Assembly (NCBI GenBank): GCA_016937575.1
Contig: JAFHKN010000002.1
Coordinates: 3,159,001-3,223,000 of the forward strand
DNA length: 64,000 nt
From: Roseomonas aeriglobus
GTDB lineage: Bacteria; Pseudomonadota; Alphaproteobacteria; Sphingomonadales; Sphingomonadaceae
Direction: 5' to 3'
Shown piece by piece: positions 1 to 64,000 of the stretch (positions are counted from its first letter, which is position 1; each line of letters opens with the position of its first letter). Under the pieces are notes generated by a model. That model searched no databases. It was given only the letters and a program-made list of their open reading frames with translations, and was not told the DNA's origin. A program made the position numbers and the translations under genes.

Positions 1-507
1 CGCCAAGCAGCCACTGTGCTTTCGGCAGATCGTCGAGCAAGGCTGCCGCGCCGGTGTAGTCGCTGACCTGCCCGGCGGTCATGAAGAAGCTCAAGGGCCG
101 CCCGTCCGCATCGCTGACGGCGTGCAGTTTGGTGTTCATGCCGCCTTTCGTGCGGCCGATCAGACGGCCGAGATCCCCTTTTTTACCCGCAGACTCGATG
201 CCGTGCGGTGTGCCTTCAGGTAGGTCGCGTCGATCATGACGGTCTTCGGCACGGCCTCCGCTGCCGCGAGACCTTCCATCATTCGCAGGAAAATACCCCT
301 CTCGCTCCACCGCTTCCAGCGATTGTAGAGCGTCTTGTGCGGCCCATAGTCCTTCGGTGCATCACACCAGCGTAGCCCGTTGCGATTGACGAAAATGATG
401 CCGCTGAGCACCCGCCGATCATCGACCCGAGGCTTGCCATGGCTCTTGGGAAAGAACGGTTGCAGACGCGCCATCTGCTCATCCGTCAGCCAGTACAGGT
501 CGCTCAT
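1..507 (-). CDS. IS5-family transposase, 5' part (copy A)
   Basis: DDE transposase made from two overlapping frames. The first frame begins at the ATG at 505-507, behind a GAGGAGAG ribosome site, and starts MSDLYWLTDEQM. It would end at GISAV unless a -1 slip on an A6G4 run near 178-187 joins it to the second frame (KKGDLGRLIGRTKGG). The C-terminal part lies outside the window. In the complete copies the fused product is about 252 residues. Confidence 0.88.
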
Positions 508-568
508 CCACTCTCTCCTCACGGAGCCTGAATCAGATCGCGCCTCCCACATCAATGGGTCCTGACCC
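1..568 (-). mobile_element. IS5-family (IS427-like) insertion sequence, copy A, truncated by the window edge
   Basis: The right-hand end reads GGTCCTGACCC followed by TA at 569-570. The transposase reading frame is identical to copies B (11448-12283) and C (30946-31781), which are 836 bp long, so about 270 bp lie outside the window. The terminal repeat (GGGTCAGGACYCATTG) and the flanking TA fit the IS427-type group of IS5. Copies A and B are in opposite orientations and bracket 571-11445. Confidence 0.93.
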
Positions 569-636
569 TAACCAGCGTGCTGTTGTCACATGCCGTGATA
601 TCCAGCGGGCCGAGCGATACAAGTCTCAACGACCAA

Positions 637-664
637 CCGCTATTGTCATCGATGATAATAGCGG
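637..664. promoter_or_regulatory. 28-bp near-perfect palindrome, candidate operator
   Basis: The sequence CCGCTATTGTCATC is followed directly by GATGATAATAGCGG. The two 14-base halves are reverse complements except at one position pair. It ends 42 bases before the thioesterase ATG at 707 and about 70 bases from the end of IS copy A. The length and symmetry fit a dimeric repressor site of GntR or TetR type. Which regulator binds is unknown; the nearest candidate is the TetR protein at 1302. Confidence 0.6.
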
Positions 665-706
665 CTATTGAGGCTGGGACTGACCCGATCTCATCGGAGC
701 GACCGA

Positions 707-1141
707 ATGTCCGAAGACAGCAGAAGCCACTCGTGCGCCTTCGAGGTTGTGGCATCCGACATCGATCACATGGGCCACGTCAACAATACGGTTTACCTGC
801 GCTGGGTTCAGGAGGCGGTGATCGCGTTCTGGCAGCAGGTTGCGCCGGCGGACGTCGTGCGCGCCACGGCCTGGGTCGCCGTTAAGCACGAGATAACGTA
901 CCGCTGCCCCGCATTTCTCGATCAGCGCGTCGAAGTCGTGACGGAGCCAGAGTGTGTGGTCGGCGCGAAGGGTCATTTTGCGGCGACTATTCGACGCGGT
1001 GAAACGATACTGGCCGAAGTCCGAAGCGTGTGGTGCAGCATCGACGCGACCTCGTTACGACCTATCCGTCTCGCCAAGGAACTAAGGGAACGCCTCTTTC
1101 CATCGGCAGGCGTGGAGCGCCGGGTCATCGCTTCTACTTAG
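707..1141 (+). CDS. acyl-CoA thioesterase, 4HBT (YbgC-like) hotdog family
   Basis: The 144-residue product has the single hotdog fold of 4-hydroxybenzoyl-CoA/YbgC thioesterases. The segment VVASDIDHMGHVNNTVYLRW near the N-terminus matches the family's D-x-x-x-H-x-N-N-x-x-Y-x-R-x pattern, with the Asp expected to be catalytic. Such enzymes hydrolyse acyl-CoA thioesters in the cytoplasm. A TTG at 668 opens the frame earlier, but the ATG at 707 is preferred because GGAG lies seven bases upstream and the hotdog motif follows soon after. An acyl-CoA ligase lies downstream on the same strand, so the pair could make and cleave related CoA thioesters. The natural substrate cannot be read from the sequence. 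Confidence 0.85.
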   Translation: MSEDSRSHSCAFEVVASDIDHMGHVNNTVYLRWVQEAVIAFWQQVAPADVVRATAWVAVKHEITYRCPAFLDQRVEVVTEPECVVGAKGHFAATIRRGETILAEVRSVWCSIDATSLRPIRLAKELRERLFPSAGVERRVIAST

Positions 1142-1301
1142 CGTGGACGACGCATTCGCCGGCGGGCGGCCAGCTATTTTCCCCGCACCGACTGCCGCCT
1201 GCGTCCGGACGGCACAAACTAATTCCTTAGGCTGCTTCTCTGTCTCCCGGTGAAAAGCTTTCCGGATTCTGGATTGAGCTCGGGCATTTGAGATTTTAGG
1301 T

Positions 1302-1925
1302 ATGACTTTAGTAGATTTTGGGTCGAAGCGTCGACGTCGGCAGCCAGACGAACTGCGTAGCGAGGCTATAGGGGCGGCGCGAGAAATATTACTTAAGGAT
1401 GGACCTGCATCTATTACGCTTCAAAGCGTAGCCGCCGCGCTTGGAATGGCGCACGGCAGTATCACGCATCACTTTGGAACGGCCGCGAACCTTCAGGCCG
1501 CAGTCGCCGACGAGCTAATTGGGCAACTGCTGGCAGGGGTAAGAAGTGGCGCGTGTGCTCTGAAGACGGGCACGATCGACGAGGCCGACCTGGTCGATCT
1601 TGTTTTCGACGTATTTGAGGAGACAGGCGTCGGGAGGTTGATTGGGTGGCTCGCCGCCTACGACAGCCCGCTGCTGCAGCCGATGTTCGAACGCTTCGGC
1701 CGGCTTTCCGCGGAGATAGCTGGAGATCAGGTGGAAGGCTCGGCTTTTATGGAAGCCGAACTTCCGGTCATCATCGAAAACGTCGTGACGGCCGCGCTCA
1801 GTTCTGCGTTGATCGGCGCTGACCTTCTCAAAGCGCTCGATCTCGGATCTAGCCACACGCGGGAGAGGGTCGCCGTCAATCTGGCAGCGCAGCGGTCAAA
1901 GCGCTTCTCGAAATCATCCCGCTGA
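1302..1925 (+). CDS. TetR/AcrR-family transcriptional regulator
   Basis: The 207-residue protein has an N-terminal TetR helix-turn-helix (residues ~17-65: AIGAAREILLKDGPASITLQ, then AAALGMAHGSITHHFG) and a helical C-terminal ligand domain with no strong family signature. Such proteins usually repress a neighbouring operon and release DNA on binding a small molecule. It stands 57 bases upstream of the acyl-CoA ligase/exporter operon on the same strand, so autoregulation together with control of that operon is the natural guess. The 28-bp palindrome at 637-664 is another possible target. The C-terminus is basic and short on recognisable features. Confidence 0.88.
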   Translation: MTLVDFGSKRRRRQPDELRSEAIGAAREILLKDGPASITLQSVAAALGMAHGSITHHFGTAANLQAAVADELIGQLLAGVRSGACALKTGTIDEADLVDLVFDVFEETGVGRLIGWLAAYDSPLLQPMFERFGRLSAEIAGDQVEGSAFMEAELPVIIENVVTAALSSALIGADLLKALDLGSSHTRERVAVNLAAQRSKRFSKSSR

Positions 1926-1982
1926 TTTCTTTATATCAGACAGAAACCCGAATTATCGAAATTATAAAAGGAGAGGGCTCCA

Positions 1983-3548
1983 ATGGGCAGTCCACGATTA
2001 CTCGATACGGTTGCTGCTGAAGCCTATTCCTATCCGCTTCTGATCCGGCGACTTCTTCCTCAGCCGGCGTCAACCGGACACGAGATCGTCAGCGATGGAC
2101 GCCGGTTCTCTTACCCTGAGTTCATCGTCCGCGTGCATCGTCTTGCGTCAGGTCTGCACCAGATTGGCGTTCGCGCCGGCGACACGGTCGCGGTGATGGA
2201 TTGGGATAGCCACCGCTATCTGGAATGCTATTTCGCGATACCTATGCTGGGGGCGATCCTGCAGACCGTAAACGTGCGATTGGCGCCTGATACGATCGCT
2301 TTCACGCTGCGACAGAGCGGGGCCACCACTCTCCTCAATCACCGCGATTTCCAGCCGTTGGTGGATTCGCTGCTTCAAGCGTTGAATATCCCACGCGTTG
2401 TGACCTTCGGTGACGCGGCGACGTCCGACGAGTTCGAAGCATTGATCGAAAGCAGCGATCCGGATTTCGCGTTCGAGGATTTCGACGAGAACGCTATCGC
2501 GACCACCTTCCACACGACCGGTACCACCGGCGATCCGAAGCAGGTCTTCTTCTCACACCGCCAACTCGTGCTGCACACGCTGGCTGCCGCCACGACGATC
2601 GCCAACCAGCCCCCTGGGCAGAATGTTGTTCGTAGCGACGTCTACATGCCGATCACGCCCATGTTTCACGTTCACGCGTGGGGTATGCCGTTTGTCGCGA
2701 CAATGCTCGGGATGAAGCAGGTCTATCCCGGCCGATATGATCCTGGCGTACTCATCGCGTTGAAGAACGCCGAGAAGGTGACCTACTCGCATTGTGTTCC
2801 GACGATTCTGCGCATGCTGATCGACGCAGCGCGTGCCGCCGACGTTTATCTCGGCCCGTGGACCATGATGATCGGTGGTTCGGCTCTGCCCGAAGCGCTG
2901 GCGGAAGAGGCGGAGCAGGTCGGCATCATGGCACTTGCCGGATATGGCATGTCTGAAACCGGCCCCGTCGTGACGCTTGCGCGAAGTCTGCCTGAAGATC
3001 CGGTCGCCGTTCGCTGCCGAGCCGGTATACCGCTCCCATTGGTCGATGTTGCTGTCGATCGTGAGCGTGCAGGTGAATTGACGCTTCGAGCACCCTGGCT
3101 GACGCAAGGCTATTCAAGACAGGAGGCGTCCGACGCGCTTTGGGAGGGCGGACGGCTGCACACCGGGGACATCGCCGAGATCGATCCAGACGGCGGTGTT
3201 CGCATCGTCGATCGGTTGAAGGACGTTATCAAGACCGGCGGGGAGTGGGTTTCGTCGTTGGAGGTCGAATCGCTTCTCATGGACGCCGTGGGCGTTGCCG
3301 AGGCGGCAGTCGTCGGTGTTCCCGATGCACGCTGGGGCGAACGGCCGATCGCCTTTGTCGTCTGCGTGCCCGGCTCCGATATCACGTCAGACAGCTTGCG
3401 AGAGCACGTCACTGCCCATGCGCAAACCGGCGCAATCTCGCGCTATGCCGTCCCGGACGTTGTTCATTTCTGCCCGGCGTTGCCGAAGACGAGCGTCGGC
3501 AAAATCGACAAAAAGGCGCTTCGCCAGAGCATTACGGAGCAAGCATGA
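1983..3548 (+). CDS. AMP-dependent acyl-CoA synthetase/ligase (ANL superfamily)
   Basis: The 521-residue adenylate-forming enzyme activates a carboxylic acid to an acyl-AMP and then to acyl-CoA. Visible motifs are the phosphate loop TTGTTGDPK (~177-186), the A5 motif GYGMSETGP (~319-328), the hinge and A8 region DRLKDVIKTGGEW (~408-420), and the C-terminal catalytic lysine in KTSVGKIDKK (~501-511). All key positions look intact and the length is usual for medium/long-chain or aromatic acid ligases. The ATG at 1983 follows a strong AAGGAGAGGG. The stop overlaps the next start (ATGA at 3545), so it heads a translationally coupled operon with a tripartite exporter. The acid substrate is not known; a toxic or exported carboxylate is an inference from context. 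Confidence 0.9.
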   Translation: MGSPRLLDTVAAEAYSYPLLIRRLLPQPASTGHEIVSDGRRFSYPEFIVRVHRLASGLHQIGVRAGDTVAVMDWDSHRYLECYFAIPMLGAILQTVNVRLAPDTIAFTLRQSGATTLLNHRDFQPLVDSLLQALNIPRVVTFGDAATSDEFEALIESSDPDFAFEDFDENAIATTFHTTGTTGDPKQVFFSHRQLVLHTLAAATTIANQPPGQNVVRSDVYMPITPMFHVHAWGMPFVATMLGMKQVYPGRYDPGVLIALKNAEKVTYSHCVPTILRMLIDAARAADVYLGPWTMMIGGSALPEALAEEAEQVGIMALAGYGMSETGPVVTLARSLPEDPVAVRCRAGIPLPLVDVAVDRERAGELTLRAPWLTQGYSRQEASDALWEGGRLHTGDIAEIDPDGGVRIVDRLKDVIKTGGEWVSSLEVESLLMDAVGVAEAAVVGVPDARWGERPIAFVVCVPGSDITSDSLREHVTAHAQTGAISRYAVPDVVHFCPALPKTSVGKIDKKALRQSITEQA

Positions 3549-4939
3549 TCCGTTCGCGACTTTCGCTGAGCCGGCACCTTGTCGCGGCCGTCGCCTGCGG
3601 CATCGTTTCCACTGCGGCAGTGGGCCAATCAGCGAACCCGGCCGATCCGGTAAACCTGGATTTTGCCCAAGCGCAAACGCAATTGCTCGACCGGTCGGAC
3701 GCGATCGTGGCATCTGACGCAAATGTCCGGAGCAAGGCGGCGCAAGAAGGAGCGACACGCACGCTTCATCGGCCGGACGTCGATTTCGAGGCTCAACTTC
3801 TGGAATATCAGAAGACGCTTTACCTGCCGCTCGGCTCGCTCGCGCCGGTCGCGGAGCGGTTTGGCATCAGCGATCCCTTGCGATTTCAGGTTCAGCGCAG
3901 AAGCACGCGCCCGATCGCGTCCGCGACCCTGCCGATCTACACCGGCGGACAAATCCGCGGTACGGAGGATGGCGCACGCGCACAGATGGCGCAGGCGGAA
4001 GCTGACCGAAACATCACGGTGAACGATCAGCTCGTGCAGCTCGTTCGCTATTACTTCGGCCAACAGCTTGCCGAGCGCGCTCTCGCCGTGCGGCGCGATG
4101 TTCTAGATGGGCTCGAGCGTCACGTCGCGGATGCGATCAAGCTCGAGCAAGCGCGATTCATCAGCCGCGCACAGCGCCTGCAGGCCGAGGTTGCGCGAGA
4201 TGAGGCACGCGCGGAATATGAAAAGGCAATAGCCGACCTTGAAACGGCGAACGCGGCACTTGCCGGATTACTGCGCGAGTCCTCAGGGGTGCGACCGATC
4301 ACCCCGCTATTTGTGATTTCACGGCCCTTACCGGCGGTCGGGACTTTCCAGTCCGCTGCAATGGCGAATCATCCACAACTGGCCCGACTGAGCGCACTCG
4401 AGGCGCAAGCTCAGGCCGGTGTTACGCTGCAGCAGGCAAAGCAGCGTCCGACCGTCTACGGTTTTGGCCAATATAACTTCGATCGGCGCAACACGCTGCT
4501 CACTGACCCCGACTGGGCGATCGGTGTCGGCTTGCGGTACAAGCTCGCGGGCGGTCTCGGCCGTCGCCAGGCAGTTGAGGCCGCCCGCGCCACGCAGGAG
4601 CAGGCGCGCGCCGGTGTTCGGGAAGGGCGGACGCAAATCGAAATCGGCGTGATGAAAGCGTGGAACGACGTCGAGGCCGCGCGGAAGCGGTATCTTCTCC
4701 TCGATACCTCTCTCACTTCATCTGCTGAAAATTTGCGGTTGCAGACGCTCTCCTATCGCGAGCAACAGTCGACCTCTCTCGACGTGATCGACGCACAGCT
4801 GTCTCTTGGACGCGTGCGCGTCCAGCGCGCGCAAGCAGCGAACGAATATGTCCAAGCACTCGCACAGCTCCTGAACATCAGTGGACAGATCGGCGATATG
4901 CCGCGGTATGTCGCTCAAGCCGACAAGGTGATTCCATGA
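3545..4939 (+). CDS. TolC-family outer-membrane efflux protein
   Basis: The 464-residue protein starts with a signal peptide (residues 1-~27, ending TAAVGQS) and carries two copies of the long alpha-helical OEP repeat typical of TolC/NodT channels, rich in Ala, Gln and Arg with heptad spacing. It should form the trimeric outer-membrane exit duct for the HlyD/ABC-2 components downstream. The frame is open from 3140, but the start is the ATG at 3545 that overlaps the ligase stop, directly before the signal sequence. The gene ends with another ATGA overlap at 4936, tying it to the HlyD gene. Confidence 0.92.
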   Translation: MIRSRLSLSRHLVAAVACGIVSTAAVGQSANPADPVNLDFAQAQTQLLDRSDAIVASDANVRSKAAQEGATRTLHRPDVDFEAQLLEYQKTLYLPLGSLAPVAERFGISDPLRFQVQRRSTRPIASATLPIYTGGQIRGTEDGARAQMAQAEADRNITVNDQLVQLVRYYFGQQLAERALAVRRDVLDGLERHVADAIKLEQARFISRAQRLQAEVARDEARAEYEKAIADLETANAALAGLLRESSGVRPITPLFVISRPLPAVGTFQSAAMANHPQLARLSALEAQAQAGVTLQQAKQRPTVYGFGQYNFDRRNTLLTDPDWAIGVGLRYKLAGGLGRRQAVEAARATQEQARAGVREGRTQIEIGVMKAWNDVEAARKRYLLLDTSLTSSAENLRLQTLSYREQQSTSLDVIDAQLSLGRVRVQRAQAANEYVQALAQLLNISGQIGDMPRYVAQADKVIP

Positions 4940-5961
4940 CCAACGCTATTGTCGACGACGATCCGGCGGAGACCCCGCCCCGCACCCGCCGAAAGGTGAT
5001 GCCGGGCCTGATACTTCTCGCAGTTGCCATCGCGATCGGTGCGGGACTGTGGCTCAGCTACCGTCCGGCACCCGGCTTGATCCAGGGGATGGTCGACGCG
5101 CGGGAGATACGAATTACCAGCAAGGTTACGGGTCGCGTCGCCGCCTTCAACGTCGAGGAGGGACAGGCCGTTCAGGCTGGTCAGCTTCTCTACACGATCT
5201 CCAGCCCCGAAGTCGCAGCCAAGCAGCAGCAGGTTGGCGGCGTCCTCGAGGCTGCACAGGCGACGCAGGACAAGGCGGACGCCGGTGCGCGCCCGGAAGA
5301 CATCCGGGCAGCGGAAGCACAATGGCGGCGCGCGCAGGCCGCTGCAAATTTGGCGCAGGACACCAGCGCGCGAACGCAGCGACTTTACGCACAGGGCGTG
5401 GTCGCCGGTCAGAAAGCGGATGAAGCCAGGACCAATGCCGTCGCGTCGACCGAAGCCGCAAAGGCGGCGCGCGCGCAATATGATCAGGCGCTTGCCGGCG
5501 CGCGACCGCAGGACAGAGCCGCGGCGGGCGGCCAAGTACGGCAGGCCCGCGGTGCCGTCGCGGAAGTACAGGCGGCGGCCGCGGAAACGCGGATTGTCGC
5601 ACCCGCCGCGGGCGAGATTGGGAAGCGCCTGGCGCAGCCCGGCGAACTCGTTCCGCAGGGTTTTCCCGTCTTCATGCTGACGGACGTCGCGAACGCGTGG
5701 GTGACGCTCAACGTCCGAGAGGATCAGTTGAACGGCCTGCGGCGGGGACGACAACTGGTTGGCATGGTGCCGGCACTTGGTGAACGGCGCGTGACGTTTC
5801 GGGTCACGTACATGGCACCCGCGGGCGAGTTCGCGACGTGGCGGGCAACCCGGCAGTCGAGCGGGTTCGACGTGAAGAGCTTTGAGGTGCGCGTGATGCC
5901 GACACAGCGCGTCGACGGGCTCCGTCCCGGAATGACGGTCCTGTTCGACTGGCCCCAATGA
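4936..5961 (+). CDS. HlyD/EmrA-type periplasmic adaptor (membrane fusion) protein
   Basis: This 341-residue protein has a cytoplasmic tail, one transmembrane helix (residues ~21-38, GLILLAVAIAIGAGLWLSY), a biotinyl-lipoyl half-domain with ITSKVTGRVAAFNVEEGQAV, a long Ala/Gln-rich coiled-coil hairpin (~85-205), the second lipoyl half (ETRIVAPAAGEIGKRLAQPG) and a beta-barrel domain. It bridges an inner-membrane transporter to TolC. It overlaps both neighbours by ATGA (4936 and 5958). The order lipoyl-hairpin-lipoyl-barrel and the neighbouring ABC-2 permeases resemble YbhG/YhiI-type systems. Confidence 0.92.
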   Translation: MTNAIVDDDPAETPPRTRRKVMPGLILLAVAIAIGAGLWLSYRPAPGLIQGMVDAREIRITSKVTGRVAAFNVEEGQAVQAGQLLYTISSPEVAAKQQQVGGVLEAAQATQDKADAGARPEDIRAAEAQWRRAQAAANLAQDTSARTQRLYAQGVVAGQKADEARTNAVASTEAAKAARAQYDQALAGARPQDRAAAGGQVRQARGAVAEVQAAAAETRIVAPAAGEIGKRLAQPGELVPQGFPVFMLTDVANAWVTLNVREDQLNGLRRGRQLVGMVPALGERRVTFRVTYMAPAGEFATWRATRQSSGFDVKSFEVRVMPTQRVDGLRPGMTVLFDWPQ

Positions 5962-7127
5962 TGGTGTCCGCGTTGCTCGATGGTCTACGTCGGGAACTAA
6001 CATTCCTTCGCGGTAGCTTTTGGGATCTATCACTCATCACGTGGATCCCGCTGGTCCTTCTTGGCACGGTTGCCATACAGATGTCTGCGGGTGTCATGCG
6101 CGACCTTCCGATCATCGTAATTGATCGCGACGGTGGAATAATTGCTCGCGAACTCACCCGTCGGCTGGATGCTGCACCCGGCTTGTCGGTTGCCGAAGAG
6201 GCCCCGAGCATGACAATCGCAGAAGACGGCGTGCGGTCACGCAAAGCCTTCGCGATCGTTCTGATTGATCGCGACACGACCAAGACCGTTCTGCAAGGCG
6301 GAACTGCCCAGGTCGTCGCCCTGTATAACGCCAGCTATTCGACACCGGCGGGTTCTGTGCTTCGAGATGTTGGTAGCGTGGTCCAGAGCTATGGCGCCGT
6401 TCTCGGTTTGGAAGAAAGCGCCGCCATACTCGGCCCAGCACGCGTTCGAAGGCCTCCCCTGTCGATCCGCTCGACGATCCTATTCAATCCGCAAGGAAGC
6501 TACGAACTGCAGCTGGTCGCGCTGATTCAACCCGCGGTTCTGCATCTTATCTTCATGAACGCGATCACCGGCGCCTTAGGGCGCGAGCTTCGCGACGGGT
6601 CGATCGGGTCGTGGATTGGGGAGCGTCCCGCCGGGTTTGCAGCTTGGGCCGTTTTTGGGAAATTGCTGCCCTATTTTTGCGTCTTCATGGCGTGGGGCGT
6701 AGCCGCGACAGCGTACATCGCGGGATTGAGAGGCTGGCCAATTGCAGGAAGCCCGTTGCTTATCTTCGTCGGCTACGCCGCGATGTATCTCGCCTACATC
6801 GGCGTCGCTGTCCTGTTCGTAGGTCTGACGCTAACGATGGGCACCGCATTATCTGCGGCCGGTCTTTATGCCGGTGCGTCATTCGCGTTCGCGGGGGCGG
6901 TCTTCCCGGTCGAATCGGCGTCCGCTTTTGCCCGCGTCTGGAGCGCCCTGCTACCTTACACATCCTTTGCCAAATTACTGTCCGAACAATGGGTGATGGG
7001 TTCGGCCGCCGGACAGTCGATGCGTCAGGTGTTGATCATGCTGATCTTCTTGGTCGTCGGGATCGCGGTGGGGCTCCCACGTTACGTCGCCGCAGCTAAG
7101 CGGCCGGCCACATGGGGTCGGCGATGA
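5958..7127 (+). CDS. ABC-2-type transporter permease (first of a pair)
   Basis: The 389-residue inner-membrane protein has the ABC-2 (YhhJ/YbhS-like) layout: one N-terminal membrane segment (~24-44), a large periplasmic domain with DLPIIVIDRDGG, then five or six hydrophobic helices from ~residue 185 to the C-terminus. ABC-2 permeases normally need a cytoplasmic ATPase, but no ATPase gene and no fused Walker motif is present in this operon. It starts at the ATGA overlap with the HlyD gene and stops inside the start of the second permease. The two permeases probably form a heterodimer. Confidence 0.88.
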   Translation: MMVSALLDGLRRELTFLRGSFWDLSLITWIPLVLLGTVAIQMSAGVMRDLPIIVIDRDGGIIARELTRRLDAAPGLSVAEEAPSMTIAEDGVRSRKAFAIVLIDRDTTKTVLQGGTAQVVALYNASYSTPAGSVLRDVGSVVQSYGAVLGLEESAAILGPARVRRPPLSIRSTILFNPQGSYELQLVALIQPAVLHLIFMNAITGALGRELRDGSIGSWIGERPAGFAAWAVFGKLLPYFCVFMAWGVAATAYIAGLRGWPIAGSPLLIFVGYAAMYLAYIGVAVLFVGLTLTMGTALSAAGLYAGASFAFAGAVFPVESASAFARVWSALLPYTSFAKLLSEQWVMGSAAGQSMRQVLIMLIFLVVGIAVGLPRYVAAAKRPATWGRR

Positions 7128-8236
7128 TTAGGGACGGGTTCGTCGGGGTGTTCCGCGCCATTGCTGCTGATCGCGCGGCCCTGCTGTTGCTGGTCGGCTC
7201 GGCGATTCTCTATTCGTTCTTTTACCCCGCAGCCTATTCGGGCGAGGTAGTCACGAGGTTGCCGATCGTCGTCGTTGATCTCGACCATACGGGGTCAAGC
7301 CGTTCGCTGCTCGGTAAGTTGCCATCGCTTCAACAAGCCGCGCTCGTCGGAGGTCTCGGCTCCCCGCAGGAAGCGTTTGAGTGGATCAAGGAGCGCCGCG
7401 CGGACGCGGCCATCGTCATCCCCGAAGGCTACGAACGCCATATCCTCCGCGGAGGGCAGGGAACGATCGCGCTCTACGGAAACGGGGCCTACCTCCTTCG
7501 CAGCAGCACATCGCTCGGTAGCATTGCTTCCGCGATCGCCGTCGTCGGGCGCGAAGCCGGGCTGGATCAGGCGGTGGCGGCGGGTGCACCGGCGCCGGCG
7601 CCCCTTGCGCTCGTCCAGCGACCACTTTTCAACACGCGTGAAGGCTATGGCAGCACGGTTGTCCCCGGGGTCACGTTCCTGATCATTCACCAGACGCTGC
7701 TGATGGGGCTAGCCTTGCTCGCGGGAACGATAAGGGAGCAGCACGGACGCCGACGATTCAACCCTGGTGAACTGCTCGGGATCGCACTTGCCTTCCTTGT
7801 CATCGGGCTATGCGATGTTGCCTATTACACGGGGTTCGTCTTCTGGTTTCAGGATTATCCCCGGGCCCAAGCCAGCCCGATTACCCTGACCATCGCCGCG
7901 ATCACCTTCGTCTCAGCCACCATCGCTGGCGCGCTTGCACTCGCTAGTTTCTTCAAGACCCGCGAGCGTCCTGTTCAGCTCTGGATCGTGACGTCATTGC
8001 CGATCTTCTTTTTGTCCGGACTTTCCTGGCCTGCCGAGGCGACCCCGGCGTGGCTCGCCTATGTTGCGCGACTCCTGCCGACGACCGCGGGAATTCATTT
8101 GATGGTTGGCATCAACCAGATGGGCGCCTCCCTGCGCCAGATGCACCTTGAGATTGCGAACCTTCTCGTTCTGACGCTGATATACGGCGCGATTGCCTAC
8201 GCCCGATTTGTATCAGCGCGACAATCGATCGAGTGA
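7124..8236 (+). CDS. ABC-2-type transporter permease (second of a pair)
   Basis: The ~370-residue partner of the preceding permease has the same architecture: an N-terminal helix (~15-35), a periplasmic domain (TRLPIVVVDLDHTGSSRSLL) and a C-terminal block of helices with the ABC-2 signature-like stretch SLPIFFLSGLSWPAEATPAW. An ATG at 7112 is in frame, but the ATG at 7124 forms the same ATGA overlap seen at three other junctions in the operon and is preferred. It is the last gene of the operon; 262 bases of non-coding DNA follow. Confidence 0.87.
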   Translation: MIRDGFVGVFRAIAADRAALLLLVGSAILYSFFYPAAYSGEVVTRLPIVVVDLDHTGSSRSLLGKLPSLQQAALVGGLGSPQEAFEWIKERRADAAIVIPEGYERHILRGGQGTIALYGNGAYLLRSSTSLGSIASAIAVVGREAGLDQAVAAGAPAPAPLALVQRPLFNTREGYGSTVVPGVTFLIIHQTLLMGLALLAGTIREQHGRRRFNPGELLGIALAFLVIGLCDVAYYTGFVFWFQDYPRAQASPITLTIAAITFVSATIAGALALASFFKTRERPVQLWIVTSLPIFFLSGLSWPAEATPAWLAYVARLLPTTAGIHLMVGINQMGASLRQMHLEIANLLVLTLIYGAIAYARFVSARQSIE

Positions 8237-8350
8237 AATCTTCTCGATCACCGAGATCGCAGCCTGTCTACAGCTGATTTTTGACTGGTCCTGATGCAAG
8301 GCGCCCCAGACATTCTTTGATAGGCGCAAAAACAAGCCTCTTAGTTCGGT

Positions 8351-8365
8351 TGTAAAGTCTTTACA
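8351..8365. promoter_or_regulatory. palindrome TGTAAA-GTC-TTTACA, candidate operator of the isocitrate lyase unit
   Basis: A perfect 6+6 inverted repeat with a 3-base centre lies in the gap upstream of the 51-residue ORF and isocitrate lyase. In alphaproteobacteria, glyoxylate-shunt genes are often controlled by HTH regulators binding short TTTRCAAA-like palindromes (established for ScfR/RamB-type regulators). This site is of that general kind, but the assignment is inference. The rest of 8237-8498 shows no other gene. Confidence 0.45.
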
Positions 8366-8498
8366 GCGCGACTCAAGGACGGCGCATTGTCGCCGACATC
8401 ACGACCCTCTGACGGCACCGCCGCTGCTTTTAAAAAGCGATCGACCCCTGCACCTTGATGTCCACGCATCAACAATTGCTCGTGCAGGAGTATGGAAT

Positions 8499-8654
8499 AT
8501 GACAAACGAACCGCAGCGCAGCCGGGCCGTCTTCTCGACTGAAGACTTCAGTCTCATGAAAGAGGCGGTCGCCAACTACGTCCGTCAGATCGCCGACGAT
8601 CCGCGTTCGTCGAAGTTCTCCAACCTCTATCATCGGCTTGGCCGGCTCGGCTGA
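8499..8654 (+). CDS. small protein of unknown function upstream of isocitrate lyase
   Basis: This is a 51-residue ORF (starts MTNEPQRSRAVFSTEDFSLM, ends YHRLGRLG). It has an AGGAG ribosome site at 8486-8490, eight bases before the ATG, and codon use like its neighbours. It precedes isocitrate lyase by 82 bases on the same strand and may share its transcript. No membrane segment or known domain is visible; it is mildly charged and probably helical. I cannot name a function. Confidence 0.6.
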   Translation: MTNEPQRSRAVFSTEDFSLMKEAVANYVRQIADDPRSSKFSNLYHRLGRLG

Positions 8655-8679
8655 TCTCGGCACCTCGAAATTAGGGGTT

Positions 8680-8697
8680 ACGGGGTGGAATCCCCGT
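8680..8697 (+). promoter_or_regulatory. stem-loop between the small ORF and isocitrate lyase
   Basis: ACGGGG, a six-base loop and CCCCGT form a perfect 6-bp stem 40 bases before the isocitrate lyase start. There is no U-tract, so it is more likely an RNA-processing or attenuating hairpin than a terminator. Confidence 0.35.
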
Positions 8698-8736
8698 GCC
8701 GCCCAAACCCGTCTTCGTCATTAAGGATCGTCGCCC

Positions 8737-10332
8737 GTGACCTACCACGACAATATCGCATCCACCGCTCAACTGATCGCCGGCCATAACGGCACCTGGG
8801 ACGGCATCGACGCAGAGGCGGTCGCGCGCATGCGGCTGCAGAACCGCTTCAACACGGGTCTCGACATCGCCAAGTACACCGCCGGCGTCATGCGTCGCGA
8901 CATGGCGGCCTATGATGCCGATCCGGCCGCCTACACGCAGTCGCTGGGCTGCTGGCACGGTTTTATCGGGCAGCAGAAGCTCATCAGCATCAAGAAGCAC
9001 TTCGGCACGACCAAGGGGCGCTATCTTTATCTTTCCGGCTGGATGGTCGCAGCGCTGCGCTCCGACTTCGGCCCCCTTCCCGACCAGTCGATGCACGAGA
9101 AGACGAGCGTGCCCGCGTTGATCGAAGAGCTCTACACCTTCCTCAAGCAGGCTGACGCGCGGGAATTGGGAATGATGTTTCGCGAACTCGACCGGGCGCG
9201 CGAAAGCCGCAACGAGATCGAGGCGCATCGTCTGATTCACGCCATCGACACTTATGAGACGCATGTCGTGCCGATCATCGCCGATATCGATGCGGGCTTC
9301 GGCAATGCCGAGGCGACGTACCTGCTCGCGAAGAAGATGATCGAGGCCGGCGCCTGCGCGCTGCAGATCGAGAATCAGGTCAGCGACGAGAAACAGTGCG
9401 GGCATCAGGATGGCAAGGTCACCGTGCCGCATGAGGACTTCCTCGCAAAGGTCCACGCCTGCCGCTACGCCTTTCTCGAACTGGGCGTCGACGACGGCAT
9501 CATAGTGACGCGCACTGACTCGCTCGGCGCTGGCCTCACGAAGCAAATCGCCTTCTCGAGGGAGCCGGGCGACATCGGTGACCAGTACAACGCCTTCCTC
9601 GATTGCGAGGAAGTGACCGACCTAGCGAACCTGCGCGGCGACGTGGTAATCGAGCGCGACGGAAAGCTCGTCCGTCCGAAGCGGCTGCCGAGCAACCTGT
9701 TCCAGTTCCGCGAGGGCACGGGCGCGGACCGCTGCGTTCTCGACTGCATCACCAGCCTGCAGAGCGGCGCGGACCTGCTGTGGATCGAAACCGAGAAGCC
9801 GCACATCGAGCAGATCGCTGGAATGGTCGACCGGATCCGCGAGGTGGTTCCGAACGCGAAGCTCGTCTACAATAACTCGCCCAGTTTCAACTGGACGCTC
9901 AACTTTCGTCAGCAGGTCTACGACCGCTGGGTCGAAGAGGGGCGCGATGTCGGCGATTACGATCGTGCGCGACTGATGAGCGTCGACTATGACGAAACCG
10001 CGCTGGCGCTGGAGGCCGACGAGCGCATCCGGACCTTCCAGAAGGACGCCGCGGCGCGCGCCGGCATCTTCCACCATCTCATCACGCTGCCGACCTACCA
10101 CACCGCCGCACTGTCGACCGACAATCTGGCAAAGGAGTATTTCGGCGAGGCGGGGATGCTCGGTTACGTCAAGGGCGTGCAGCGCGAGGAAATTCGCCAG
10201 GGCATAGCATGCGTCAAACATCAGAACATGTCCGGCTCGGACATCGGCGACGATCACAAGGAATATTTCGCCGGCGAGGCTGCGCTGAAGGCAGGCGGCG
10301 CCCACAATACGATGAATCAGTTCGCTGCCTGA
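8737..10332 (+). CDS. aceA: isocitrate lyase (531-residue subgroup)
   Basis: This enzyme cleaves isocitrate to glyoxylate and succinate, the first step of the glyoxylate shunt for growth on acetate or fatty acids. The 531-residue length and the active-site block KQCGHQDGKVTVPHEDF (catalytic Cys near residue 221) fit the longer isocitrate lyase subgroup known from Pseudomonas aeruginosa, in place of the KKCGH of shorter enzymes. Further conserved blocks are ADIDAGFGNAEATYLLAKKM (~186-206) and VYNNSPSFNWTLNF (~377-391). The start is a GTG at 8737 with AAGGA 10 bases upstream. Malate synthase is not in the window. A 14-bp hairpin at 10340-10384 follows the stop. Confidence 0.96.
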   Translation: MTYHDNIASTAQLIAGHNGTWDGIDAEAVARMRLQNRFNTGLDIAKYTAGVMRRDMAAYDADPAAYTQSLGCWHGFIGQQKLISIKKHFGTTKGRYLYLSGWMVAALRSDFGPLPDQSMHEKTSVPALIEELYTFLKQADARELGMMFRELDRARESRNEIEAHRLIHAIDTYETHVVPIIADIDAGFGNAEATYLLAKKMIEAGACALQIENQVSDEKQCGHQDGKVTVPHEDFLAKVHACRYAFLELGVDDGIIVTRTDSLGAGLTKQIAFSREPGDIGDQYNAFLDCEEVTDLANLRGDVVIERDGKLVRPKRLPSNLFQFREGTGADRCVLDCITSLQSGADLLWIETEKPHIEQIAGMVDRIREVVPNAKLVYNNSPSFNWTLNFRQQVYDRWVEEGRDVGDYDRARLMSVDYDETALALEADERIRTFQKDAAARAGIFHHLITLPTYHTAALSTDNLAKEYFGEAGMLGYVKGVQREEIRQGIACVKHQNMSGSDIGDDHKEYFAGEAALKAGGAHNTMNQFAA

Positions 10333-10339
10333 TCGAAAG

Positions 10340-10384
10340 TTCGGCGCCTTGCGGTCGGCTTCATGCTTGTCGCAGGGCGCCGAA
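10340..10384 (+). terminator. long hairpin after isocitrate lyase
   Basis: TTCGGCGCC pairs with GGCGCCGAA, and the stem extends inward by TTGCG/CGCAG to about 14 bp around a 17-base loop. It starts eight bases after the stop codon. No run of T follows, so factor-independent termination is uncertain, but it probably stabilises or ends the transcript. Confidence 0.5.
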
Positions 10385-10800
10385 TCGCTGCTCCGATCAC
10401 GGCGTATGTTTACAGAAACGACCCGTTCGCTCGCATAGGAACGATGAGCGGGTAGCCGATAGATTGCCGAGCTAGCAGTCCCGTCGCCGGCTGACGTTAG
10501 TCTTACGCGACATATCCAAGCCCAAAGTGGTCGCCTCCGGCGTCACGTGGAAAGACCGACTTTAAGTAACGAGTCGATCTCCGCATCCGGATGTAGCATG
10601 CCGCAGATCAATCCCAGAGTAATGTAAAGCACTTTATGCAAAGCCGAACGATTATTCCTGCCCAACGCCGAAGCTAGGAAATGGATGCGGATATCATCCA
10701 AGGGCGCGCACGAAAGCAAGTCTATTTGCACGGGCACCTGTCTGCAGTATCTTCGTCTTCATCCAGTTCGCTAACCGTCCGCGCAGCGGACCAATCGACG
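10385..10800. other. intergenic stretch without a convincing gene
   Basis: About 415 bases lie between isocitrate lyase and the aldehyde dehydrogenase remnant. The only open frame of note is 10543-10737 on the minus strand (64 codons, GTG start, hydrophobic middle), with no clear ribosome site and no recognised domain. It may be the end of a decayed gene. Base composition is lower in GC than the flanks. Confidence 0.5.
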
Positions 10801-11445
10801 TTAGGCAGATGCACCGGATATCGACTTGATCTCCATGAAGTCGGCTAGGCCGAACTTGCCGCCTTCGCGACCATTGCCGCTCTGCTTGTAGCCGCCAAAC
10901 GGCCCGCCGATGCCGCCCGACCAACTGTTGATTGTCACCATACCCGCCCGTAGCTGCCGCGCGACCCGGGCGCCCTCCACCGGATCGCCCGAGATGGTGG
11001 CAGAAAGGCCGAACCGCGTGTCATTGGCAAGTCTCACTGCTTCGGCCTCGTCTTCGTAGGCAGTGATCGTCGCTACGGGGCCAAACGTCTCTTCACGCCA
11101 GATCCGCATTTCGGGTGTAACGTCGGCGAAAACCGTTGGTCGGACATAATAGCCCGTGTGCCGTTCATTAGGGCGCCCCAGGCCACCGGTTAGCAGCGTG
11201 GCACCCTCGTCGATCGCGGATTGGATCAGATCCTGAATCCTGTCATATTGCGCCTTATTGACTACCGGGCCGATGTGGTGCCCCATCTCAGCGGGGTCCC
11301 CCTCTTCGACGGCCTCCATGATCTTAGTCACGAGGCTGGTCGCCTCGGCAAGCTGGCTCGTGTGAACAAGAAGGCGAGTGGGCGCGATGCAGCTTTGGCC
11401 GGTGTTGGCGACCACGCCCTGTAATGTCGGGGGAAGTACCTGCGC
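10801..11445 (-). pseudogene. aldehyde dehydrogenase, 3' half only, cut by IS copy B
   Basis: The reading frame carries the C-terminal half of an NAD(P)-dependent aldehyde dehydrogenase. It has the catalytic cysteine block NTGQSC, then REETFGPVATITAYEDEAEA and the C-terminal GPFGGYKQSGNGREGG. The frame stays open upstream of the apparent GTG start at 11415 (VLPPTLQGVVANTGQSC) right up to the IS end at 11447, so the gene was cut rather than naturally short. The N-terminal half (cofactor-binding part, about 270 residues) is not found on the far side of the IS at 12286. The insertion was therefore followed by deletion or rearrangement. No functional enzyme is expected. Confidence 0.85.
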
Positions 11446-11447
11446 TA

Positions 11448-12283
11448 GGGTCAGGACCCATTGATGTGGGAGGCGCGATCTGATTCAGGCTCCGTGAGGA
11501 GAGAGTGGATGAGCGACCTGTACTGGCTGACGGATGAGCAGATGGCGCGTCTGCAACCGTTCTTTCCCAAGAGCCATGGCAAGCCTCGGGTCGATGATCG
11601 GCGGGTGCTCAGCGGCATCATTTTCGTCAATCGCAACGGGCTACGCTGGTGTGATGCACCGAAGGACTATGGGCCGCACAAGACGCTCTACAATCGCTGG
11701 AAGCGGTGGAGCGAGAGGGGTATTTTCCTGCGAATGATGGAAGGTCTCGCGGCAGCGGAGGCCGTGCCGAAGACCGTCATGATCGACGCGACCTACCTGA
11801 AGGCACACCGCACGGCATCGAGTCTGCGGGTAAAAAAGGGGATCTCGGCCGTCTGATCGGCCGCACGAAAGGCGGCATGAACACCAAACTGCACGCCGTC
11901 AGCGATGCGGACGGGCGGCCCTTGAGCTTCTTCATGACCGCCGGGCAGGTCAGCGACTACACCGGCGCGGCAGCCTTGCTCGACGATCTGCCGAAAGCAC
12001 AGTGGCTGCTTGGCGACCGTGGTTATGATGCCGATTGGTTCAGAGACGCCCTGGAAGCCAAAGGCATCCAGCCCTGCATCCCGGGCCGCAGATCGCGCAA
12101 CGAGCCGGTCAGATACGACAAGCGCCGCTACCGGCGCCGCAGCCGCATCGAGATCATGTTCGGCCGTCTGAAGGATTGGCGCCGCGTCGCAACTCGCTAC
12201 GACCGCTGCCCAACCGTCTTCTTCTCTGCCGTCGCCCTCGCGGCCACCGTCATCTTCTGGCTATGACCAATGAGTCCTGACCC
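11448..12283 (+). mobile_element. IS5-family (IS427-like) insertion sequence, copy B, complete, 836 bp
   Basis: The ends GGGTCAGGACCCATTG and CAATGAGTCCTGACCC are imperfect inverted repeats, each flanked by TA (11446-11447 and 12284-12285), giving a 2-bp target duplication. With one more base on each side the flank reads CTAG. It is identical in the transposase region to copies A and C, so transposition was recent. It truncates the aldehyde dehydrogenase on its left. Confidence 0.95.
11509..12266 (+). CDS. IS5-family transposase (copy B), programmed -1 frameshift
   Basis: OrfA (11509-11856, MSDLYWLTDEQM to GISAV) and OrfB (same strand, ending at 12266) overlap in the -1 frame at the slippery run A6G4 (11832-11841). 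Slippage gives a fused protein of about 252 residues with the DDE catalytic parts split between frames: the first Asp in TVMIDATYLK, the second in WLLGDRGYDAD, and the Glu in the RRRSRIEIMFGRLKD segment. A GAGGAGAG ribosome site precedes the ATG at 11509. It catalyses cut-and-paste movement of this IS. Confidence 0.9.
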
Positions 12284-12328
12284 TAGCGGGCCCGGCTCGA
12301 TCCAAGCGGTACCAAACTGATTTTTGGA

Positions 12329-12481
12329 TTAGCGCTTCTTAAATTTATCTCGAAAACTCTTTGACTGATTGAGCTGGCTTTGCTGCAGCTTCTGCTGATG
12401 GCTGTGCGCAAAGCGGTCGATTGTCCCCATCCGTCGCTGAAGCTCAAACAGCATGGGTGGGTGCGTACCTCGCTTCGTCAT
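12329..12481 (-). CDS. small basic protein of unknown function
   Basis: This 50-residue ORF lies on the minus strand (MTKRGTHPPMLFELQRRMGT at the N-terminus, FRDKFKKR at the C-terminus). AAGGAG lies six to seven bases before the ATG. It is rich in Gln, Lys and Arg, predicted helical, and has no membrane segment. It is divergent from another small ORF at 12564 and lies at the left edge of the ParB/relaxase segment, so a plasmid-maintenance or DNA-binding accessory role is conceivable. That is inference from position only. Confidence 0.55.
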   Translation of the reverse strand: MTKRGTHPPMLFELQRRMGTIDRFAHSHQQKLQQSQLNQSKSFRDKFKKR

Positions 12482-12563
12482 GATAATCTCCTTATTGATT
12501 TGCTATGCTCCAACGGTGTTCGGCGGATCATCGAGACTGGTTGCTCCACGAAGGAGATCAACC

Positions 12564-12710
12564 ATGCCCGATACAATACAGCAGAATGAAGATGACCGGC
12601 CCGAGGCCATCCGCGACTTGAGCGATGCTATGCCGGCCGCTGTCGACGCAGCGGAGCGAAAGAAGGCTATCCGCAAGTTGCGGCTTAGGTTCGGTCAGAA
12701 AATGTTGTGA
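12564..12710 (+). CDS. small protein of unknown function
   Basis: A 48-residue ORF starts MPDTIQQNEDDRPEAI and ends RKLRLRFGQKML. AAGGAGAT stands six bases before the ATG. The N-terminal half is acidic and the C-terminal half is a basic amphipathic helix (AAERKKAIRKLRLRFG). It is divergent from the ORF at 12329-12481 across 82 bases, which could hold back-to-back promoters. A strong hairpin follows the stop. No family recognised. Confidence 0.55.
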   Translation: MPDTIQQNEDDRPEAIRDLSDAMPAAVDAAERKKAIRKLRLRFGQKML

Positions 12711-12716
12711 AGACTG

Positions 12717-12750
12717 GATAGCAAGCGCCGGTCAAATGGCGCTTGCTATC
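12717..12750. terminator. 13-bp perfect stem-loop
   Basis: GATAGCAAGCGCC and GGCGCTTGCTATC are perfect complements around an 8-base loop, seven bases after the small ORF's stop. No T-run follows. It could end the small ORF's transcript or be a protein-binding inverted repeat upstream of the ParB-like gene. Its right arm overlaps the shared motif CTATCCTCCAAT at 12746. Confidence 0.5.
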
Positions 12751-12757
12751 CTCCAAT
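12743..12757 (+). promoter_or_regulatory. shared 15-bp motif TTNCTATCCTCCAAT (site 1)
   Basis: The same motif recurs at 34071-34085 and 36515-36529, each time 30 to 50 bases upstream of a start codon on the plus strand. Here it precedes the ParB-like gene. It may be a promoter or regulator site common to the element's genes. Confidence 0.4.
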
Positions 12758-12782
12758 CCCCGCTAGCCCTCTGCTTACTGCG

Positions 12783-12806
12783 GTGATCCTCAACCCGGAG
12801 GATCAC
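12783..12806 (+). promoter_or_regulatory. inverted repeat covering the ribosome site of the ParB-like gene
   Basis: GTGATCCTC (12783-12791) and GAGGATCAC (12798-12806) are perfect complements with a 6-base spacer, ending one base before the ATG at 12807. In RNA the GGAG ribosome site would be paired, so translation could be self-limited. In DNA the repeat could be an operator bound by the gene's own product. Confidence 0.6.
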
Positions 12807-13859
12807 ATGAACGACGTTTCCCGCAGCCGCTTTACCGAAGCGCAGATCATTCAGATCGACCCGGCGCAGTGCGCACCGCACCCCGCAAACCGCCGCGATC
12901 TCGTAAACGCCGCCGAACACATCGACAAGCTTAAGGCTTCCATCGTCCAATCCGGCCAGCTCGTACCGGCCACGGTTTTGGCGGTCCGTGACGAGATGTA
13001 CACGGTCTTCGGTGCCTGCCGCGCCGAAGCGATCCGCCAGCTGCGCGCCGAGGGACACGACATCCACCTGTCAGTGATTACCATCGACGGCGATCTGGAC
13101 CTTGGCGCGCTGATGATTGCAGCCGAACAGACGAGTACCCGCGACTGGAGCCAGTGGGAACGTGCCGAGCTGTTCGATCGTCTTGCGGCCGACATGTCCA
13201 ATGGCGAGATTGCCCGCCAGCTCGACCTCGCAAAAAGCACGGTTGGTCGGACCCGTAACGTCACCGCCCTGCCCGAACCGTTCCTCCTCCTCGTTGCGAA
13301 CAAGCATGAAATTGAGGCGGAATCGGCTCGCCGCTTCAACGTCGCCTGGGCGACGCCGGAGCAAAAGCTGATCCTCGCGCGCCACCTCGCCGAGTTGCTG
13401 ATTGTCGGCGAGAGGATCGATGCACACGTCCTGTTCGCGAGCTGCAGCGAAGCGCTCGCCCTCGCAGTGGAAGACGCGTCAGACAACGGCGAGGTCGTCG
13501 CCAGCGACACCGCGGAAGCTGTAAACGCTTCGCTTGCGCATCTGCACTCGGTGGTCCGCGAACAGCGAGCTGAAGCCGGAGATGACGGCGATAATGCCGA
13601 CGTCGTTCACGACGATTTCGACACGTCGTCGGCCGAGGATCGCAACGACGCCAATCGTGCCGCGCGGGTGGAGCGCGCACTCGAAGGAGGCGTTCGCGTC
13701 GTCGAGATCGTTCTCGAAGACGAAGATCAGGTCATCGGCGAGGCCAAGCGGACCAGGTCGGGCGCGCTCATCGTAACGGTCGATGCCGTCGATCAGTATC
13801 CGGTCGACCAGGTCGGCGCGGCAATCACCACGGCGCTGGTGCGCCTCTTCGTCAACTGA
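12807..13859 (+). CDS. ParB/Spo0J-like DNA-binding protein
   Basis: The 350-residue protein begins with a ParB N-terminal domain (IDPAQCAPHPANRRD, then ASIVQSGQLVPATVLAVRD and AEQTSTRDWSQWERAELFDR). A helix-turn-helix follows (NGEIARQLDLAKSTVGRTRN, residues ~131-150), then an acidic linker and a C-terminal region. The GERR-like box is replaced by FGACRAEAIRQL, so CTP handling may differ from canonical ParB. No ParA ATPase gene lies beside it, which points to a plasmid RepB/KorB-like or stand-alone regulator. The ATG at 12807 is chosen over the GTG at 12783 because of the GGAG just upstream and because the ParB domain starts there. A MobQ relaxase follows after ~200 bases. Confidence 0.85.
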   Translation: MNDVSRSRFTEAQIIQIDPAQCAPHPANRRDLVNAAEHIDKLKASIVQSGQLVPATVLAVRDEMYTVFGACRAEAIRQLRAEGHDIHLSVITIDGDLDLGALMIAAEQTSTRDWSQWERAELFDRLAADMSNGEIARQLDLAKSTVGRTRNVTALPEPFLLLVANKHEIEAESARRFNVAWATPEQKLILARHLAELLIVGERIDAHVLFASCSEALALAVEDASDNGEVVASDTAEAVNASLAHLHSVVREQRAEAGDDGDNADVVHDDFDTSSAEDRNDANRAARVERALEGGVRVVEIVLEDEDQVIGEAKRTRSGALIVTVDAVDQYPVDQVGAAITTALVRLFVN

Positions 13860-13869
13860 CGCGCCGCCC

Positions 13870-13911
13870 AGGGGGTTGCGGGCGCAACCCCCTGCCGTGC
13901 CGCTGCGGCAC
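13870..13911 (+). terminator. two adjacent GC-rich hairpins after the ParB-like gene
   Basis: AGGGGGTTGC pairs with GCAACCCCCT around GGGC (13870-13893), then GTGCCGC pairs with GCGGCAC (13897-13911). No T-run. A near-copy of the first hairpin stands at 15799-15822 at the end of the relaxase gene, so this may be a repeated element of the mobilisation segment rather than a plain terminator. Confidence 0.5.
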
Positions 13912-13954
13912 GAAACATCCGAAACCAGAAAGAGGAAGCGGGAGGAGTGGGTTT

Positions 13955-14024
13955 AAGTGTGGGCCGCGCGATAACGTATTTGTGATGCTGCGTTGCCGAT
14001 CTCAAATGCTTGGGGCCCACACTT
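13955..14024. other. oriT: candidate origin of transfer (oriT)
   Basis: The 196-base gap between the ParB-like gene and the relaxase gene holds an 11-bp perfect inverted repeat, AAGTGTGGGCC (13955-13965) and GGCCCACACTT (14014-14024), around a less GC-rich centre containing ATAACGTATTTGTG. MobQ relaxases usually act at an oriT just upstream of their own gene, with an inverted repeat near the nick site. The position fits; the nick site itself cannot be assigned from sequence alone. Confidence 0.45.
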
Positions 14025-14055
14025 TCCAGCTTCGCCAGCAACAGGAAGCTGCGAC

Positions 14056-15861
14056 ATGGCCAATACGCGCTGGTACATTCAGAACCGAAGAGCGTCATCC
14101 GCCGACATCTCCTTCGCACTGGATGAGAAGCGCGCGGAGAAGAAAAAGCGCGCCAAAGTCTTGCGCGAACAGATGCAGGCACGCCTCAAGGCCGACGCCG
14201 ACCATCGCGCGCTAGGCGTCGCGATCCGGCGCGCGGTTCGCGAACAGGAACGTCAGTATCGCAAGACGGTCCGCGCAATCGTGGAACCTCGTCCGCATCG
14301 CGAAGTCACGAAGCGTGACCGCCAGTTCGAAGCGATGCTGGCGCTGACCTTCACGCGCGCATCGGTAAAGCGTGGCGACGGATTCAGCAGCTTCCACTTC
14401 AAGGTCCGTTCGCGCGGATTCGGCGAACGTCGCCAGAACCGCGCCCATTTCTTCCGCAGCGGCGAAACCGTGAGTTGCCTGCGGTACATCATTCGCGCCG
14501 ACGCTCGCGAAATCTCAGGCGGCGGGATCGTCAGCAACATCAGCGACGATCCGGAAATCCTGGCAGGGTTCTTCCAGTCGCTCGAGGATTTCGAGCGCAA
14601 CGATCGCGCGAACGCGATGGTCTATATGTCGGCGGTCATCAGCCTGCCACATGAACTGACGTCGGCCGAGCGAGAACAGGTGCTGCGCGAGATCTGCGCC
14701 ATCCTCGGCCATCACGACCTCCCTTATGTCGGCGTGCTTCACGCGCCCGACGCACAGGGTGACCAGCGCAACTTCCACGCACACCTGCTCTTCTCGATGC
14801 GACCAGTCGAGACGCTCGGCATGAACGTGTTCGCGTTTTCGGCCGAGAAACACAGCGACCTGAACGATGACAGTTTCATCACCGAGATGCGCGGGCAGAT
14901 CGCACACATCTTCAATCGGGCCATGGAGCGGGCCGGGCACGCGCGGCGCTTTACGCCCCTGAGCAACGCGCAGCGCGGGTTACCGGCTATGTCGAAGTCG
15001 GACGGCAAGTCCTCGCCGGGCAAGAAGGCCATCGAGCGCAAGGAGCGTGATCTGGCGTCGATGAAGGCCGAGCAGGGTTTCAACGACAGGGTTCAGCCCA
15101 TCCTTCAAAAATTGCTTGAGCTCTCGAAGCAGGTCGCCGCCTGGCCGGTTCGCGATTTTGCGGCCGAAGCCCGTCAGCGCATCGCGCAGCACCGATCTGC
15201 TGGGAAGACGTCAGTTCGCGCGGTAGCGAGTATCGCCAAGGGTCCTCGCCCCGCCCCAAAAGGCGCCCCGTCCCGAACCGCAACGCCCGTACCCGACTAT
15301 CGACACGATCCTGCACGTGTCCGCATGATCGCCGACCTGGTGAGACACCTCGATGAACAGCGTCATCTGCCCCTGATCAAGGCGTCTGCTGCCGATGGCC
15401 AGTCACGTCCCTACTACCGGCTGGAATCCGTCGATCACTACGATCGACGCGAGCCTTTGTTCGCCGCCGTCGCACCGTTCGAAGATGACGACCAGATCCA
15501 GGCGGCTTTCGACCGCTCGCGCCAAAGGTCGATCCACGCCGCAGAGGCTGAGATTACGACACTACGTCCAAAACCGTTCGATCCTGGTCGGAATCTGACC
15601 CTGAAGGATTTCGGGGCCCAGGATGAGCATCTGCAACGCGCTGTGCTCCTGATGCGCGAAGATGCCGACTTTGCCGCCATGCTCGAACGCGCGCGCAAAT
15701 ACTGGATCGAGCGACGTGCCCGCGAACGTCGCGACGCCGAGATGGTAGCATCTGCGGCTATCCCGAGGTCTGCGCCAGAAGGAATTGACCCGGACGACCA
15801 GGGGTTGCGCCCGCAACCCCTGCAATTGCCCGAAACCGGTCGGGGCGGCCCCGACCGCTGA
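14056..15861 (+). CDS. MobQ-type (MobA/MobL) relaxase
   Basis: The 601-residue protein should nick oriT and pilot the strand during conjugative mobilisation. The region at residues ~190-250 matches the MobA/MobL family: VYMSAVISLPHELTSAEREQ, then the metal-binding block RNFHAHLLFSMRP (His241 and His243). The candidate catalytic tyrosine lies in LRYIIRADA (~150). The C-terminal half is basic and probably helical, without a recognised primase domain. The frame is open from 13993; the ATG at 14056 follows AGGAAG and is preferred. There is no coupling protein or mating-pair gene in the window, so any transfer would rely on a helper. Confidence 0.82.
   Translation: MANTRWYIQNRRASSADISFALDEKRAEKKKRAKVLREQMQARLKADADHRALGVAIRRAVREQERQYRKTVRAIVEPRPHREVTKRDRQFEAMLALTFTRASVKRGDGFSSFHFKVRSRGFGERRQNRAHFFRSGETVSCLRYIIRADAREISGGGIVSNISDDPEILAGFFQSLEDFERNDRANAMVYMSAVISLPHELTSAEREQVLREICAILGHHDLPYVGVLHAPDAQGDQRNFHAHLLFSMRPVETLGMNVFAFSAEKHSDLNDDSFITEMRGQIAHIFNRAMERAGHARRFTPLSNAQRGLPAMSKSDGKSSPGKKAIERKERDLASMKAEQGFNDRVQPILQKLLELSKQVAAWPVRDFAAEARQRIAQHRSAGKTSVRAVASIAKGPRPAPKGAPSRTATPVPDYRHDPARVRMIADLVRHLDEQRHLPLIKASAADGQSRPYYRLESVDHYDRREPLFAAVAPFEDDDQIQAAFDRSRQRSIHAAEAEITTLRPKPFDPGRNLTLKDFGAQDEHLQRAVLLMREDADFAAMLERARKYWIERRARERRDAEMVASAAIPRSAPEGIDPDDQGLRPQPLQLPETGRGGPDR
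15799..15858 (+). terminator. paired hairpins at the 3' end of the relaxase gene
   Basis: CAGGGGTTGC pairs with GCAACCCCTG around GCCC (15799-15822), inside the last codons of the relaxase. A second hairpin, CGGTCGGGG with CCCCGACCG, follows (15838-15858). The first is almost the same sequence as the hairpin at 13870-13893. The placement within coding DNA argues that it was selected for, or arose by repeat insertion. Confidence 0.45.
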
Positions 15862-16005
15862 ACGGTACCGGCACGCGGCGCGCGCCACGATCGATGATCG
15901 AGAGAAGTTGGGATCACGCCTGCGGCTGTGCCGAAAAGGTGAAATCCCCCTGCCCTCGTCGCGTCTGCAGCCGACAGCGACCGGGCCAGCAAGAAGACCA
16001 GATTG

Positions 16006-16530
16006 ATGAATGAGAATTACGCCCGCCGCGTATCAGAAGCCGAAGTGATCGGCGCGAGCCTAACGCTCGTGAAGCACGCCGGCTGGGCCATCCACGAGAA
16101 CGCCCAGGTGTCGTTGTCGCCCGACTTCTGGAACTACCTCTATCTGCCGGTTCCTGAACTGCTCCTCGTACCCAGCATCGATGTCAGCGAAGGCGCGCGT
16201 TTTCCGGTCACCCGCGCGGTGCGCGAAGCGCGCAGCGATGCGCTCATGATCTCGATCCGCAAGGGCCGTGCAGGCGAACGCCAGACCACCGCCAATCTGG
16301 CGGTATGGTCGTCGCGCGGCGTGGTCTGGTTCGGGCCGTTCTTGCCGTGGCTCAGTGACAAGGGCGTTTTGTGGCTCGTCCCTGAAGTCAGCTCGGCCAA
16401 GCACGCGCCGTCGTTTCTGCTCGGCGCGGGTCGCCTCGAGGCGGTGGCAGTGCCTTACGCCGACAATGATGCGCGCGTCCGCGGCCTTGCCGACGCACGC
16501 GCGCTCGTCGATCAGGCGCTGGAGGGCTGA
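16006..16530 (+). CDS. conserved-looking protein of unknown function (mobilisation segment, gene 1)
   Basis: The 174-residue protein (starts MNENYARRVSEAEVIGASLT) contains a hydrophobic Trp-rich centre (VWSSRGVVWFGPFLPWLSDKG) and ends DARALVDQALEG. No signal peptide and no domain that I recognise. A TTG at 16003 is also in frame; the ATG at 16006 is a stronger codon. It follows the relaxase by 144 bases and the next gene starts two bases after its stop, so 16006-17746 is probably one transcript. The setting suggests a role linked to the mobile segment, but nothing in the sequence proves it. Confidence 0.7.
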   Translation: MNENYARRVSEAEVIGASLTLVKHAGWAIHENAQVSLSPDFWNYLYLPVPELLLVPSIDVSEGARFPVTRAVREARSDALMISIRKGRAGERQTTANLAVWSSRGVVWFGPFLPWLSDKGVLWLVPEVSSAKHAPSFLLGAGRLEAVAVPYADNDARVRGLADARALVDQALEG

Positions 16531-16532
16531 GC

Positions 16533-17159
16533 ATGGCGAAATGGATCAGCCCCGGCGCAGCGATGGACATGGTGTTCGACAATCCTGCGCACACCAGTTC
16601 TGACAGTGACTTCGGTTTCGCCATCTTGTGGGCGACCGACGGTGCGGGCGGCAAGCACTGCGCTGCGGATCTGGCATGCGCAAAGCTCCAACCGTGCAAG
16701 CCGACAGCAGCGTCGCCGGTGCCGGTTACCGCCGGCTGGGCGACGACTGCCCATGATCACCGCGTGGTGCTCGCACGGGGCGTACCGGACATGAGCGCTC
16801 GCGACCTGGTCATGAGCTATGACGCAGCCGATGCCGGGCAGAACCTGCTCGCGGTCGTGCAGACGCTGCGCTTCAATGCCGACCTGCCGCGTCACACCAT
16901 GATGCACATGGCGTACATGTACACCGCTATGTGCCTCCAGCCGAAACGCCTGAGCAGCATCATCGTCCAGCACATGCCGGGGGATGCGCGGTCGATCCGG
17001 ACACCGCATCTGCATGTCCTGACCCTCTGCCGGACGCACCGCCTGTCCGGGTTCGGTGAAGTGCATGCCGTGTTCGAGGACACGCCGGCCGACATGCACC
17101 GCGCGTTCGAAGCCGACTGGCACAGATTGCGCGACGCACTCGAAAAGATCGGTGCATGA
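16533..17159 (+). CDS. protein of unknown function (mobilisation segment, gene 2)
   Basis: The 208-residue protein has no recognised domain. It contains several Cys and His residues (KHCAADLACAKLQPC near 44-58, and HTMMHMAYMYTAM near 120-132) that could bind a metal, and a Trp/Asp-rich C-terminus. It is packed between its neighbours: two bases after the previous stop, and its own stop overlaps the next ATG as ATGA at 17156. The tight packing supports translation as an operon. Codon use matches the flanking relaxase gene. Confidence 0.68.
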   Translation: MAKWISPGAAMDMVFDNPAHTSSDSDFGFAILWATDGAGGKHCAADLACAKLQPCKPTAASPVPVTAGWATTAHDHRVVLARGVPDMSARDLVMSYDAADAGQNLLAVVQTLRFNADLPRHTMMHMAYMYTAMCLQPKRLSSIIVQHMPGDARSIRTPHLHVLTLCRTHRLSGFGEVHAVFEDTPADMHRAFEADWHRLRDALEKIGA

Positions 17160-17746
17160 CACCGAGGGGCTGGCTGGGGATCACAGCCGGCCCCGACTTC
17201 GAAAGGGTGGCGGGAATAGTTGGGTGTCCACGGGACTGGAGAGAAAACCAGGATCGGATGGACGGACCCCAGCTCGGAACTCATCCCATGACCATCTTCG
17301 CCAACGAGACTACCGAATCCGTCAACGACGCGCTGCACCGCGTGGTGCCCATGGCCGCCAGTCAGCGGCCTGGAGTGGTCGCTGCGTTCGACCGGGGGGA
17401 GGCAGTCCATCACAGCATGGTACTGGTCTCGGTCGGCGATACCTTCGTCACGGCCTCGCCCGATCTCACGCCGGTCGATCTGGCCATGATCAAGAAGTAC
17501 ACGGCAGGGACGAACGTCACCGGCTGGATCATCGCCGAAGTCGGACCGGACCTATCCGTGCCCATGACCTTCGGAATCGCCACACGCCGTAATCGCCGGC
17601 TCGTGCTCAACTACGGCTATGTGCTTGCGGTGCTTCCCGGGCAGGACGGCGTGTTCATGGCCAGCGACGAGCGCCTGCCCTGCTACCGCTTGGTCGGTGG
17701 AAAGCTGACCGAGGTTAAGCGCCCCAGCCTGCCTTGCCCGAACTAG
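17156..17746 (+). CDS. protein of unknown function (mobilisation segment, gene 3)
   Basis: The frame runs 196 codons from the ATG at 17156 (ATGA overlap with gene 2). An in-frame ATG at 17288 gives a 152-residue protein starting MTIFANETTESVNDALH. The first 44 residues look less gene-like, so the shorter form is possible; the overlap favours the longer one. The body is a mixed alpha/beta domain with FGIATRRNRRLVLNYGYVLAVLPGQDG-type strands and no catalytic motif that I recognise. A Rho-independent terminator follows at 17804, so it ends the operon begun at 16006 or earlier. Confidence 0.65.
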   Translation: MTPRGWLGITAGPDFERVAGIVGCPRDWRENQDRMDGPQLGTHPMTIFANETTESVNDALHRVVPMAASQRPGVVAAFDRGEAVHHSMVLVSVGDTFVTASPDLTPVDLAMIKKYTAGTNVTGWIIAEVGPDLSVPMTFGIATRRNRRLVLNYGYVLAVLPGQDGVFMASDERLPCYRLVGGKLTEVKRPSLPCPN

Positions 17747-17803
17747 GCCAGCGCAAATCACGAGTGTCGCGGTAACCTCATCCTAACAAGCGGTCGGCAA
17801 AAG

Positions 17804-17830
17804 AAATTCCGACAGGCGTGTCGGAATTTT
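17804..17830 (+). terminator. Rho-independent terminator
   Basis: AAATTCCGACA and TGTCGGAATTT form a perfect 11-bp stem around the loop GGCG, ending in TTTTCTT. It separates the unknown-gene operon from the sigma-like gene. Confidence 0.8.
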
Positions 17831-17862
17831 CTTCGGCGGCCGCTGTATGGATTGGAAGCTGC

Positions 17863-18459
17863 GTGCTCGAACGCCCCAAAGCCGCTGACATCCATGTCGA
17901 GCCGCTGGCCGCAGACGAGGTCGCGGCTCTCATTCGGCATTTTGAAGCTTCCGAATGGCAGCGATTAAAGCTGGCAGCTCGCCGGATGGGTCAGCGGGCC
18001 AACATGGATCCGGAAGACCTGTTGCAAGAGGCCTGCTACCGTGTGCTGCGCGGATCGCGAAAGATCGATCGCGGTCGCGATGCCATCTGGACGATGATCG
18101 GCGCAATGAAGAGCATCGCCTCCAACGAGATCGAGAAGCGCGAAGGCGTCCTGCGGCCACTTATCGTGCCGCCGGAGTTCCTAGCGTTGTTCGCCAGCGA
18201 CGATCTCGGACCTGAATCGATTACGATATCTACCGTCGACAATGGCCGATTGCTTGCACAGGTACGCGCCGCCCTTGCCGGCGACCGCGCGCTTCTGGAC
18301 CTCGTGGAGGCCCTTTGCGACGGACTGATTGGTCAGCGCCTGGAACAGGCGCTCGAAATCGATCATCGCGCGCTCGCCGCGCTGCGCACGCGACTGAAGC
18401 GCCGGCTTCGCGAATTGGCCGGACAATTCCGCGCGTCGGAGGGAAATGGATACGGATAG
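17863..18459 (+). CDS. sigma-70-like (region 2) RNA polymerase sigma factor
   Basis: The ~198-residue protein has a sigma region 2 block: DPEDLLQEACYRVLRGSRKI then WTMIGAMKSIASNEIEKREG. A region 4-like helical tail follows (DGLIGQRLEQALEIDHRALAALRTRLKRRLREL). It resembles small ECF-type or phage/plasmid sigma-like proteins. The frame is open from a GTG at 17818, but that codon lies inside the upstream terminator stem; the GTG at 17863 with GGAAG close by is more likely. Its regulon is unknown. The next ORF starts inside its 3' end behind a strong ribosome site. Confidence 0.7.
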   Translation: MLERPKAADIHVEPLAADEVAALIRHFEASEWQRLKLAARRMGQRANMDPEDLLQEACYRVLRGSRKIDRGRDAIWTMIGAMKSIASNEIEKREGVLRPLIVPPEFLALFASDDLGPESITISTVDNGRLLAQVRAALAGDRALLDLVEALCDGLIGQRLEQALEIDHRALAALRTRLKRRLRELAGQFRASEGNGYG

Positions 18460-19087
18460 CGGCAGCAGGTCGCGCATCCCGAACCCGGCGATACGCGCGA
18501 TATTAGGCAGGCATATCGACAGCTACCGCCGACGGATCGACGATGACGGTGCAATCGACCAGCACGGAAAAGACGACTTCGGCGATGATGCGTGCATTGT
18601 GCCGCGCCAGGTCGACGCTCTTGCCCGTCGGCTAGGCGGTGGCGGCATGTTTGCTGATCGCTGCGAAGGCGAGGCCGCGCTGTTCGACCGCCGCAGGACG
18701 AAACGCCGGTGGCGCCGCGCGGCGTTGCCGTTGCCACGCCGCACCCTCGACCCCGGCGATGCCCGTACCCATGAGCGTCGAAACAATCGACGCATGAACA
18801 CGTCCCGAAAGAAGCGTCCGGCGCGGTCGTTTAGGACGTCGCTGACCGGCCCCGGATGGGCGGCGATCAATGGCGCGCCTGGGCCGGGAAGCTGTAGCGC
18901 CGGCTCGTGCAGAATCGCATTCGGGATCACGCTAGCGATGTCCGAAACGCCATGCCGCGCCATCGCCACAGCCCTGGCCGGTCGCGCCGAAAGGTTTGAT
19001 GCGGAAGCGCTTGCGCCATGCGCGAACTCTAGGGTTACACAGCAGGACCGCGATAGGTGGTTTCTCAAAATTAAGCGCTATCGTTAG
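18446..19087 (+). CDS. possible protein coupled to the sigma-like gene
   Basis: An open frame of 213 codons starts at the ATG at 18446, inside the last codons of the sigma-like gene, with GGAGGG (18438-18443) as an excellent ribosome site. The first ~65 residues (MDTDSGSRSRIPNPAIRAIL, then SYRRRIDDDGAIDQHGKDDF) have natural codon use. The remainder is Arg-rich and low in hydrophobic residues, and could be a frameshifted or decayed stretch. Sigma genes are often followed by an anti-sigma gene, but no membrane helix or ZAS motif is seen. Treat the 3' part as doubtful. Confidence 0.4.
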   Translation: MDTDSGSRSRIPNPAIRAILGRHIDSYRRRIDDDGAIDQHGKDDFGDDACIVPRQVDALARRLGGGGMFADRCEGEAALFDRRRTKRRWRRAALPLPRRTLDPGDARTHERRNNRRMNTSRKKRPARSFRTSLTGPGWAAINGAPGPGSCSAGSCRIAFGITLAMSETPCRAIATALAGRAERFDAEALAPCANSRVTQQDRDRWFLKIKRYR

Positions 19088-19565
19088 CTGCGTCGCCGTC
19101 CTTGCTTGCGACTTCGGCGGCTCAGCGCCCCATCTCCGCCATTCTGGTTCCGCTCGATCGATCCCGAAAGTTGCCGTTCGTTCAAGCCAGTTTGTCCGGG
19201 CAAGACTGCGAGTACGCTTTCGGGTGGCGATCGCTGCCGTTCGTCCTGCGTCCGTCGCTTGAACCGGACAAGTCGGGTTGGCAGAGGACAGAGCATAGGT
19301 ATGACGGCAAGGATCCGCCGTGAAGTCTGATCCACCTAACGACTACCGATCCAACTTGCGGACAAAGTCCGTGACCTTGATATCGCGCCATCGTCGTCGA
19401 ACGGGTTGTTCCGGCAGTTCGGAGTAATCGTCAACGAATCCCATGCCATCAAACTACGTGAGGACCCCTGCAATTCCATGCCCGCGGACCCGACCCCGGG
19501 ACGTCAGCATCGCCCGTGCCTTGAAACGTTAGAGGCTACTCATATGAGCAGGTTGGCGATCCGGT
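19088..19565. other. intergenic stretch, no convincing gene
   Basis: About 480 bases lie between the sigma-linked ORF and the PilZ gene. Both strands are open in places, but the translations are Arg/Ser-rich with no family features. A short minus-strand frame at 19343-19444 (33 codons, MGFVDDYSELPEQPVRRRWR) looks more protein-like but has no ribosome site and may be a gene remnant. Confidence 0.45.
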
Positions 19566-19820
19566 TCAGGTCCCGACGTACCGCAACCCTAACTTACCAT
19601 CTGCTTGCGTCCAGCATACCAGCGCAGGCCGATCTGCTCTGTCCCAGCGTACGGCAATTTGCTGGCCCACCTCGAACGCGTGCGTGCAATGCGCGCGTGC
19701 GCCAGTGTCGCTGACGTCCAGCAGATGCGCGCGATATTCGTTGCCGTTCGAAGTGATGATCGACACCTCAAACACTTTGGTTCGGACAGCGTCGCGGCGC
19801 TCAGTGGCGGAGGTCGGCAT
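19566..19820 (-). CDS. PilZ-domain protein
   Basis: The 84-residue protein is essentially one PilZ domain, the cyclic-di-GMP receptor fold: RRDAVRTKVFEVSI, then LLDVSDTGARAHC (the D/NxSxxG motif) and a C-terminal KLGLRYVG. The RxxxR part is RRDAVR, so ligand binding is plausible. Its ATG overlaps the stop of the TpsB gene (TGATG at 19818-19822), so the two are translationally coupled. This suggests that cyclic-di-GMP may influence the TpsB system or the same surface structure. Confidence 0.82.
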   Translation of the reverse strand: MPTSATERRDAVRTKVFEVSIITSNGNEYRAHLLDVSDTGARAHCTHAFEVGQQIAVRWDRADRPALVCWTQADGKLGLRYVGT

Positions 19821-21460
19821 CAGAACACCTTCAGCAAGCGGAGGTTTAGGCGGGGGTCGTGACTATCGGTCTCGTAGCGTGGGCCGGACAGCGGCACCGC
19901 GACTTCGACATTGGCATCGATCGATGAACTGACGTCGGCCCTGACACCACCGCCGCCGGACACGAGTCCGCCACCACCGAACCCCCCGGCAAGGTTCGTC
20001 ACCCGCCCGCCATCAACGAAACTGTAAAGTTGCGCCTTGCGGCCCAGGCCCAGGGGGTTGCGCCAGTCGTAGCGCAGCTCGGCGAGGCCCATATAGCCCT
20101 GGTCACCAGACCGTTCGCTATAGTCGTAGCCACGCAGGAAGGCGCTGCCGCCGATGCCGATCTCCTCGGCGACGAGTAGGGGGGCGCTCGAGATCTGTGC
20201 CTGGGTGGCGAGACGCAGGCTGACCCCGCCGCCCAGCGGCCGGGTCCAGTCCGCCCAGCCGAGTAGCGTCGTGAACGTGCCGTCGGCATCATCACGCGAC
20301 GCCATCAGATCCCCGGCCCGCGTGGCGCCCAGGCCGTCCAACCCGCGCGAAAGCGTGAGCGTCCCGCGAAGAACACCGCGGGCGGCCTGCATGTTACCGT
20401 TCACACTAACCCGGACCGCGACGATGCGGTCACGCCGGCGCCGCTCGCCCGCGCGGAACTGTTCGACGTCGCGCACGCTCAGGCTGCCACCAAACCATAG
20501 GCTGGCGTTGCGACGACGGTGAAGAGGGTGAAGTAGGGAAAGGGTCGCCGACACGCTGTCGCCGGCAATGTCGAACGCATCGAGATAGGCGCCCGGGCGC
20601 GTCGACGACGCAGCGACAGCAACCGCGACTTCGGTACCGTCGCGGCTGACGCGCTTGCTGTATCCGGTACGCACATATTGCAGCTCGTCGGGTTCGAACG
20701 GTGTAGTCACATACGTGACCGTGAATGCGTCGTCGGATGCGAAGACGCCGTTGATGTCGGCATCGAGACGCAGCTGTTCGGGACCGATCGGCGCCGTACT
20801 GTCGTTCTCCAGCACGGCACGGATGCGCGATTGGGTCGCGTGGGTCTTTACGACCAGCGTCCCGCGCCCGTCCTCGCGGACGAAGGCGCTGCGCAGGATG
20901 GTGACGCCGTCGATATCGCCGGCGACCAGCAGGCGACGCTCGACCTCGTTCATGCGCGCCGGTTTCCCGATCAACGGCGCGAGCGCTGCGCGGACGGCGG
21001 AGTTGTCATCGCCGTCGATGCGCACCGCCTCCAGCACGCCCGGATCATAGCGAATTTTGAGAACACCGGCGGCAAGGCGTTGTGGCACGATCGACGCGGA
21101 AGCAAAGACATAGCCGCGACCGCGCGCGCGGCTGCCGATCTCCTCTGTCAGCCGGATCAGGTCGTCGGCGCCGAGCGACCGCCCGATGTAGCGCGCGACG
21201 ATGTCGGAAAAGTCGCGTTCCGTCAGGCCCTGCAAGCCATCGAACGTAATGGCGCCGACATCGATCGCGCCACTTGCCGGCACTGCCGTCGCAGGTCCGG
21301 TCGCCTCGACGACGGGTGTCGGTTCGCGAACCTTTGCGGGCTTGGGAAGATTGTCGCGCTCGATCCGCGCCGGATCGACCCGATCGATTGCTGTCTGGGC
21401 AAGCGCGGGCGGCGCCATCGCGATGGCGCAAGCACTTGTCCAGACTCTGATGTGCATCAA
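19820..21460 (-). CDS. TpsB-type (ShlB/FhaC/HecB) outer-membrane secretion protein
   Basis: The 546-residue protein has a signal peptide (residues 1-~21, ending APPALAQ), a linker, a POTRA region (AIDVGAITFDGLQGLTERDF, then RLTEEIGSRARGRGYVFASA) and a C-terminal 16-strand barrel. The barrel includes the family's loop motif in GIGGSAFLRGYDYSERSGDQ. Such proteins move a large TpsA partner across the outer membrane. No TpsA haemagglutinin-type gene lies nearby. The divergent neighbour at 21609 is a long secreted FecR protein, the only obvious candidate partner. The gene is coupled to the PilZ gene downstream. Confidence 0.9.
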   Translation of the reverse strand: MMHIRVWTSACAIAMAPPALAQTAIDRVDPARIERDNLPKPAKVREPTPVVEATGPATAVPASGAIDVGAITFDGLQGLTERDFSDIVARYIGRSLGADDLIRLTEEIGSRARGRGYVFASASIVPQRLAAGVLKIRYDPGVLEAVRIDGDDNSAVRAALAPLIGKPARMNEVERRLLVAGDIDGVTILRSAFVREDGRGTLVVKTHATQSRIRAVLENDSTAPIGPEQLRLDADINGVFASDDAFTVTYVTTPFEPDELQYVRTGYSKRVSRDGTEVAVAVAASSTRPGAYLDAFDIAGDSVSATLSLLHPLHRRRNASLWFGGSLSVRDVEQFRAGERRRRDRIVAVRVSVNGNMQAARGVLRGTLTLSRGLDGLGATRAGDLMASRDDADGTFTTLLGWADWTRPLGGGVSLRLATQAQISSAPLLVAEEIGIGGSAFLRGYDYSERSGDQGYMGLAELRYDWRNPLGLGRKAQLYSFVDGGRVTNLAGGFGGGGLVSGGGGVRADVSSSIDANVEVAVPLSGPRYETDSHDPRLNLRLLKVF

Positions 21461-21608
21461 TTTTACGGCCTGCAGTATTCACGAAGTCCAAGCAGTAGCA
21501 GCCAAAGTGTTACAAAATGCTCAAATTTACGGAATTTAACCAAGAGTCAGAAGAGCGTGGAAATCTCTGGGTCCTATTGGCCACGATGAGTCAAAAGGGG
21601 ATCCATTG

Positions 21609-24359
21609 ATGTCCACGATCTTTCGCGCCGGCGTTGCAGTGCTATGCCTGCTGTCGAGCACATCGGCGCTGGCGCAGGCGCGGGTCTGGCAGCTGAGCGA
21701 AGCGAGCGGTCGGGTAACGGTAACCGACGCTCGCGGAACGCGGCCGGCCGAGCGTGGCATGACGATCGCGCCGGGGGCCACGGTCCAGACAGCTCCCGGC
21801 AGTCGTGCGGTAATGGTGCGCGGACCCGAGTTCGTGACCGTCTCGGCTAACAGCCGCATTCGCGTGCCAGAGGCGGCACAGCAGACCGGCCTGATCCAGA
21901 TCCTACAGGAGTGGGGAACGGCGCTGTTCCGAATCGACAAGCAGCCGAACCCGCATTTCGGTGTGAAGACGCCGTATCTGGCCGCAGTCGTGAAGGGCAC
22001 GACTTTTTCGGTTACCGTTTCCCGCGAAGGGGCGTCGATGCAGGTCGTCGAGGGCGCGGTCGAAGTTTCGACCGACGATGGCGGCGCACGTGAACTCATC
22101 CGACCGGGTTCGCTGGCGATGGTCACGGCGGCGGATCGATACCGATTGACGGTCCAAGGGGACAACGCGCACAGCGTCGATTCCCCCGCGCGATCGGCAC
22201 CGCCGGCGGCGCAGCCCGCGGTGGATACCCCGCCGACACCCACGCCGCCGTCGGATACGCCGCCGCCTGGCACCAGCAATGGATCACCCGCACCGGCACC
22301 ATCGACCGACGTTCCGGCGAACGACGTCGTCTCGACCGTGATCGTCGAGAAGCCGGTGGATTTGGGCAAGGTGACCAACGGCATGATCACCGGTCCCGCT
22401 CCCGTCCAGCTTGCGTCGATCGCGGTCTCGCCGGCGACGACCACGGTTGATGTGCGTCCCTTGCCCGCCGCTGATGCCGAAGCGAGGGCGCGTGCCGAAC
22501 GCGAGGCGTCGGAGGCGGCTACCCGTGACGCGCAGGCGCGTGCCGCAGAAGCGCAACGACAGGCTGACGTCGCCGCGGAAGCTGCAGCACAAGCCGCACG
22601 GGAGAAGGTCGAGGCGGAGCAGCGTGCTGCCGAAGCAGCGGACCGTGCCGCTCGCGCCGAGGCTGCGGAACAGGCACGTGTTGCAGAAGCTCGTGCGCGT
22701 GACGAAGCAAAGGCTGTAGACGATGCCCGGCAGGCCGCCGAAGCGGCACAAAGGGCCGCCGAACAAAGTGCCAGGAACGACGCCAAGACGGCCGACGACA
22801 AGGCGAAGCACGACGCAAGCGCGGCGGACGATGCAAAGAAGGCTGCCGATGACGCAGCCAAGAATGCGGCCGAGGCCGACAAGAAGGCCGCCGACGAAGC
22901 CAAGAAGGCAGCCGACGAGGCCAGAAAGGCGCAGGACGCGCTCGACAAGGCAGCGGCCGACGCTGCAAAAAAGGCCGCGGACGACGCCAAGAAAGCCGCC
23001 GATGATGCGCACAAGGCGGCCGATGACGCGGCCAAGAATGCGGCCGAGGCGGACAAGAAGGCCGCCGACGAGGCCAAGAAGGCAGCCGACGAGGCCAGAA
23101 AGGCGCAAGACGCGCTCGACAAGGCGGCGGCCGATGCTGCAAAAAAGGCTGCGGACGACGCCAAGAAAGCCGCTGATGACGCGCGCAAGGCCGCCGATGA
23201 CGCGGCCAAGAATGCGGCCGAGGCGGACAAGAAGGCCGCCGACGAGGCCAAGAAGGCAGCCGACGAGGTCAGAAAGGCGCAGGACGCGCTCGACAAGGCG
23301 GCGGCCGATGCTGCAAAAAAGGCCGCGGACGACGCCAAGAAAGCCGCTGATGACGCGCGCAAGGCCGCCGATGACGCGGCCAAGAATGCGACCGAGGCCG
23401 ACAAGAAGGCCGCCGACGAGGCCAAGAAGGCAGCCGACGAGGTCAGAAAGGCGCAGGACGCGCTCGACAAGGCGGCGGCCGATGCTGCAAAAAAGGCCGC
23501 GGACGACGCCAAGAAAGCCGCTGATGACGCGCGCAAGGCCGCCGATGACGCGGCCAAGAATGCGACCGAGGCCGACAAGAAGGCCGCCGACGAAGCCAAG
23601 AAGGCAGCCGACGAGGCGAGGAAGGCGCAGGATGCTGTCGACAAGGCCGCTGCCGATGCCGCGAAAAAGGCTGCCGAGGACGCGAAGAAGGCACAGGATG
23701 CGCTAGACAAGGCAGCGGCCGACGCTGCAAAAAAGGCCGCGGACGACGCCAAGAAAGCCGCCGACGAGGCGCGCAAGGCCGCTGAGGATGCGGCGAAAAA
23801 ATCGGTCGAGGCTGATAAGAAGGCTGCTGACGAGGCCAAGAAGGCGGCTGAGGAAGCGAAAAAGGCGCAGGACGCGCTGGACAAGTCGGCCGCCGACGCT
23901 GCAAAAAAGGCGGCCGAGGACGCGAAAAAGGCGGCTGATGACGCAGCGAAGGACGCGGCGGACACTGCGAAGAAGGCGGCGGACGCGGAAAAGAAGGCTG
24001 CCGAAGAGGCCAAGAAGGCCGCAGACGAAACTGCCAAGCTCGACGCAAAGGCGGCGGAGGATGCGAAGAAGGCTGCCGAGGAGCAGGCCAAACTCGACGC
24101 AAAGGCCGCAGAAGACGCGAAGAAAGCTGCCGAGGACGCCAAAAAGGCTGCAGACGACGCGGCCAAGAAAGCTGCGGAGGATGCCAAAAAGGCGGCGGAC
24201 GAGGCGACCAAGGCTGCCGAGGATGTCGCCAAGAAGGCTGCAGAGGATGCGAAGAAGGCCGCCGACGAGGCCAAGAAGGCGGCGGACGATGCCGCCAAGA
24301 AGGCTGCCGACGAGGCCAAAAAGGCCGTCGAGGATCTTAAGAAGGGCGTGGGCATCTAA
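21609..24359 (+). CDS. secreted FecR-domain protein with a long Ala/Lys/Asp coiled-coil tail
   Basis: This 916-residue protein has a signal peptide (MSTIFRAGVAVLCLLSSTSA, cleavage after ALAQA), a FecR domain (~25-180: VWQLSEASGRVTV, HFGVKTPYLAAVVKGTTFSV, VVEGAVEVS), a Pro/Thr-rich linker (~195-235) and then over 600 residues of heptads such as KKAADEA. The tail is a TolA-like single long helix or coiled coil. Part of it is a 58-residue (174-bp) unit repeated about five times. A TTG at 21606 is in frame, but the ATG at 21609 follows AAGGGGA. FecR domains bind in the periplasm or on surfaces. It is divergent from TpsB and followed by a CHASE2 protein. Confidence 0.88.
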   Translation: MSTIFRAGVAVLCLLSSTSALAQARVWQLSEASGRVTVTDARGTRPAERGMTIAPGATVQTAPGSRAVMVRGPEFVTVSANSRIRVPEAAQQTGLIQILQEWGTALFRIDKQPNPHFGVKTPYLAAVVKGTTFSVTVSREGASMQVVEGAVEVSTDDGGARELIRPGSLAMVTAADRYRLTVQGDNAHSVDSPARSAPPAAQPAVDTPPTPTPPSDTPPPGTSNGSPAPAPSTDVPANDVVSTVIVEKPVDLGKVTNGMITGPAPVQLASIAVSPATTTVDVRPLPAADAEARARAEREASEAATRDAQARAAEAQRQADVAAEAAAQAAREKVEAEQRAAEAADRAARAEAAEQARVAEARARDEAKAVDDARQAAEAAQRAAEQSARNDAKTADDKAKHDASAADDAKKAADDAAKNAAEADKKAADEAKKAADEARKAQDALDKAAADAAKKAADDAKKAADDAHKAADDAAKNAAEADKKAADEAKKAADEARKAQDALDKAAADAAKKAADDAKKAADDARKAADDAAKNAAEADKKAADEAKKAADEVRKAQDALDKAAADAAKKAADDAKKAADDARKAADDAAKNATEADKKAADEAKKAADEVRKAQDALDKAAADAAKKAADDAKKAADDARKAADDAAKNATEADKKAADEAKKAADEARKAQDAVDKAAADAAKKAAEDAKKAQDALDKAAADAAKKAADDAKKAADEARKAAEDAAKKSVEADKKAADEAKKAAEEAKKAQDALDKSAADAAKKAAEDAKKAADDAAKDAADTAKKAADAEKKAAEEAKKAADETAKLDAKAAEDAKKAAEEQAKLDAKAAEDAKKAAEDAKKAADDAAKKAAEDAKKAADEATKAAEDVAKKAAEDAKKAADEAKKAADDAAKKAADEAKKAVEDLKKGVGI
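22840..23650 (+). repeat. tandem 174-bp repeats in the FecR-protein tail
   Basis: The segment beginning GCCAAGAATG recurs at 22857, 23031, 23205, 23379 and 23553, exactly 174 bases apart. Units differ by only a few substitutions (for example GCGGCC/GCGACC, GAGGCC/GAGGTC). Each unit encodes 58 residues in heptads. Near-identity at the DNA level means recent expansion or ongoing homogenisation. Confidence 0.92.
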
Positions 24360-24451
24360 CCTCGCCCCGCAATGCGGAGGGCCCTGCAATATCGTTCAAG
24401 CCGGGTGCTATCCTTGAGAAAACATTAGTCATTCTCCGGCAGGATGCCGCG

Positions 24452-26785
24452 ATGGACCTTCGCTTCTCTGCCGCCGGAATTCGCAATCGCCTGTCCACGC
24501 GTCATGTGATGGTCGGCATCGTATCGGTGTCTTTGGCGCTCGCCGTGCTGTGCGGGGTGACCGGTAGTGGCATCGGTATAGAGCGAATGCTCTCGGCTTG
24601 GAGCGCCGCGCTACGCAGCCATCCGGCAAGCGGCGATCTGCACATCGTCGAAGTCGATGCGGCCAGTATCGCCGCGATCGATGATTGGCCATGGTCGCAC
24701 GCGGAACATGCGAAGGTCGTCGATCGGCTGCGTGCAGCGGGCGCGAGCGTGATCGCCTTCGACATCGACTTTTCCTCACGCTCCAGCCGCACGGGCGACG
24801 CCGCCCTGGCCGCGGCGATCGATCGTGCGGCCGGGCGCGTCATCCTTCCGACGTTTCGGCAGCGGTCGAACAGCCGCGACGCAGCCGAGATCGATGCGCT
24901 CCCTGCTCCGGCGTTGCGGCAGAACGCCGCCCTGGCCGCCGTCAGTGTTCTGCCCGATCGCGATGGCGCCATCCGGGAGGCGCCGATCGGAACCGTCACG
25001 GATGGAATGCCGCGGCCGTCGCTGTCGGCGATGCTGGCGGGGCGGGCCGGTGCCGCCGGGGCATCCTTTCCGATCGATTATGCCATCGATCCGACGACGA
25101 TCCCCCGGCACAGCTTCATCGACATCCGCGACGGGCGGTTCGACCCTGCCGCGGTTCGGGGCCGGCAATTCCTGGTCGGCGCGACCGCGATCGAACTGGG
25201 GGATCGCTATCCTATCCCAAATTACGGCGTCGTTCCCGGCGTCATCGTGCAAGCGCTTGCCGCGGAAACGCTCGCGCGCGGCGTACCGTACCGGATCGGT
25301 TGGCCCGTCGCTGTCGTCATCGCGCTGCTGCTCTCGGTGGGGATCGTCCGGGCGCGGCGCAGTTTCGACCTTGCCGTCGTTGGCGTGGCCTGCCCCATCA
25401 TTCTCTTCCTGCTGGCGGTTGGTGTGCAGGCGGCGTTTGGCGCTGTCGTAGCACTGGTCCCCGCGCTGCTGCTGCTCGGCTGTACCCTCGTCGCGACCAT
25501 CGCGTCGCGCTTGATCTTTGCCTGGCACGCCCGACGCTTGCACGACCCGGTGACCGGGCTGCCCAATCGCCAGGCGCTGGCCGCGCTCCTGCGGGGCACC
25601 GCGACGGGTGGCGTCGTCGTCGCGCGCATCGCCGATTTCGAGAAGTTGGCAAGCGGCCTGTCGACCGACGCCACCGGACAGGTCATGCTTCGTCTCGCCG
25701 ACCGCATCCGACTGGTCAGCCAGGACGCGCAGATCTATCGCATCAACGACCGCATGTTGGCGTGGCCGGCGACGATCGCCATCGATCAGGCCGCAGACCG
25801 TTACGCGACCCTCCGCACCCTGATGCTGTCACCGATCGAGATCGGCGGACGCCGGATCGATGTCAGCCTGTCCATCGGTATCGCCGATAGCTGCGCCAAA
25901 GATTCCGAGCAGACGATCGCCAATGCCGCTCTTGCCGCCGAGCAGGCGCATGAGGCGCAGAGCGGATGGCACCTTCATACGGACGCGGAGGGTGAGGCTG
26001 TCGACCGCGACCTCTCGCTGCTGGGGGAACTGACCGAAGCTGTCGAGCGGGGTGAACTGACGGTTCACTATCAGCCTAAGCTCGATATCGCTTCCGGCCG
26101 CATTGCCAGCGTTGAGGCGCTGGTACGCTGGGACCATCCGACGCGAGGCTTCCTGCGCCCCGACCTGTTCATCCCGCTTGCCGAGCGCAACGACCGCATC
26201 GAGGGGCTGACGCTGGCCGTGATCGAGCAGACCATTGCCGATCTGAACGGTTGGGCGGCGCATGGGAACGCGCTGACCGCCGCGGTCAACCTGTCGGCGA
26301 AGCTGCTTAGCTCCGACAGCTTCAACGCCGATCTTATCGCGCTCTTGCATCGCACCGGCGTCGCGCCCGAACGACTGATCTTCGAGGTGACCGAATCCGC
26401 CGCGATGGTGGAGCCGGAAGCCGCCCAGGCGGCGCTCACGCGTTTCCGGGAAATGGGCGTCGCGGTCTCGATGGATGACTATGGCACGGGCCAGTCAACG
26501 CTGTCATATTTGAAGCGCTTGCCGCTCACCGAAGTGAAGATCGACCGGAGCTTCGTCCAATATGCCCATCAGAATCGTGGCGATGCAATCCTGGTCCGCT
26601 CGACCGTCGACCTCGCCCACGAATTGGGGCTGAAGGTCGTCGCGGAGGGCGTTGAAGACGAAGCCTGCCTCGCTTTTCTCTCCTCTATCAACTGCGACAT
26701 GGCGCAAGGATATCTCATCAGTCGTCCTGTCGATGCGAACGAGATTACCGCAATGCTATCCAGCAAGGCAGCAAAAGTCGCGTGA
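24452..26785 (+). CDS. CHASE2 sensor with degenerate GGDEF and intact EAL domain (c-di-GMP phosphodiesterase)
   Basis: The 777-residue membrane protein has an N-terminal helix (~20-40), a periplasmic CHASE2 domain (~45-275, with DLHIVEVDAASIAAIDDWPW), three membrane helices (~285-365), a GGDEF-like domain and an EAL domain. The GGDEF box is replaced by INDRMLAW, so cyclase activity is lost. The EAL part keeps VEALVRW (Glu555), EVTES, MDDYGTG, KIDRSF and AEGVED, so c-di-GMP hydrolysis is expected. It follows the FecR gene by 92 bases on the same strand. CHASE2 and FecR proteins are often neighbours and may sense together across the inner membrane. Confidence 0.9.
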   Translation: MDLRFSAAGIRNRLSTRHVMVGIVSVSLALAVLCGVTGSGIGIERMLSAWSAALRSHPASGDLHIVEVDAASIAAIDDWPWSHAEHAKVVDRLRAAGASVIAFDIDFSSRSSRTGDAALAAAIDRAAGRVILPTFRQRSNSRDAAEIDALPAPALRQNAALAAVSVLPDRDGAIREAPIGTVTDGMPRPSLSAMLAGRAGAAGASFPIDYAIDPTTIPRHSFIDIRDGRFDPAAVRGRQFLVGATAIELGDRYPIPNYGVVPGVIVQALAAETLARGVPYRIGWPVAVVIALLLSVGIVRARRSFDLAVVGVACPIILFLLAVGVQAAFGAVVALVPALLLLGCTLVATIASRLIFAWHARRLHDPVTGLPNRQALAALLRGTATGGVVVARIADFEKLASGLSTDATGQVMLRLADRIRLVSQDAQIYRINDRMLAWPATIAIDQAADRYATLRTLMLSPIEIGGRRIDVSLSIGIADSCAKDSEQTIANAALAAEQAHEAQSGWHLHTDAEGEAVDRDLSLLGELTEAVERGELTVHYQPKLDIASGRIASVEALVRWDHPTRGFLRPDLFIPLAERNDRIEGLTLAVIEQTIADLNGWAAHGNALTAAVNLSAKLLSSDSFNADLIALLHRTGVAPERLIFEVTESAAMVEPEAAQAALTRFREMGVAVSMDDYGTGQSTLSYLKRLPLTEVKIDRSFVQYAHQNRGDAILVRSTVDLAHELGLKVVAEGVEDEACLAFLSSINCDMAQGYLISRPVDANEITAMLSSKAAKVA

Positions 26786-26811
26786 CGATAGTCGAATCCT
26801 AGGCAGACGAT

Positions 26812-28584
26812 ATGCCCAAACGATCGATCAAAGAAATCCTGTCTATACTGCTCCTCGGCGTGCTTTATCTCACGCTAGCTGCTGCCGCGATTAAGCTGAC
26901 CCGCTTCGAAGGCGGGGTTGCCTTTATCTCTGTGGCAAACGCCGCGCTCCTTGCCCGATTGCTGACGCTGCGGCCTCCGCGCTGGATGCCGCATTTGGCG
27001 AGCTGCGCACTCGCTGGGATGGTCGCAACCGCCTGGGTCGGCCTCGGGGTTGTCGCGGCCATCCCGATGGCATGCGTGAACCTTTTTGAGGTAGTAGCGG
27101 CGGCGTTAATCCTTCGGCGCGTTAGCCCGAGCCCCAGCAAGACGGGGTCTCGGGCAAGCCTCCCTTGGTTTTTGTTCGCCGCAGGCGGGGCGGCTCCTGC
27201 GCTGAGTGCGTTCGGCGGCGCAGCAGTGGCGACGGTGCTTGGCGGTGACAGCTACTGGGGCAATTGGGCGCACTGGTACGCGGGCCATGCTTTGGGTGCG
27301 GTGACCTGCACCCCGATCGCCGTTTATTTCCTGCGCGGCGATGCCAAGGCTTGGGCTATGATGGCGAAGCCGGCGGCAGTAATTGAAGCGGCTGCGTTAA
27401 TTCTGCTTGTCCCCCTTACCAGTGTGTTCGTGTTTGCGCAGGACGGATTTCCGCTATTGTTCCTGCCCATGCTTCCCATAATTTTGGCTACCTTTCGACT
27501 GGGTCGATTAGGCGCGGCCGCGTCTATCGTCTTGCTAACTGTGATCAGCGGATGGCTTACAATTGCTGGGCACGGACCCCTTGGTCTGTTGACCGGGCCA
27601 GTCGGCGAGCGAGTACAATTCTTTCAATTCTACTTAGCGTGCATAGTCCTCACGATACTTCCAATCAGCGCGGAACTCGCGCGCCGTAACGCACTCTATC
27701 GACGCTTGCACGAAAGCGAGGCGCGCTATCGGCTCCTCACCGAGAATTCGACCGACATCATCGTCAATCTCGATCTGAGCGGCCGCATACGGTTCGCTTC
27801 ATCATCGATCCAACAGATTAACGGGTACACACCCAAAGGCGTGATCGGCCGTCGCGCTTCGCAGATGGTCCACCGGGAAGACCTGGGCGAGGTAATTAGA
27901 GCGCATGCAAGAGCTATCTCAGACCCAAATTGCACAGTCATCGCCGAATTCCGCGCTCGGGATTCGATTGGTAAGACGCGATGGTTCGAGACCCAGACCC
28001 GTGCAGTCATCGATGAGGCGGGCAGGGTAAACGGATTGGTGAGCGCGATCCGTGACGTCGACCACCGCAAATCAGTCGAGAGACGACTTCTTGCGGCGGC
28101 GATGACCGACCAGCTAACCGGCATTGCGAATCGGGGCGCGTTTGACGCGCAGCTCAATCTCGCAATTGAGCGCGCGGGACCAGATGGCTTTGGATGTGTC
28201 GCGTTGTTTGACCTCGATCATTTTAAGGCGGTGAACGATTGCTATGGTCATGCTGCGGGCGACGCGGTTCTTCGCGTCTTCGCGGATCTTGTGCGTGATC
28301 GGATGTGCGACAGGGACTTCGTCGCGCGCTTCGGCGGCGAGGAGTTCGCGGTCATTCTACCTGGTGCGACAGCCGAACAGGCCGAGTTGATCTGCGATCG
28401 GTTGCGCGTGGCTGTTGCCTCGGCCTCGATTTCGGTCGCGGGAGTCAGCATCCATGTTACCGTCAGCGGCGGTGTGGCTCGGTATGACAGAGCCGTCACA
28501 GCCGCAGGGGTTCTGGCCGCCGCCGACCGGGCGCTTTACGAGGCCAAGAAAGCGGGTCGGGATCGCTTGAGGCTAGCTGCCTAA
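26812..28584 (+). CDS. MASE1-PAS-GGDEF diguanylate cyclase
   Basis: The 590-residue protein has eight or so membrane helices of a MASE1 sensor (residues 1-~300; WAHWYAGHALGAVTCTPIAV is the typical MASE1 segment). A PAS domain follows (~305-420: YRLLTENSTDIIVNLDLSG), then a GGDEF domain (~425-590). The active site reads GGEEF at ~508-512, so c-di-GMP synthesis is expected. The inhibitory RxxD site is CDRD here, so product feedback may be absent. It begins 26 bases after the EAL protein and may share its transcript, pairing a cyclase with a phosphodiesterase. Confidence 0.9.
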   Translation: MPKRSIKEILSILLLGVLYLTLAAAAIKLTRFEGGVAFISVANAALLARLLTLRPPRWMPHLASCALAGMVATAWVGLGVVAAIPMACVNLFEVVAAALILRRVSPSPSKTGSRASLPWFLFAAGGAAPALSAFGGAAVATVLGGDSYWGNWAHWYAGHALGAVTCTPIAVYFLRGDAKAWAMMAKPAAVIEAAALILLVPLTSVFVFAQDGFPLLFLPMLPIILATFRLGRLGAAASIVLLTVISGWLTIAGHGPLGLLTGPVGERVQFFQFYLACIVLTILPISAELARRNALYRRLHESEARYRLLTENSTDIIVNLDLSGRIRFASSSIQQINGYTPKGVIGRRASQMVHREDLGEVIRAHARAISDPNCTVIAEFRARDSIGKTRWFETQTRAVIDEAGRVNGLVSAIRDVDHRKSVERRLLAAAMTDQLTGIANRGAFDAQLNLAIERAGPDGFGCVALFDLDHFKAVNDCYGHAAGDAVLRVFADLVRDRMCDRDFVARFGGEEFAVILPGATAEQAELICDRLRVAVASASISVAGVSIHVTVSGGVARYDRAVTAAGVLAAADRALYEAKKAGRDRLRLAA

Positions 28585-28846
28585 CAGGTTCAACCTACAA
28601 CGGAGGTTCGAAGAAACTCGTCCCTCTGTAAACGTTGCGGATTCGCTCGGATTTTCCTTCGGATAACTCTCACGGATAAGCCCGTCCGCTTTCTAAAGTT
28701 TCAGCCATCCGACGGCATTGCAGAAATCGCGCTCTCGCCAAGAAACGGATGAACGTAAGCGGTTGTGTAGCTTGCAATTGAATTTTGTCGTTAACCCCCC
28801 GTTTACTCCATCCTGTAATAATTCGAGCACTTAAAGGACCGGGTTT

Positions 28847-30739
28847 ATGCCAGGATGGTTTAGCGCAAGTCGTGTCTTTCGTGATGATCATCGTGCGGCA
28901 GTGTTGCCCATGATGGCGATAGGGCTTATCCCTGTCATCATTGCTCTCGGGTCAGCAATCGACATGGGGCGGATTTACGTTGCAAAATCGGCGCTACAGG
29001 CCGGGGTTGATGCTGCGGCCTTGGCAGGCGCTCGAGCCTACAACGTATCCGGCAGTCTGCCGACATCCCGCGAAAGTCAGGTCAACGCGTATTTCTTTGG
29101 GAACTTCCCGAACGGCACGATGGGTGCTCAAAACCTATCGCTGACACCGCGGTTTGAATCTGTAGCTAATCGCAATCAAACGACGGTCAAGGCGACAATA
29201 GATTTGCCAATGACGTTCATGCGCGCGTTTGGGTTCTCGCAGCAATCGATAGAGGCGATAGCGACCGCTGAAATACAGCCGCACCCGCTTGAGGTCATGA
29301 TGGTGCTTGATAACACTGGCTCGCTCAGGGCGAACCTGCCTGCCGATGCAACCGGGGTGATCAAGACGCGCATTTCGGCCCTCAAGGACGCCTCGCGCAG
29401 CTTTCTCGACATCCTTTATCAGGGCGCCGAGTCGCGCGCCGACCTGGCGCTCGGTTTCGTGATGTACGATATCACCGTCAACGTCGGAAAGTTGCTGCCG
29501 TCGGGAATGGTGAAGCAAAAGGCAGCCTACAATGATCAGTATATGAACTCGTATGGCGGCATATGGCCCACACAGCCGCTGGCTTGGAAGGGATGTGTCT
29601 TCGGCGACACGACCGTGCGCGACCTGACCTCTACTGTAAGTTATGCCGACCCCGGCGCTTGGGACATCGTCCGCACGCTACCAGGTGAGAATGGACATCC
29701 GTCTATTGAGCCATATTTTATCCCGCCGTTCTACGTTCCTCGGATTGCTGCGAGCGCCGCCGATGCGGCAGCAAAATCTAACTCGACCGGTGATTTCTAC
29801 AAATACTCGTCAGTAGAGCCTGGGTTCAACCTTTATCGGCTGCATGCGAGCTACGCCGACGCTATGCTGAATATGGACCTTTCTGGTGACAACTTTGCGT
29901 CGAATCCCTATCGGCGCTGGTTTTATCAATATTACCTCGGGCTCAATAACGGTGCTACGACGGCGGCTGACGACGTAATCACGACAACGAGTGGGGCCTA
30001 CTACGATCCATCCACCATGACGTGGGATTTCAAAACGAACACCGGAACGCCATTTAAAGTAAATTACGATCGCATTCCGCGTTTAAGCGCGGATTGGCGC
30101 GACCCAACTGCTTACCGCATCAATCCCGACGGTGGATCCACGGACAACTCCAGTCAGAACAAGACTGAAACACCCTCCCCCAATTGGCAGTGTCCGGAAG
30201 AGGCCGAGCCGATCACCTACGGTCGATCGAAGAACTATTGGCTGAACGTAGTAAGTCAGAAAAACGCCGCGATCTATCCCGCCAACGGCACACTGCACCA
30301 CGCAGGTTTGTTGTGGGGATATCGATTGCTGGTCCGCGATGACATTTTCAAGCGGGTCAACCCTGTCAACGAACGGGCAAAACGTGCCTTAGTGTTCATG
30401 ACAGATGGCGAGACGGCCCTGGGTACGACGCAGAACGGATATACCGACCGCACCTGGACTTTTTACGGAAATTATGCGGATGCGCCGATTAGCGCAAACG
30501 CTGGTAACTTAATCAGTCAGTCGGAGCGGCGCTTTGCTAAAACCTGTGCGTCGTTGCAGGCTGAGGCTAACCCGCCGAAAGTTTATATCGTCGCGCTGAC
30601 CACTACGGACGCCGGCACGCTATCGATGTTCGAGAAATGCGCGCCTAGCCACGTTTATCGGACGTCCGACGCGGCAACCTTAAAAGCAGCGTTTGACGAC
30701 ATCGCGTCCGAGCTCGTCGACCTGCACCTGGTCAAATAA
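28847..30739 (+). CDS. TadG-like pilus-assembly protein with von Willebrand A domain
   Basis: The 630-residue protein has the Tad pseudopilin-type N-terminus (RDDHRAAVLPMMAIGLIPVI, one membrane helix at ~22-42, then MGRIYVAKSALQAGVDAAAL). It continues into a von Willebrand A domain with the MIDAS sequence DNTGS at ~155 and a long insertion before ALVFMTDGETALG. TadG proteins anchor or link Flp/Tad pili in the envelope. AAAGGA lies before the ATG. It heads a three-gene Tad minor-pseudopilin unit (28847-32790). Other tad genes (tadA, tadB, cpaB, rcpA) are not in the window. Confidence 0.87.
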   Translation: MPGWFSASRVFRDDHRAAVLPMMAIGLIPVIIALGSAIDMGRIYVAKSALQAGVDAAALAGARAYNVSGSLPTSRESQVNAYFFGNFPNGTMGAQNLSLTPRFESVANRNQTTVKATIDLPMTFMRAFGFSQQSIEAIATAEIQPHPLEVMMVLDNTGSLRANLPADATGVIKTRISALKDASRSFLDILYQGAESRADLALGFVMYDITVNVGKLLPSGMVKQKAAYNDQYMNSYGGIWPTQPLAWKGCVFGDTTVRDLTSTVSYADPGAWDIVRTLPGENGHPSIEPYFIPPFYVPRIAASAADAAAKSNSTGDFYKYSSVEPGFNLYRLHASYADAMLNMDLSGDNFASNPYRRWFYQYYLGLNNGATTAADDVITTTSGAYYDPSTMTWDFKTNTGTPFKVNYDRIPRLSADWRDPTAYRINPDGGSTDNSSQNKTETPSPNWQCPEEAEPITYGRSKNYWLNVVSQKNAAIYPANGTLHHAGLLWGYRLLVRDDIFKRVNPVNERAKRALVFMTDGETALGTTQNGYTDRTWTFYGNYADAPISANAGNLISQSERRFAKTCASLQAEANPPKVYIVALTTTDAGTLSMFEKCAPSHVYRTSDAATLKAAFDDIASELVDLHLVK

Positions 30740-30945
30740 TCATGGCCACACTGTCTCAGTGCGAGCGTGGCGTGACAATCGTCGAGTTCGCCTTTCTGTC
30801 ACCGATAATGTTATTTTTGATCTGTGGGGCGGTAGAGATCGGCCACCAGATATTTGCACGCCAAGTGCTTGAAGGGTCTGTGATGGAGGCCGCGCGCGCG
30901 GCGACGGCAACTCTTGAATCAAGTGAGGCTGAACGCATTGCGGTA

Positions 30946-31781
30946 GGGTCAGGACTCATTGGTCATAGCCAGAAGATGACGGTGGCCGCGAGGGCGACGG
31001 CAGAGAAGAAGACGGTTGGGCAGCGGTCGTAGCGAGTTGCGACGCGGCGCCAATCCTTCAGACGGCCGAACATGATCTCGATGCGGCTGCGGCGCCGGTA
31101 GCGGCGCTTGTCGTATCTGACCGGCTCGTTGCGCGATCTGCGGCCCGGGATGCAGGGCTGGATGCCTTTGGCTTCCAGGGCGTCTCTGAACCAATCGGCA
31201 TCATAACCACGGTCGCCAAGCAGCCACTGTGCTTTCGGCAGATCGTCGAGCAAGGCTGCCGCGCCGGTGTAGTCGCTGACCTGCCCGGCGGTCATGAAGA
31301 AGCTCAAGGGCCGCCCGTCCGCATCGCTGACGGCGTGCAGTTTGGTGTTCATGCCGCCTTTCGTGCGGCCGATCAGACGGCCGAGATCCCCTTTTTTACC
31401 CGCAGACTCGATGCCGTGCGGTGTGCCTTCAGGTAGGTCGCGTCGATCATGACGGTCTTCGGCACGGCCTCCGCTGCCGCGAGACCTTCCATCATTCGCA
31501 GGAAAATACCCCTCTCGCTCCACCGCTTCCAGCGATTGTAGAGCGTCTTGTGCGGCCCATAGTCCTTCGGTGCATCACACCAGCGTAGCCCGTTGCGATT
31601 GACGAAAATGATGCCGCTGAGCACCCGCCGATCATCGACCCGAGGCTTGCCATGGCTCTTGGGAAAGAACGGTTGCAGACGCGCCATCTGCTCATCCGTC
31701 AGCCAGTACAGGTCGCTCATCCACTCTCTCCTCACGGAGCCTGAATCAGATCGCGCCTCCCACATCAATGGGTCCTGACCC
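30946..31781 (-). mobile_element. IS5-family (IS427-like) insertion sequence, copy C, complete, 836 bp
   Basis: The ends GGGTCAGGACTCATTG and CAATGGGTCCTGACCC are flanked by TA on both sides (30944-30945 and 31782-31783), a 2-bp target duplication. The host frame is restored exactly by its removal, so this is a simple recent insertion, unlike copy B. Sequence is identical to copy B over the transposase. Confidence 0.96.
30963..31720 (-). CDS. IS5-family transposase (copy C), programmed -1 frameshift
   Basis: Same organisation as in copy B: OrfA from the ATG at 31720 to 31373, OrfB in the -1 frame ending at 30963, joined at an A6G4 slippery run. The DDE residues are all present, so it should be active. 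Confidence 0.9.
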
Positions 31782-32148
31782 TAATGAACGCACGGATCAA
31801 GCTCGACATGAAGCAGTTTCCCGCGCCGGCTGGGCGCGAGATTTCCATAGTGACGAAGGTCTATGCCGATTTTGCTTCAGTGACGCCGGAACTGTACACC
31901 GATAGCAACAAGAATGGCACATATGACTTGGGGGAGCCCTATGTTGACCGTAATAAGAACGGGCGCTGGGACGCCAGCGTGCCAAAGTCAGGAACGCTAG
32001 GCGGGCCGGGAGACGTTGTTAGCTACACTGTCACTTATCCCAAGCGTGTATTATTCGGTTTCGTCGGGGTGGTCACCGGCATGACAGACGGCGTCGTCCC
32101 ACTGTCAGCGACTACTGTCGTGCGTAACGAGACGCTGAGGCGTAACTC

Positions 32149-32790
32149 ATGATTATGAAACGACTACGCGACGACCGCCGTGGCGTCTCGTTCCTGGAAT
32201 TTGGGCTTATCCTGCCGATCTTTTTAGGCTTCACGCTGACCGCGATCGAATTTGGAAACTTCGTCATGGCTACCAACCGGGTTCAACGCTTGGCCGCAAT
32301 GTCGAGTGACCTGGTGGCGCAAAGCGGCAGTGGCGAGATCGGGGTCACCGAGGCGCAAATCTATGATTTGTTCAACGCGTTCGATCTTAGTGCAAAGCCC
32401 TATGATCTACGCAATTTCGGGCGCATCGTAATTACAGGGGTACAGGGAACTGATAACGACAACAACTCAATAGTCGAGAATCGGATTCTATGGCAGCGCT
32501 TCGACGGCGGCTATGCGACGATTGCGCCCCTTGTTGGCTGCAATCAGGCAAATGCACTTGCAACCTTGCCGAATGGGCGGACACTCAACCTAGACGAGGT
32601 AATGTTCCATGTCCAAATAAGCTACGAATACCAACCACTGTTTTCGATGCTACCATTTCGCATGGCGAGTCTTGACCCGGCAATCACTCGGGTTTCTATG
32701 TTCCGCGCGAGGTCTAAGGACTTCACGTCTCCGGTTCCCGACAACCGTTTCCCACCAAAGAAAAATTGCAGCAGCCCAACGGGGCTTTAG
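32149..32790 (+). CDS. TadE-like minor pseudopilin
   Basis: The 213-residue protein has the TadE/TadG N-terminal signature DDRRGVSFLEFGLILPIFLG, with the Glu after the hydrophobic start and one membrane helix (~18-38). A periplasmic domain with two cysteines (one in PLVGCNQAN, one near the C-terminus in KKNCSS) follows and could form a disulfide. Its ATG at 32149 overlaps the stop of the interrupted TadE gene (CATGA), with an alternative ATG at 32155. It is the last gene of the Tad unit. Expression may be lowered by the IS upstream. Confidence 0.85.
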   Translation: MIMKRLRDDRRGVSFLEFGLILPIFLGFTLTAIEFGNFVMATNRVQRLAAMSSDLVAQSGSGEIGVTEAQIYDLFNAFDLSAKPYDLRNFGRIVITGVQGTDNDNNSIVENRILWQRFDGGYATIAPLVGCNQANALATLPNGRTLNLDEVMFHVQISYEYQPLFSMLPFRMASLDPAITRVSMFRARSKDFTSPVPDNRFPPKKNCSSPTGL

Positions 32791-33102
32791 TAACCCGTTT
32801 ATTGGCCTCTGCTGATGCCAGCAGTCTGTTCACGGGGTTGTTATCAACTTTCAAGCAGAGTGAGTGGCATTGCCCTTTGGAAGTTCCCTTTTTGGCGTCA
32901 TGGGCTGAGGGCGAATTGGACAGCCCTTCGCATCCTTCCCGCGTATGCACCGCCAGAACAGGTAGCGCGAGCGCGACAACCTTCGCGCGGCCGACGCCAA
33001 ACGATGGTCCCGTGCGTCGGCGCGATCTGGCGTACCGGCAAGTACCCCGCCGGTTGCGATAAAAAGCCTTAGGACTTCGCCGGAATAGCGTGTGCGGACA
33101 TT
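32791..33102. other. intergenic stretch, no gene seen
   Basis: About 310 bases lie between the TadE gene and the convergent PilZ gene. Short open frames show no family features or ribosome sites. AGCCTTA near 33065 and TAAGGCT near 33105 are complementary but 30 bases apart, a weak candidate for a bidirectional terminator. Confidence 0.45.
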
Positions 33103-33408
33103 TTAAGGCTGAGGCGGCTTTGCCGTTCGTGCCAACGCGGAGGCGATTTCGATCGGCACAACAAATTGTAGCCCGATCAGACCGTCCTTTGCCCAGCGGA
33201 CTTGCGCACCCACTTCCGAGAGCGTGCCAATCCCGATAACGAGCGTCTCACCGACGCGGAACGTATCGCAGGCGTCGATGCATGCGCCCGCCGTGGAAAG
33301 ATTGCGGACCCTGTGCATCGTCGTCGCGGCCCGCCCAAAGCGTTCCGCCGTGGCAGATAGGAACACGCTTTGACGGGGCATTCTAACTTGATGCACAGCT
33401 GTCGACAT
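33103..33408 (-). CDS. PilZ-domain protein
   Basis: The 101-residue protein is a single PilZ-like domain: ERFGRAATTMHRVRNLSTAG (the N-x-S-x-x-G motif as NLSTAG), then EVGAQVRWAKDGLIGLQFVV. The N-terminal RxxxR is only partly kept (GRAATTMHR), so c-di-GMP binding is less certain than for the PilZ protein at 19566. The frame is open further upstream to 33498, but the ATG at 33408 begins the domain. It is convergent with the Tad unit. Confidence 0.75.
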   Translation of the reverse strand: MSTAVHQVRMPRQSVFLSATAERFGRAATTMHRVRNLSTAGACIDACDTFRVGETLVIGIGTLSEVGAQVRWAKDGLIGLQFVVPIEIASALARTAKPPQP

Positions 33409-33674
33409 GCTGACCGTTTTTGCACGGAAAGGGTAAAGAAGCGGTGATAGCGGCGGACAGCGCTGCTGCGCGCCCGCACGACATCGCTCGACACGCAAGT
33501 TTCAAAGGTAGGCTAGCGCGTCGATGCGATCTGGCGGACGGTAAGGGTGCCGACCGAAGGGTCAAGCAAGAGAGATTTTTCTATTGCCTATTAAGGGCAG
33601 AACGATAGATTTAAATAACGCGATCGCTGATCGTTTCGGCTAACAACCCTTCCCGCTCCTTGCCCAAGCTGGGG

Positions 33675-34046
33675 TCAGGGGCCCGTTGTCTCGCCTGCGG
33701 ATCGCAGTTCCGCATACTTTCGTGTGATCGTCGGGATGCTGTCGAGAACGAGCTGTGCCTTCCGTTGCTCTTCGTTGAGCGACTGTTGGAGGGCGCTCTG
33801 CCGCCGGCCAAAGTCACCAACTCAACGATCGCTAGCAGCGAAGTGTATACGGCGATCTCAGAATTCTCGAATGCGTAATTGGCAAGCGAGTTCTTGATGA
33901 TCTCGTCAGGGGCAGGGATTTGGGCGAGAGCGGCGACGTTGCCTGTGAAACTCAAAACGGCGCCCTTCACCGTCGAAGGCGAGGTTTCGAAGTCGGCAAT
34001 GTCAGCTTTTGAACACGTGCCGATTGGAAGCCGCTATTCCGGATAC
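33675..34046 (-). pseudogene. DUF892 (YciE/YciF-like, ferritin-like) protein, truncated and frameshifted
   Basis: Minus-strand frames together read as the C-terminal two thirds of a DUF892 protein. The first part is STVKGAVLSFTGNVAALAQ, then EIIKNSLANYAFENSEIAVY. After a one-base frameshift near 33800 it continues with ALQQSLNEEQRKAQLVLDSI and RKYAELRSAGETTGP, ending at the TGA at 33675. The expected N-terminal third is missing: an in-frame TAG lies upstream near 34050. Members are small four-helix proteins linked to stress; this copy is dead. Confidence 0.75.
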
Positions 34047-34070
34047 GGCCCATTTTCAGCCGTAGCCGCT

Positions 34071-34085
34071 TTACTATCCTCCAAT
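34071..34085 (+). promoter_or_regulatory. shared 15-bp motif TTNCTATCCTCCAAT (site 2)
   Basis: It lies 31 bases before the ATG at 34117. It matches sites at 12743 and 36515 in 14 of 15 positions. See those entries. Confidence 0.4.
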
Positions 34086-34116
34086 CGCGATTTCCTCCCG
34101 GCGCATACGCTGCTGA

Positions 34117-34773
34117 ATGGACCCGGAGACATCTGCGAGACACAGGTCAGGCGGCCTTGAAACGGCGGCGGCGCGGCTCGCACGCCGTCTTCAAGCCAGC
34201 GTTACGGCTCGAGAGGCACGTCAGGCGCATCTCGACGATCTGATCCGTGACGCGGAGACCTGGCTACACCGCCGCGCCGCGTGGAACGATCGGGATAAGG
34301 CGCTCTATCGGACCGGGGCGGCATTGGAGCCTTATGGCGGACACCGTCTCGACGACATCAAGCTGGGCGGTCTCGACGCGCTCGGCAGCCAGGGTGTGTT
34401 GCTTCTTGCGCAGACCGCCCTGCAGTATCCTGACCAGCCGCTCAGCCAGCTGATCGCGATCCTGTTCGAGTCCTCGCATGGCCCGTCGATCGCCGAGTGG
34501 GGCCGCTGGTCGCGCCTACACTGGCTCGCCGCCCTCCACGCAGAGGAAACCGCGGCGTTCCTGGAGACCGGAGCCGGCCGCGATCCCAAGGCTGCATGGC
34601 GGCGCAGAACGCCAACGCGGCGGCAGGTATTCCTCGCCGATGAAATGGCGCGGGCGCTTGGCATCGATCTGCCGGCGTTCGCTACCCGCGGCGAGGCGTT
34701 CGACTGGATCCACCGTGGAGGTGGCAATCCCCGCTATTGGGCGCTGCCGGCGCTGCCGGAGGTGCCGTCGTGA
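34117..34773 (+). CDS. protein of unknown function (recombinase-linked unit, gene 1)
   Basis: The 218-residue protein has a basic N-terminus (AAARLARRLQASVTAREARQ), an Asp/Trp-rich middle and a C-terminal ~50-residue helical domain (RRTPTRRQVFLADEMARALG then TRGEAFDWIHRGGGNPRYW). That last domain resembles the small domains in which a T-x-x-Q helix and a GNPR(Y/F)W end are conserved in alphaproteobacterial proteins of unknown function. The next gene starts by overlapping its stop (GTGA at 34770). Motif site 2 lies just upstream. No function can be assigned. Confidence 0.68.
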   Translation: MDPETSARHRSGGLETAAARLARRLQASVTAREARQAHLDDLIRDAETWLHRRAAWNDRDKALYRTGAALEPYGGHRLDDIKLGGLDALGSQGVLLLAQTALQYPDQPLSQLIAILFESSHGPSIAEWGRWSRLHWLAALHAEETAAFLETGAGRDPKAAWRRRTPTRRQVFLADEMARALGIDLPAFATRGEAFDWIHRGGGNPRYWALPALPEVPS

Positions 34774-35033
34774 CCGCCCGGATCGAGCCTGGCCCAGACG
34801 AGAAGGCCCTCGATGACATCGCGGCGCTGGCTGATCGTCTGAATGGCGCGATTCGAAAGCACGAAGCTCTAGTCGCAAAGTTCGATGACCTTGCCAGCGG
34901 CAGGCGCCCAAACGCGCCTGCTCTCAAAAAGATCGCCGCCGCAATCGCCGACGTCGACCGGCAGATTCACACCCTGTTCTCAGCGATCGACGACATCGCT
35001 GATGCCATCGCCCCGTCCGACCCACGTTCCTGA
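34770..35033 (+). CDS. small helical protein of unknown function (gene 2)
   Basis: The 87-residue product starts at a GTG overlapping the previous stop (GTGA). It is almost all helix, with heptad-like spacing (ALDDIAALADRLNGAIRKHE, then LKKIAAAIADVDRQIHTLFS), so a short coiled coil is likely. The reading frame extends further upstream, but the overlap marks the probable start. It is followed after 16 bases by gene 3. Confidence 0.65.
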   Translation: MTARIEPGPDEKALDDIAALADRLNGAIRKHEALVAKFDDLASGRRPNAPALKKIAAAIADVDRQIHTLFSAIDDIADAIAPSDPRS

Positions 35034-35049
35034 CCAAAGGAGAAGACCG

Positions 35050-36513
35050 ATGACGAAGAAGATCGACGAAAAGCAACGGAAAAACAAAGGAAAGAACAAA
35101 CTTAGGCCGTCGCAATCGGCCGGAGCGGTGCTGGCGCCCAGCGGCATTAGGGTCAATCCGCTCGACACGTTCATGAAGCACGTCGAAGCCGCGATCGACG
35201 AGCACAACGGTCCCAACATCTGCTGGTACTGGCTGGAGACTCTGGCGCGCGACTTCGACACCATCATCCATGATGTTGGCGATGGCCAGCTGCGCTTTGA
35301 CGGCATCCTGCGGGACACCGCGCATACCGACTGGTCGGAGGATGGATTGGCACGCCTGTGTGATATGGTCGCGATCCCTGCGATCGGGCTCGACGCCAGC
35401 GCTGCGCACGGTCCGGATGCGAATGAGATGGCCGCGTCATGGGCAATCATCCGTAAAGAGCATCCCCGTGCTGCCGAAGCACTGATGAGCGGCCGTCTGG
35501 GGACCGGCATCCGCATGGTGCTGGCCGAGGATTCTCAAGCAACCGCCGATCTGGCGAACGTCGTCGCGTTTCACGCCCTCGACAGCGCGCACCTCGCAGC
35601 GTTGGATGCCAGGGATCGCCTGCGCGATCCGCTGCAACTCGAAGTCGGGGACCTTTCGTCGAACAAAGTTCCTCGCAACGGCGCGCTTGCCAAACAGCTC
35701 GAGCAGGCATGGGACGATGCCACCTATGCCCGCCGGATCTTCCAGCTGTCGGGCAAGCGGGCCGACGCGACCGATACGGCGTGGGTCGAGGCCTTGGGGC
35801 TGCATGGCCGCGCTTTCGAGCTGCGGCTGGGACTCGACGCAAGCGATGAGGATCTTCTCGGCCTGCTCGCCATCCTCCTTGAAGAAGGCGAAGCGGCGAC
35901 CGCTCATTTGCCCCAGCTGCTCGAACGCCATCGCACCAAGCAGTGGAGCCTGCAGGAGGTTCACCGCTGGCTGAAGACCCCGGCCATCCCGCTGCTGTGG
36001 AACAGCGTGGTGCGCGCGGCGCACGTTCACTCGGCGGTCCGCCACCAGGATATCGGGGATAGCACCTCGGGCGGGAGCAAGCGCGACGACGTGGTCTCCT
36101 ATTTCAGCTGGGCCGAACAGATCGTCGTGGACACCAATCGGGGCTTTCCCCCGGCGGATCTGCTCCCGAGGAGCTTCACGCTGCCCGCCGAGCTGCCGCG
36201 CTTGCTGTGTCACCGACTGCGGATCGACGTGGTGCAGGACGAGGACGCGATCCCGCGCAAGTATGTGGCTGCGGCGGCCCGTGAGCGCGCACGCGGCAAT
36301 ACCGATCCGTGCTGGCAGGAGCCGTACACTTTCGGGAAGGTCATCGAGGGCCTGGTCCATGAGGACAAAAACCACGGCTCGCGGTTCCTGGTGGAAGCGT
36401 CGAAGGAGGGGAATGCAATCTTCGAAAAGGCGGCGAAGAATGCCAGCTGCCAGAAGAACCGCCGAATCCTCATAGAAGCGCAGGGTCGGCTGTGGTTCCG
36501 GCTGAGGCTGTGA
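35050..36513 (+). CDS. protein of unknown function, 487 residues (gene 3)
   Basis: AAAGGAGAAG precedes the ATG at 35050. The N-terminus is very basic (MTKKIDEKQRKNKGKNKLRP), perhaps for nucleic-acid binding. The rest is a soluble, mostly helical protein with conserved-looking blocks such as NICWYWLETLARDFDTIIHD and LPLLW-type turns. No nuclease, ATPase, helicase or HTH motif is evident. It is the largest member of a tight three-gene unit next to a large serine recombinase, which suggests element cargo. The open frame reaches back to 34885, but that upstream part has no natural start. Confidence 0.68.
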   Translation: MTKKIDEKQRKNKGKNKLRPSQSAGAVLAPSGIRVNPLDTFMKHVEAAIDEHNGPNICWYWLETLARDFDTIIHDVGDGQLRFDGILRDTAHTDWSEDGLARLCDMVAIPAIGLDASAAHGPDANEMAASWAIIRKEHPRAAEALMSGRLGTGIRMVLAEDSQATADLANVVAFHALDSAHLAALDARDRLRDPLQLEVGDLSSNKVPRNGALAKQLEQAWDDATYARRIFQLSGKRADATDTAWVEALGLHGRAFELRLGLDASDEDLLGLLAILLEEGEAATAHLPQLLERHRTKQWSLQEVHRWLKTPAIPLLWNSVVRAAHVHSAVRHQDIGDSTSGGSKRDDVVSYFSWAEQIVVDTNRGFPPADLLPRSFTLPAELPRLLCHRLRIDVVQDEDAIPRKYVAAAARERARGNTDPCWQEPYTFGKVIEGLVHEDKNHGSRFLVEASKEGNAIFEKAAKNASCQKNRRILIEAQGRLWFRLRL

Positions 36514-36514
36514 T

Positions 36515-36529
36515 TTCCTATCCTCCAAT
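36515..36529 (+). promoter_or_regulatory. shared 15-bp motif TTNCTATCCTCCAAT (site 3)
   Basis: It stands directly after the stop of gene 3 and 31 bases before the small ORF at 36560. It is the third copy of the motif also at 12743 and 34071. Confidence 0.4.
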
Positions 36530-36559
36530 GCCGCCGATCCGGTTCGCCATTGTCACGTC

Positions 36560-36724
36560 ATGGCGACCGGACGCGACATTCCCGAAGCAAAACGAGCGCC
36601 GGCCCGGCGAGTTCTTGCCTTGACGAACGCGCCCGACGTCTTCCCCGTGCTACCCGACGAGGCGGCCCTGATCCTGCTGCACCTCGGCCCGGACCTGACG
36701 TTGATCCTGAAGGGCAATCGATAG
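36560..36724 (+). CDS. small ORF upstream of the serine recombinase
   Basis: A 54-residue frame (starts MATGRDIPEAKRAPARRVLA, ends LTLILKGNR) lies between gene 3 and the recombinase, with motif site 3 upstream. The first half is basic, the second hydrophobic (DEAALILLHLGPDLTLILKG). There is no strong ribosome site. It resembles the short leader ORFs sometimes found before large serine recombinases, but no family is recognised. Confidence 0.4.
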   Translation: MATGRDIPEAKRAPARRVLALTNAPDVFPVLPDEAALILLHLGPDLTLILKGNR

Positions 36725-36783
36725 GCGCTGGTCAGGTTGACGGCGATCGACGATCGTCGCCATGGCAGAAAGGAAAACAGCCC

Positions 36784-38439
36784 ATGAAACCCGCGCTCCG
36801 CGCCTATGGCTACGTCCGTGTCAGCGTCGATGAAGAGGGCGGCCAGAATGCCAGTATCGCCGCCCAAAGTGCCGCGATCCGCGCGCACGCCGAGCGTGAA
36901 GGCATCGAACTTGTCGCGATCTTCGAGGAACTGAACGTCTCGGGCCGCAAGCTCCAGCGCAAGCAGTTCGACCGGATGATCGCGCAGGCGACGGCGCCAG
37001 ATCGACCCGTACAGATGGTGATCGTCTATGCGCTCAGCCGCTTTGCCAGGCGGCTGCTGACCCAGGTCGTGTCCGAGCACAAGCTGGCCGAGGCCGGTGT
37101 CAGTCTCCTCAGTCTGACCGAGAACTTTGGCAACGATTCGAACGGCAAGATGGTGCGATCGATGTTCGCCGTCATGAACGAGAAATACGCGCACGATGCG
37201 TCGGTCTTCACCACGCGGGATCGCCGCGGCAACGCGATCAGCGGCTATTGGAACGGCGGACCGGTTCCCTACGGATATGAATCGCGTGCGGTCGGCACGT
37301 TCGATCGCAAGGAGCGCAAGAAGCTCTTCATCCGCGAAAATGAAGCTCGCGTTGTCCGACTGATCTTCGATCTCGCCCATCAGGGTCTACATGGGCAGCC
37401 GATGGGTACGCGCGCGATTGCCGCCCATCTGAACGAGAACGGCTACACCATGCGTGGCCGGCCTTTCCACAACAGCAACATCGATGGAATCCTGAAGCGC
37501 GCTCATTATACCGGCGCCTATCTCCATCGCCCGGCCAATGCCCAGGCTTTGCCTACCGGCGACAGCGACCCTGTGCTGGTATCGTGCCCGCAGATCATCG
37601 AGCCGGACCTAATGGCGCAGGTCGCGGCCATTCGCGCCAAGTCGGCACCGCGTGTCCGTGCGCCGCGCACGACCAACTCGCCAGTCCTGTTGGGCGGTGT
37701 CGCGACCTGCGGTCATCCCGGCTGCGGTGCGGGTCTCGTCATTCGCAGCGGTAAGGCCGGTGCGTATCGCTATTACACCTGCAATGCCAAGGCGACCGCT
37801 GGCGCCAAAAGGTGTGCCAGCAAGCCCATCCGCGAGGAGGCGCTCGACCAGATCGTCCTCGATGGGCTGCTAAAGCGCGTGCTGGCGCCCGCGCGCCTTC
37901 GCGTTCTGCTGGCCGACGTGCTCGACCGGTCGAATGAAGCCGAAGAACGGCGCCGCGCGGATCACGATCGGGTGCGGCGTGAGCGTATCGCGGCAGAGGC
38001 TCGACTCAGCCGCTTGCTCGACCTCGTCGCCGAGGAGATCATGAGCCCGCGCGAGCCTGTGTTCGCTGCCAAGCTGGCCGAGGCTCGAGCATCGATCGCC
38101 GCGCTGTCCGAAACAGAGCGTAGCCTCGCGAAGCAGATCGGTCACAAAGCAGGGCGGATCGACGACGCCGCAATCAAGAAATTCGGTGAGCGCCTTCGCG
38201 CCGAAATCACCGGCGCCAATACCGAACTGCGGCGCGCTTACCTCAAGATCTTCGTGTCGGGAGTCGTCGTCAATGATAACGAGATCATCGTAGCCGGGTC
38301 CAGGGCTGCGCTCGAAGCCGGTGCCCATAAGGGCCAAACCGGCTCGCTCACGTCGGTGCCCAGTTTTGACCGGGAATGGTGCCCCGTGCACCACCCTATA
38401 GGGCACTCGGATTGCTGGGAGATTTTAGTTCAATTATGA
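36784..38439 (+). CDS. large serine recombinase
   Basis: The 551-residue site-specific recombinase has an N-terminal resolvase domain (YGYVRVSVDEEG, catalytic Ser14; YALSRFARRLL with conserved Arg residues). It continues with a Recombinase domain (~165-275: YWNGGPVPYGYESRA, RAIAAHLNENGYTMRG), a zinc ribbon (CGHPGCGAG, then YYTCNAKATAGAKRC) and a coiled coil (~390-450). These enzymes integrate and excise phages or mobile islands at short att sites. The ATG at 36784 begins the domain; the frame is open further upstream. The C-terminal ~25 residues look unusual and run to 34 bases before the IS nest. It may have moved the 12.3-38.4 kb segment, or a smaller cargo. Confidence 0.93.
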   Translation: MKPALRAYGYVRVSVDEEGGQNASIAAQSAAIRAHAEREGIELVAIFEELNVSGRKLQRKQFDRMIAQATAPDRPVQMVIVYALSRFARRLLTQVVSEHKLAEAGVSLLSLTENFGNDSNGKMVRSMFAVMNEKYAHDASVFTTRDRRGNAISGYWNGGPVPYGYESRAVGTFDRKERKKLFIRENEARVVRLIFDLAHQGLHGQPMGTRAIAAHLNENGYTMRGRPFHNSNIDGILKRAHYTGAYLHRPANAQALPTGDSDPVLVSCPQIIEPDLMAQVAAIRAKSAPRVRAPRTTNSPVLLGGVATCGHPGCGAGLVIRSGKAGAYRYYTCNAKATAGAKRCASKPIREEALDQIVLDGLLKRVLAPARLRVLLADVLDRSNEAEERRRADHDRVRRERIAAEARLSRLLDLVAEEIMSPREPVFAAKLAEARASIAALSETERSLAKQIGHKAGRIDDAAIKKFGERLRAEITGANTELRRAYLKIFVSGVVVNDNEIIVAGSRAALEAGAHKGQTGSLTSVPSFDREWCPVHHPIGHSDCWEILVQL

Positions 38440-38854
38440 CGCACTCTATCTCCGACTTGACGTGCTCCCCTGAAACTCCGCCAGTCTTGACGTGCTCCCC
38501 GTTTTCAGGCCGCTGATAGGTTAGCTTCGGTGTCCTCGTGCCCGTGGCGCGGGCGGTTGGTAAACTCGGCGGGTGCCATGCCGCCGAGGCTGCTGTGCGG
38601 ACGCACGGTGTTGTAGTCCGTCCGCCATGCCTCGATGATCCGTCTCGCCGCAGCCAGCGAGGGGAACAGGTGCTCGTTCAGGCATTCGTCGCGCAAGCGA
38701 CCATTGAACGATTCCACAAAGCCGTTCTGCTGCGGCTTGCCCGGGGCGATGTAATGCCACTCGACGCCCGTGTCCTGGCACCAGGCCAAAACGGCATGAC
38801 TGGTCAGTTCGGTTCCGTAGCACATTGGGAAGCGCTGGTTCGGGAGCCGCTATG

Positions 38855-38960
38855 GCCCTGATGAAGACAAGGCCGCGTAGCGGCCGCAGACTTCATCAGG
38901 GCAAGCCATGGCCGGTCAGCAGGTATCTAAAGTGAGGTTGTCGAGACAACACTTTGGAGG
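38855..38960 (+). ncRNA. candidate bridge RNA region in the IS110 left end
   Basis: Two stem-loops precede the transposase. GCCCTGATGAAG (38855-38866) pairs perfectly with CTTCATCAGGGC (38891-38902) and encloses GGCCGC-GTA-GCGGCC (38871-38885). AAAGTG..TTGT (38929-38941) pairs with ACAACACTTT (38946-38955), next to the GGAGG ribosome site. IS110-group elements are known to make a structured bridge RNA from the left end, between the element end and the transposase. The location fits. Guide loops matching GT-containing donor and target have not been worked out. Confidence 0.45.
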
Positions 38961-38970
38961 CCGACCGACC

Positions 38971-40242
38971 ATGACCAAGCTCACCTCTACGCCTGCCGGC
39001 GCCGTGCTGGTAGCCATCGACATGTCCAAGAGCCGACAGGAGGTTCTCATCGAGCGACCGGAAGGCGGCCGGCGCCGGCGGATGACCGTCATGGCGACCA
39101 GGCAGGACTATGACGGCTTTGCCGAGCAACTCGCTGCTATCGGGCGCCCTATCATCGTCGGGTTCGAGGCGACGGGTAATTACCATCGTACGCTGGCGCA
39201 CCGGCTGCTGACGGCAGGGTTCGAGCTGCGCCTCATCTCGTCGGTCGCGCTCGCCAGAACGCGCGAGGCGCTGCACAACGGCTGGGACAAGAACGACTCC
39301 AAGGACGCGCAGGTCATCCTGCACATGCTGCGGATCGGTGCGACGCAGCGCTACGTCGACCCGCTGGTGGCCGGAATCAACGACCTGCAGGAGCTCTCGA
39401 AGACTCACGAGACGATCTCAAGGATGAAGACGCAGACCTGGCATCGGATCCTGACCCACTACCTGCCGCTGTACTTCCCCGAGATCGCCCGCTTCGCAGG
39501 CAACAGCCGGTCCGACTGGTTCCTGGCGCTCATCGAGCGGTTTCCGACGCCGGCCACCATCACGGCGCTGGACCGCGAGGCGTTCTCGGCCGCGGCATGG
39601 CCGCTCATCGGCCGCAAGGTCTCCAAGGCACGCCTCATCAACGACATCTACGAGACGGCGTCCGCCTCGACGGCACTGCCGGTGCCGGAGAACTCAGCCG
39701 CCATCACCATGTTCCGCATGGTCATCGCGCAGGGCCGCAGCCTCATCCACCAGCGAGACGAGATCGAGCGGCTGGCCCATGCGCGGCTCGCCGATGACGT
39801 CGACTACCAGCTGCTGCGCAACATTCCGGGCATCGGTCCGATCAACGCGCTGACCATCCTGGCCGAGGCCGGTGATCTGCGGCGCTTCAACCATCATCGT
39901 CAGTTCCTGAAGTTCTGCGGTCTCGATCTCGCAACGTGTCAGTCAGGCACGTTCCGTGGCCGCACGAAGCTGTCCAAGTACGGCAATGCGCGCCTGCGCC
40001 GGACCTTCTGGATGGCTGCCCAGGTCGCCGCGCGTCAGCGCGACAACAGCTTCCGCGACAAGCTCGGACGATATGTCGCCGGGCACGCGGACGATGCCGA
40101 CCGTCGCCGCAAGGCGATGACGGCGCTCACCGCCAAGATGGCGCGCGTGGCTCACGCCGTCATCAAGACGGGGACAGAGTACCGGCCGTTCCTCGAACGG
40201 TCGGATGCCAGGTGGAAGGACCCCTCTCTGCAAGTGCCGTGA
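38971..40242 (+). CDS. IS110-family DEDD transposase/recombinase
   Basis: The 423-residue protein has an N-terminal RuvC-like DEDD domain (AVLVAIDMSKSRQE with Asp17; IVGFEATGNYHRTLAHRL; WDKNDSKDAQVILHML). Its C-terminal Tnp domain includes LLRNIPGIGPINALTILAEA and FLKFCGLDLATCQSGTFRG with the catalytic serine region. TTTGGAGG precedes the ATG at 38971; the longer frame from 38908 includes leader RNA. No frameshift or stop is seen, so it is probably active. It inserted into the IS3 orfB. Confidence 0.93.
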   Translation: MTKLTSTPAGAVLVAIDMSKSRQEVLIERPEGGRRRRMTVMATRQDYDGFAEQLAAIGRPIIVGFEATGNYHRTLAHRLLTAGFELRLISSVALARTREALHNGWDKNDSKDAQVILHMLRIGATQRYVDPLVAGINDLQELSKTHETISRMKTQTWHRILTHYLPLYFPEIARFAGNSRSDWFLALIERFPTPATITALDREAFSAAAWPLIGRKVSKARLINDIYETASASTALPVPENSAAITMFRMVIAQGRSLIHQRDEIERLAHARLADDVDYQLLRNIPGIGPINALTILAEAGDLRRFNHHRQFLKFCGLDLATCQSGTFRGRTKLSKYGNARLRRTFWMAAQVAARQRDNSFRDKLGRYVAGHADDADRRRKAMTALTAKMARVAHAVIKTGTEYRPFLERSDARWKDPSLQVP

Positions 40243-41026
40243 GGGCGCTCGTCGAGCGACCCTGTAGATAATGTTCGGGCCTTCCACCTGGGTGCGTATC
40301 TCGTTTTAAGGATGGTGAGGACCACGGCCGCCTCGGCGCTGCTGGATCCTGTGTTTGCTATGGCAGGGAGCGATCCCGTTGACGGTGGGAGCCATCTGGC
40401 TCAGATTGCATGCCGCGCCGACGGTTGTCGGCGCATGGATATCTGCTGGCCAAAACCCGCCGCTGCTTCCCGACATAGGACGTTGTCGCTGACCACCATG
40501 CACGGCAGCCCGCGTCGCTCGGCAATGGCGGCGAGCTCGCGGACGACACGCCGACCTGACAACGAGGTGTCGACGATACACGCGAGGCACTCCCGGCTGT
40601 AATCGTCGATGACGTTGAGCATGCGGAACCGCCGGCCGCAGGCCAGTGCATCCGACACGAAGTCGAGAGACCAGCGCTGGTTGGGACCCTGCGGGATCGC
40701 CATCGGCGCCCGCGTGCCCAGCGCCCGTTTCCGGCCGCCACGCTTGCGCACCGTCAGCCGCTCCTCGCGATACAGCCGGTACACCTTCTTCAGGTTCATG
40801 CCCTTGCCTTCGCGCCTGAGCAGGACTGCCAACCGGCGATAGCCGAACCGGCGACGCTCGTTGGCAAGCTCGCGCATCCGCTCGCGGACAGCATCATCCT
40901 TTCCGCGAAGCGGCTCATATTGTCACGCCGACCGGTTGACCCCGACCAGCCTGCAGGCGCGACGCTCGGAGAAGCCGTGGTCGGTCATCAGCTTCTCCAC
41001 CGCAGCGTAGCGATCCACAGACCGGG

Positions 41027-41290
41027 TCAGTTTTTTCCCAGCAGATCCTTCAGCGCCGACACGTCCAGCATCGACTCCGCCAGCAGCTTCTTCAGCCGCC
41101 GGTTCTCATCCTCCAGAGTGCGCAACCGCGCCGCTTCCGACACGGTCATACCACCGTATTTCGCCTTCCAGTTGTAGAAGGTCACATCGCTGATGCCATG
41201 CTTTCGGCACAGCTCGGCGGTCTTCACGCCAGCCTCGTGCTCACGCAGCACGCCTATGATCTGATCCTCGGTAAAACGGCCTCGCCGCAT
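41027..41290 (-). CDS. IS3-family transposase OrfA
   Basis: The 87-residue HTH protein (MRRGRFTEDQIIGVLREHEA, CRKHGISDVTFYNWKAKYGG, then a leucine-zipper LRTLEDENRRLKKLLAE, ending LLGKN) is the OrfA half of an IS3 element of the IS407/IS51-like type. It is intact, but its OrfB partner is broken. Confidence 0.9.
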   Translation of the reverse strand: MRRGRFTEDQIIGVLREHEAGVKTAELCRKHGISDVTFYNWKAKYGGMTVSEAARLRTLEDENRRLKKLLAESMLDVSALKDLLGKN

Positions 41291-41349
41291 CGCTCGTCTC
41301 CATCTGACGAGCTAACTTATCGATGGCATGATTTCCGGGGAGCACGTCA

Positions 41350-41521
41350 CCCCGACCTCAATCCCATCGAGCAGGTCTTCGCCAAACTCAAAACGCTGCT
41401 CCGCAAGGCCGACACCAGATCGGTCGAGGCAACACGGAGGCAGATTGGTTCACTACTCGAGGCCTTCCCACCTCACCAATGCACCAACTACCTCCGCAAC
41501 AGCGGATACGATTCAGCTTAG
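41350..41521 (+). pseudogene. IS630-family transposase, C-terminal remnant
   Basis: The reading frame gives PDLNPIEQVFAKLKTLLRKA, then TRSVEATRRQIGSLLEAFPP and a terminal YLRNSGYDSA. This is the last ~57 residues of an IS630/Tc1-type DDE transposase, including its final acidic residue. The IS3 end abuts it at 41349; the rest of the IS630 gene is not on the other side at 38400-38457, so a deletion occurred. Confidence 0.8.
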
Positions 41522-41575
41522 ACGAATCAAACTCTAGGAGAGGAGCGATATCCGCAGAACTTTGGTCCCGTGGGG

Positions 41576-43819
41576 TTACGCCGGAACCTCTATGTCACTC
41601 GCCAAGCCATCTGCCGATGACAGCGCGATCCAAAAGCGGAAGGTGCCGGGTTCGAACATGGGCGACCCGTCAGGGCCGATGATCGCCAGCTGCGCGCGAT
41701 CGATCACGAAGTGGACCCGATCGGCCGCCCCCCCCCTCATCGTCAGCCGGCGATAGGCGACCAGTTTGCGGCGCGGTTGGGTGCGGGACGCGACCAGGTC
41801 GTGGACGTAAAGCTGAACCGTCGTCTCGCCGGTGCGGTTCGAGCGATTGTGTACCTCCGCACTGACGGCGATGGTCGCGCCGTCGATCGTCGCCCGCGTC
41901 GGCCCGGTCGCAAAGGTCGCGTAGCCGAGGCCGTGGCCGAACGGATAAAGGACGGTGTCCCGGGCGTCGCGCCAACCTGCGCGGCCATCCTGGGGTGCGG
42001 GCGGCGGCAGGAGCGGGCGGCCGACGCTCGGCCGGTCGTAGGACCAGGGCTGTTGCCCGGTCGCCCGCGGAAAGCTGACCGGCAGGCGACCGGTCGGTTC
42101 ATGGATGCCGAACAGGATATCGGCGATCGCATGGCCGGCTTCGCTGCCGAGGAACCAGGTCGCGAGGATCGCCGGCGCGGCGGCGACGGCTCCGTCGAGC
42201 GCCAGGGCGCGTCCGTGCGTCAGCACGACGACGATCGGCTTGCCTGTCGCGGCGACGGCAGCGGCCAGCTCGCGCTGCGGCGCTGGGATCGTGATGTCGA
42301 CGCGGCTGTTGCCTTCGCCCGACATGCTGGCTCCCTCGCCGATCGCCAGCACGACGATATCGGCGGCGCGGGCTGCGGCAACGGCTGCAGCGACGCCGTC
42401 GGCGACGGGCGCCTCGATGCCCGAACCCGCGACGACCTCGATCCGCGCATCGACGCCCATGCGCGTGCGGATGCCGGTCGCCAGGTCGATCGCGTTCGTG
42501 CCGGTCGAGGCGAACGACCATGGGCCGTTCACCTGGCTGCGGTCCGCGCCGAAGGGACCGATCAGCGCGATCCGCTGGCCGGTACGCGCCAGCGGAAGCA
42601 GCCCGCCGTCGTTCTTCAGCAGGACGATCGAGCGCCGCGCCGCCATGCGTGCCGCCGATCGGATCGCGGCGCTGCCGACCGTTCGGCGTTCGACACCGGC
42701 GTTAAGCGAGCGCATCGGATCGTCGAACAGGCCGAGCCGTTCCTTCAGTGTCAGGACCCGCGCGACCGCGTCGTCGACACGGGCCAGCGGGACGTCGCCC
42801 TTAGTGACCAGGTCCGGGAGCCAGCGTTCGTACAGGCCGCTCTGCATCGAGATATCGACTCCGGCCAAGATCGCGATCCGCGCCGCATCGCGGTCGTCGC
42901 GGGCATAGCCATGGGCGACGAGTTCGCGGTCGGCATCGTAATCGGACACGACCGGTCCGGCGAAGCCGAGCGTGTCGCGCAGCAACCCGGTCAGGACCCG
43001 GCGATCTCCGCTCAGCGGGACGCCGTTCAGCGTGCCGAACGCCGACATCGTACTAGCAGCACCAGCGGCAAAGGCAGCCGCGAACGGCGGCAGCTGAGTT
43101 TCGCGCAAGGTGGCGTCGGACAGCTCGATCGCGCCATATTCCATGCCGCCGGTGACCGCGCCGTAGCCGACGAAATGCTTGGGCGTGGCGGCGATCGTTT
43201 CGGGTCGCCGCAGGTCGCTGCCCTGGAACCCGCGCACGCGCGCCGCCGCATAATGGCAGGCAAGCAGCACGTCCTCCCCCGCCCCTTCGGCGACCCGCCC
43301 CCACCGCTGGTCGCGGGCCAGATCGACCATCGGCGCGAACGTCCAGTGCAGCCCGCTCGCCGCCGCTTCGCGCGCGATCATCCGCGCGCTTGCCTCGGCC
43401 AGCACGGGGTCGAACGCGCTCGCCTCGGCCAATGGAATCGGAAAGATCGTCGTATGGCCGTGCAGCACATCGGCAGCGAACGCCAGCGGGATGCGCAACC
43501 GGCTGTCGAGCGCCGCCGCCTGCGCGCGCCGCGCGCCGGCGACGCCCAGGCCGTTGAAGATCATGCCGACCTGCCCCGCCCGGATCGCCGCGAGTTGCGC
43601 GGCGGCGTCCTGCGGATTGACCACGGGATTGAACACCGCGCCGACGGGTCGGATCGCGTCACTGTAGCAGCTGAGCTGTCCCGCCTTCTCCGCCAGCGTC
43701 ATCCGCGCGATCAGGCCGGCAACCCGCGTGGATGGCGCGGCACGCCCCACCGACACGAGCAGCGACACACCCAATGCCGCCGCGCCGCCGGCGATCAGTT
43801 GGCGGCGATCAACGCGCAC
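41576..43819 (-). CDS. glycoside hydrolase family 3 beta-glucosidase-like enzyme
   Basis: The 747-residue secreted enzyme has an N-terminal export signal (RRQLIAGGAAALGVSLLVSV, possibly Tat-type). The GH3 N-domain includes GLHWTFAPMVDLARDQRWGR, KHFVGYGAVTGGMEYGA and the nucleophile Asp293 in VVSDYDA. GH3 C-domain and fibronectin-like domain follow (PVSFPRATGQQPW, YPFGHGLGYATF). Layout and length match BglX-type periplasmic beta-glucosidases that release glucose from beta-glucosides. The start is a GTG at 43819 overlapping the previous gene's stop by 11 bases, so it ends the operon TonB receptor, six-hairpin enzyme, GH3. Confidence 0.92.
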   Translation of the reverse strand: MRVDRRQLIAGGAAALGVSLLVSVGRAAPSTRVAGLIARMTLAEKAGQLSCYSDAIRPVGAVFNPVVNPQDAAAQLAAIRAGQVGMIFNGLGVAGARRAQAAALDSRLRIPLAFAADVLHGHTTIFPIPLAEASAFDPVLAEASARMIAREAAASGLHWTFAPMVDLARDQRWGRVAEGAGEDVLLACHYAAARVRGFQGSDLRRPETIAATPKHFVGYGAVTGGMEYGAIELSDATLRETQLPPFAAAFAAGAASTMSAFGTLNGVPLSGDRRVLTGLLRDTLGFAGPVVSDYDADRELVAHGYARDDRDAARIAILAGVDISMQSGLYERWLPDLVTKGDVPLARVDDAVARVLTLKERLGLFDDPMRSLNAGVERRTVGSAAIRSAARMAARRSIVLLKNDGGLLPLARTGQRIALIGPFGADRSQVNGPWSFASTGTNAIDLATGIRTRMGVDARIEVVAGSGIEAPVADGVAAAVAAARAADIVVLAIGEGASMSGEGNSRVDITIPAPQRELAAAVAATGKPIVVVLTHGRALALDGAVAAAPAILATWFLGSEAGHAIADILFGIHEPTGRLPVSFPRATGQQPWSYDRPSVGRPLLPPPAPQDGRAGWRDARDTVLYPFGHGLGYATFATGPTRATIDGATIAVSAEVHNRSNRTGETTVQLYVHDLVASRTQPRRKLVAYRRLTMRGGAADRVHFVIDRAQLAIIGPDGSPMFEPGTFRFWIALSSADGLASDIEVPA

Positions 43820-45827
43820 CGGCAGGCGGGTTCACCGCGAGATAGACGGTGCTCCACAATTGTGCCGCGTTCGATTCGTCGGCGTCGCCGCTCGACGCCC
43901 CAAACGGCGCGACGCTGTAGCGACCGTTCCTGTAGTCCCACGACCACAGTTCCGACGTGCGAATCGCACCACCGCCACCGATCGCCCGCCACAACTCGCC
44001 TTGCGCGCGCTGCAACACAGTACGCGTGGCCGCCGGCAGATCGCGCCGCTCCAGCTGTCGTGCCAGACCGGCGGCGAGCACCGCCTGCTGCCACGACCAG
44101 ACCACCGTGCCATGATAGGCGGTACGCCCGAACCGAGCCTGGGTCGACGCGTCGGCATAGGCCGGATTGGCGACCAGCAGACCGATTGGCGTCAGCAGCC
44201 CCGCCGGAAACGGGCGCAGCATGGCACCGACCGACCGGTCGAGCTCGCCTGCGCTCGGCAGGCCGAACAGCAGCGCGAATCCATCGTCGGAATGGAGCAC
44301 CGGCACCGTCCGACCGTCTGCTGTGAGCGACAGCGCGTTGAACGCGAGCGGGCCGGTCGGCAGGGTCGCGAGTGCAGCGGCCGCATCGACGCCCGCGGTG
44401 CGGGCATAGGCGGCGACGCTGCGCCGTGCGGCATCGGCAGGGATCGTCGCAGTGAACAGCGGCGGCGCTTTCGCCATCCACACGCCAGCCTGGGCATCGG
44501 CCGCGGCCAGGCGCGCACGCTGTGCGGAATCGAGATAGCGATCGAGCAGACCGCTGCGCGCGAACCGCGCGATCGCCGTCAGCGAGGCGGGCACGAACAC
44601 CGCATTCACGTCATAGGCATATTTGCCGCGCCCGAGCCCTTCCTCGCTGTCGCGCCATTGGCCGGTCAGCCGATCGCCCTTCAGACCGACCAGATTGGCG
44701 ACACGCGGGTCGCGGGCGAAGGCGGCGGTGCGCTCGACGACCCAGGCGAAGTTGCGTGCCAGCGCGGCGCCATTGGTCGTCCCGCCGGCATTGCGCCGGG
44801 CGAGGAACGCCGCCGCCCGCGCCTGTCCGCCCGGTCGATCGAGTAGCCAGGCCCCCGCGACCGGCGGCAGCATGAAATCGTCGTCGACCATCGCATAGTC
44901 GTAGATCGGCGTATCGACCCGCCCGCGGCCTTCCTTGGCGTTGCGCAACACTGCGAACTCGCCGATGTCCTCCTCGTGCGCGACCTCGCCGTTGGGCGCC
45001 AGACGCGCGAGGACGGAGGCGATGCCATCCTCGACCGCGACCGGCTGGAGCACCGGCATCAGCAGCCGCAGCGACATCAGCGTGTCGCGCCCGAAATAAG
45101 TGTCGAACCGCCACGACCCGGCGAGGAACTTCTCTTCGTAGCTGAGGAAGGCGAGCGCGTTGCGCGTCTTCGCGTCGGGTGCGGCGGCGGCGGTCAGCAG
45201 GGTCGCGCCCTGCAGCGGCGTCAACGGTCGCTCTCCGGTCAGGCCGACGACCTTGAGCGTGATCCGCCCGTTCCTTCCGCTGCGCAGTTCGCGCGTATCG
45301 ACTCGTGTGCCAGCCACCCCGGTCAGCGCGAGCCGGTAGCCCGCCGCACCGTCGAGCCGGTCGCGTGCCCAGACCAGCGTGTCGCCGTTCATCCGCGGCG
45401 ACGTCAGCACTTCCGCCGGCGCGGTCTTCAGCAATTCGTAATCGCGCAGCACGCGGATCGACGACAGCACCGCCTGGCGGATACGCAGCGCCTTCGCACC
45501 GGTCGATACGGTCGTCTCGAACCCGTGTAGCGCACGCCCCCTGGCATCGCGCAGCGTCACCGGTCGTGGTGCGGTGACGATCGTCCAGGTGACGGGCGCG
45601 CTATCCTCGAACCACAGGCCGACACCGCTGTTTCCGGCGGGGAAGCCGGCGAGGATGCGGGGGTGCGCCCCCGATCGCAGCAACAGATGTGCGGCCGCCG
45701 GCCCCTGCCGGACGAAGGCGTTGATGTTGCGCCCCTCGTCGATGCGGAATTCAAGCATCGGCGCCGCCTGCGGCGCGGCCGCCGCCAGGGTCAGGGGGGC
45801 GAGCGTCGCGATCAGGGGCAGACGCAT
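43809..45827 (-). CDS. six-hairpin glycosidase-like secreted protein
   Basis: The ~672-residue protein has a signal peptide (MRLPLIATLAPLTLAAAAPQ), a beta-rich N-domain and a C-terminal (alpha/alpha)6 barrel. The barrel is marked by SWRFDTYFGRDTLMSLRLLM, GQWRDSEEGLGRGKYAYDVN and AYHGTVVWSWQQAVLAAGLA, as in glycogen-debranching and GH15/GH63-like proteins. Glu and Asp residues in WRDSEEG and the HGTVVWSWQQ segment are the likely active-site parts. The exact family number cannot be given by eye. An upstream ATG (45872) exists, but the ATG at 45827 sits right before the signal peptide. It lies 65 bases after the TonB receptor and is coupled to GH3. Confidence 0.75.
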   Translation of the reverse strand: MRLPLIATLAPLTLAAAAPQAAPMLEFRIDEGRNINAFVRQGPAAAHLLLRSGAHPRILAGFPAGNSGVGLWFEDSAPVTWTIVTAPRPVTLRDARGRALHGFETTVSTGAKALRIRQAVLSSIRVLRDYELLKTAPAEVLTSPRMNGDTLVWARDRLDGAAGYRLALTGVAGTRVDTRELRSGRNGRITLKVVGLTGERPLTPLQGATLLTAAAAPDAKTRNALAFLSYEEKFLAGSWRFDTYFGRDTLMSLRLLMPVLQPVAVEDGIASVLARLAPNGEVAHEEDIGEFAVLRNAKEGRGRVDTPIYDYAMVDDDFMLPPVAGAWLLDRPGGQARAAAFLARRNAGGTTNGAALARNFAWVVERTAAFARDPRVANLVGLKGDRLTGQWRDSEEGLGRGKYAYDVNAVFVPASLTAIARFARSGLLDRYLDSAQRARLAAADAQAGVWMAKAPPLFTATIPADAARRSVAAYARTAGVDAAAALATLPTGPLAFNALSLTADGRTVPVLHSDDGFALLFGLPSAGELDRSVGAMLRPFPAGLLTPIGLLVANPAYADASTQARFGRTAYHGTVVWSWQQAVLAAGLARQLERRDLPAATRTVLQRAQGELWRAIGGGGAIRTSELWSWDYRNGRYSVAPFGASSGDADESNAAQLWSTVYLAVNPPAGAR

Positions 45828-45892
45828 ATCAGGCGTTCCCGAAACAAGACGGGCGGACACGGCCGAAACCATGCCCGCCCAGTGGGAGGAGT

Positions 45893-48511
45893 CTAGAAGT
45901 CGATACGAACGCTGGCCACCGCATTCCGCCCGAAGATCGGTCGGGCGAAATAAAAGTTGGAACCGGTGTTCTCGGTGAAGCCACCGCGCGGATTGCCTTC
46001 GGTCAGGCCGATCGCGTTGGTGATGTTCTCGACACTGATGTTCAGCTGGACGTTGGGCGCCACGTTGAACAGGACGCCGGCCGAGAACAGGTCGTACCCC
46101 GGCAGAACCAGCGAGTTGGAGATGTCGGCATAGATCTTCCCGATCCGCTTCCAGCTGCCATAGACTTCGCCCATGCCGTTCGGCAGGACAAACGACGGCG
46201 TGACGGTGACGTTGGTCGCCGGGGTGCGTTCGGGGCGATTGCCGTTGAACGTGTCGATGTTCTGGATGTCGCGCGCCGGCGGTGCCGATTCACGACCGTC
46301 GTCCAGATAGGCGCGATTGACCGACAGACGCGAGCGCTGGAGCACGCCGGTCGCCTGGATGCGGAACCAGTCGACCGGCCGCACGGTGATGTCGAATTCG
46401 CCGCCGTACACCTCGATATCCGAATCGGTCACGACGTTGCGACCGGTGACGACCAGGCTGGCACGGCTGAACGGATAATTCTTGAACCGGGTGTAGAAGC
46501 CCGCAAGCGTCGCCTGCAACCACGGCGCGCCGTAGCGAACGCCGGCCTCGGCGAACTCAAGCTCGGTCGGGTCGTTCTGCTCCTGCCCCTGGAAGCCTGT
46601 CGCGTAGCGGCCGTACACCGCGAAGCGATCGGTCACCAGGAAGTTGGCGCCCAGCGTGTAGGCCACCTTGTCCCAGGTCTTGGTCTGGGTGCCGAAAGTG
46701 CCGTCGAAGCCGCCCGAAATGTAATTGTTGGCGATAATGTTGTCGGCATCGACCAGCAGGTTGCCGTTCGCATCATAGGTACCCGACCCAGCGATCGGCG
46801 TACGCACCGTGTTGCCGAAACGGCGGTCGACGTTGAAATGCTCGTAGCGGATGCCGCCGTCGATGCGCAGACGGTCGTCGAACAGTTTCAGTTCGTCCTG
46901 GGCATAGGCCGAGATCGATTCGAACTTCAGATTGTTCGAACCCTCGCCCCAGGTGCCGTAGTTCAGCACACCGCGATCGGTCTGGTATCCGACGATCTGC
47001 CCCGCGGCATTCAGGGCAACGACGTCCAGCCGGCGCGCGTTGTCGCGGACATCTGTCAGGACGGTCGCCGTGCCGATCGAATCGTTGTAGCGGCTCGACT
47101 TGGTAAACAGCGCGCCGACCGTCAGCGAGTTCTTGTCGGTTTGCCAGCGCACGCCGGTATCGCTGTTGAACTCCTTCACGCTGGCGCGATTGTTGGCCGC
47201 GACATTCTCAGACACCAGGCCGTTGCCGTTCAGCGCATTTTGCGCGGCGGTCCCGTCGATGATCTGACCGGTGTCGACATAGCGGTAGGCAAGCCGGGTG
47301 GCGCCGGACGCGCGGAATCGTGCCAGCGCTGCGCGGGTCCCGTTGGCTCTGTCCGACGTGTCGGTTGCCGCAGGGTTCAACCGCTGACTACCCAGCTGCA
47401 GGGCATCGTTGTCATAGCTGAAGAATGCGTTGAAGTTCGTGCCGAACGACGTGTAGCGCCCCTTGGCGAAGAACGAGAATTGGTCGGACAGGTCCTTCGT
47501 CAGGTCATAGCCGAGAGTGTACGCCTTGGTCGCGACCCCGTCGCGCAGGTCGACGTCCTTTGTGCTCGATCCCGTCCGCGGCGACGTGAAATTGCGGAAG
47601 AACGACACGTCACGACCCGCCATCGTGCCGTCAAGCGCGCTGATGCCGGGGATCGACCGCGGCCTGCCCACACCCGTAACCGGCACCGGCAGGTAGAAGG
47701 TCGAGTGATCGTCGATGACCTTCGCCGACAGGATCAACTCGCCGCCGCTGGCGAACCGCTGGGCGATCGCACCGCGCCACTGAAAGCCGTGGTCGGCGGG
47801 GTAGCCCGTGTTTCTGAGTCCTTCGGAATAGCGATAGAACCCGCCGATCGAGATCGCGGTGTTCTCCGCGATCGGCTGGGTCATGAACGTCTCGAAGCGC
47901 GCCGTGCCATAGCTCGACGTACCGAGCTGGACCGACCCGGCGGCACGGTCGTAGTTCGGCTTCTTATTGATGAAGTTGATCGTCGCACCGGCACCGTTGA
48001 CCGTCAGGATGCCCGACGAGCCGGACCGCACCGCCTCCAGCCGGTCGATGTAGACACCCTGCTTCAGCACCGTGTCGCTCAGCGCGTTGATGTAGAAGAC
48101 GGGCAGACCGTCTTCCTGCAACTGCACGAACTGCTGCCCGCCGCCGGCGAGACCGCGGACCGAGAAATTGTTCGACGCCTCACCGCCCGACCCTTCGACG
48201 AAGATGCCGGGGATGAGCTCCAGCGCCTGCGCGGTCGAACGCGGCGCCTTGCGGTCGAGGTCCAGGCGATCGGCGACTGTGATCGCCGATGACGAGGTCA
48301 GCACGGTCGCGCCGCGCGTGCGGGTGCCGGTCACGACGATTTCGTTCAGCGGATCGGCCGCATCGGGCGTCGGGTTCACGCCGCGCTGGTTGCTGGCGTC
48401 GTCGGTCTGGGTGGTGCCGGTAGTGGCGGGCGCCGTCTGCGCGGCGGCCACGCTGGCCCACGCCAGAGCGCCGAGCGACGTGGCCAGACCGAGAGTGAAG
48501 GTGCGGGACAT
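45893..48511 (-). CDS. TonB-dependent outer-membrane receptor (carbohydrate type)
   Basis: The 872-residue protein has a signal peptide (MSRTFTLGLATSLGALAWAS, ending AAAQ), a TonB box-like NEIVVTGTR (~56-64) and a plug domain (STAQALELIPGIFVEGSGGE, NNFSVRGLAGGGQQFVQLQE, EAVRSGSSGILTVNGAGATI). A 22-strand barrel ends in a terminal Phe (ASVRIDF), the usual outer-membrane insertion signal. GGGAGAGGATC precedes the ATG. It is the first gene of the minus-strand sugar operon and is divergent from lacI, with operator 48592-48605 between them. It presumably imports the oligosaccharide that the locus degrades. Confidence 0.93.
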   Translation of the reverse strand: MSRTFTLGLATSLGALAWASVAAAQTAPATTGTTQTDDASNQRGVNPTPDAADPLNEIVVTGTRTRGATVLTSSSAITVADRLDLDRKAPRSTAQALELIPGIFVEGSGGEASNNFSVRGLAGGGQQFVQLQEDGLPVFYINALSDTVLKQGVYIDRLEAVRSGSSGILTVNGAGATINFINKKPNYDRAAGSVQLGTSSYGTARFETFMTQPIAENTAISIGGFYRYSEGLRNTGYPADHGFQWRGAIAQRFASGGELILSAKVIDDHSTFYLPVPVTGVGRPRSIPGISALDGTMAGRDVSFFRNFTSPRTGSSTKDVDLRDGVATKAYTLGYDLTKDLSDQFSFFAKGRYTSFGTNFNAFFSYDNDALQLGSQRLNPAATDTSDRANGTRAALARFRASGATRLAYRYVDTGQIIDGTAAQNALNGNGLVSENVAANNRASVKEFNSDTGVRWQTDKNSLTVGALFTKSSRYNDSIGTATVLTDVRDNARRLDVVALNAAGQIVGYQTDRGVLNYGTWGEGSNNLKFESISAYAQDELKLFDDRLRIDGGIRYEHFNVDRRFGNTVRTPIAGSGTYDANGNLLVDADNIIANNYISGGFDGTFGTQTKTWDKVAYTLGANFLVTDRFAVYGRYATGFQGQEQNDPTELEFAEAGVRYGAPWLQATLAGFYTRFKNYPFSRASLVVTGRNVVTDSDIEVYGGEFDITVRPVDWFRIQATGVLQRSRLSVNRAYLDDGRESAPPARDIQNIDTFNGNRPERTPATNVTVTPSFVLPNGMGEVYGSWKRIGKIYADISNSLVLPGYDLFSAGVLFNVAPNVQLNISVENITNAIGLTEGNPRGGFTENTGSNFYFARPIFGRNAVASVRIDF

Positions 48512-48591
48512 ATCTGATCCTCTCCCCTGAGTGCTGATACTGCTGACGCCTTCGCTGGTCGGGCGCCTTGACGGTCACTGCTATGCGATCA

Positions 48592-48605
48592 TGAAATGCA
48601 TTTCA
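48592..48605. promoter_or_regulatory. LacI-type operator TGAAATGCATTTCA
   Basis: This perfect 14-bp palindrome lies between the divergent TonB receptor and lacI genes. A near-identical site (TGAAATCCGTTTCA) stands at 52540-52553 between GH65 and the MFS gene. The pair is strong evidence for one regulator acting on both divergent promoters. Confidence 0.75.
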
Positions 48606-48671
48606 AGGTTGTTTGAGTCGAACCGCGTCCAGCCGTTGCACCGCTCTCACCAACCGCCTAGGCTGCTAGCG

Positions 48672-49697
48672 ATGGCAGGGAAAGCGGGCACGACACGCGG
48701 CCGGTCGATGACGGTCAACATGGACGATATCGCGCGGTTGGCAGAGGTGTCGAAGCCGACGGTTAGTCGCGTGCTGAACGGCAGCCCGCTGGTGAGCGAG
48801 GCAACGCGTGAGCGGGTGCTGCAGGTCGCCCGCGCGCACGGCTATGCCGTCAACCGCAACGCACAGAAGCTGCGCCAGGCGCGAACCGAGACGATCGCAG
48901 TGATGCTCGATTTCGGGTCGCACCGCCACGGCCGCATCGCCGATCCGTTCGTGTTCGAACTGCTGGCGGGCGTGTCGGAGGCGCTGTCGGTCCGCAACCA
49001 GGACCTGCTGCTGTCGCCCCCCGGGCTGAGCGACGCGCAGGCGTGCATCGACCTAATCGCCGGGCGGGCGGCGGACGGTTTCATCTTCCTGGGCCAAGGC
49101 GGACGCGAACCGATGCTGCGCGACCTCTCCCGCAGCGCGACGCCGTTTGTCGTGTGGGGCGCGGTGAACCCGGAGAACAGCTATTGCGCCGTCGGCAGCG
49201 ACAATCGCCTGGGCGGACGGCTGGCGGGCGACCTGTTCGTCACGCGCGGCGCGCGGCGCTGGCTGTTCGTCGGCAATGTCGAGCATGAGGAAATCCGCCT
49301 GCGCCACGAAGGGTTGCGGCAGGCGGGCGATGCCGCCGACGCCAGCATCGACCTGCTACTGGTCGAGCATATGGCCTATTCCGCGGTCTATGCCGGGGCC
49401 GCCGCCTGGCTGACGCGCCACCCCGCCCCAGATGCCGTCTTCGCCTTTTCGGACACCGCGGCGATGGCGGTCATCGCGGCGTTCCGCGACGCTGGGCTTA
49501 GCGCCCCCGACGATTATGCGCTGGTCGGATACAACAACATTCCCCCCGCCGCCGACTTCACACCGGCGATCACGACGATTGAGCAGGAGACGCATTTGGC
49601 GGGCGCGATCCTGGTCGAAAAGCTGATGCAGCAGATCGAAGGCAGCCGCGCGAAATCGACGATGCTGCCGACCCGGCTGATAGTCCGGGATACCTGA
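48672..49697 (+). CDS. LacI-family transcriptional regulator
   Basis: The ~341-residue regulator has an N-terminal LacI HTH (MDDIARLAEVSKPTVSRVLN, then the hinge helix VNRNAQKLRQARTE). A periplasmic-binding-protein-like sensor domain follows (TIAVMLDFGSHRHGRIADPF, APDDYALVGYNNIPPAADFT). It should bind sites such as TGAAATGCATTTCA at 48592 and 52540 and release on binding a sugar. Possible starts are ATG 48672, 48708 and 48720; all keep the HTH. It is transcribed away from the TonB receptor; the convergent phosphoglucomutase gene ends four bases after it. Confidence 0.9.
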   Translation: MAGKAGTTRGRSMTVNMDDIARLAEVSKPTVSRVLNGSPLVSEATRERVLQVARAHGYAVNRNAQKLRQARTETIAVMLDFGSHRHGRIADPFVFELLAGVSEALSVRNQDLLLSPPGLSDAQACIDLIAGRAADGFIFLGQGGREPMLRDLSRSATPFVVWGAVNPENSYCAVGSDNRLGGRLAGDLFVTRGARRWLFVGNVEHEEIRLRHEGLRQAGDAADASIDLLLVEHMAYSAVYAGAAAWLTRHPAPDAVFAFSDTAAMAVIAAFRDAGLSAPDDYALVGYNNIPPAADFTPAITTIEQETHLAGAILVEKLMQQIEGSRAKSTMLPTRLIVRDT

Positions 49698-49700
49698 GGA

Positions 49701-50348
49701 TCAGCCGAACGCGCGGTCGATGTCGATGGCGTCAGTCGTCGGATAGACCTGATCGGCGCCCGGCAAGTCGGTCGCCGCGCCAATGCCGATCGCGCGCATG
49801 CGCGCCGCCTTGATCGCGACGACCCCGGCTCCGGCATCCTCGAACCCGACGCATGCCTGCGGATCGATACCCAGGAAGCGTGCGCCATCGAGAAACAGGT
49901 CGGGCGCGGGTTTCGGCGCCAGCCGCGCGGGGTCGGCGACATGCGCGAAGACGTCTGCGATCCCCAGCCGTTCGAGCACGCGCGGCGCATTGCGACTGGC
50001 GGACGCCAACGTCGCAGGCATCCCGCGGGCGCGGACCGCGTCGAGCAGCCGCCGCGCGCCCGGCAACAGGTCCTGCGGCCCCATCGTCTCGACCGCGTCG
50101 AGATAGGCGACGTTCTTTCGCGTCGCCAACCGCTCCATCTCGTCCGGCGGCAGGTTCACGCCCCCGATCGCCAGGATCGCACGGAGCGAGCCCATGCGGT
50201 CGACGCCCTTCAGCGCCTCGTTCGCGCGTTCGCCGAATGGGATGCCAAGCTCGTCGGCGATCGCCTTCCAGGCGACGAAATGGAGCCTCGCGCTGTCGGC
50301 GAGGACGCCGTCCAGGTCGAAGACCGCGAGCTGGAATGGGCCATTCAC
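49701..50348 (-). CDS. pgmB: beta-phosphoglucomutase (HAD superfamily)
   Basis: The ~215-residue HAD enzyme converts beta-glucose 1-phosphate to glucose 6-phosphate. The nucleophile motif is DLDGVLADS (~9-17); motif II is TLASASRN (LASAS); motif III/IV is KPAPDLFLDGA and GFEDAGAGVVAIKAA. The conserved HFVAWKAIADELGIPF and RMGSLRAIL cap segments are those of beta-PGM. The frame reaches 50375, but a GTG at 50348 overlapping the GH65 stop (GTGA) is the likely start. Coupling to a GH65 phosphorylase, which releases beta-glucose 1-phosphate, confirms the role. Confidence 0.92.
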   Translation of the reverse strand: MNGPFQLAVFDLDGVLADSARLHFVAWKAIADELGIPFGERANEALKGVDRMGSLRAILAIGGVNLPPDEMERLATRKNVAYLDAVETMGPQDLLPGARRLLDAVRARGMPATLASASRNAPRVLERLGIADVFAHVADPARLAPKPAPDLFLDGARFLGIDPQACVGFEDAGAGVVAIKAARMRAIGIGAATDLPGADQVYPTTDAIDIDRAFG

Positions 50349-52513
50349 ATCGCGCGCTCGATCGTTTCGCCACATGCGATCGTTAGCGCCTCGTCACTGT
50401 GACGGAAGGCGACCGGCCCGCCGCTGTCGAGCGTGTATCGCACCCGCGTGTCCGACACCGTCACCTTCAGCGCGCTGCCGTGCCAGAGGATACCGAACGC
50501 GTAGCCGCCCAAGGCGGGCATTGCGATCGGCGCGAAGCCGAGGCCGTCGAGCACCGTCATCCCGGCGAACCCATAGACGAGTGCGCTCCACGCCCCGGCC
50601 AGTGCGGCCATGTGCAGCCCGTGCCCGCTGTTCGCGAACAGGTTGGACAGGTCGGTCATCACCGACCGGCGCCAATAGGCCAGCGCGCGATCGGCATCTC
50701 CGACCGACGCCGCCAGCATCGCGAACGGTGCGGCCGACAGGGTCGAATCGTGGACGGTGACCGCTTCATAGACGTCGAGCATCCGCGTCCGCGTGTCGCG
50801 ATCGAACCGCCTCGGCAGGATCGCGGCCGCCAGCACCGCATCGGCCTGTTTGGCGACGCGGTGGCGGTAGATCGTCAGCGGGTGGTAATGGATCAGCAGC
50901 GGGTATTTGTCGGGCAGCGTCGCGGCAAACGGCCAGGGTTCGAGTGCGAAGAACCGGTCGTCCTGCGCGGGGATGTTGCGCTCCGCATCGAACGGTACCG
51001 CCATCGCATCGGCCGCTCGCCGCATCGCCGCCACTTCGTCCGCGGACAGATGTGCGCCGGCGACTGTCGCGGCGAAGCGCAGATGCTCGGCCGCCATCAG
51101 GTTGGTATAGAGGTTGTTGTCGACGATCGCCGAATATTCGTCCGGCCCGGTCACCCGGTTGATGACGAAGGCGTCGCCGCGGGCCGGATCGTGCCAGCCG
51201 ATCTGCAGCCAGATGCGCGCGGTCTCCGCCAGCATCTCCGCCCCGCCCTCGTCGAAGATCGCGGTATCGCCGGTCGTCGCGACATAGAGGCGCAGCGCGT
51301 GCGCGATGTCGGCGTTGATGTGATATTGCGCCGATCCCGCCGGGAAGAAGGACGAACATTCGCGTCCGCCGATCGTGCGCCACGGGTACAGCGCGCCGCG
51401 CGTCTGCCCCATCGCCCGTGCATTGGCGCGCGCGTCGTCGAGGCCTGCGATCCGCCAACGCAGCATCGCCCGCGCAATGTCGGGCGCGACCAAGGCCAGG
51501 ACGGGCAGCGCATAGCTGTCGGCATCCCAGAACACATGGCCTTCATAGCCTTCGCCCGTCTGCCCCTTCGCGGCGAGCGACGTGCGCCCGTCCCGTCCGG
51601 CCGCCTGTATGAGCTGGAACAGCGCATGTCGCATCGCGCGGGTGCCGCCGACCGTGTCGGGCAGGTCGATCCCCACGACGCGCCAGATCGCGTCGAACCA
51701 CGCGCATTGTGCGGTACAGGCCGTATCGAAATCGATCGCGGTCACCGCGCGCGCGGTCGCGATCAGCGTGTCGGGCGACGCATCGCGGGCCGCGGCAATG
51801 CCTGCGACGACATCGATCTGCGCGATGCCGGCCGCCCCGATATCGATCGCGCCGCCGCCGGAGACGCAGACCGCGACCTGCCATCCGCTCACGGGCAGGC
51901 GATCGACGCGGTGGTGGTCGGCGGTCAGTAGCGCCTGCCACGGCGATCGGGCGAGTGCGGGACCGACGCGGGGGTCATACGGTGCGTCGGCGTCGGGCGC
52001 TTCGGGACCGGGCGGCGGCAGGATGTGCGGCACGACCGACAGCGGCGTTCCGACCGGCCCCTCCGCGCGGATCCGGGTAAACACCGCATCGCGGTCCATC
52101 GCCACCAGTCGGTCGAGCGTGACCCGCACCGCGCCCAGCGACGCCGACAGTCGGAGGCGTCCCGCAGCCATGTCTAGCTCGGCCTCGTCCCACGCCCGCA
52201 GCGGACGGCCGTCGACCAGGATTCTCAAACGCGTCGGATCGGCGGTCGCCAACCGCGTGTCGCTCGACCGGGCATAGCCGTGCGCTGCCTCGTGATAGGG
52301 GATCGGCTGTTCTTCGTAGACGCCGTTCAAATAGAGCGTCGGCTCGTCCCGCCCGCCAGGCCCCCGCAGGCCGATGAAGCCGTTGCCAAGCGACAGCAGC
52401 GGAGGCGTCTGCTCGAACGCGAGGGCCGCCGCATCCGCCGTCAGCCGCCAGCTGTCGCCACCATAGGGCGAGGCGTCCGGGTCCGGTACCGGCAGCGGCC
52501 GTGCCTCCATCAT
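50345..52513 (-). CDS. glycoside hydrolase family 65 inverting disaccharide phosphorylase
   Basis: The 722-residue enzyme has a GH65 N-domain (FEQTPPLLSLGNGFIGLRGP, LYLNGVYEEQPIPYHEAAHG) and a catalytic (alpha/alpha)6 barrel with GYEGHVFWDADSYALPVL. The general acid is Glu459 in VTGPDEYSA, followed by VDNNLYTNLMAAEHL and HPLTIYRHRVAKQADAVLAA. It phosphorolyses an alpha-glucoside (maltose, trehalose, kojibiose, nigerose and others are known in the family) to beta-glucose 1-phosphate. The specificity loop cannot be read by eye. The ATG at 52513 with GAGGGAGGGG upstream is chosen over the longer frame to 52585. No signal peptide, so it acts in the cytoplasm. Confidence 0.93.
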   Translation of the reverse strand: MMEARPLPVPDPDASPYGGDSWRLTADAAALAFEQTPPLLSLGNGFIGLRGPGGRDEPTLYLNGVYEEQPIPYHEAAHGYARSSDTRLATADPTRLRILVDGRPLRAWDEAELDMAAGRLRLSASLGAVRVTLDRLVAMDRDAVFTRIRAEGPVGTPLSVVPHILPPPGPEAPDADAPYDPRVGPALARSPWQALLTADHHRVDRLPVSGWQVAVCVSGGGAIDIGAAGIAQIDVVAGIAAARDASPDTLIATARAVTAIDFDTACTAQCAWFDAIWRVVGIDLPDTVGGTRAMRHALFQLIQAAGRDGRTSLAAKGQTGEGYEGHVFWDADSYALPVLALVAPDIARAMLRWRIAGLDDARANARAMGQTRGALYPWRTIGGRECSSFFPAGSAQYHINADIAHALRLYVATTGDTAIFDEGGAEMLAETARIWLQIGWHDPARGDAFVINRVTGPDEYSAIVDNNLYTNLMAAEHLRFAATVAGAHLSADEVAAMRRAADAMAVPFDAERNIPAQDDRFFALEPWPFAATLPDKYPLLIHYHPLTIYRHRVAKQADAVLAAAILPRRFDRDTRTRMLDVYEAVTVHDSTLSAAPFAMLAASVGDADRALAYWRRSVMTDLSNLFANSGHGLHMAALAGAWSALVYGFAGMTVLDGLGFAPIAMPALGGYAFGILWHGSALKVTVSDTRVRYTLDSGGPVAFRHSDEALTIACGETIERAM

Positions 52514-52539
52514 TACCCCTCCCTCGCGCGACGTTGCTT

Positions 52540-52553
52540 TGAAATCCGTTTCA
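52540..52553. promoter_or_regulatory. LacI-type operator TGAAATCCGTTTCA
   Basis: It lies between the divergent GH65 and MFS genes and matches the palindrome at 48592-48605 in 12 of 14 bases. It is likely controlled by the LacI protein at 48672. Confidence 0.72.
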
Positions 52554-52619
52554 TAATAGCTGATGCGAGAGGCGCAACCCGGCAAACGCGATGTGCCGAG
52601 CTTGGGAGGGGAGTGTCTG

Positions 52620-53894
52620 GTGACGCACGCACGGCTGAAGCTCGCACTGTTCCTGACCTACGCGGTGTTCGCGATCCTGCTGAACAGCGTCGGCACGGTC
52701 ATACTGCAATCGATCGCGCATTTCGGCGTCGACAAGGTCGCGGCCAGCACGCTGGAGGCGTTCAAGGACCTGCCGATCGCGGTGGTCAGCTTCCTGGTCG
52801 CATCGTTCCTGCCGTGCATCGGCCTGCGCCGCGGAATGATCGCCGGGCTCGCATTGGTGTCGGTAGCCTGTCTGGCGATGCCGATGCTCGACAGCTTCGC
52901 GGCGACCCGGCTGCTGTTCCTGGCGACCGGCGTGTCGTTCGCGCTGGTCAAGGTCGCGACATACTCGTTCGTCGGCCTGCTGACCGATACCCCACACGCG
53001 CATGCCGCCCTGCTCAACGCGATCGAAGGCGTGTTCATGCTCGGCGTGCTGGCGGGCTACTGGCTGTTCGCGCTGTTCATCGACCCCGCCGACCCCGCCG
53101 GGGCGGGCTGGCTTCGCGTCTATTGGTGGCTGGCCGGCATCGCGGGTGCGGCGATCCTGCTGCTGCTGACCGTCCGCTTCGACGAGCGCGCCGCGTTCGC
53201 CGCCGATGACGCCGACGCCCGACCCGCGACACCGTCCGGCGAGTTCGTCGCCATGCTCCGGCTCGTCGCGACGCCGCTGATCCTGGTCTTCGTCGCCAGC
53301 GCCTTCCTCTACGTCCTGGTCGAACAGGGCGTCGGCACGTGGTTGCCAACGATCAACCGCGAAGTGCTCGGCCTGTCCGCGCCGATGAGTGTGCAGGCGG
53401 CGTCGATCTTCGCCGCGGGCCTGGCGGCGGGACGCCTGGGTGCGGGCGTCGTTGTCCGTCGGACGGGCTGGCAGGCGCTGCTGATCGGATGCCTCGTCGC
53501 GATGGCGATGCTGCTGGTCCTGGTCCTCCCGCTGGCGGAGGCAGAAGGGGGCCGGACCGTGACGAGCTGGGCCGATGCGCCGCCGGTCGCGTATTTGCTA
53601 CCGCTGATCGGGCTGTGCATGGCGCCGATCTATCCCACACTCAATTCGGCAATCCTGTCGGCGATGCCGAAGCGAACGCAGGCGTCGGTCGTGGGGCTGA
53701 TCGTCGTCTTCTCCGCGCTCGGCGGCACGACCGGGTCGTTCATCGTCGGGCGGGTCTTCGCCGCGGTCGGCGGCATCCAGGCGATCTACGCCATGCTGGT
53801 GCCGATCGCGGCGTTGCTGGTTCTCGTCGGCCTGCTGGGCCGGCTGCGCACACGCGATCAGGACACCGACAGCCGCTCCAGCCACGCCGTGTGA
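52620..53894 (+). CDS. MFS transporter (sugar-type)
   Basis: The ~424-residue protein has 12 predicted membrane helices (first at ~8-30, LKLALFLTYAVFAILLNSVG; last near the C-terminus, YAMLVPIAALLVLVGLLG). The middle loop is charged (RFDERAAFAADDADARPATP). It resembles FucP/GGP-like sugar permeases and should move the disaccharide through the inner membrane. GGGAGGGGAG lies seven bases before the GTG at 52620; an ATG at 52563 is in frame but would overlap the promoter. It shares the divergent operator with GH65. Its 3' end overlaps the convergent halogenase-like gene by 37 bases. Confidence 0.87.
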   Translation: MTHARLKLALFLTYAVFAILLNSVGTVILQSIAHFGVDKVAASTLEAFKDLPIAVVSFLVASFLPCIGLRRGMIAGLALVSVACLAMPMLDSFAATRLLFLATGVSFALVKVATYSFVGLLTDTPHAHAALLNAIEGVFMLGVLAGYWLFALFIDPADPAGAGWLRVYWWLAGIAGAAILLLLTVRFDERAAFAADDADARPATPSGEFVAMLRLVATPLILVFVASAFLYVLVEQGVGTWLPTINREVLGLSAPMSVQAASIFAAGLAAGRLGAGVVVRRTGWQALLIGCLVAMAMLLVLVLPLAEAEGGRTVTSWADAPPVAYLLPLIGLCMAPIYPTLNSAILSAMPKRTQASVVGLIVVFSALGGTTGSFIVGRVFAAVGGIQAIYAMLVPIAALLVLVGLLGRLRTRDQDTDSRSSHAV

Positions 53895-55372
53895 TCGGGT
53901 AGCGATGCCGCCAGCGCCGCCGCCTCGCGCGCGGCGCGGGTCATCGCCGCTGACACTTCGGCATCGCTCGCGGCATTGGCGATCGGATGCCAGCCGCGGG
54001 GCGCGATCCCCTGCCCGTGCAGCACCTGCGTCCAGGCGACCGGGCTGAACAGTTCCTCGTCGAACCGGATCACGCGGCCGCCCGATCGATACAGGTCCAG
54101 GCGGGCGGCGAGCGTATCCGGCAGCGTCATCGACCGGCACGCCTCCCACAGCGGCCCTTCGCGCCGGGTGGCGTGGTAGTGCAGCATCACGAAATCGCGG
54201 ACGCTTTCGAATTCGAACCGCATCCGGCGGTTGAACTGCGCACGCTCGGCCGCCCAGTCGCGCGTCGCCGGCATCAGCCGCAGCAATTCGGCGATGCCTT
54301 GCTGGATCAGGTGGATGCTGGTCGATTCGAGCGGTTCGACGAACCCCGCCGCCAGCCCCAGCGCGACGCAATTGCGCGACCACTGTGTCCGCCGCATGCC
54401 CGTCGTGAAGCGGATCGGCCGCGGATCGCCGATCGCCGGCGTGTCGAGCCCGGCCATCAGCGTGTCGGCCGCAGCCTCGTCGGACAGATGGGCGCTCGCA
54501 TAGACCAGCCCGTTGCCGGTGCGATGCTGCAGCGGGATGCGCCACTGCCACCCGGCCACCTTCGCCGTCGATCGGGTTAGCGGGATGATCTGCGCGGCGC
54601 GTTCACTCGGCACCGCCAGCGCGCGGTCGCAAGGCAGCCAGTGCGTCCAATCCTCGTATCCGCTGGCGAGCGAACGTTCGATCAGCAACCCGACGAAGCC
54701 CGAGCAGTCGACGAACAGGTCGCCGGCGACCGTATCCCCGCCGTCCAGCCGGACCGCCGTGATGTCGCCGCCCTCGCCGTCCCGCAGGACTTCGACGATC
54801 CGCCCCTCGCGGCGCACTACGCCCTGTCCTTCGGCCCGCCGACGCAGATAGGCGGCGTAGAGTGAGGCATCGAAATGATAGGCCCAGGCCAACGGCGTCG
54901 CGCCCTGCGGTGGGGCAAACCGCCCGGCGCGAGCCGCCAGTGCCGCGGCCGAGAAGTCCCACAGGTCGAGCGCCCCGCCCGCCGCCCGCCAGCGCTGCCA
55001 ATAGGGGACGAAGCCGATGAGGCCGAGCGACGGGCCGATCTCGCCGAACGCATGGACATAGCGCTCGCCCGGCACGCCCCAGTCGACGAATTCGATCCCC
55101 AATTTGTAGCTGCCGCCGGTCGCGCGCAGGAAATCGGCTTCGTCGATCCCGAGCCCGGCGTTGAACGTTCGGATGCCGGGGATCGTCGCCTCGCCGACCC
55201 CGACCGTGCCGATCGCGTCTGATTCGACGAGCGTGATCGTCATCCGTGGCCCCAGAAACCGTGCAAACGCCGCCGCCGCCATCCACCCCGCCGTTCCGCC
55301 ACCGACGATGACGATCCGGCGAAGTGCATCTGCTGTGGAGTCGGGTCCGGTCGGGCGAGGTTCGGTTGTCAT
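53858..55372 (-). CDS. tryptophan-halogenase-like FAD-dependent protein
   Basis: The 504-residue flavoprotein has the N-terminal nucleotide-binding motif GGGTAGW (~25-31) and the halogenase-type motif GWQWRIPLQ (W-x-W-x-I-P, ~273-281). It also has KLGIEFVDWG and the Lys/Glu region of flavin-dependent tryptophan halogenases (here SYKLGIEF). Genes of this family are common beside TonB sugar receptors in Sphingomonas, Caulobacter and Xanthomonas, where their substrate is generally unknown. The stop lies inside the 3' end of the MFS gene on the opposite strand. No flavin reductase gene is close by. Confidence 0.88.
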   Translation of the reverse strand: MTTEPRPTGPDSTADALRRIVIVGGGTAGWMAAAAFARFLGPRMTITLVESDAIGTVGVGEATIPGIRTFNAGLGIDEADFLRATGGSYKLGIEFVDWGVPGERYVHAFGEIGPSLGLIGFVPYWQRWRAAGGALDLWDFSAAALAARAGRFAPPQGATPLAWAYHFDASLYAAYLRRRAEGQGVVRREGRIVEVLRDGEGGDITAVRLDGGDTVAGDLFVDCSGFVGLLIERSLASGYEDWTHWLPCDRALAVPSERAAQIIPLTRSTAKVAGWQWRIPLQHRTGNGLVYASAHLSDEAAADTLMAGLDTPAIGDPRPIRFTTGMRRTQWSRNCVALGLAAGFVEPLESTSIHLIQQGIAELLRLMPATRDWAAERAQFNRRMRFEFESVRDFVMLHYHATRREGPLWEACRSMTLPDTLAARLDLYRSGGRVIRFDEELFSPVAWTQVLHGQGIAPRGWHPIANAASDAEVSAAMTRAAREAAALAASLPDHTAWLERLSVS

Positions 55373-55592
55373 GGCAGGCGATTGTGTCGCAGCGCGCAGG
55401 CTGGATCAATCATTCGTAAGCGGGGAAAAACCCGACGTCTTCCATGGCTGCTCCAACGGGCCGTTGGACCTGAAGTTTATTCATGGCTAGTGAGACGAAT
55501 GCGGCCTTTCTCGTGAAAGCTTCACCCCGCCTGTTCGCCTGACGGCTGCATGATATGAAATATTATATTACCCGGTTGCTTGTATCTTACGC
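55373..55592. other. intergenic stretch, no gene seen
   Basis: The 220 bases upstream of the halogenase-like gene hold its promoter region. The part after ~55540 is AT-rich (TGATATGAAATATTATATTA) and borders an IS remnant. No copy of the TGAAATNNNTTTCA operator is present. Confidence 0.4.
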
Positions 55593-55859
55593 TCAGAACT
55601 CTTTGATCACATGCAGAAGATGACGGCGGCAGCGAGGGCGACGGCAGCGCAGAAGTCCGTGGGGTAGCGATCGAAGCGGGTGGCAACGCACCGCCAGCTT
55701 CGAGACGGCCAAATGTGATGTCGATGCGGCTGCGACGCCGGTGGCTGCGATCGTCGTATCGAAGAAGTTCGTTGCGCGATCGCCAGCACGGGATGCAGGT
55801 CTTGATGCGCGTGGCTCAGAAGACGTTCCTGAAATGATCGGCATTGTTGCCCGGGTCAC
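55593..55859 (-). pseudogene. degenerate IS5-family transposase remnant
   Basis: The minus-strand translation resembles the C-terminus of the IS5 transposases in this window (the HRRRSHIDI-like stretch, SLAVRCHPLRSLPHGLLRC in a shifted frame, ending AAVIFCM). It has several frameshifts and no intact ends. It is an old relic of an element related to those at 57621-59292. Confidence 0.65.
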
Positions 55860-55904
55860 CGAGAAGCTTGACGTGACCCCCGTTTCTTCATCCAGGTGGA
55901 ACTA

Positions 55905-56754
55905 GGCCGGATCGACATTTATCGTAGCCAGATCATGGCGGCGGCGAGGTGTACGAAGCCAGTAAAATGGGTGGTTCGGCGGTCATAGCGGGTGGCAAAG
56001 CGGCGGAAATGCTTGAGGCGACTGAAGCATCTCTCGATCTGGTTGCGATGCTTGTAGATGCCCGCATCGTGCGGGATGGCGATCTTTCGGTTGCGCTTGG
56101 ACGGGATTACCGCCTCGGCGTGCATCGCAGCGATCTGGCTGCTTAAGTCATCGGCGTCATATGCTATGTCGGCGAGCACCGCTCCGCCGCGCTGGCCTTC
56201 GAGCAGACCGGATGCCGAAGCGATGTCGCTGGCTTGCCCGGGCGTGATTTGGAACCGCAAGGGTCGGCCGAACGTGTCGGCGAGCATATGGACCTTGGTC
56301 GTCAGTCCGCCTCGGGAACGCCCCAGCGCCTGATCCTTGCCCCCCTTTTCCGCTCGCCGCCTGCTGGTGGGCGCGAACGATGGTGCTGTCGATCATCAGA
56401 TACTGATTATCCCGGTCGGCGGTCAGCGCGTCGAACACGCGCTCCCAGACGCCGGCATGGCACCAGCGGCTGAAACGCCGGTGCACCGTCTTCCACTTGC
56501 CGTAGCGCTCCGGAAGGTCGCACCAATGCGCACCGGAGCGCAGCACCCACAGGCATCCGTTCACGAACAAGCGGTTATCGGTACCCGTTCGACCGGGATC
56601 ATCCACCTTGTCAGGGACCAGCGACGCAATCCGCGACCATTGCACCTCGCTCAACTCGTACCGCTTGATCCTCATCATTTGCTCCGCGTCTCGACACGGA
56701 TGCCTGTGAATCAGCCTTCAGCCCATTTTGGGAATCCTGAATGTCGATCCGGCC
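55905..56754 (-). mobile_element. IS5-family (IS427 group) insertion sequence, complete, 850 bp
   Basis: GGCCGGATCGACATT (55905-55919) and AATGTCGATCCGGCC (56740-56754) are perfect 15-bp inverted repeats, flanked by TA on both sides (also CTAG). It is a different IS from copies A-C. Its right end abuts an IS3 remnant. Confidence 0.92.
55919..56678 (-). CDS. IS5-family transposase (two frames, -1 frameshift)
   Basis: OrfA starts at 56678 (MMRIKRYELSEVQWSRIASL) and carries NRLFVNGCLWVLRSGAHWCD and LMIDSTIVRAHQQAA with the first catalytic Asp. A slippery AAAAGGGGGG run near 56340-56349 allows a -1 shift into OrfB (GGKDQALGRSRGGLTTKVHM), which holds LADIAYDADD (second Asp) and RNQIERCFSRLKHFRRFATR (Glu). 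The fused protein would be about 253 residues. Intact and probably active. Confidence 0.88.
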
Positions 56755-56785
56755 TAGAGACTGTCCGCTTGAAGGGACGGACGGA

Positions 56786-57046
56786 ATGAAGCGGAAGCAG
56801 TTTTCGGAAGAGCAGATCATCGGCATACTGAAGGAGGCCGAGCCGGGTGCGGTGGTGACGGAGCTGTGCCGCAAGCACGGCATGTCGAGCGCGACCTACT
56901 ACGCATGGGAGGCGAAGTTCGGCGGCCTGGAGGTGTCCGACGCAAAGCGTCTGAGGTCGCTCGAAGAGGAGAATGCCCGGCTCAAGCTGCTGCTGGCGGA
57001 CACGATGCTTGAGAATGCGGGATTGAAAGACCTGCTGTCAAAAAAT
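56786..57046 (+). pseudogene. IS3-family OrfA, element truncated
   Basis: MKRKQFSEEQIIGILKEAEP, CRKHGMSSATYYAWEAKFGG and the zipper SLEEENARLKLLLADTMLEN up to LKDLLSKN form an intact OrfA. The frame then runs into unrelated sequence at about 57046, where the A-run frameshift site and the whole of OrfB should follow. The element's left part begins near 56757. No transposition is possible without OrfB. Confidence 0.85.
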
Positions 57047-57618
57047 GTATGGTCCGCCCCCGTCTGGCAAGCGCTGATCGTTCCGCTGCGCAGTCTGCGT
57101 AAATGTATCCGGCCTCCTTGCGGGACATCTCGATCCCGGGCCATGATGGGATCCGCGCACGGTCGTCCTTTCAAGCTGGTCCAGCCGATGACGGCTGCAT
57201 TTTTGCTCAGGCTATGACCGTGTCACCATCGACTGCTTGCCATCACTCCTTGTGCTTGCAGACTTGCTTGTCGGCGCTCGTTTTCGGTCAGGCAGCGACC
57301 GGCAGGGGCGGCCGGTACGTCTCCCCTCGGGCGAGCACCGCCCAACTGATGCGTACGATCTTGTTGGCGAGCGCCACCACCGCGACGTTGCGGTGCACGC
57401 GGGTCTCGAGTTGATCCAGCCACGGCCCCAGCCCCTGTTCGCGCTTCATGTGCAGGCATGCGGATCGAGCGCCGTGGATGAACAGTCGCCTCAGGTTGCT
57501 GTTGCCGCGGTACGAGGCCGAGCCAGGCGGCAAGATCGCGTCCGCGCTTGAACCCGGTCCCGTCCGCGACCGCTGCAACGAGCGCAGTCGCGACCAGCGA
57601 CCCGACGCCGGGGATAGC
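57047..57618 (-). pseudogene. IS110-family transposase remnant, 5'-truncated and frameshifted
   Basis: Minus-strand frames give the C-terminal domain of an IS110/IS1111-type transposase: IPGVGSLVATALVAAVADGT and KRGRDLAAWLGLVP in one frame, then YRGNSNLRRLFIHGARSACL and VAVVALANKIVRISWAVLAR in another, ending at 57288. The N-terminal DEDD domain is cut off by the IS5 element at 57621. 57047-57287 is its non-coding end or neighbouring debris. Confidence 0.8.
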
Positions 57619-57620
57619 TA

Positions 57621-58395
57621 GGGTCAGGACTCGTTGATCCCAGCCAGAAGATGACGGTGGCAGCGAGGGCAACGGCGGAGAAGAAGGCCGTGGGGCAGCG
57701 ATCGTAGCGGGTGGCGACGCGCCGCCAGTCCTTGAGGCGGCCGAACATGATCTCGATGCGGCTGCGACGCCGGTAGCGGCGCTTATCGTATCTGACCGGC
57801 TCGTTGCGCGATCTGCGACCCGGTATGCAGGGTTGGATGCCCTTGGCCTGGAGAGCGTCCCTGAACCAGTCTGCGTCATAGCCGCGGTCGCCGAGCAGCC
57901 ACTGCGCTTTTGGCAGGTCGTCCAGGAGCGCTGCCGCGCCGGTGTAGTCGCTGACCTGGCCCGCGGTCATGAAGAAGCTCAACGGGCGCCCGTTCGCATC
58001 GGCGACGGCATGGAGCTTCGTGTTCATGCCGCCCTTCGTTCCGCCGATCAGGCGGCCGAGATCCCCTTTTTAACCCGCAGGCTCGATGCCGTGCGGTGCG
58101 CCTTCAGGTAGGTCGCGTCGATCATGACGGTCTTCGGCTCGGCATCGCCCGCAGCCAGCCCCTCCATCATGCGCGTAAAAACGCCGCGCTCGCCCCAGCG
58201 CTTCCACCGGTTGTACAGCGTTTTGTGGGGCCCGTAGGCACTCGGCGCATCACGCCAGCGCAGCCCGTTGCGGTTGACGAACACGATGCCGCTCAGCACC
58301 CGGCGGTCGTCCACCCTCGGCTTGCCGTGGCTCCTGGGAAAAAACGGTCGCAGCCGTTCCATCTGCTCATCCGTCAGCCAAAACAGGTCACTCAT
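57621..58395 (-). pseudogene. IS5-family transposase (copy D) that has lost its stop codon
   Basis: OrfA (58395-58048, MSDLFWLTDEQMERLRPFFP to GISAA) and OrfB in the -1 frame (slippery A5G4 near 58066-58074) resemble the active copies. At the OrfB end the usual CTA/CTG-TGA is CTG-GGA, so the frame reads through the terminal repeat (FWLGSTSPDP) and on into the IS110 remnant, stopping at 57491. All DDE residues are still present; the tail adds over 40 residues and may disable the enzyme. Confidence 0.8.
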
Positions 58396-58455
58396 CTCGG
58401 GTTCCTTGCGGAGCCTGAATCAGATCGCGACGCTCACATCAATGGGTCCTGACCC
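57621..58455 (-). mobile_element. IS5-family insertion sequence, copy D, 835 bp
   Basis: It is related to copies A-C but diverged (several percent). Ends are GGGTCAGGACTCGTTG and CAATGGGTCCTGACCC, with TA at 57619-57620 and 58456-58457. It abuts copy E so that the two share a single TA. Confidence 0.9.
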
Positions 58456-58457
58456 TA

Positions 58458-59292
58458 GGGTCAGGACTCGTTGATCACAGCCAGAAGATGACGGTTGCTG
58501 CCAAGGCGATGGCAGAGAAGAAGGCGGTTGGGCAGCGATCGTAGCGGGTAGCGACGCGTCGCCAGTCTTTGAGGCGGCCGAACATGATCTCGATGCGGCT
58601 GCGACGGCGATAGCGGCGCTTGTCGTACCTGGCGGGCTCATTGCGCGATTTGCGGCCCGGGATGCAGGGCTGGATGCCCTTGGCCTGCAGGGCGTCCCTG
58701 AACCAGTCGGCGTCGTAGCCGCGGTCGCCAAGCAGCCACTGTGCCTTGGGCAGGTCATCCAGCAGTGCTGCCGCGCCCGTGTAGTCGCTGACCTGGCCCG
58801 CGGTCATGAAGAAGCTCAGCGGGCGTCCGTTCGCATCGGCGAGGGCATGGAGCTTGGTATTCATGCCGCCCTTCGTGCGCCCGATCAGGCGGCCGAGATC
58901 CCCTTTTTAACCCGCAGGCTCGATGCCGTGCGGTGCGCCTTCAAATAGGTAGCGTCGATCATGACCGTTGCTGGCTCCGCGCCCGCGGTCGCCAACCCCT
59001 CCATCATGCGCGTGAACACGCCTGCCGCCCCCCAGCGCTTCCACCGATTGTAGAGCGTCTTGGGCGGACCGTAAGCGCTCGGCGCATCACGCCAGCGCAG
59101 CCCATTCTTGTTGACGAACACGATGCCGCTCAGCACCCGCCGGTCGTCCACCCGAGGCTAGCCATGGCTCTTGGGAAAGAACGGACGCAGCCGCTCCATT
59201 TGCTCGTCCGTCAGCCAAAGCAGGTCGCTCATTGCAGTCTCCTCACGGAGTCTGAATCAGATCGCGGCACTCACATCAATGGGTCCTGACCC
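58458..59292 (-). mobile_element. IS5-family insertion sequence, copy E, 835 bp
   Basis: Ends are GGGTCAGGACTCGTTG and CAATGGGTCCTGACCC, with TA at 58456-58457 (shared with copy D) and 59293-59294. It is a head-to-tail neighbour of copy D in the same orientation. It truncates an aldo/keto reductase gene on its right. Confidence 0.9.
58475..59233 (-). pseudogene. IS5-family transposase (copy E) with a premature stop
   Basis: OrfA begins at 59233, but a TAG at 59158-59160 replaces the Lys codon of SHGKPRVDD, cutting it after ~24 residues. The rest of OrfA (from 59151, MDDRRVLSGIVFVNKNGLRW) and OrfB (ending at 58475) are otherwise intact. Copy E probably cannot make its own transposase, but could be moved by that of a related copy. 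Confidence 0.85.
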
Positions 59293-59294
59293 TA

Positions 59295-59418
59295 GCTCGA
59301 CACCGGCGCGTAGCGCGGCGATTTCATCGGATCGCCGCTCAGCACGTTCACCCATCTTCCAGGTGCCTTGACCCATTGAAGGAACCACTTCCCCGCCGAG
59401 CAATGTCACGTGTTTCAT
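59295..59418 (-). pseudogene. aldo/keto reductase, N-terminal fragment cut by IS copy E
   Basis: From the ATG at 59418 the frame reads MKHVTLLGGEVVPSMGQGTW, KMGERAERRSDEIAALRAGV, then runs into the IS. This is the conserved start of an aldo/keto reductase (the strand and GxGTW turn before the first helix). The remaining ~230 residues are not in the window. It follows the TetR gene on the same strand by 75 bases, so the two were probably one operon. Confidence 0.75.
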
Positions 59419-59493
59419 GTGCTTTCGTCCAATGAGATGAGTTCGACTGTTCGGTCGCGGGAGGCGGATTGGCAGATGACCACCATGTAACGA

Positions 59494-60114
59494 TCATATC
59501 GCGGCCGGCCATCGATCGAGTGCCATTTTGGCGATGGAGAGCAGTTCGTTGATCGTAGCGCCGTCGCGCGCCTGAACGGACATGCCTTCCATGACCGTAT
59601 TGATGAATTTGCCTAGCACGGCCGGATCGGTGTTGGCCGCAAGCTCGCCCTGCGCGGCGCCGCGTTGCAGACGCTCGATCAGGAGGGCCTCCGCCGCGAT
59701 ACGCTTGTCGCGCAGCAGGCATTCGATGGCGGCGGACGCCGGCGAAACGGCTGCCGCTGCCGAATACATGAAGCAGCCGGCCGGCGTTCCAGGTTCCGAG
59801 AATGATGACGCCGCTCGTTCCAGCAGGCCTTTGACGGCCTCGTAGGTGGACAACGCCGGATCGTTGATGGGTGCATAGAGGTGGACGCTGAATGTCGCGG
59901 CGTAGCGCTCGATCACCGCCGCAAACAGCCCCGCCTTGTTGTCAAACGCTGCATAGAGACTGGCAGCGGCGACGCCAGTCTCCGCCACCAGATCGGCCAT
60001 CGATGTCGCCTCGTAGCCGCGCTGCCAGAACAGCCGCACCGCCTTGTCGAGCGCAGCGTCAGTGTCGAACACACGAGGGCGGCCTGCGCGGCGACGGGCT
60101 TTCGTCTCTGTCAT
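59494..60114 (-). CDS. TetR/AcrR-family transcriptional regulator
   Basis: The 206-residue regulator has an N-terminal HTH (FDTDAALDKAVRLFWQRGYE, TSMADLVAETGVAAASLYAA, FDNKAGLFAAVIERY) and a C-terminal TetR_C-type domain with GCFMYSAAAAVSPASAAIE. The HTH is of the kind found beside NADPH-dependent oxidoreductases. It is divergent from the MDR enzyme at 60211; two GAACGATC sites lie in the 96-base gap. An electrophile or quinone is a likely inducer (inference). Confidence 0.9.
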   Translation of the reverse strand: MTETKARRRAGRPRVFDTDAALDKAVRLFWQRGYEATSMADLVAETGVAAASLYAAFDNKAGLFAAVIERYAATFSVHLYAPINDPALSTYEAVKGLLERAASSFSEPGTPAGCFMYSAAAAVSPASAAIECLLRDKRIAAEALLIERLQRGAAQGELAANTDPAVLGKFINTVMEGMSVQARDGATINELLSIAKMALDRWPAAI

Positions 60115-60131
60115 CTCTGGTGCACGATATG

Positions 60132-60191
60132 GAACGATCGATAAATAATATCTTGAAACGGGTGGTCTTCTCCCTTACAGAACGATCATTC
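60132..60191. promoter_or_regulatory. two GAACGATC sites, candidate TetR operators
   Basis: GAACGATCGATA (60132-60143) and GAACGATCATTC (60180-60191) lie 48 bases apart in the TetR/MDR divergent promoter. The second is a near-palindrome (GAAYGATCRTTC). Each is followed by an AT-rich AATAAT. They fit one operator per promoter. Confidence 0.55.
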
Positions 60192-60210
60192 AATAATCAA
60201 GGAATCTCCA

Positions 60211-61200
60211 ATGAGCCGCATCGTCCGTATCCACGAATATGGCGACGCCAGCGTCCTCAGGATTGAAGATGTGGCCGTCCCCGCGCCCGCGGCCGACGAA
60301 GTGCAGATCGCGGTGAAGGCGATAGGCATAAACCGCGCCGAGGTGATGTTCCGCAACCATGCCTACCTTCAGGAAGCCGAGTTCCCGAGCCGCCTTGGCT
60401 ATGAGGCTGCCGGCACTGTCGTTACGGTCGGCGCGGACGTGACCGGGTTTGCGGAAGGCGAAGCCGTCAGCGTCATCCCCCCGCTCGATATCGCGCGCTG
60501 GGGCACGTATGGCGAGGTCGCCAACGTGCCCGCCCGCCTCGTCGTCAAGCATCCGGCGGCGCTGTCGTTTGAGGAAGCGGCGGCCGTGTGGATGCAGTAT
60601 GTCACCGCCTGGGGTGCGCTGGTGGAGCAGGCGAAACTCGGGGAGGGCGATTTCGTCATCGTCACTGCTGCCTCCAGCAGCGTCGGCCTTGCTGCCTCCC
60701 AGATTGCGCGGATGGTCGGCGCGACGGTAATCGCGACGACGCGTACCGGCGCCAAGCGCCAGGCCCTGATCGATGCCGGTGCACATCATGTCGTCGCGAC
60801 CGGGGAAGAGGATCTGGTAGCGAGGGTGATGGAGATAACCGATGGTCAGGGTGCGCGCGTGGTGCTCGATCCGGTCGGAGGCCCGTCGTTCGAGCCGCTG
60901 ACCGAGAGCATGGCACGCGGCGGCATCCTGCTCGAATATGGCGCGCTCAGCGGCGAACCGACGCCGTTCCCGTTGTTCTCCGTGCTGGGCAAGAGCCTCA
61001 CGCTCAAGGGGTATCTCTACAGCGAGATTGTCTCGGACGATGCCGCCCTCGATCGCGCCAAGGCGTTCATCGTGGCGGGTCTGGAATCGGGCGCGCTCAA
61101 GCCGCGGATCGCGCGCACTTTCCCGCTCGACGCCATCCAGGACGCTCACCGCTTCCTCGAATCGAACGACCAGATCGGCAAGGTCGTCGTTACGGTCTGA
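60211..61200 (+). CDS. zinc-independent MDR-family NAD(P)H:quinone oxidoreductase-like enzyme
   Basis: The 329-residue medium-chain dehydrogenase/reductase has a GroES-like N-domain (VQIAVKAIGINRAEVMFRNH, GYEAAGTVVTVGADVTGFAE) and a Rossmann domain (VIVTAASSSVGLAASQIARM, the AASSxVG motif of zeta-crystallin/QOR enzymes). The Cys ligands of zinc alcohol dehydrogenases are absent, so a zinc-free NADPH-dependent reductase is likely. It should reduce quinones or alpha,beta-unsaturated carbonyls. It is divergent from TetR. A GGGGGAG/CTCCCCC hairpin follows its stop. Confidence 0.88.
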   Translation: MSRIVRIHEYGDASVLRIEDVAVPAPAADEVQIAVKAIGINRAEVMFRNHAYLQEAEFPSRLGYEAAGTVVTVGADVTGFAEGEAVSVIPPLDIARWGTYGEVANVPARLVVKHPAALSFEEAAAVWMQYVTAWGALVEQAKLGEGDFVIVTAASSSVGLAASQIARMVGATVIATTRTGAKRQALIDAGAHHVVATGEEDLVARVMEITDGQGARVVLDPVGGPSFEPLTESMARGGILLEYGALSGEPTPFPLFSVLGKSLTLKGYLYSEIVSDDAALDRAKAFIVAGLESGALKPRIARTFPLDAIQDAHRFLESNDQIGKVVVTV

Positions 61201-61210
61201 CCGGCATACC

Positions 61211-61234
61211 GGGGGAGTGAGCGAACGCTCCCCC
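61211..61234 (+). terminator. hairpin after the MDR enzyme gene
   Basis: GGGGGAG (61211-61217) pairs with CTCCCCC (61228-61234), 10 bases after the stop. Only weak T content follows (ACGAATTTG). Confidence 0.5.
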
Positions 61235-61249
61235 ACGAATTTGCGCTGA

Positions 61250-62410
<1,161 letters not shown>

Positions 62411-62415
62411 CCCGC

Positions 62416-62443
62416 CGATCCGAAGCGGCGCGGGTTCGGATCG
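62416..62443 (+). terminator. hairpin after frmA
   Basis: CGATCCGAA (62416-62424) pairs with TTCGGATCG (62435-62443), five bases after the stop. No clear T-run follows. Confidence 0.55.
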
Positions 62444-62578
62444 ACAAGCCAGCCTTCATCATGGCCCGGCCCCGACCATGATTAAGCGCGCCCTGCGAAC
62501 AGGGTTATGCGCGGCGATGCGGTAACAACCGTTGGATGTATTGCGTCGAAAATGCATTCATCTGTTACCCCGACCGTA

Positions 62579-64000
62579 ATGAACACGGGCCGCACGGGCG
62601 GATATGGCAGGAAGACTGAATTGAAGAGCAAGGATATTCACGCGACGACGCCGGCCACCGATCATGGGCATACGGGGCCGCCCGCTTGCGTGCAGGTTCG
62701 CGGCGCGCGCCAGAATAACCTCAAGAATGTTGACGTCGATGTACCGCGCGACGCCTTCGTAGTGTTCACCGGCATATCGGGCTCGGGCAAGTCATCGCTC
62801 GCGTTCGGCACCCTTTATGCCGAAGCCCAGCGGCGTTATCTGGAATCGGTTGCGCCCTATGCCCGTCGCCTGATCGACCAGGCCGGCGTGCCGGAGGTCG
62901 ATGCGATCGACGGTTTGCCGCCTGCGGTCGCGTTACAGCAGCAGCGCGGCTCGGCCAATGCGCGATCCTCGGTCGGCAGCGTGGCGACTCTCTCCAGCCT
63001 GGTGCGGATGCTCTATTCGCGCGTCGGCGAATATCCGCGCCGTCAGCCCATGCTCTATGCGGAGGATTTCTCGCCCAACACGGTCGCCGGCGCCTGCCCG
63101 ACCTGTCACGGCATCGGGCGCGTCTATGACGCGACCGAAGAAACGATGGTGCCCGATGACACGCTGACGATCCGGGAACGCGCAGTCGCCGCTTGGCCGG
63201 CGGCATGGCATGGCCAGAATCTGCGCGATATCCTCGTGTCGCTCGGCTATGACGTCGACACGCCGTGGCGCGATCTGCCGAAGAAGGATCGCGACTGGAT
63301 TCTCTTTACCGACGAGGCGCCGACGGTGCCGGTCTATGCGGGCCTGACGCCCGAACAGACCCGGACGGCGCTCAAGCGCGGCATGGAGCCGAGCTACCAG
63401 GGCACCTTCACCGGCGCGCGTCGCTATGTGCTGGAAACCTTCGCCAACACTAAAAGCGCGCTGATGAAGAAGCGCGTCTCGCAATATATCATCGGCCGGG
63501 ATTGCCCGACCTGCGACGGCAAGCGCCTGAAGCGCGAAGCCCTGTCGGTCAAATTCGCCGGCCTCGACATTGCCGAGTTCGGTGACCTGACGGTGCTCAA
63601 GCTGAAGGACTTGCTGATGCCCGTCGCGCAGGGCGGGTATGGGGCGGTCTCCGCCCCATCAAAGGGCCATGTTCTGGACAAAGCGGCCCGCGATGCAGCG
63701 GTCGAACAACGGGTTGCGGCGGGCGGCTCTGCGCACAAGAGCGCGCCCGACGTACGCCGCACCCCCAATCTCTCCGACGAAAAGCGGATCGCCGCCCAAC
63801 GCCTTGCCTGCGAATTGATCGAGCGGCTGGAGCCGCTGATCGATCTTGGCCTTGGCTACATTTCGCTCGACCGCAGCACGCCGACGCTCTCCTCCGGAGA
63901 ACTGCAGCGCTTGCGGCTTGCCACGCAATTGTCGTCACAGCTTTTCGGCGTGGTCTATGTGCTTGACGAGCCTTCGGCAGGGTTGCACCCGGCAGATGGC
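62579..64000 (+). CDS. UvrA-family ATPase (UvrA2-like), 5' part, runs off the window
   Basis: The first ~474 residues of an excinuclease UvrA-type protein are present. Visible are [20 protein letters not shown], Walker A in [20 protein letters not shown] (~62-82), the zinc finger CPTCHGIG and a second one [16 protein letters not shown]. The ABC signature is [16 protein letters not shown] (~434-450), and Walker B is [16 protein letters not shown] at the window end. LSSGE and the short first half, without a clear UvrB-binding domain, point to the UvrA2/class III group (drug or damage resistance) rather than housekeeping UvrA. The ATG at 62579 or the TTG at 62621 may start it. Confidence 0.88.

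Follow-up and report, generated by a model that had tools for sequence, protein, structure and literature searches.

An IS110-family element with a predicted bridge RNA downstream of its recombinase gene and insertion sites in the Asp-Asn-Gly codons of transposase genes

The window, by which we mean the whole 64,000-nt stretch of Roseomonas aeriglobus DNA that was analysed, contains an IS110-family element nested in the orfB gene of an IS3-family element. The features of the nested pair are as follows.

38488..41349, minus strand: interrupted IS3-family element of about 2.86 kb, with orfB split by the IS110-family element (from its terminal repeats, a second copy and transposase matches)
38488, and as reverse complement at 41337: terminal repeats of the IS3 element, TGACGTGCTCCCC
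38819..40483, plus strand: IS110-family element, 1665 bp (from five full identical host-genome copies with the same ends, and from the flanks)
38827..38833, plus strand: subterminal inverted repeat, left copy GGGAAGC, 8 bp inside the left end
38971..40242, plus strand: DEDD recombinase, 423 aa (PF01548, PF02371, NF033542 and motifs)
40465..40471, plus strand: subterminal inverted repeat, right copy GCTTCCC, 12 bp inside the right end

A search of the host genome with the element recovers five full copies, 100% identical and each spanning bases 1-1665, with flanks from at least three different sites, and two right-end fragments that both terminate at base 1665. The minus-strand reading across the flanks of the window copy is ...CMVVSD^NGTELTSH... 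(the caret marks the insertion point), so the orfB frame is restored after removal of the element with no extra bases and thus no target duplication. The host-genome flanks and the SD^NGTEL reading together fix both ends; we consider the element real and its ends exact, and the preliminary description, which had placed them at 38819 and 40483 in an IS3 orfB restored by excision, is borne out. It had also held that such elements leave no inverted repeats, which does not apply here: the subterminal pair GGGAAGC/GCTTCCC is an exact 7 bp in the window copy, and among 83 two-ended loci the longest exact match is at least 7 bp in 48 and shorter in 35, with varying offsets.

The interrupted IS3 element matches a second copy at 96.7% over 2865 bp, and NCBIfam/Pfam transposase models match the flank pieces on either side of the insertion. 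On the host chromosome, an IS3 element with the IS110-family element inside it is present three times (window 38485-41349, and the loci L004 and L005), hit at the same codon each time. Two of the three agree at 99.93% over 2874 bp, a length equal to that of the IS3 element plus its insertion, and because of this match the IS3 element and its inner element may move as a unit; separate insertion into each of the three IS3 copies is a possible alternative. The IS3 element is adjoined by a large recombinase-like ORF (window 36550-38439) that contains YGYVRVSVDEEGG and that we presume to resemble a serine recombinase.

The recombinase matches PF01548 (DEDD domain, 72.4 bits) and PF02371 (Transposase_20, 93.7 bits), and scores 214.3 bits against NCBIfam NF033542, the RNA-guided IS110 transposase model, whose cut-off is 140. 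With these matches, it has the domains of the IS110 family in the broad sense, in agreement with the DEDD assignment first made from the open reading frame. Its motifs are AIDMS at position 15, FEATG at 65, NDSKD at 108 and CQSG at 323. The solved relatives by sequence are ISCro4 and IS621, the match being restricted to the C-terminal part. A TIGR-Tas endonuclease model also gives a weak match to the C-terminal part of the recombinase (window 38971-40239; 35.7 bits against a cut-off of 100). The element has 152 bp of noncoding DNA ahead of the ATG at 38971 and 241 bp after the stop codon; a start at the in-frame ATG at 38908 would lengthen the protein by 21 aa.

For comparative analysis, we took relatives from the best 80 of 165 stretches in species genomes, two viral contigs and 16 of the 60 listed best plasmid matches, which with the host-genome copies make 104 loci. 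The left end was recognised in 96 of these (8 without) and the right end in 89 (15 without), many of the unrecognised ends being due to a contig or copy that stops there; the end patterns require a T ahead of the left end, and GACGT at the right, and variants of the L094 kind (TAAGACGC) would escape them. The target as it appears at the window copy is as follows.

38815..38818, plus strand: left target half CCGT (consensus CCRT)
40484..40487, plus strand: right target half TGTC (consensus TRTC)

Read from the flanks, the target is the 8-bp sequence CC[A/G]T^T[A/G]TC. Across the loci, which include the best 80 of 165 stretches, CCRT stands at the end of 76 of 77 distinct left flanks and TRTC at the start of 71 of 72 distinct right flanks, and these eight flank positions are the only ones that are fixed or restricted to A/G. 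The two exceptions, L063 and L102, are joints between elements: at each, two such elements lie head to tail, with the right end of one fused directly to the left end of the next. Among identical copies in the host genome, A and G each occur at either variable position. Pairing with the target around the core had been proposed over CGGTTCCGTTGTCGC, a stretch longer than the conserved part, which is CCRT^TRTC alone. A GT core had likewise been proposed, and GT is indeed the element's own right end, but the target side is GT or AT, its first base being G in 43 and A in 33 of 76 distinct left flanks (loci including the best 80 of 165). On the opposite strand, the target spells GAY-AAY-GG, that is, Asp-Asn-Gly, and D-N-G is read there at 68 of 69 distinct two-flank sites in the same sample with the best 80 of 165.

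Left and right flank pieces were scanned separately for domains. In loci including the best 80 of 165 stretches, PF00665 (rve) is found in 63 of 66 right pieces and PF13683 (rve_3) in 65 of 69 left pieces, and NCBIfam models for IS481 and for IS3, which overlap, match 55 and 53 of the 66 right pieces, respectively. The best NCBIfam matches of the flank genes include the IS3, IS481 and IS30 families, and the Asp-Asn-Gly that is hit is that of the second catalytic Asp of IS3, IS481 and IS30 transposases. Of the 15 rve matches in the host genome, 7 break off at profile position 74, where a full or partial copy of the element adjoins each of them. The right pieces that lack rve belong to L070, L107 and L025, and the left pieces lacking rve_3 that we examined to L107, L064 and L082. 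L064 has invaded an IS30-family gene according to NCBIfam, and the right piece of L025, only 49 aa, reads ...VSD^NGTEL. The remaining three are non-transposase sites that share the target motif: L082, in a metagenome-assembled genome, lies at the Asp-Asn-Gly codons of the mismatch-repair gene mutL (left flank only), L070 lies in hchA (right flank only), and L107 lies within a DUF1173 gene, between two annotated DUF1173 pieces. Since MutL has its own Asp-Asn-Gly at the insertion site, it seems to be the DNA spelling, not the transposase, that counts. At another locus (L015), the left flank is half of an IS3-type transposase and the right flank half of an IS481-type one; two copies that occupy the same codon could recombine and in this way exchange the transposase halves around them.

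Nearly all insertions found lie in transposase genes, yet 353 intact CCRTTRTC sites stand unoccupied in the host genome, and eight-base pairing alone is thus insufficient to explain the sites. Sites in transposase genes could mainly reflect purging of insertions elsewhere, or carriage inside IS3 elements, rather than a guide evolved for a protein motif. The unoccupied sites favour this explanation, as do the three copies of the same IS3, which carry the element at one shared codon and include the near-identical pair described above, and the rare mutL, hchA and DUF1173 sites, which indicate that other genes can be hit; against it, genes of at least the IS3, IS481 and IS30 families are hit among the relatives, and carriage by one IS3 lineage is therefore insufficient. 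We give it a little less than even odds. It is compatible with an RNA mechanism, its concern being why the sites look as they do.

The 241 bp at the right end are far better kept than the left end among relatives of 62-100% protein identity (including the best 80 of 165), and this is where a conserved, guide-bearing RNA very probably lies, at 40239-40403 and not in the left end. This RNA begins where the recombinase gene ends, at its stop codon, and its predicted structure is as follows.

40239..40403, plus strand: predicted right-end bridge RNA (seekRNA); modelled limits, not transcript limits
40243-40248 with 40256-40262, plus strand: helix 1, 99.3% of cells paired
40281-40288 with 40384-40391, plus strand: helix 2, 4 of 8 pairs change on both sides, 98.7% paired
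40295-40302 with 40366-40372, plus strand: helix 3, 4 of 7 pairs change on both sides
40318-40324 with 40343-40350, plus strand: helix 4, apical, 2 of 7 pairs change on both sides

The 52 distinct right ends (loci including the best 80 of 165) yield 47 distinct trimmed RNAs, which form the alignment; L061 and L085 were left out by the start pattern, and the model described below finds the RNA in both. We drew the four-helix fold by hand, guided by an automatic consensus fold. Its 28 pairs are paired in 98.8% of 1316 cells over the 47 sequences, with changes on both sides in 11 pairs and 79 cells. None of six slid controls exceeds 2 such pairs and 7 such cells, an excess that is in part by construction because the structure was drawn from the same sequences. 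Shuffles average 7.8 such pairs and 20.3 such cells; further pair types number 21 in the fold, below the 24.3 of the shuffles. Folding checks of both ends had been suggested, and they divide: the left end beats its shuffles (z -5.74, with 0 of 200 shuffles as good), whereas the right end of the window copy shows no such advantage when folded alone (z -0.55, with 51 of 200 shuffles as good). The case for the right-end fold is comparative.

Model R1 of the RNA has a single match in the window, 40239-40403 at 181.6 bits, and matches 30 of 33 further sources, the other three ending or being cut before the RNA; two of the matched sources are copies of the kind used in model building, from the same contigs or families. 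The RNA is found in 4 of 385 genomes of the host's class, the host among them. An Rfam scan of the window returns nothing at the gathering threshold, and the RNA has no match in E. coli genomes at the blastn setting used. One right-end fragment in the host genome (L007/L100) lacks the first part of the RNA and has other DNA in its place, up to CGTTTTAAGG.

The candidate guides in the two internal loops of the fold, and the element ends with which the donor guides would pair, are as follows.

40267..40272, plus strand: right target guide GAUAAU (GAYAAYG in 47 of 47 RNAs; predicted pairing)
40273-40274, plus strand: GU after GAUAAU, a possible handshake pair with donor AC
40309..40314, plus strand: left donor guide (LDG) AGGAUG (AGGAYRG in 47 of 47 RNAs; predicted pairing)
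40352-40360, plus strand: right donor guide (RDG) UGUUUGCUA, two U skipped (covaries with left-end positions 2 and 5)
3' of the RDG to 40363, plus strand: core U, then GG (40362-40363) able to pair with target CC
40391..40395, plus strand: left target guide GCCAU (position deduced from the fold)
38819..38824, plus strand: right-donor sequence AGCACA in the left end (predicted to pair with the RDG, two positions covarying)
40476..40483, plus strand: left-donor sequence TAGGACGT in the right end (letters shared in part with the LDG)

The outer loop, between helices 1 and 2, has GAUAAU on its 5' side and GCCAU on its 3' side. GAUAAU is complementary to the top strand of RT-TRTC, and GCCAU matches CCRT and would pair with the bottom strand; its motif CCRY is weak on its own because it occurs in 47 of 47 RNAs but also in 72 of 72 left ends. 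The inner loop, between helices 3 and 4, has AGGAUG 5' and UGUUUGCUA 3'. AGGAUG is the right-end AGGACG save for a U in place of C, and would pair with the bottom strand of the right end. The RDG covaries with the left end over 69 distinct combinations (including the best 80 of 165): at left-end position 2, which is 38820 and faces 40358 of the RNA, we count C/G 64 times, U/A 4 times and U/G once, and at position 5, which is 38823 and faces 40353, G/C 67 times and A/T twice. Fisher tests give 6e-6 and 4e-4 for the two positions with kinship ignored, and the six covarying loci may represent two to three events. Of 87 rows (including the best 80 of 165), 14 lack the pair between the RDG U and left-end position 6, and 7 lack the one at position 4. 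Among 5000 dinucleotide shuffles of the window RNA, 2 contain all three of the longer motifs, which were picked after inspection of the sequence, and none has them in the right order; the LDG and RDG motifs alone occur in ∼10% of shuffles. Loops matching target and donor had been rightly expected, though in the wrong end: it is the loops of the right-end RNA that match the target and both element ends. After strand exchange, GU could pair with the donor AC and GG with the target CC, as do the handshake guides of IS621.

GAUAAU presents a U, at 40269 and at 40272, opposite the third positions of both codons. U pairs with A and, as a wobble, with G, and a wobble reading of the target fits the sequences. 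With only C or T possible as the third base of an Asp or Asn codon, transposase sites must be A or G at both variable positions, so that the flanks are compatible with wobble without proving it. We also considered covariation between guide and target at a codon third position and found it uninformative: at three loci the guide has C for U, each time with TGTC in the flank, yet TGTC also accompanies U in 72 of 86 rows (including the best 80 of 165).

As the RNA begins at the stop codon of the gene and could share its transcript, it might be merely a structured untranslated region of the recombinase mRNA, with the target read by the protein. We think this very improbable, since covariation of the donor guide with the left end is unexpected for a plain untranslated region, and the order of the guides fits that of IS1111 seekRNAs (PMC11187229).

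The left end was originally proposed as the source of the bridge RNA, and the structures described there are all present: a perfect 12-bp stem at 38855-38902, an inner 6-bp stem and a second hairpin by the ribosome site.

38855..38902, plus strand: left hairpin 1, 12-bp stem (38855-38866 with 38891-38902); shape kept, sequence not
38923..38961, plus strand: left hairpin 2, which pairs the GGAG ribosome site (38956-38959); stem covariation

A long hairpin precedes the gene in 12 of the 12 left ends folded, and among relatives with the same target and donor its sequence varies while its shape stays. Hairpin 2 is paired in 85.6% of 348 cells, with 25 cells changed on both sides as compared to 1 to 10 in slid controls, and we take it to control translation of the recombinase. 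In the window, it holds GUUGUC and GACAAC, which match the target on both strands; these occur in 40 and 15 of 72 left ends, respectively (including the best 80 of 165), and are not kept among relatives with the same target. No guide was found in hairpin 1. GAYAAYG, present in all 47 right-end RNAs, is found in 0 of 72 distinct left ends (loci including the best 80 of 165). We have therefore rejected a left-end guide, its sequence not being kept, GAYAAYG being absent and hairpin 2 being a stem over the ribosome site. A bridge RNA within 38855-38961 is a very long shot: the strong folding of the left end, the target matches in window hairpin 2 and the upstream RNAs of most published IS110-group elements (PMC11208160, PMC11187229) speak for it, but the hairpin sequence changes freely while target and donor stay constant, GACAAC and GAYAAYG are rare or missing, and hairpin 2 covaries as a stem.

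Based on the ends, target consensus, target genes, RNA fold and donor covariation, all read from sequence, we put at about 0.85 the probability that this is an RNA-guided IS110-family transposon whose bridge RNA lies downstream of the recombinase gene and guides it into Asp-Asn-Gly codons. The expectation of an RNA guide pairing with target and donor is thereby supported, through the fold, guides and covariation of the right end. In the mechanism that we infer, comprising transcription, RNA-DNA pairing, strand exchange and functional loss of the host IS, the DEDD recombinase would use a bridge RNA from 40239-40403, the donor guides of whose inner loop would recognise the element, AGGAUG matching the right end and UGUUUGCUA pairing with the left end with two U skipped. 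The recombinase would then join a circular element to the target beside the core dinucleotide. The U at both codon third positions of the guide would tolerate C or T, and since the target is the antisense of GAY-AAY-GG, any transposase with a catalytic Asp-Asn-Gly would offer a site, whatever its codons. Insertion puts the element between the second catalytic Asp and the Glu, which should inactivate the transposase that has been hit.

ISEc21, of the IS110 family, is reported to target the codons of the second catalytic D of transposases (Siddiquee et al. 2024, PMC11187229), so the target itself is not new; like ISEc21 (PMC11187229), the present element makes no target duplication. By its description (PMC11187229), ISEc21 has its RNA upstream, with the top-strand match 3' of the bottom-strand match, whereas here the RNA is predicted downstream and in the reverse order. 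More generally, the bottom-strand match precedes the top-strand match in IS110-type RNAs and follows it in IS1111-type RNAs (PMC11187229). The IS1111-group elements ISEc11, ISPa11 and ISKpn4 share with ours a longer downstream noncoding region and a top-strand match 5' of the bottom-strand match (PMC11187229). They also have subterminal inverted repeats (PMC11187229), which in that group measure 7-17 bp (PMC11208160), as compared to the exact 7 bp of the window copy and to shorter matches in 35 of 83 loci here. They differ in target, and IS1111-group transposases have 330-350 aa (PMC11187229), as compared to 423 aa here. The present element thus appears to combine the longer downstream noncoding region, the RNA downstream of the gene and the guide order of the IS1111 group (GAUAAU at 40267, GCCAU at 40391, the second match being short and placed by the fold) with a transposase outside that group's size range. 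It appears to lack the left-end RNA of the IS110 group in the narrow sense. It has a specific target without duplication, as in the IS110 family in the broad sense.

The predicted RNA shares with that of IS621 a target loop, a donor loop and a discontiguous right donor guide with two flipped-out U, and cleavage would likewise fall beside the core (Durrant et al. 2024, PMC11208160; Hiraizumi et al. 2024, PMC11208158). The IS621 RNA, however, lies in the left end with its target and donor loops side by side (PMC11208160, PMC11208158), whereas here a donor hairpin would lie between the target guides, in the order right target guide, left donor guide, right donor guide, left target guide. We read this as the IS621 order opened in the target loop and rejoined at its ends, that is, a circular permutation, which would explain the reversed guide order of IS110 and IS1111 types. 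We found no description of a permuted IS1111/IS110 bridge RNA or seekRNA by title and abstract in the open-access literature searched. It is a tentative proposal, which we hold at slightly under one chance in two, that these elements form an Alphaproteobacterial IS110-type lineage, parasitic on transposable elements, with a circularly permuted IS621-type RNA whose fixed GAU-AAU-G guide, in the sense spelling of the motif, reads all synonymous forms of Asp-Asn-Gly by wobble and so aims at the one part of those elements that has to stay as it is.

ISMex12 and ISRel25, names taken from plasmid annotations, belong to the same family (65-69% protein identity) and have the right-end RNA; both flanks of ISRel25 show the same target, and for ISMex12 only the left end is readable. 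Both names are absent from the open-access literature searched, as is any description of their target or guide, and titles and abstracts in the literature searched, to which subscription papers and bioRxiv did not belong, yielded no description of the family. Relatives with a different guide, which would represent natural retargeting, are absent from the 16 plasmid relatives of the 60 listed best matches and from the three non-host genomes of the host's class with the right-end RNA. The features that seem to be new are a second lineage, its right-end RNA, the permuted order of its guides and the reading of codons by wobble. A second lineage, with its RNA at the right end, on the catalytic codons used by ISEc21 would point to a recurring strategy, that of aiming at a motif that transposons must keep. 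If the U residues do give third-position tolerance, bridge RNAs may read degenerate coding sequence, which would be useful for design. The nested loop order, in turn, would offer a simple topological account of the reversed guide order in IS1111-type RNAs.
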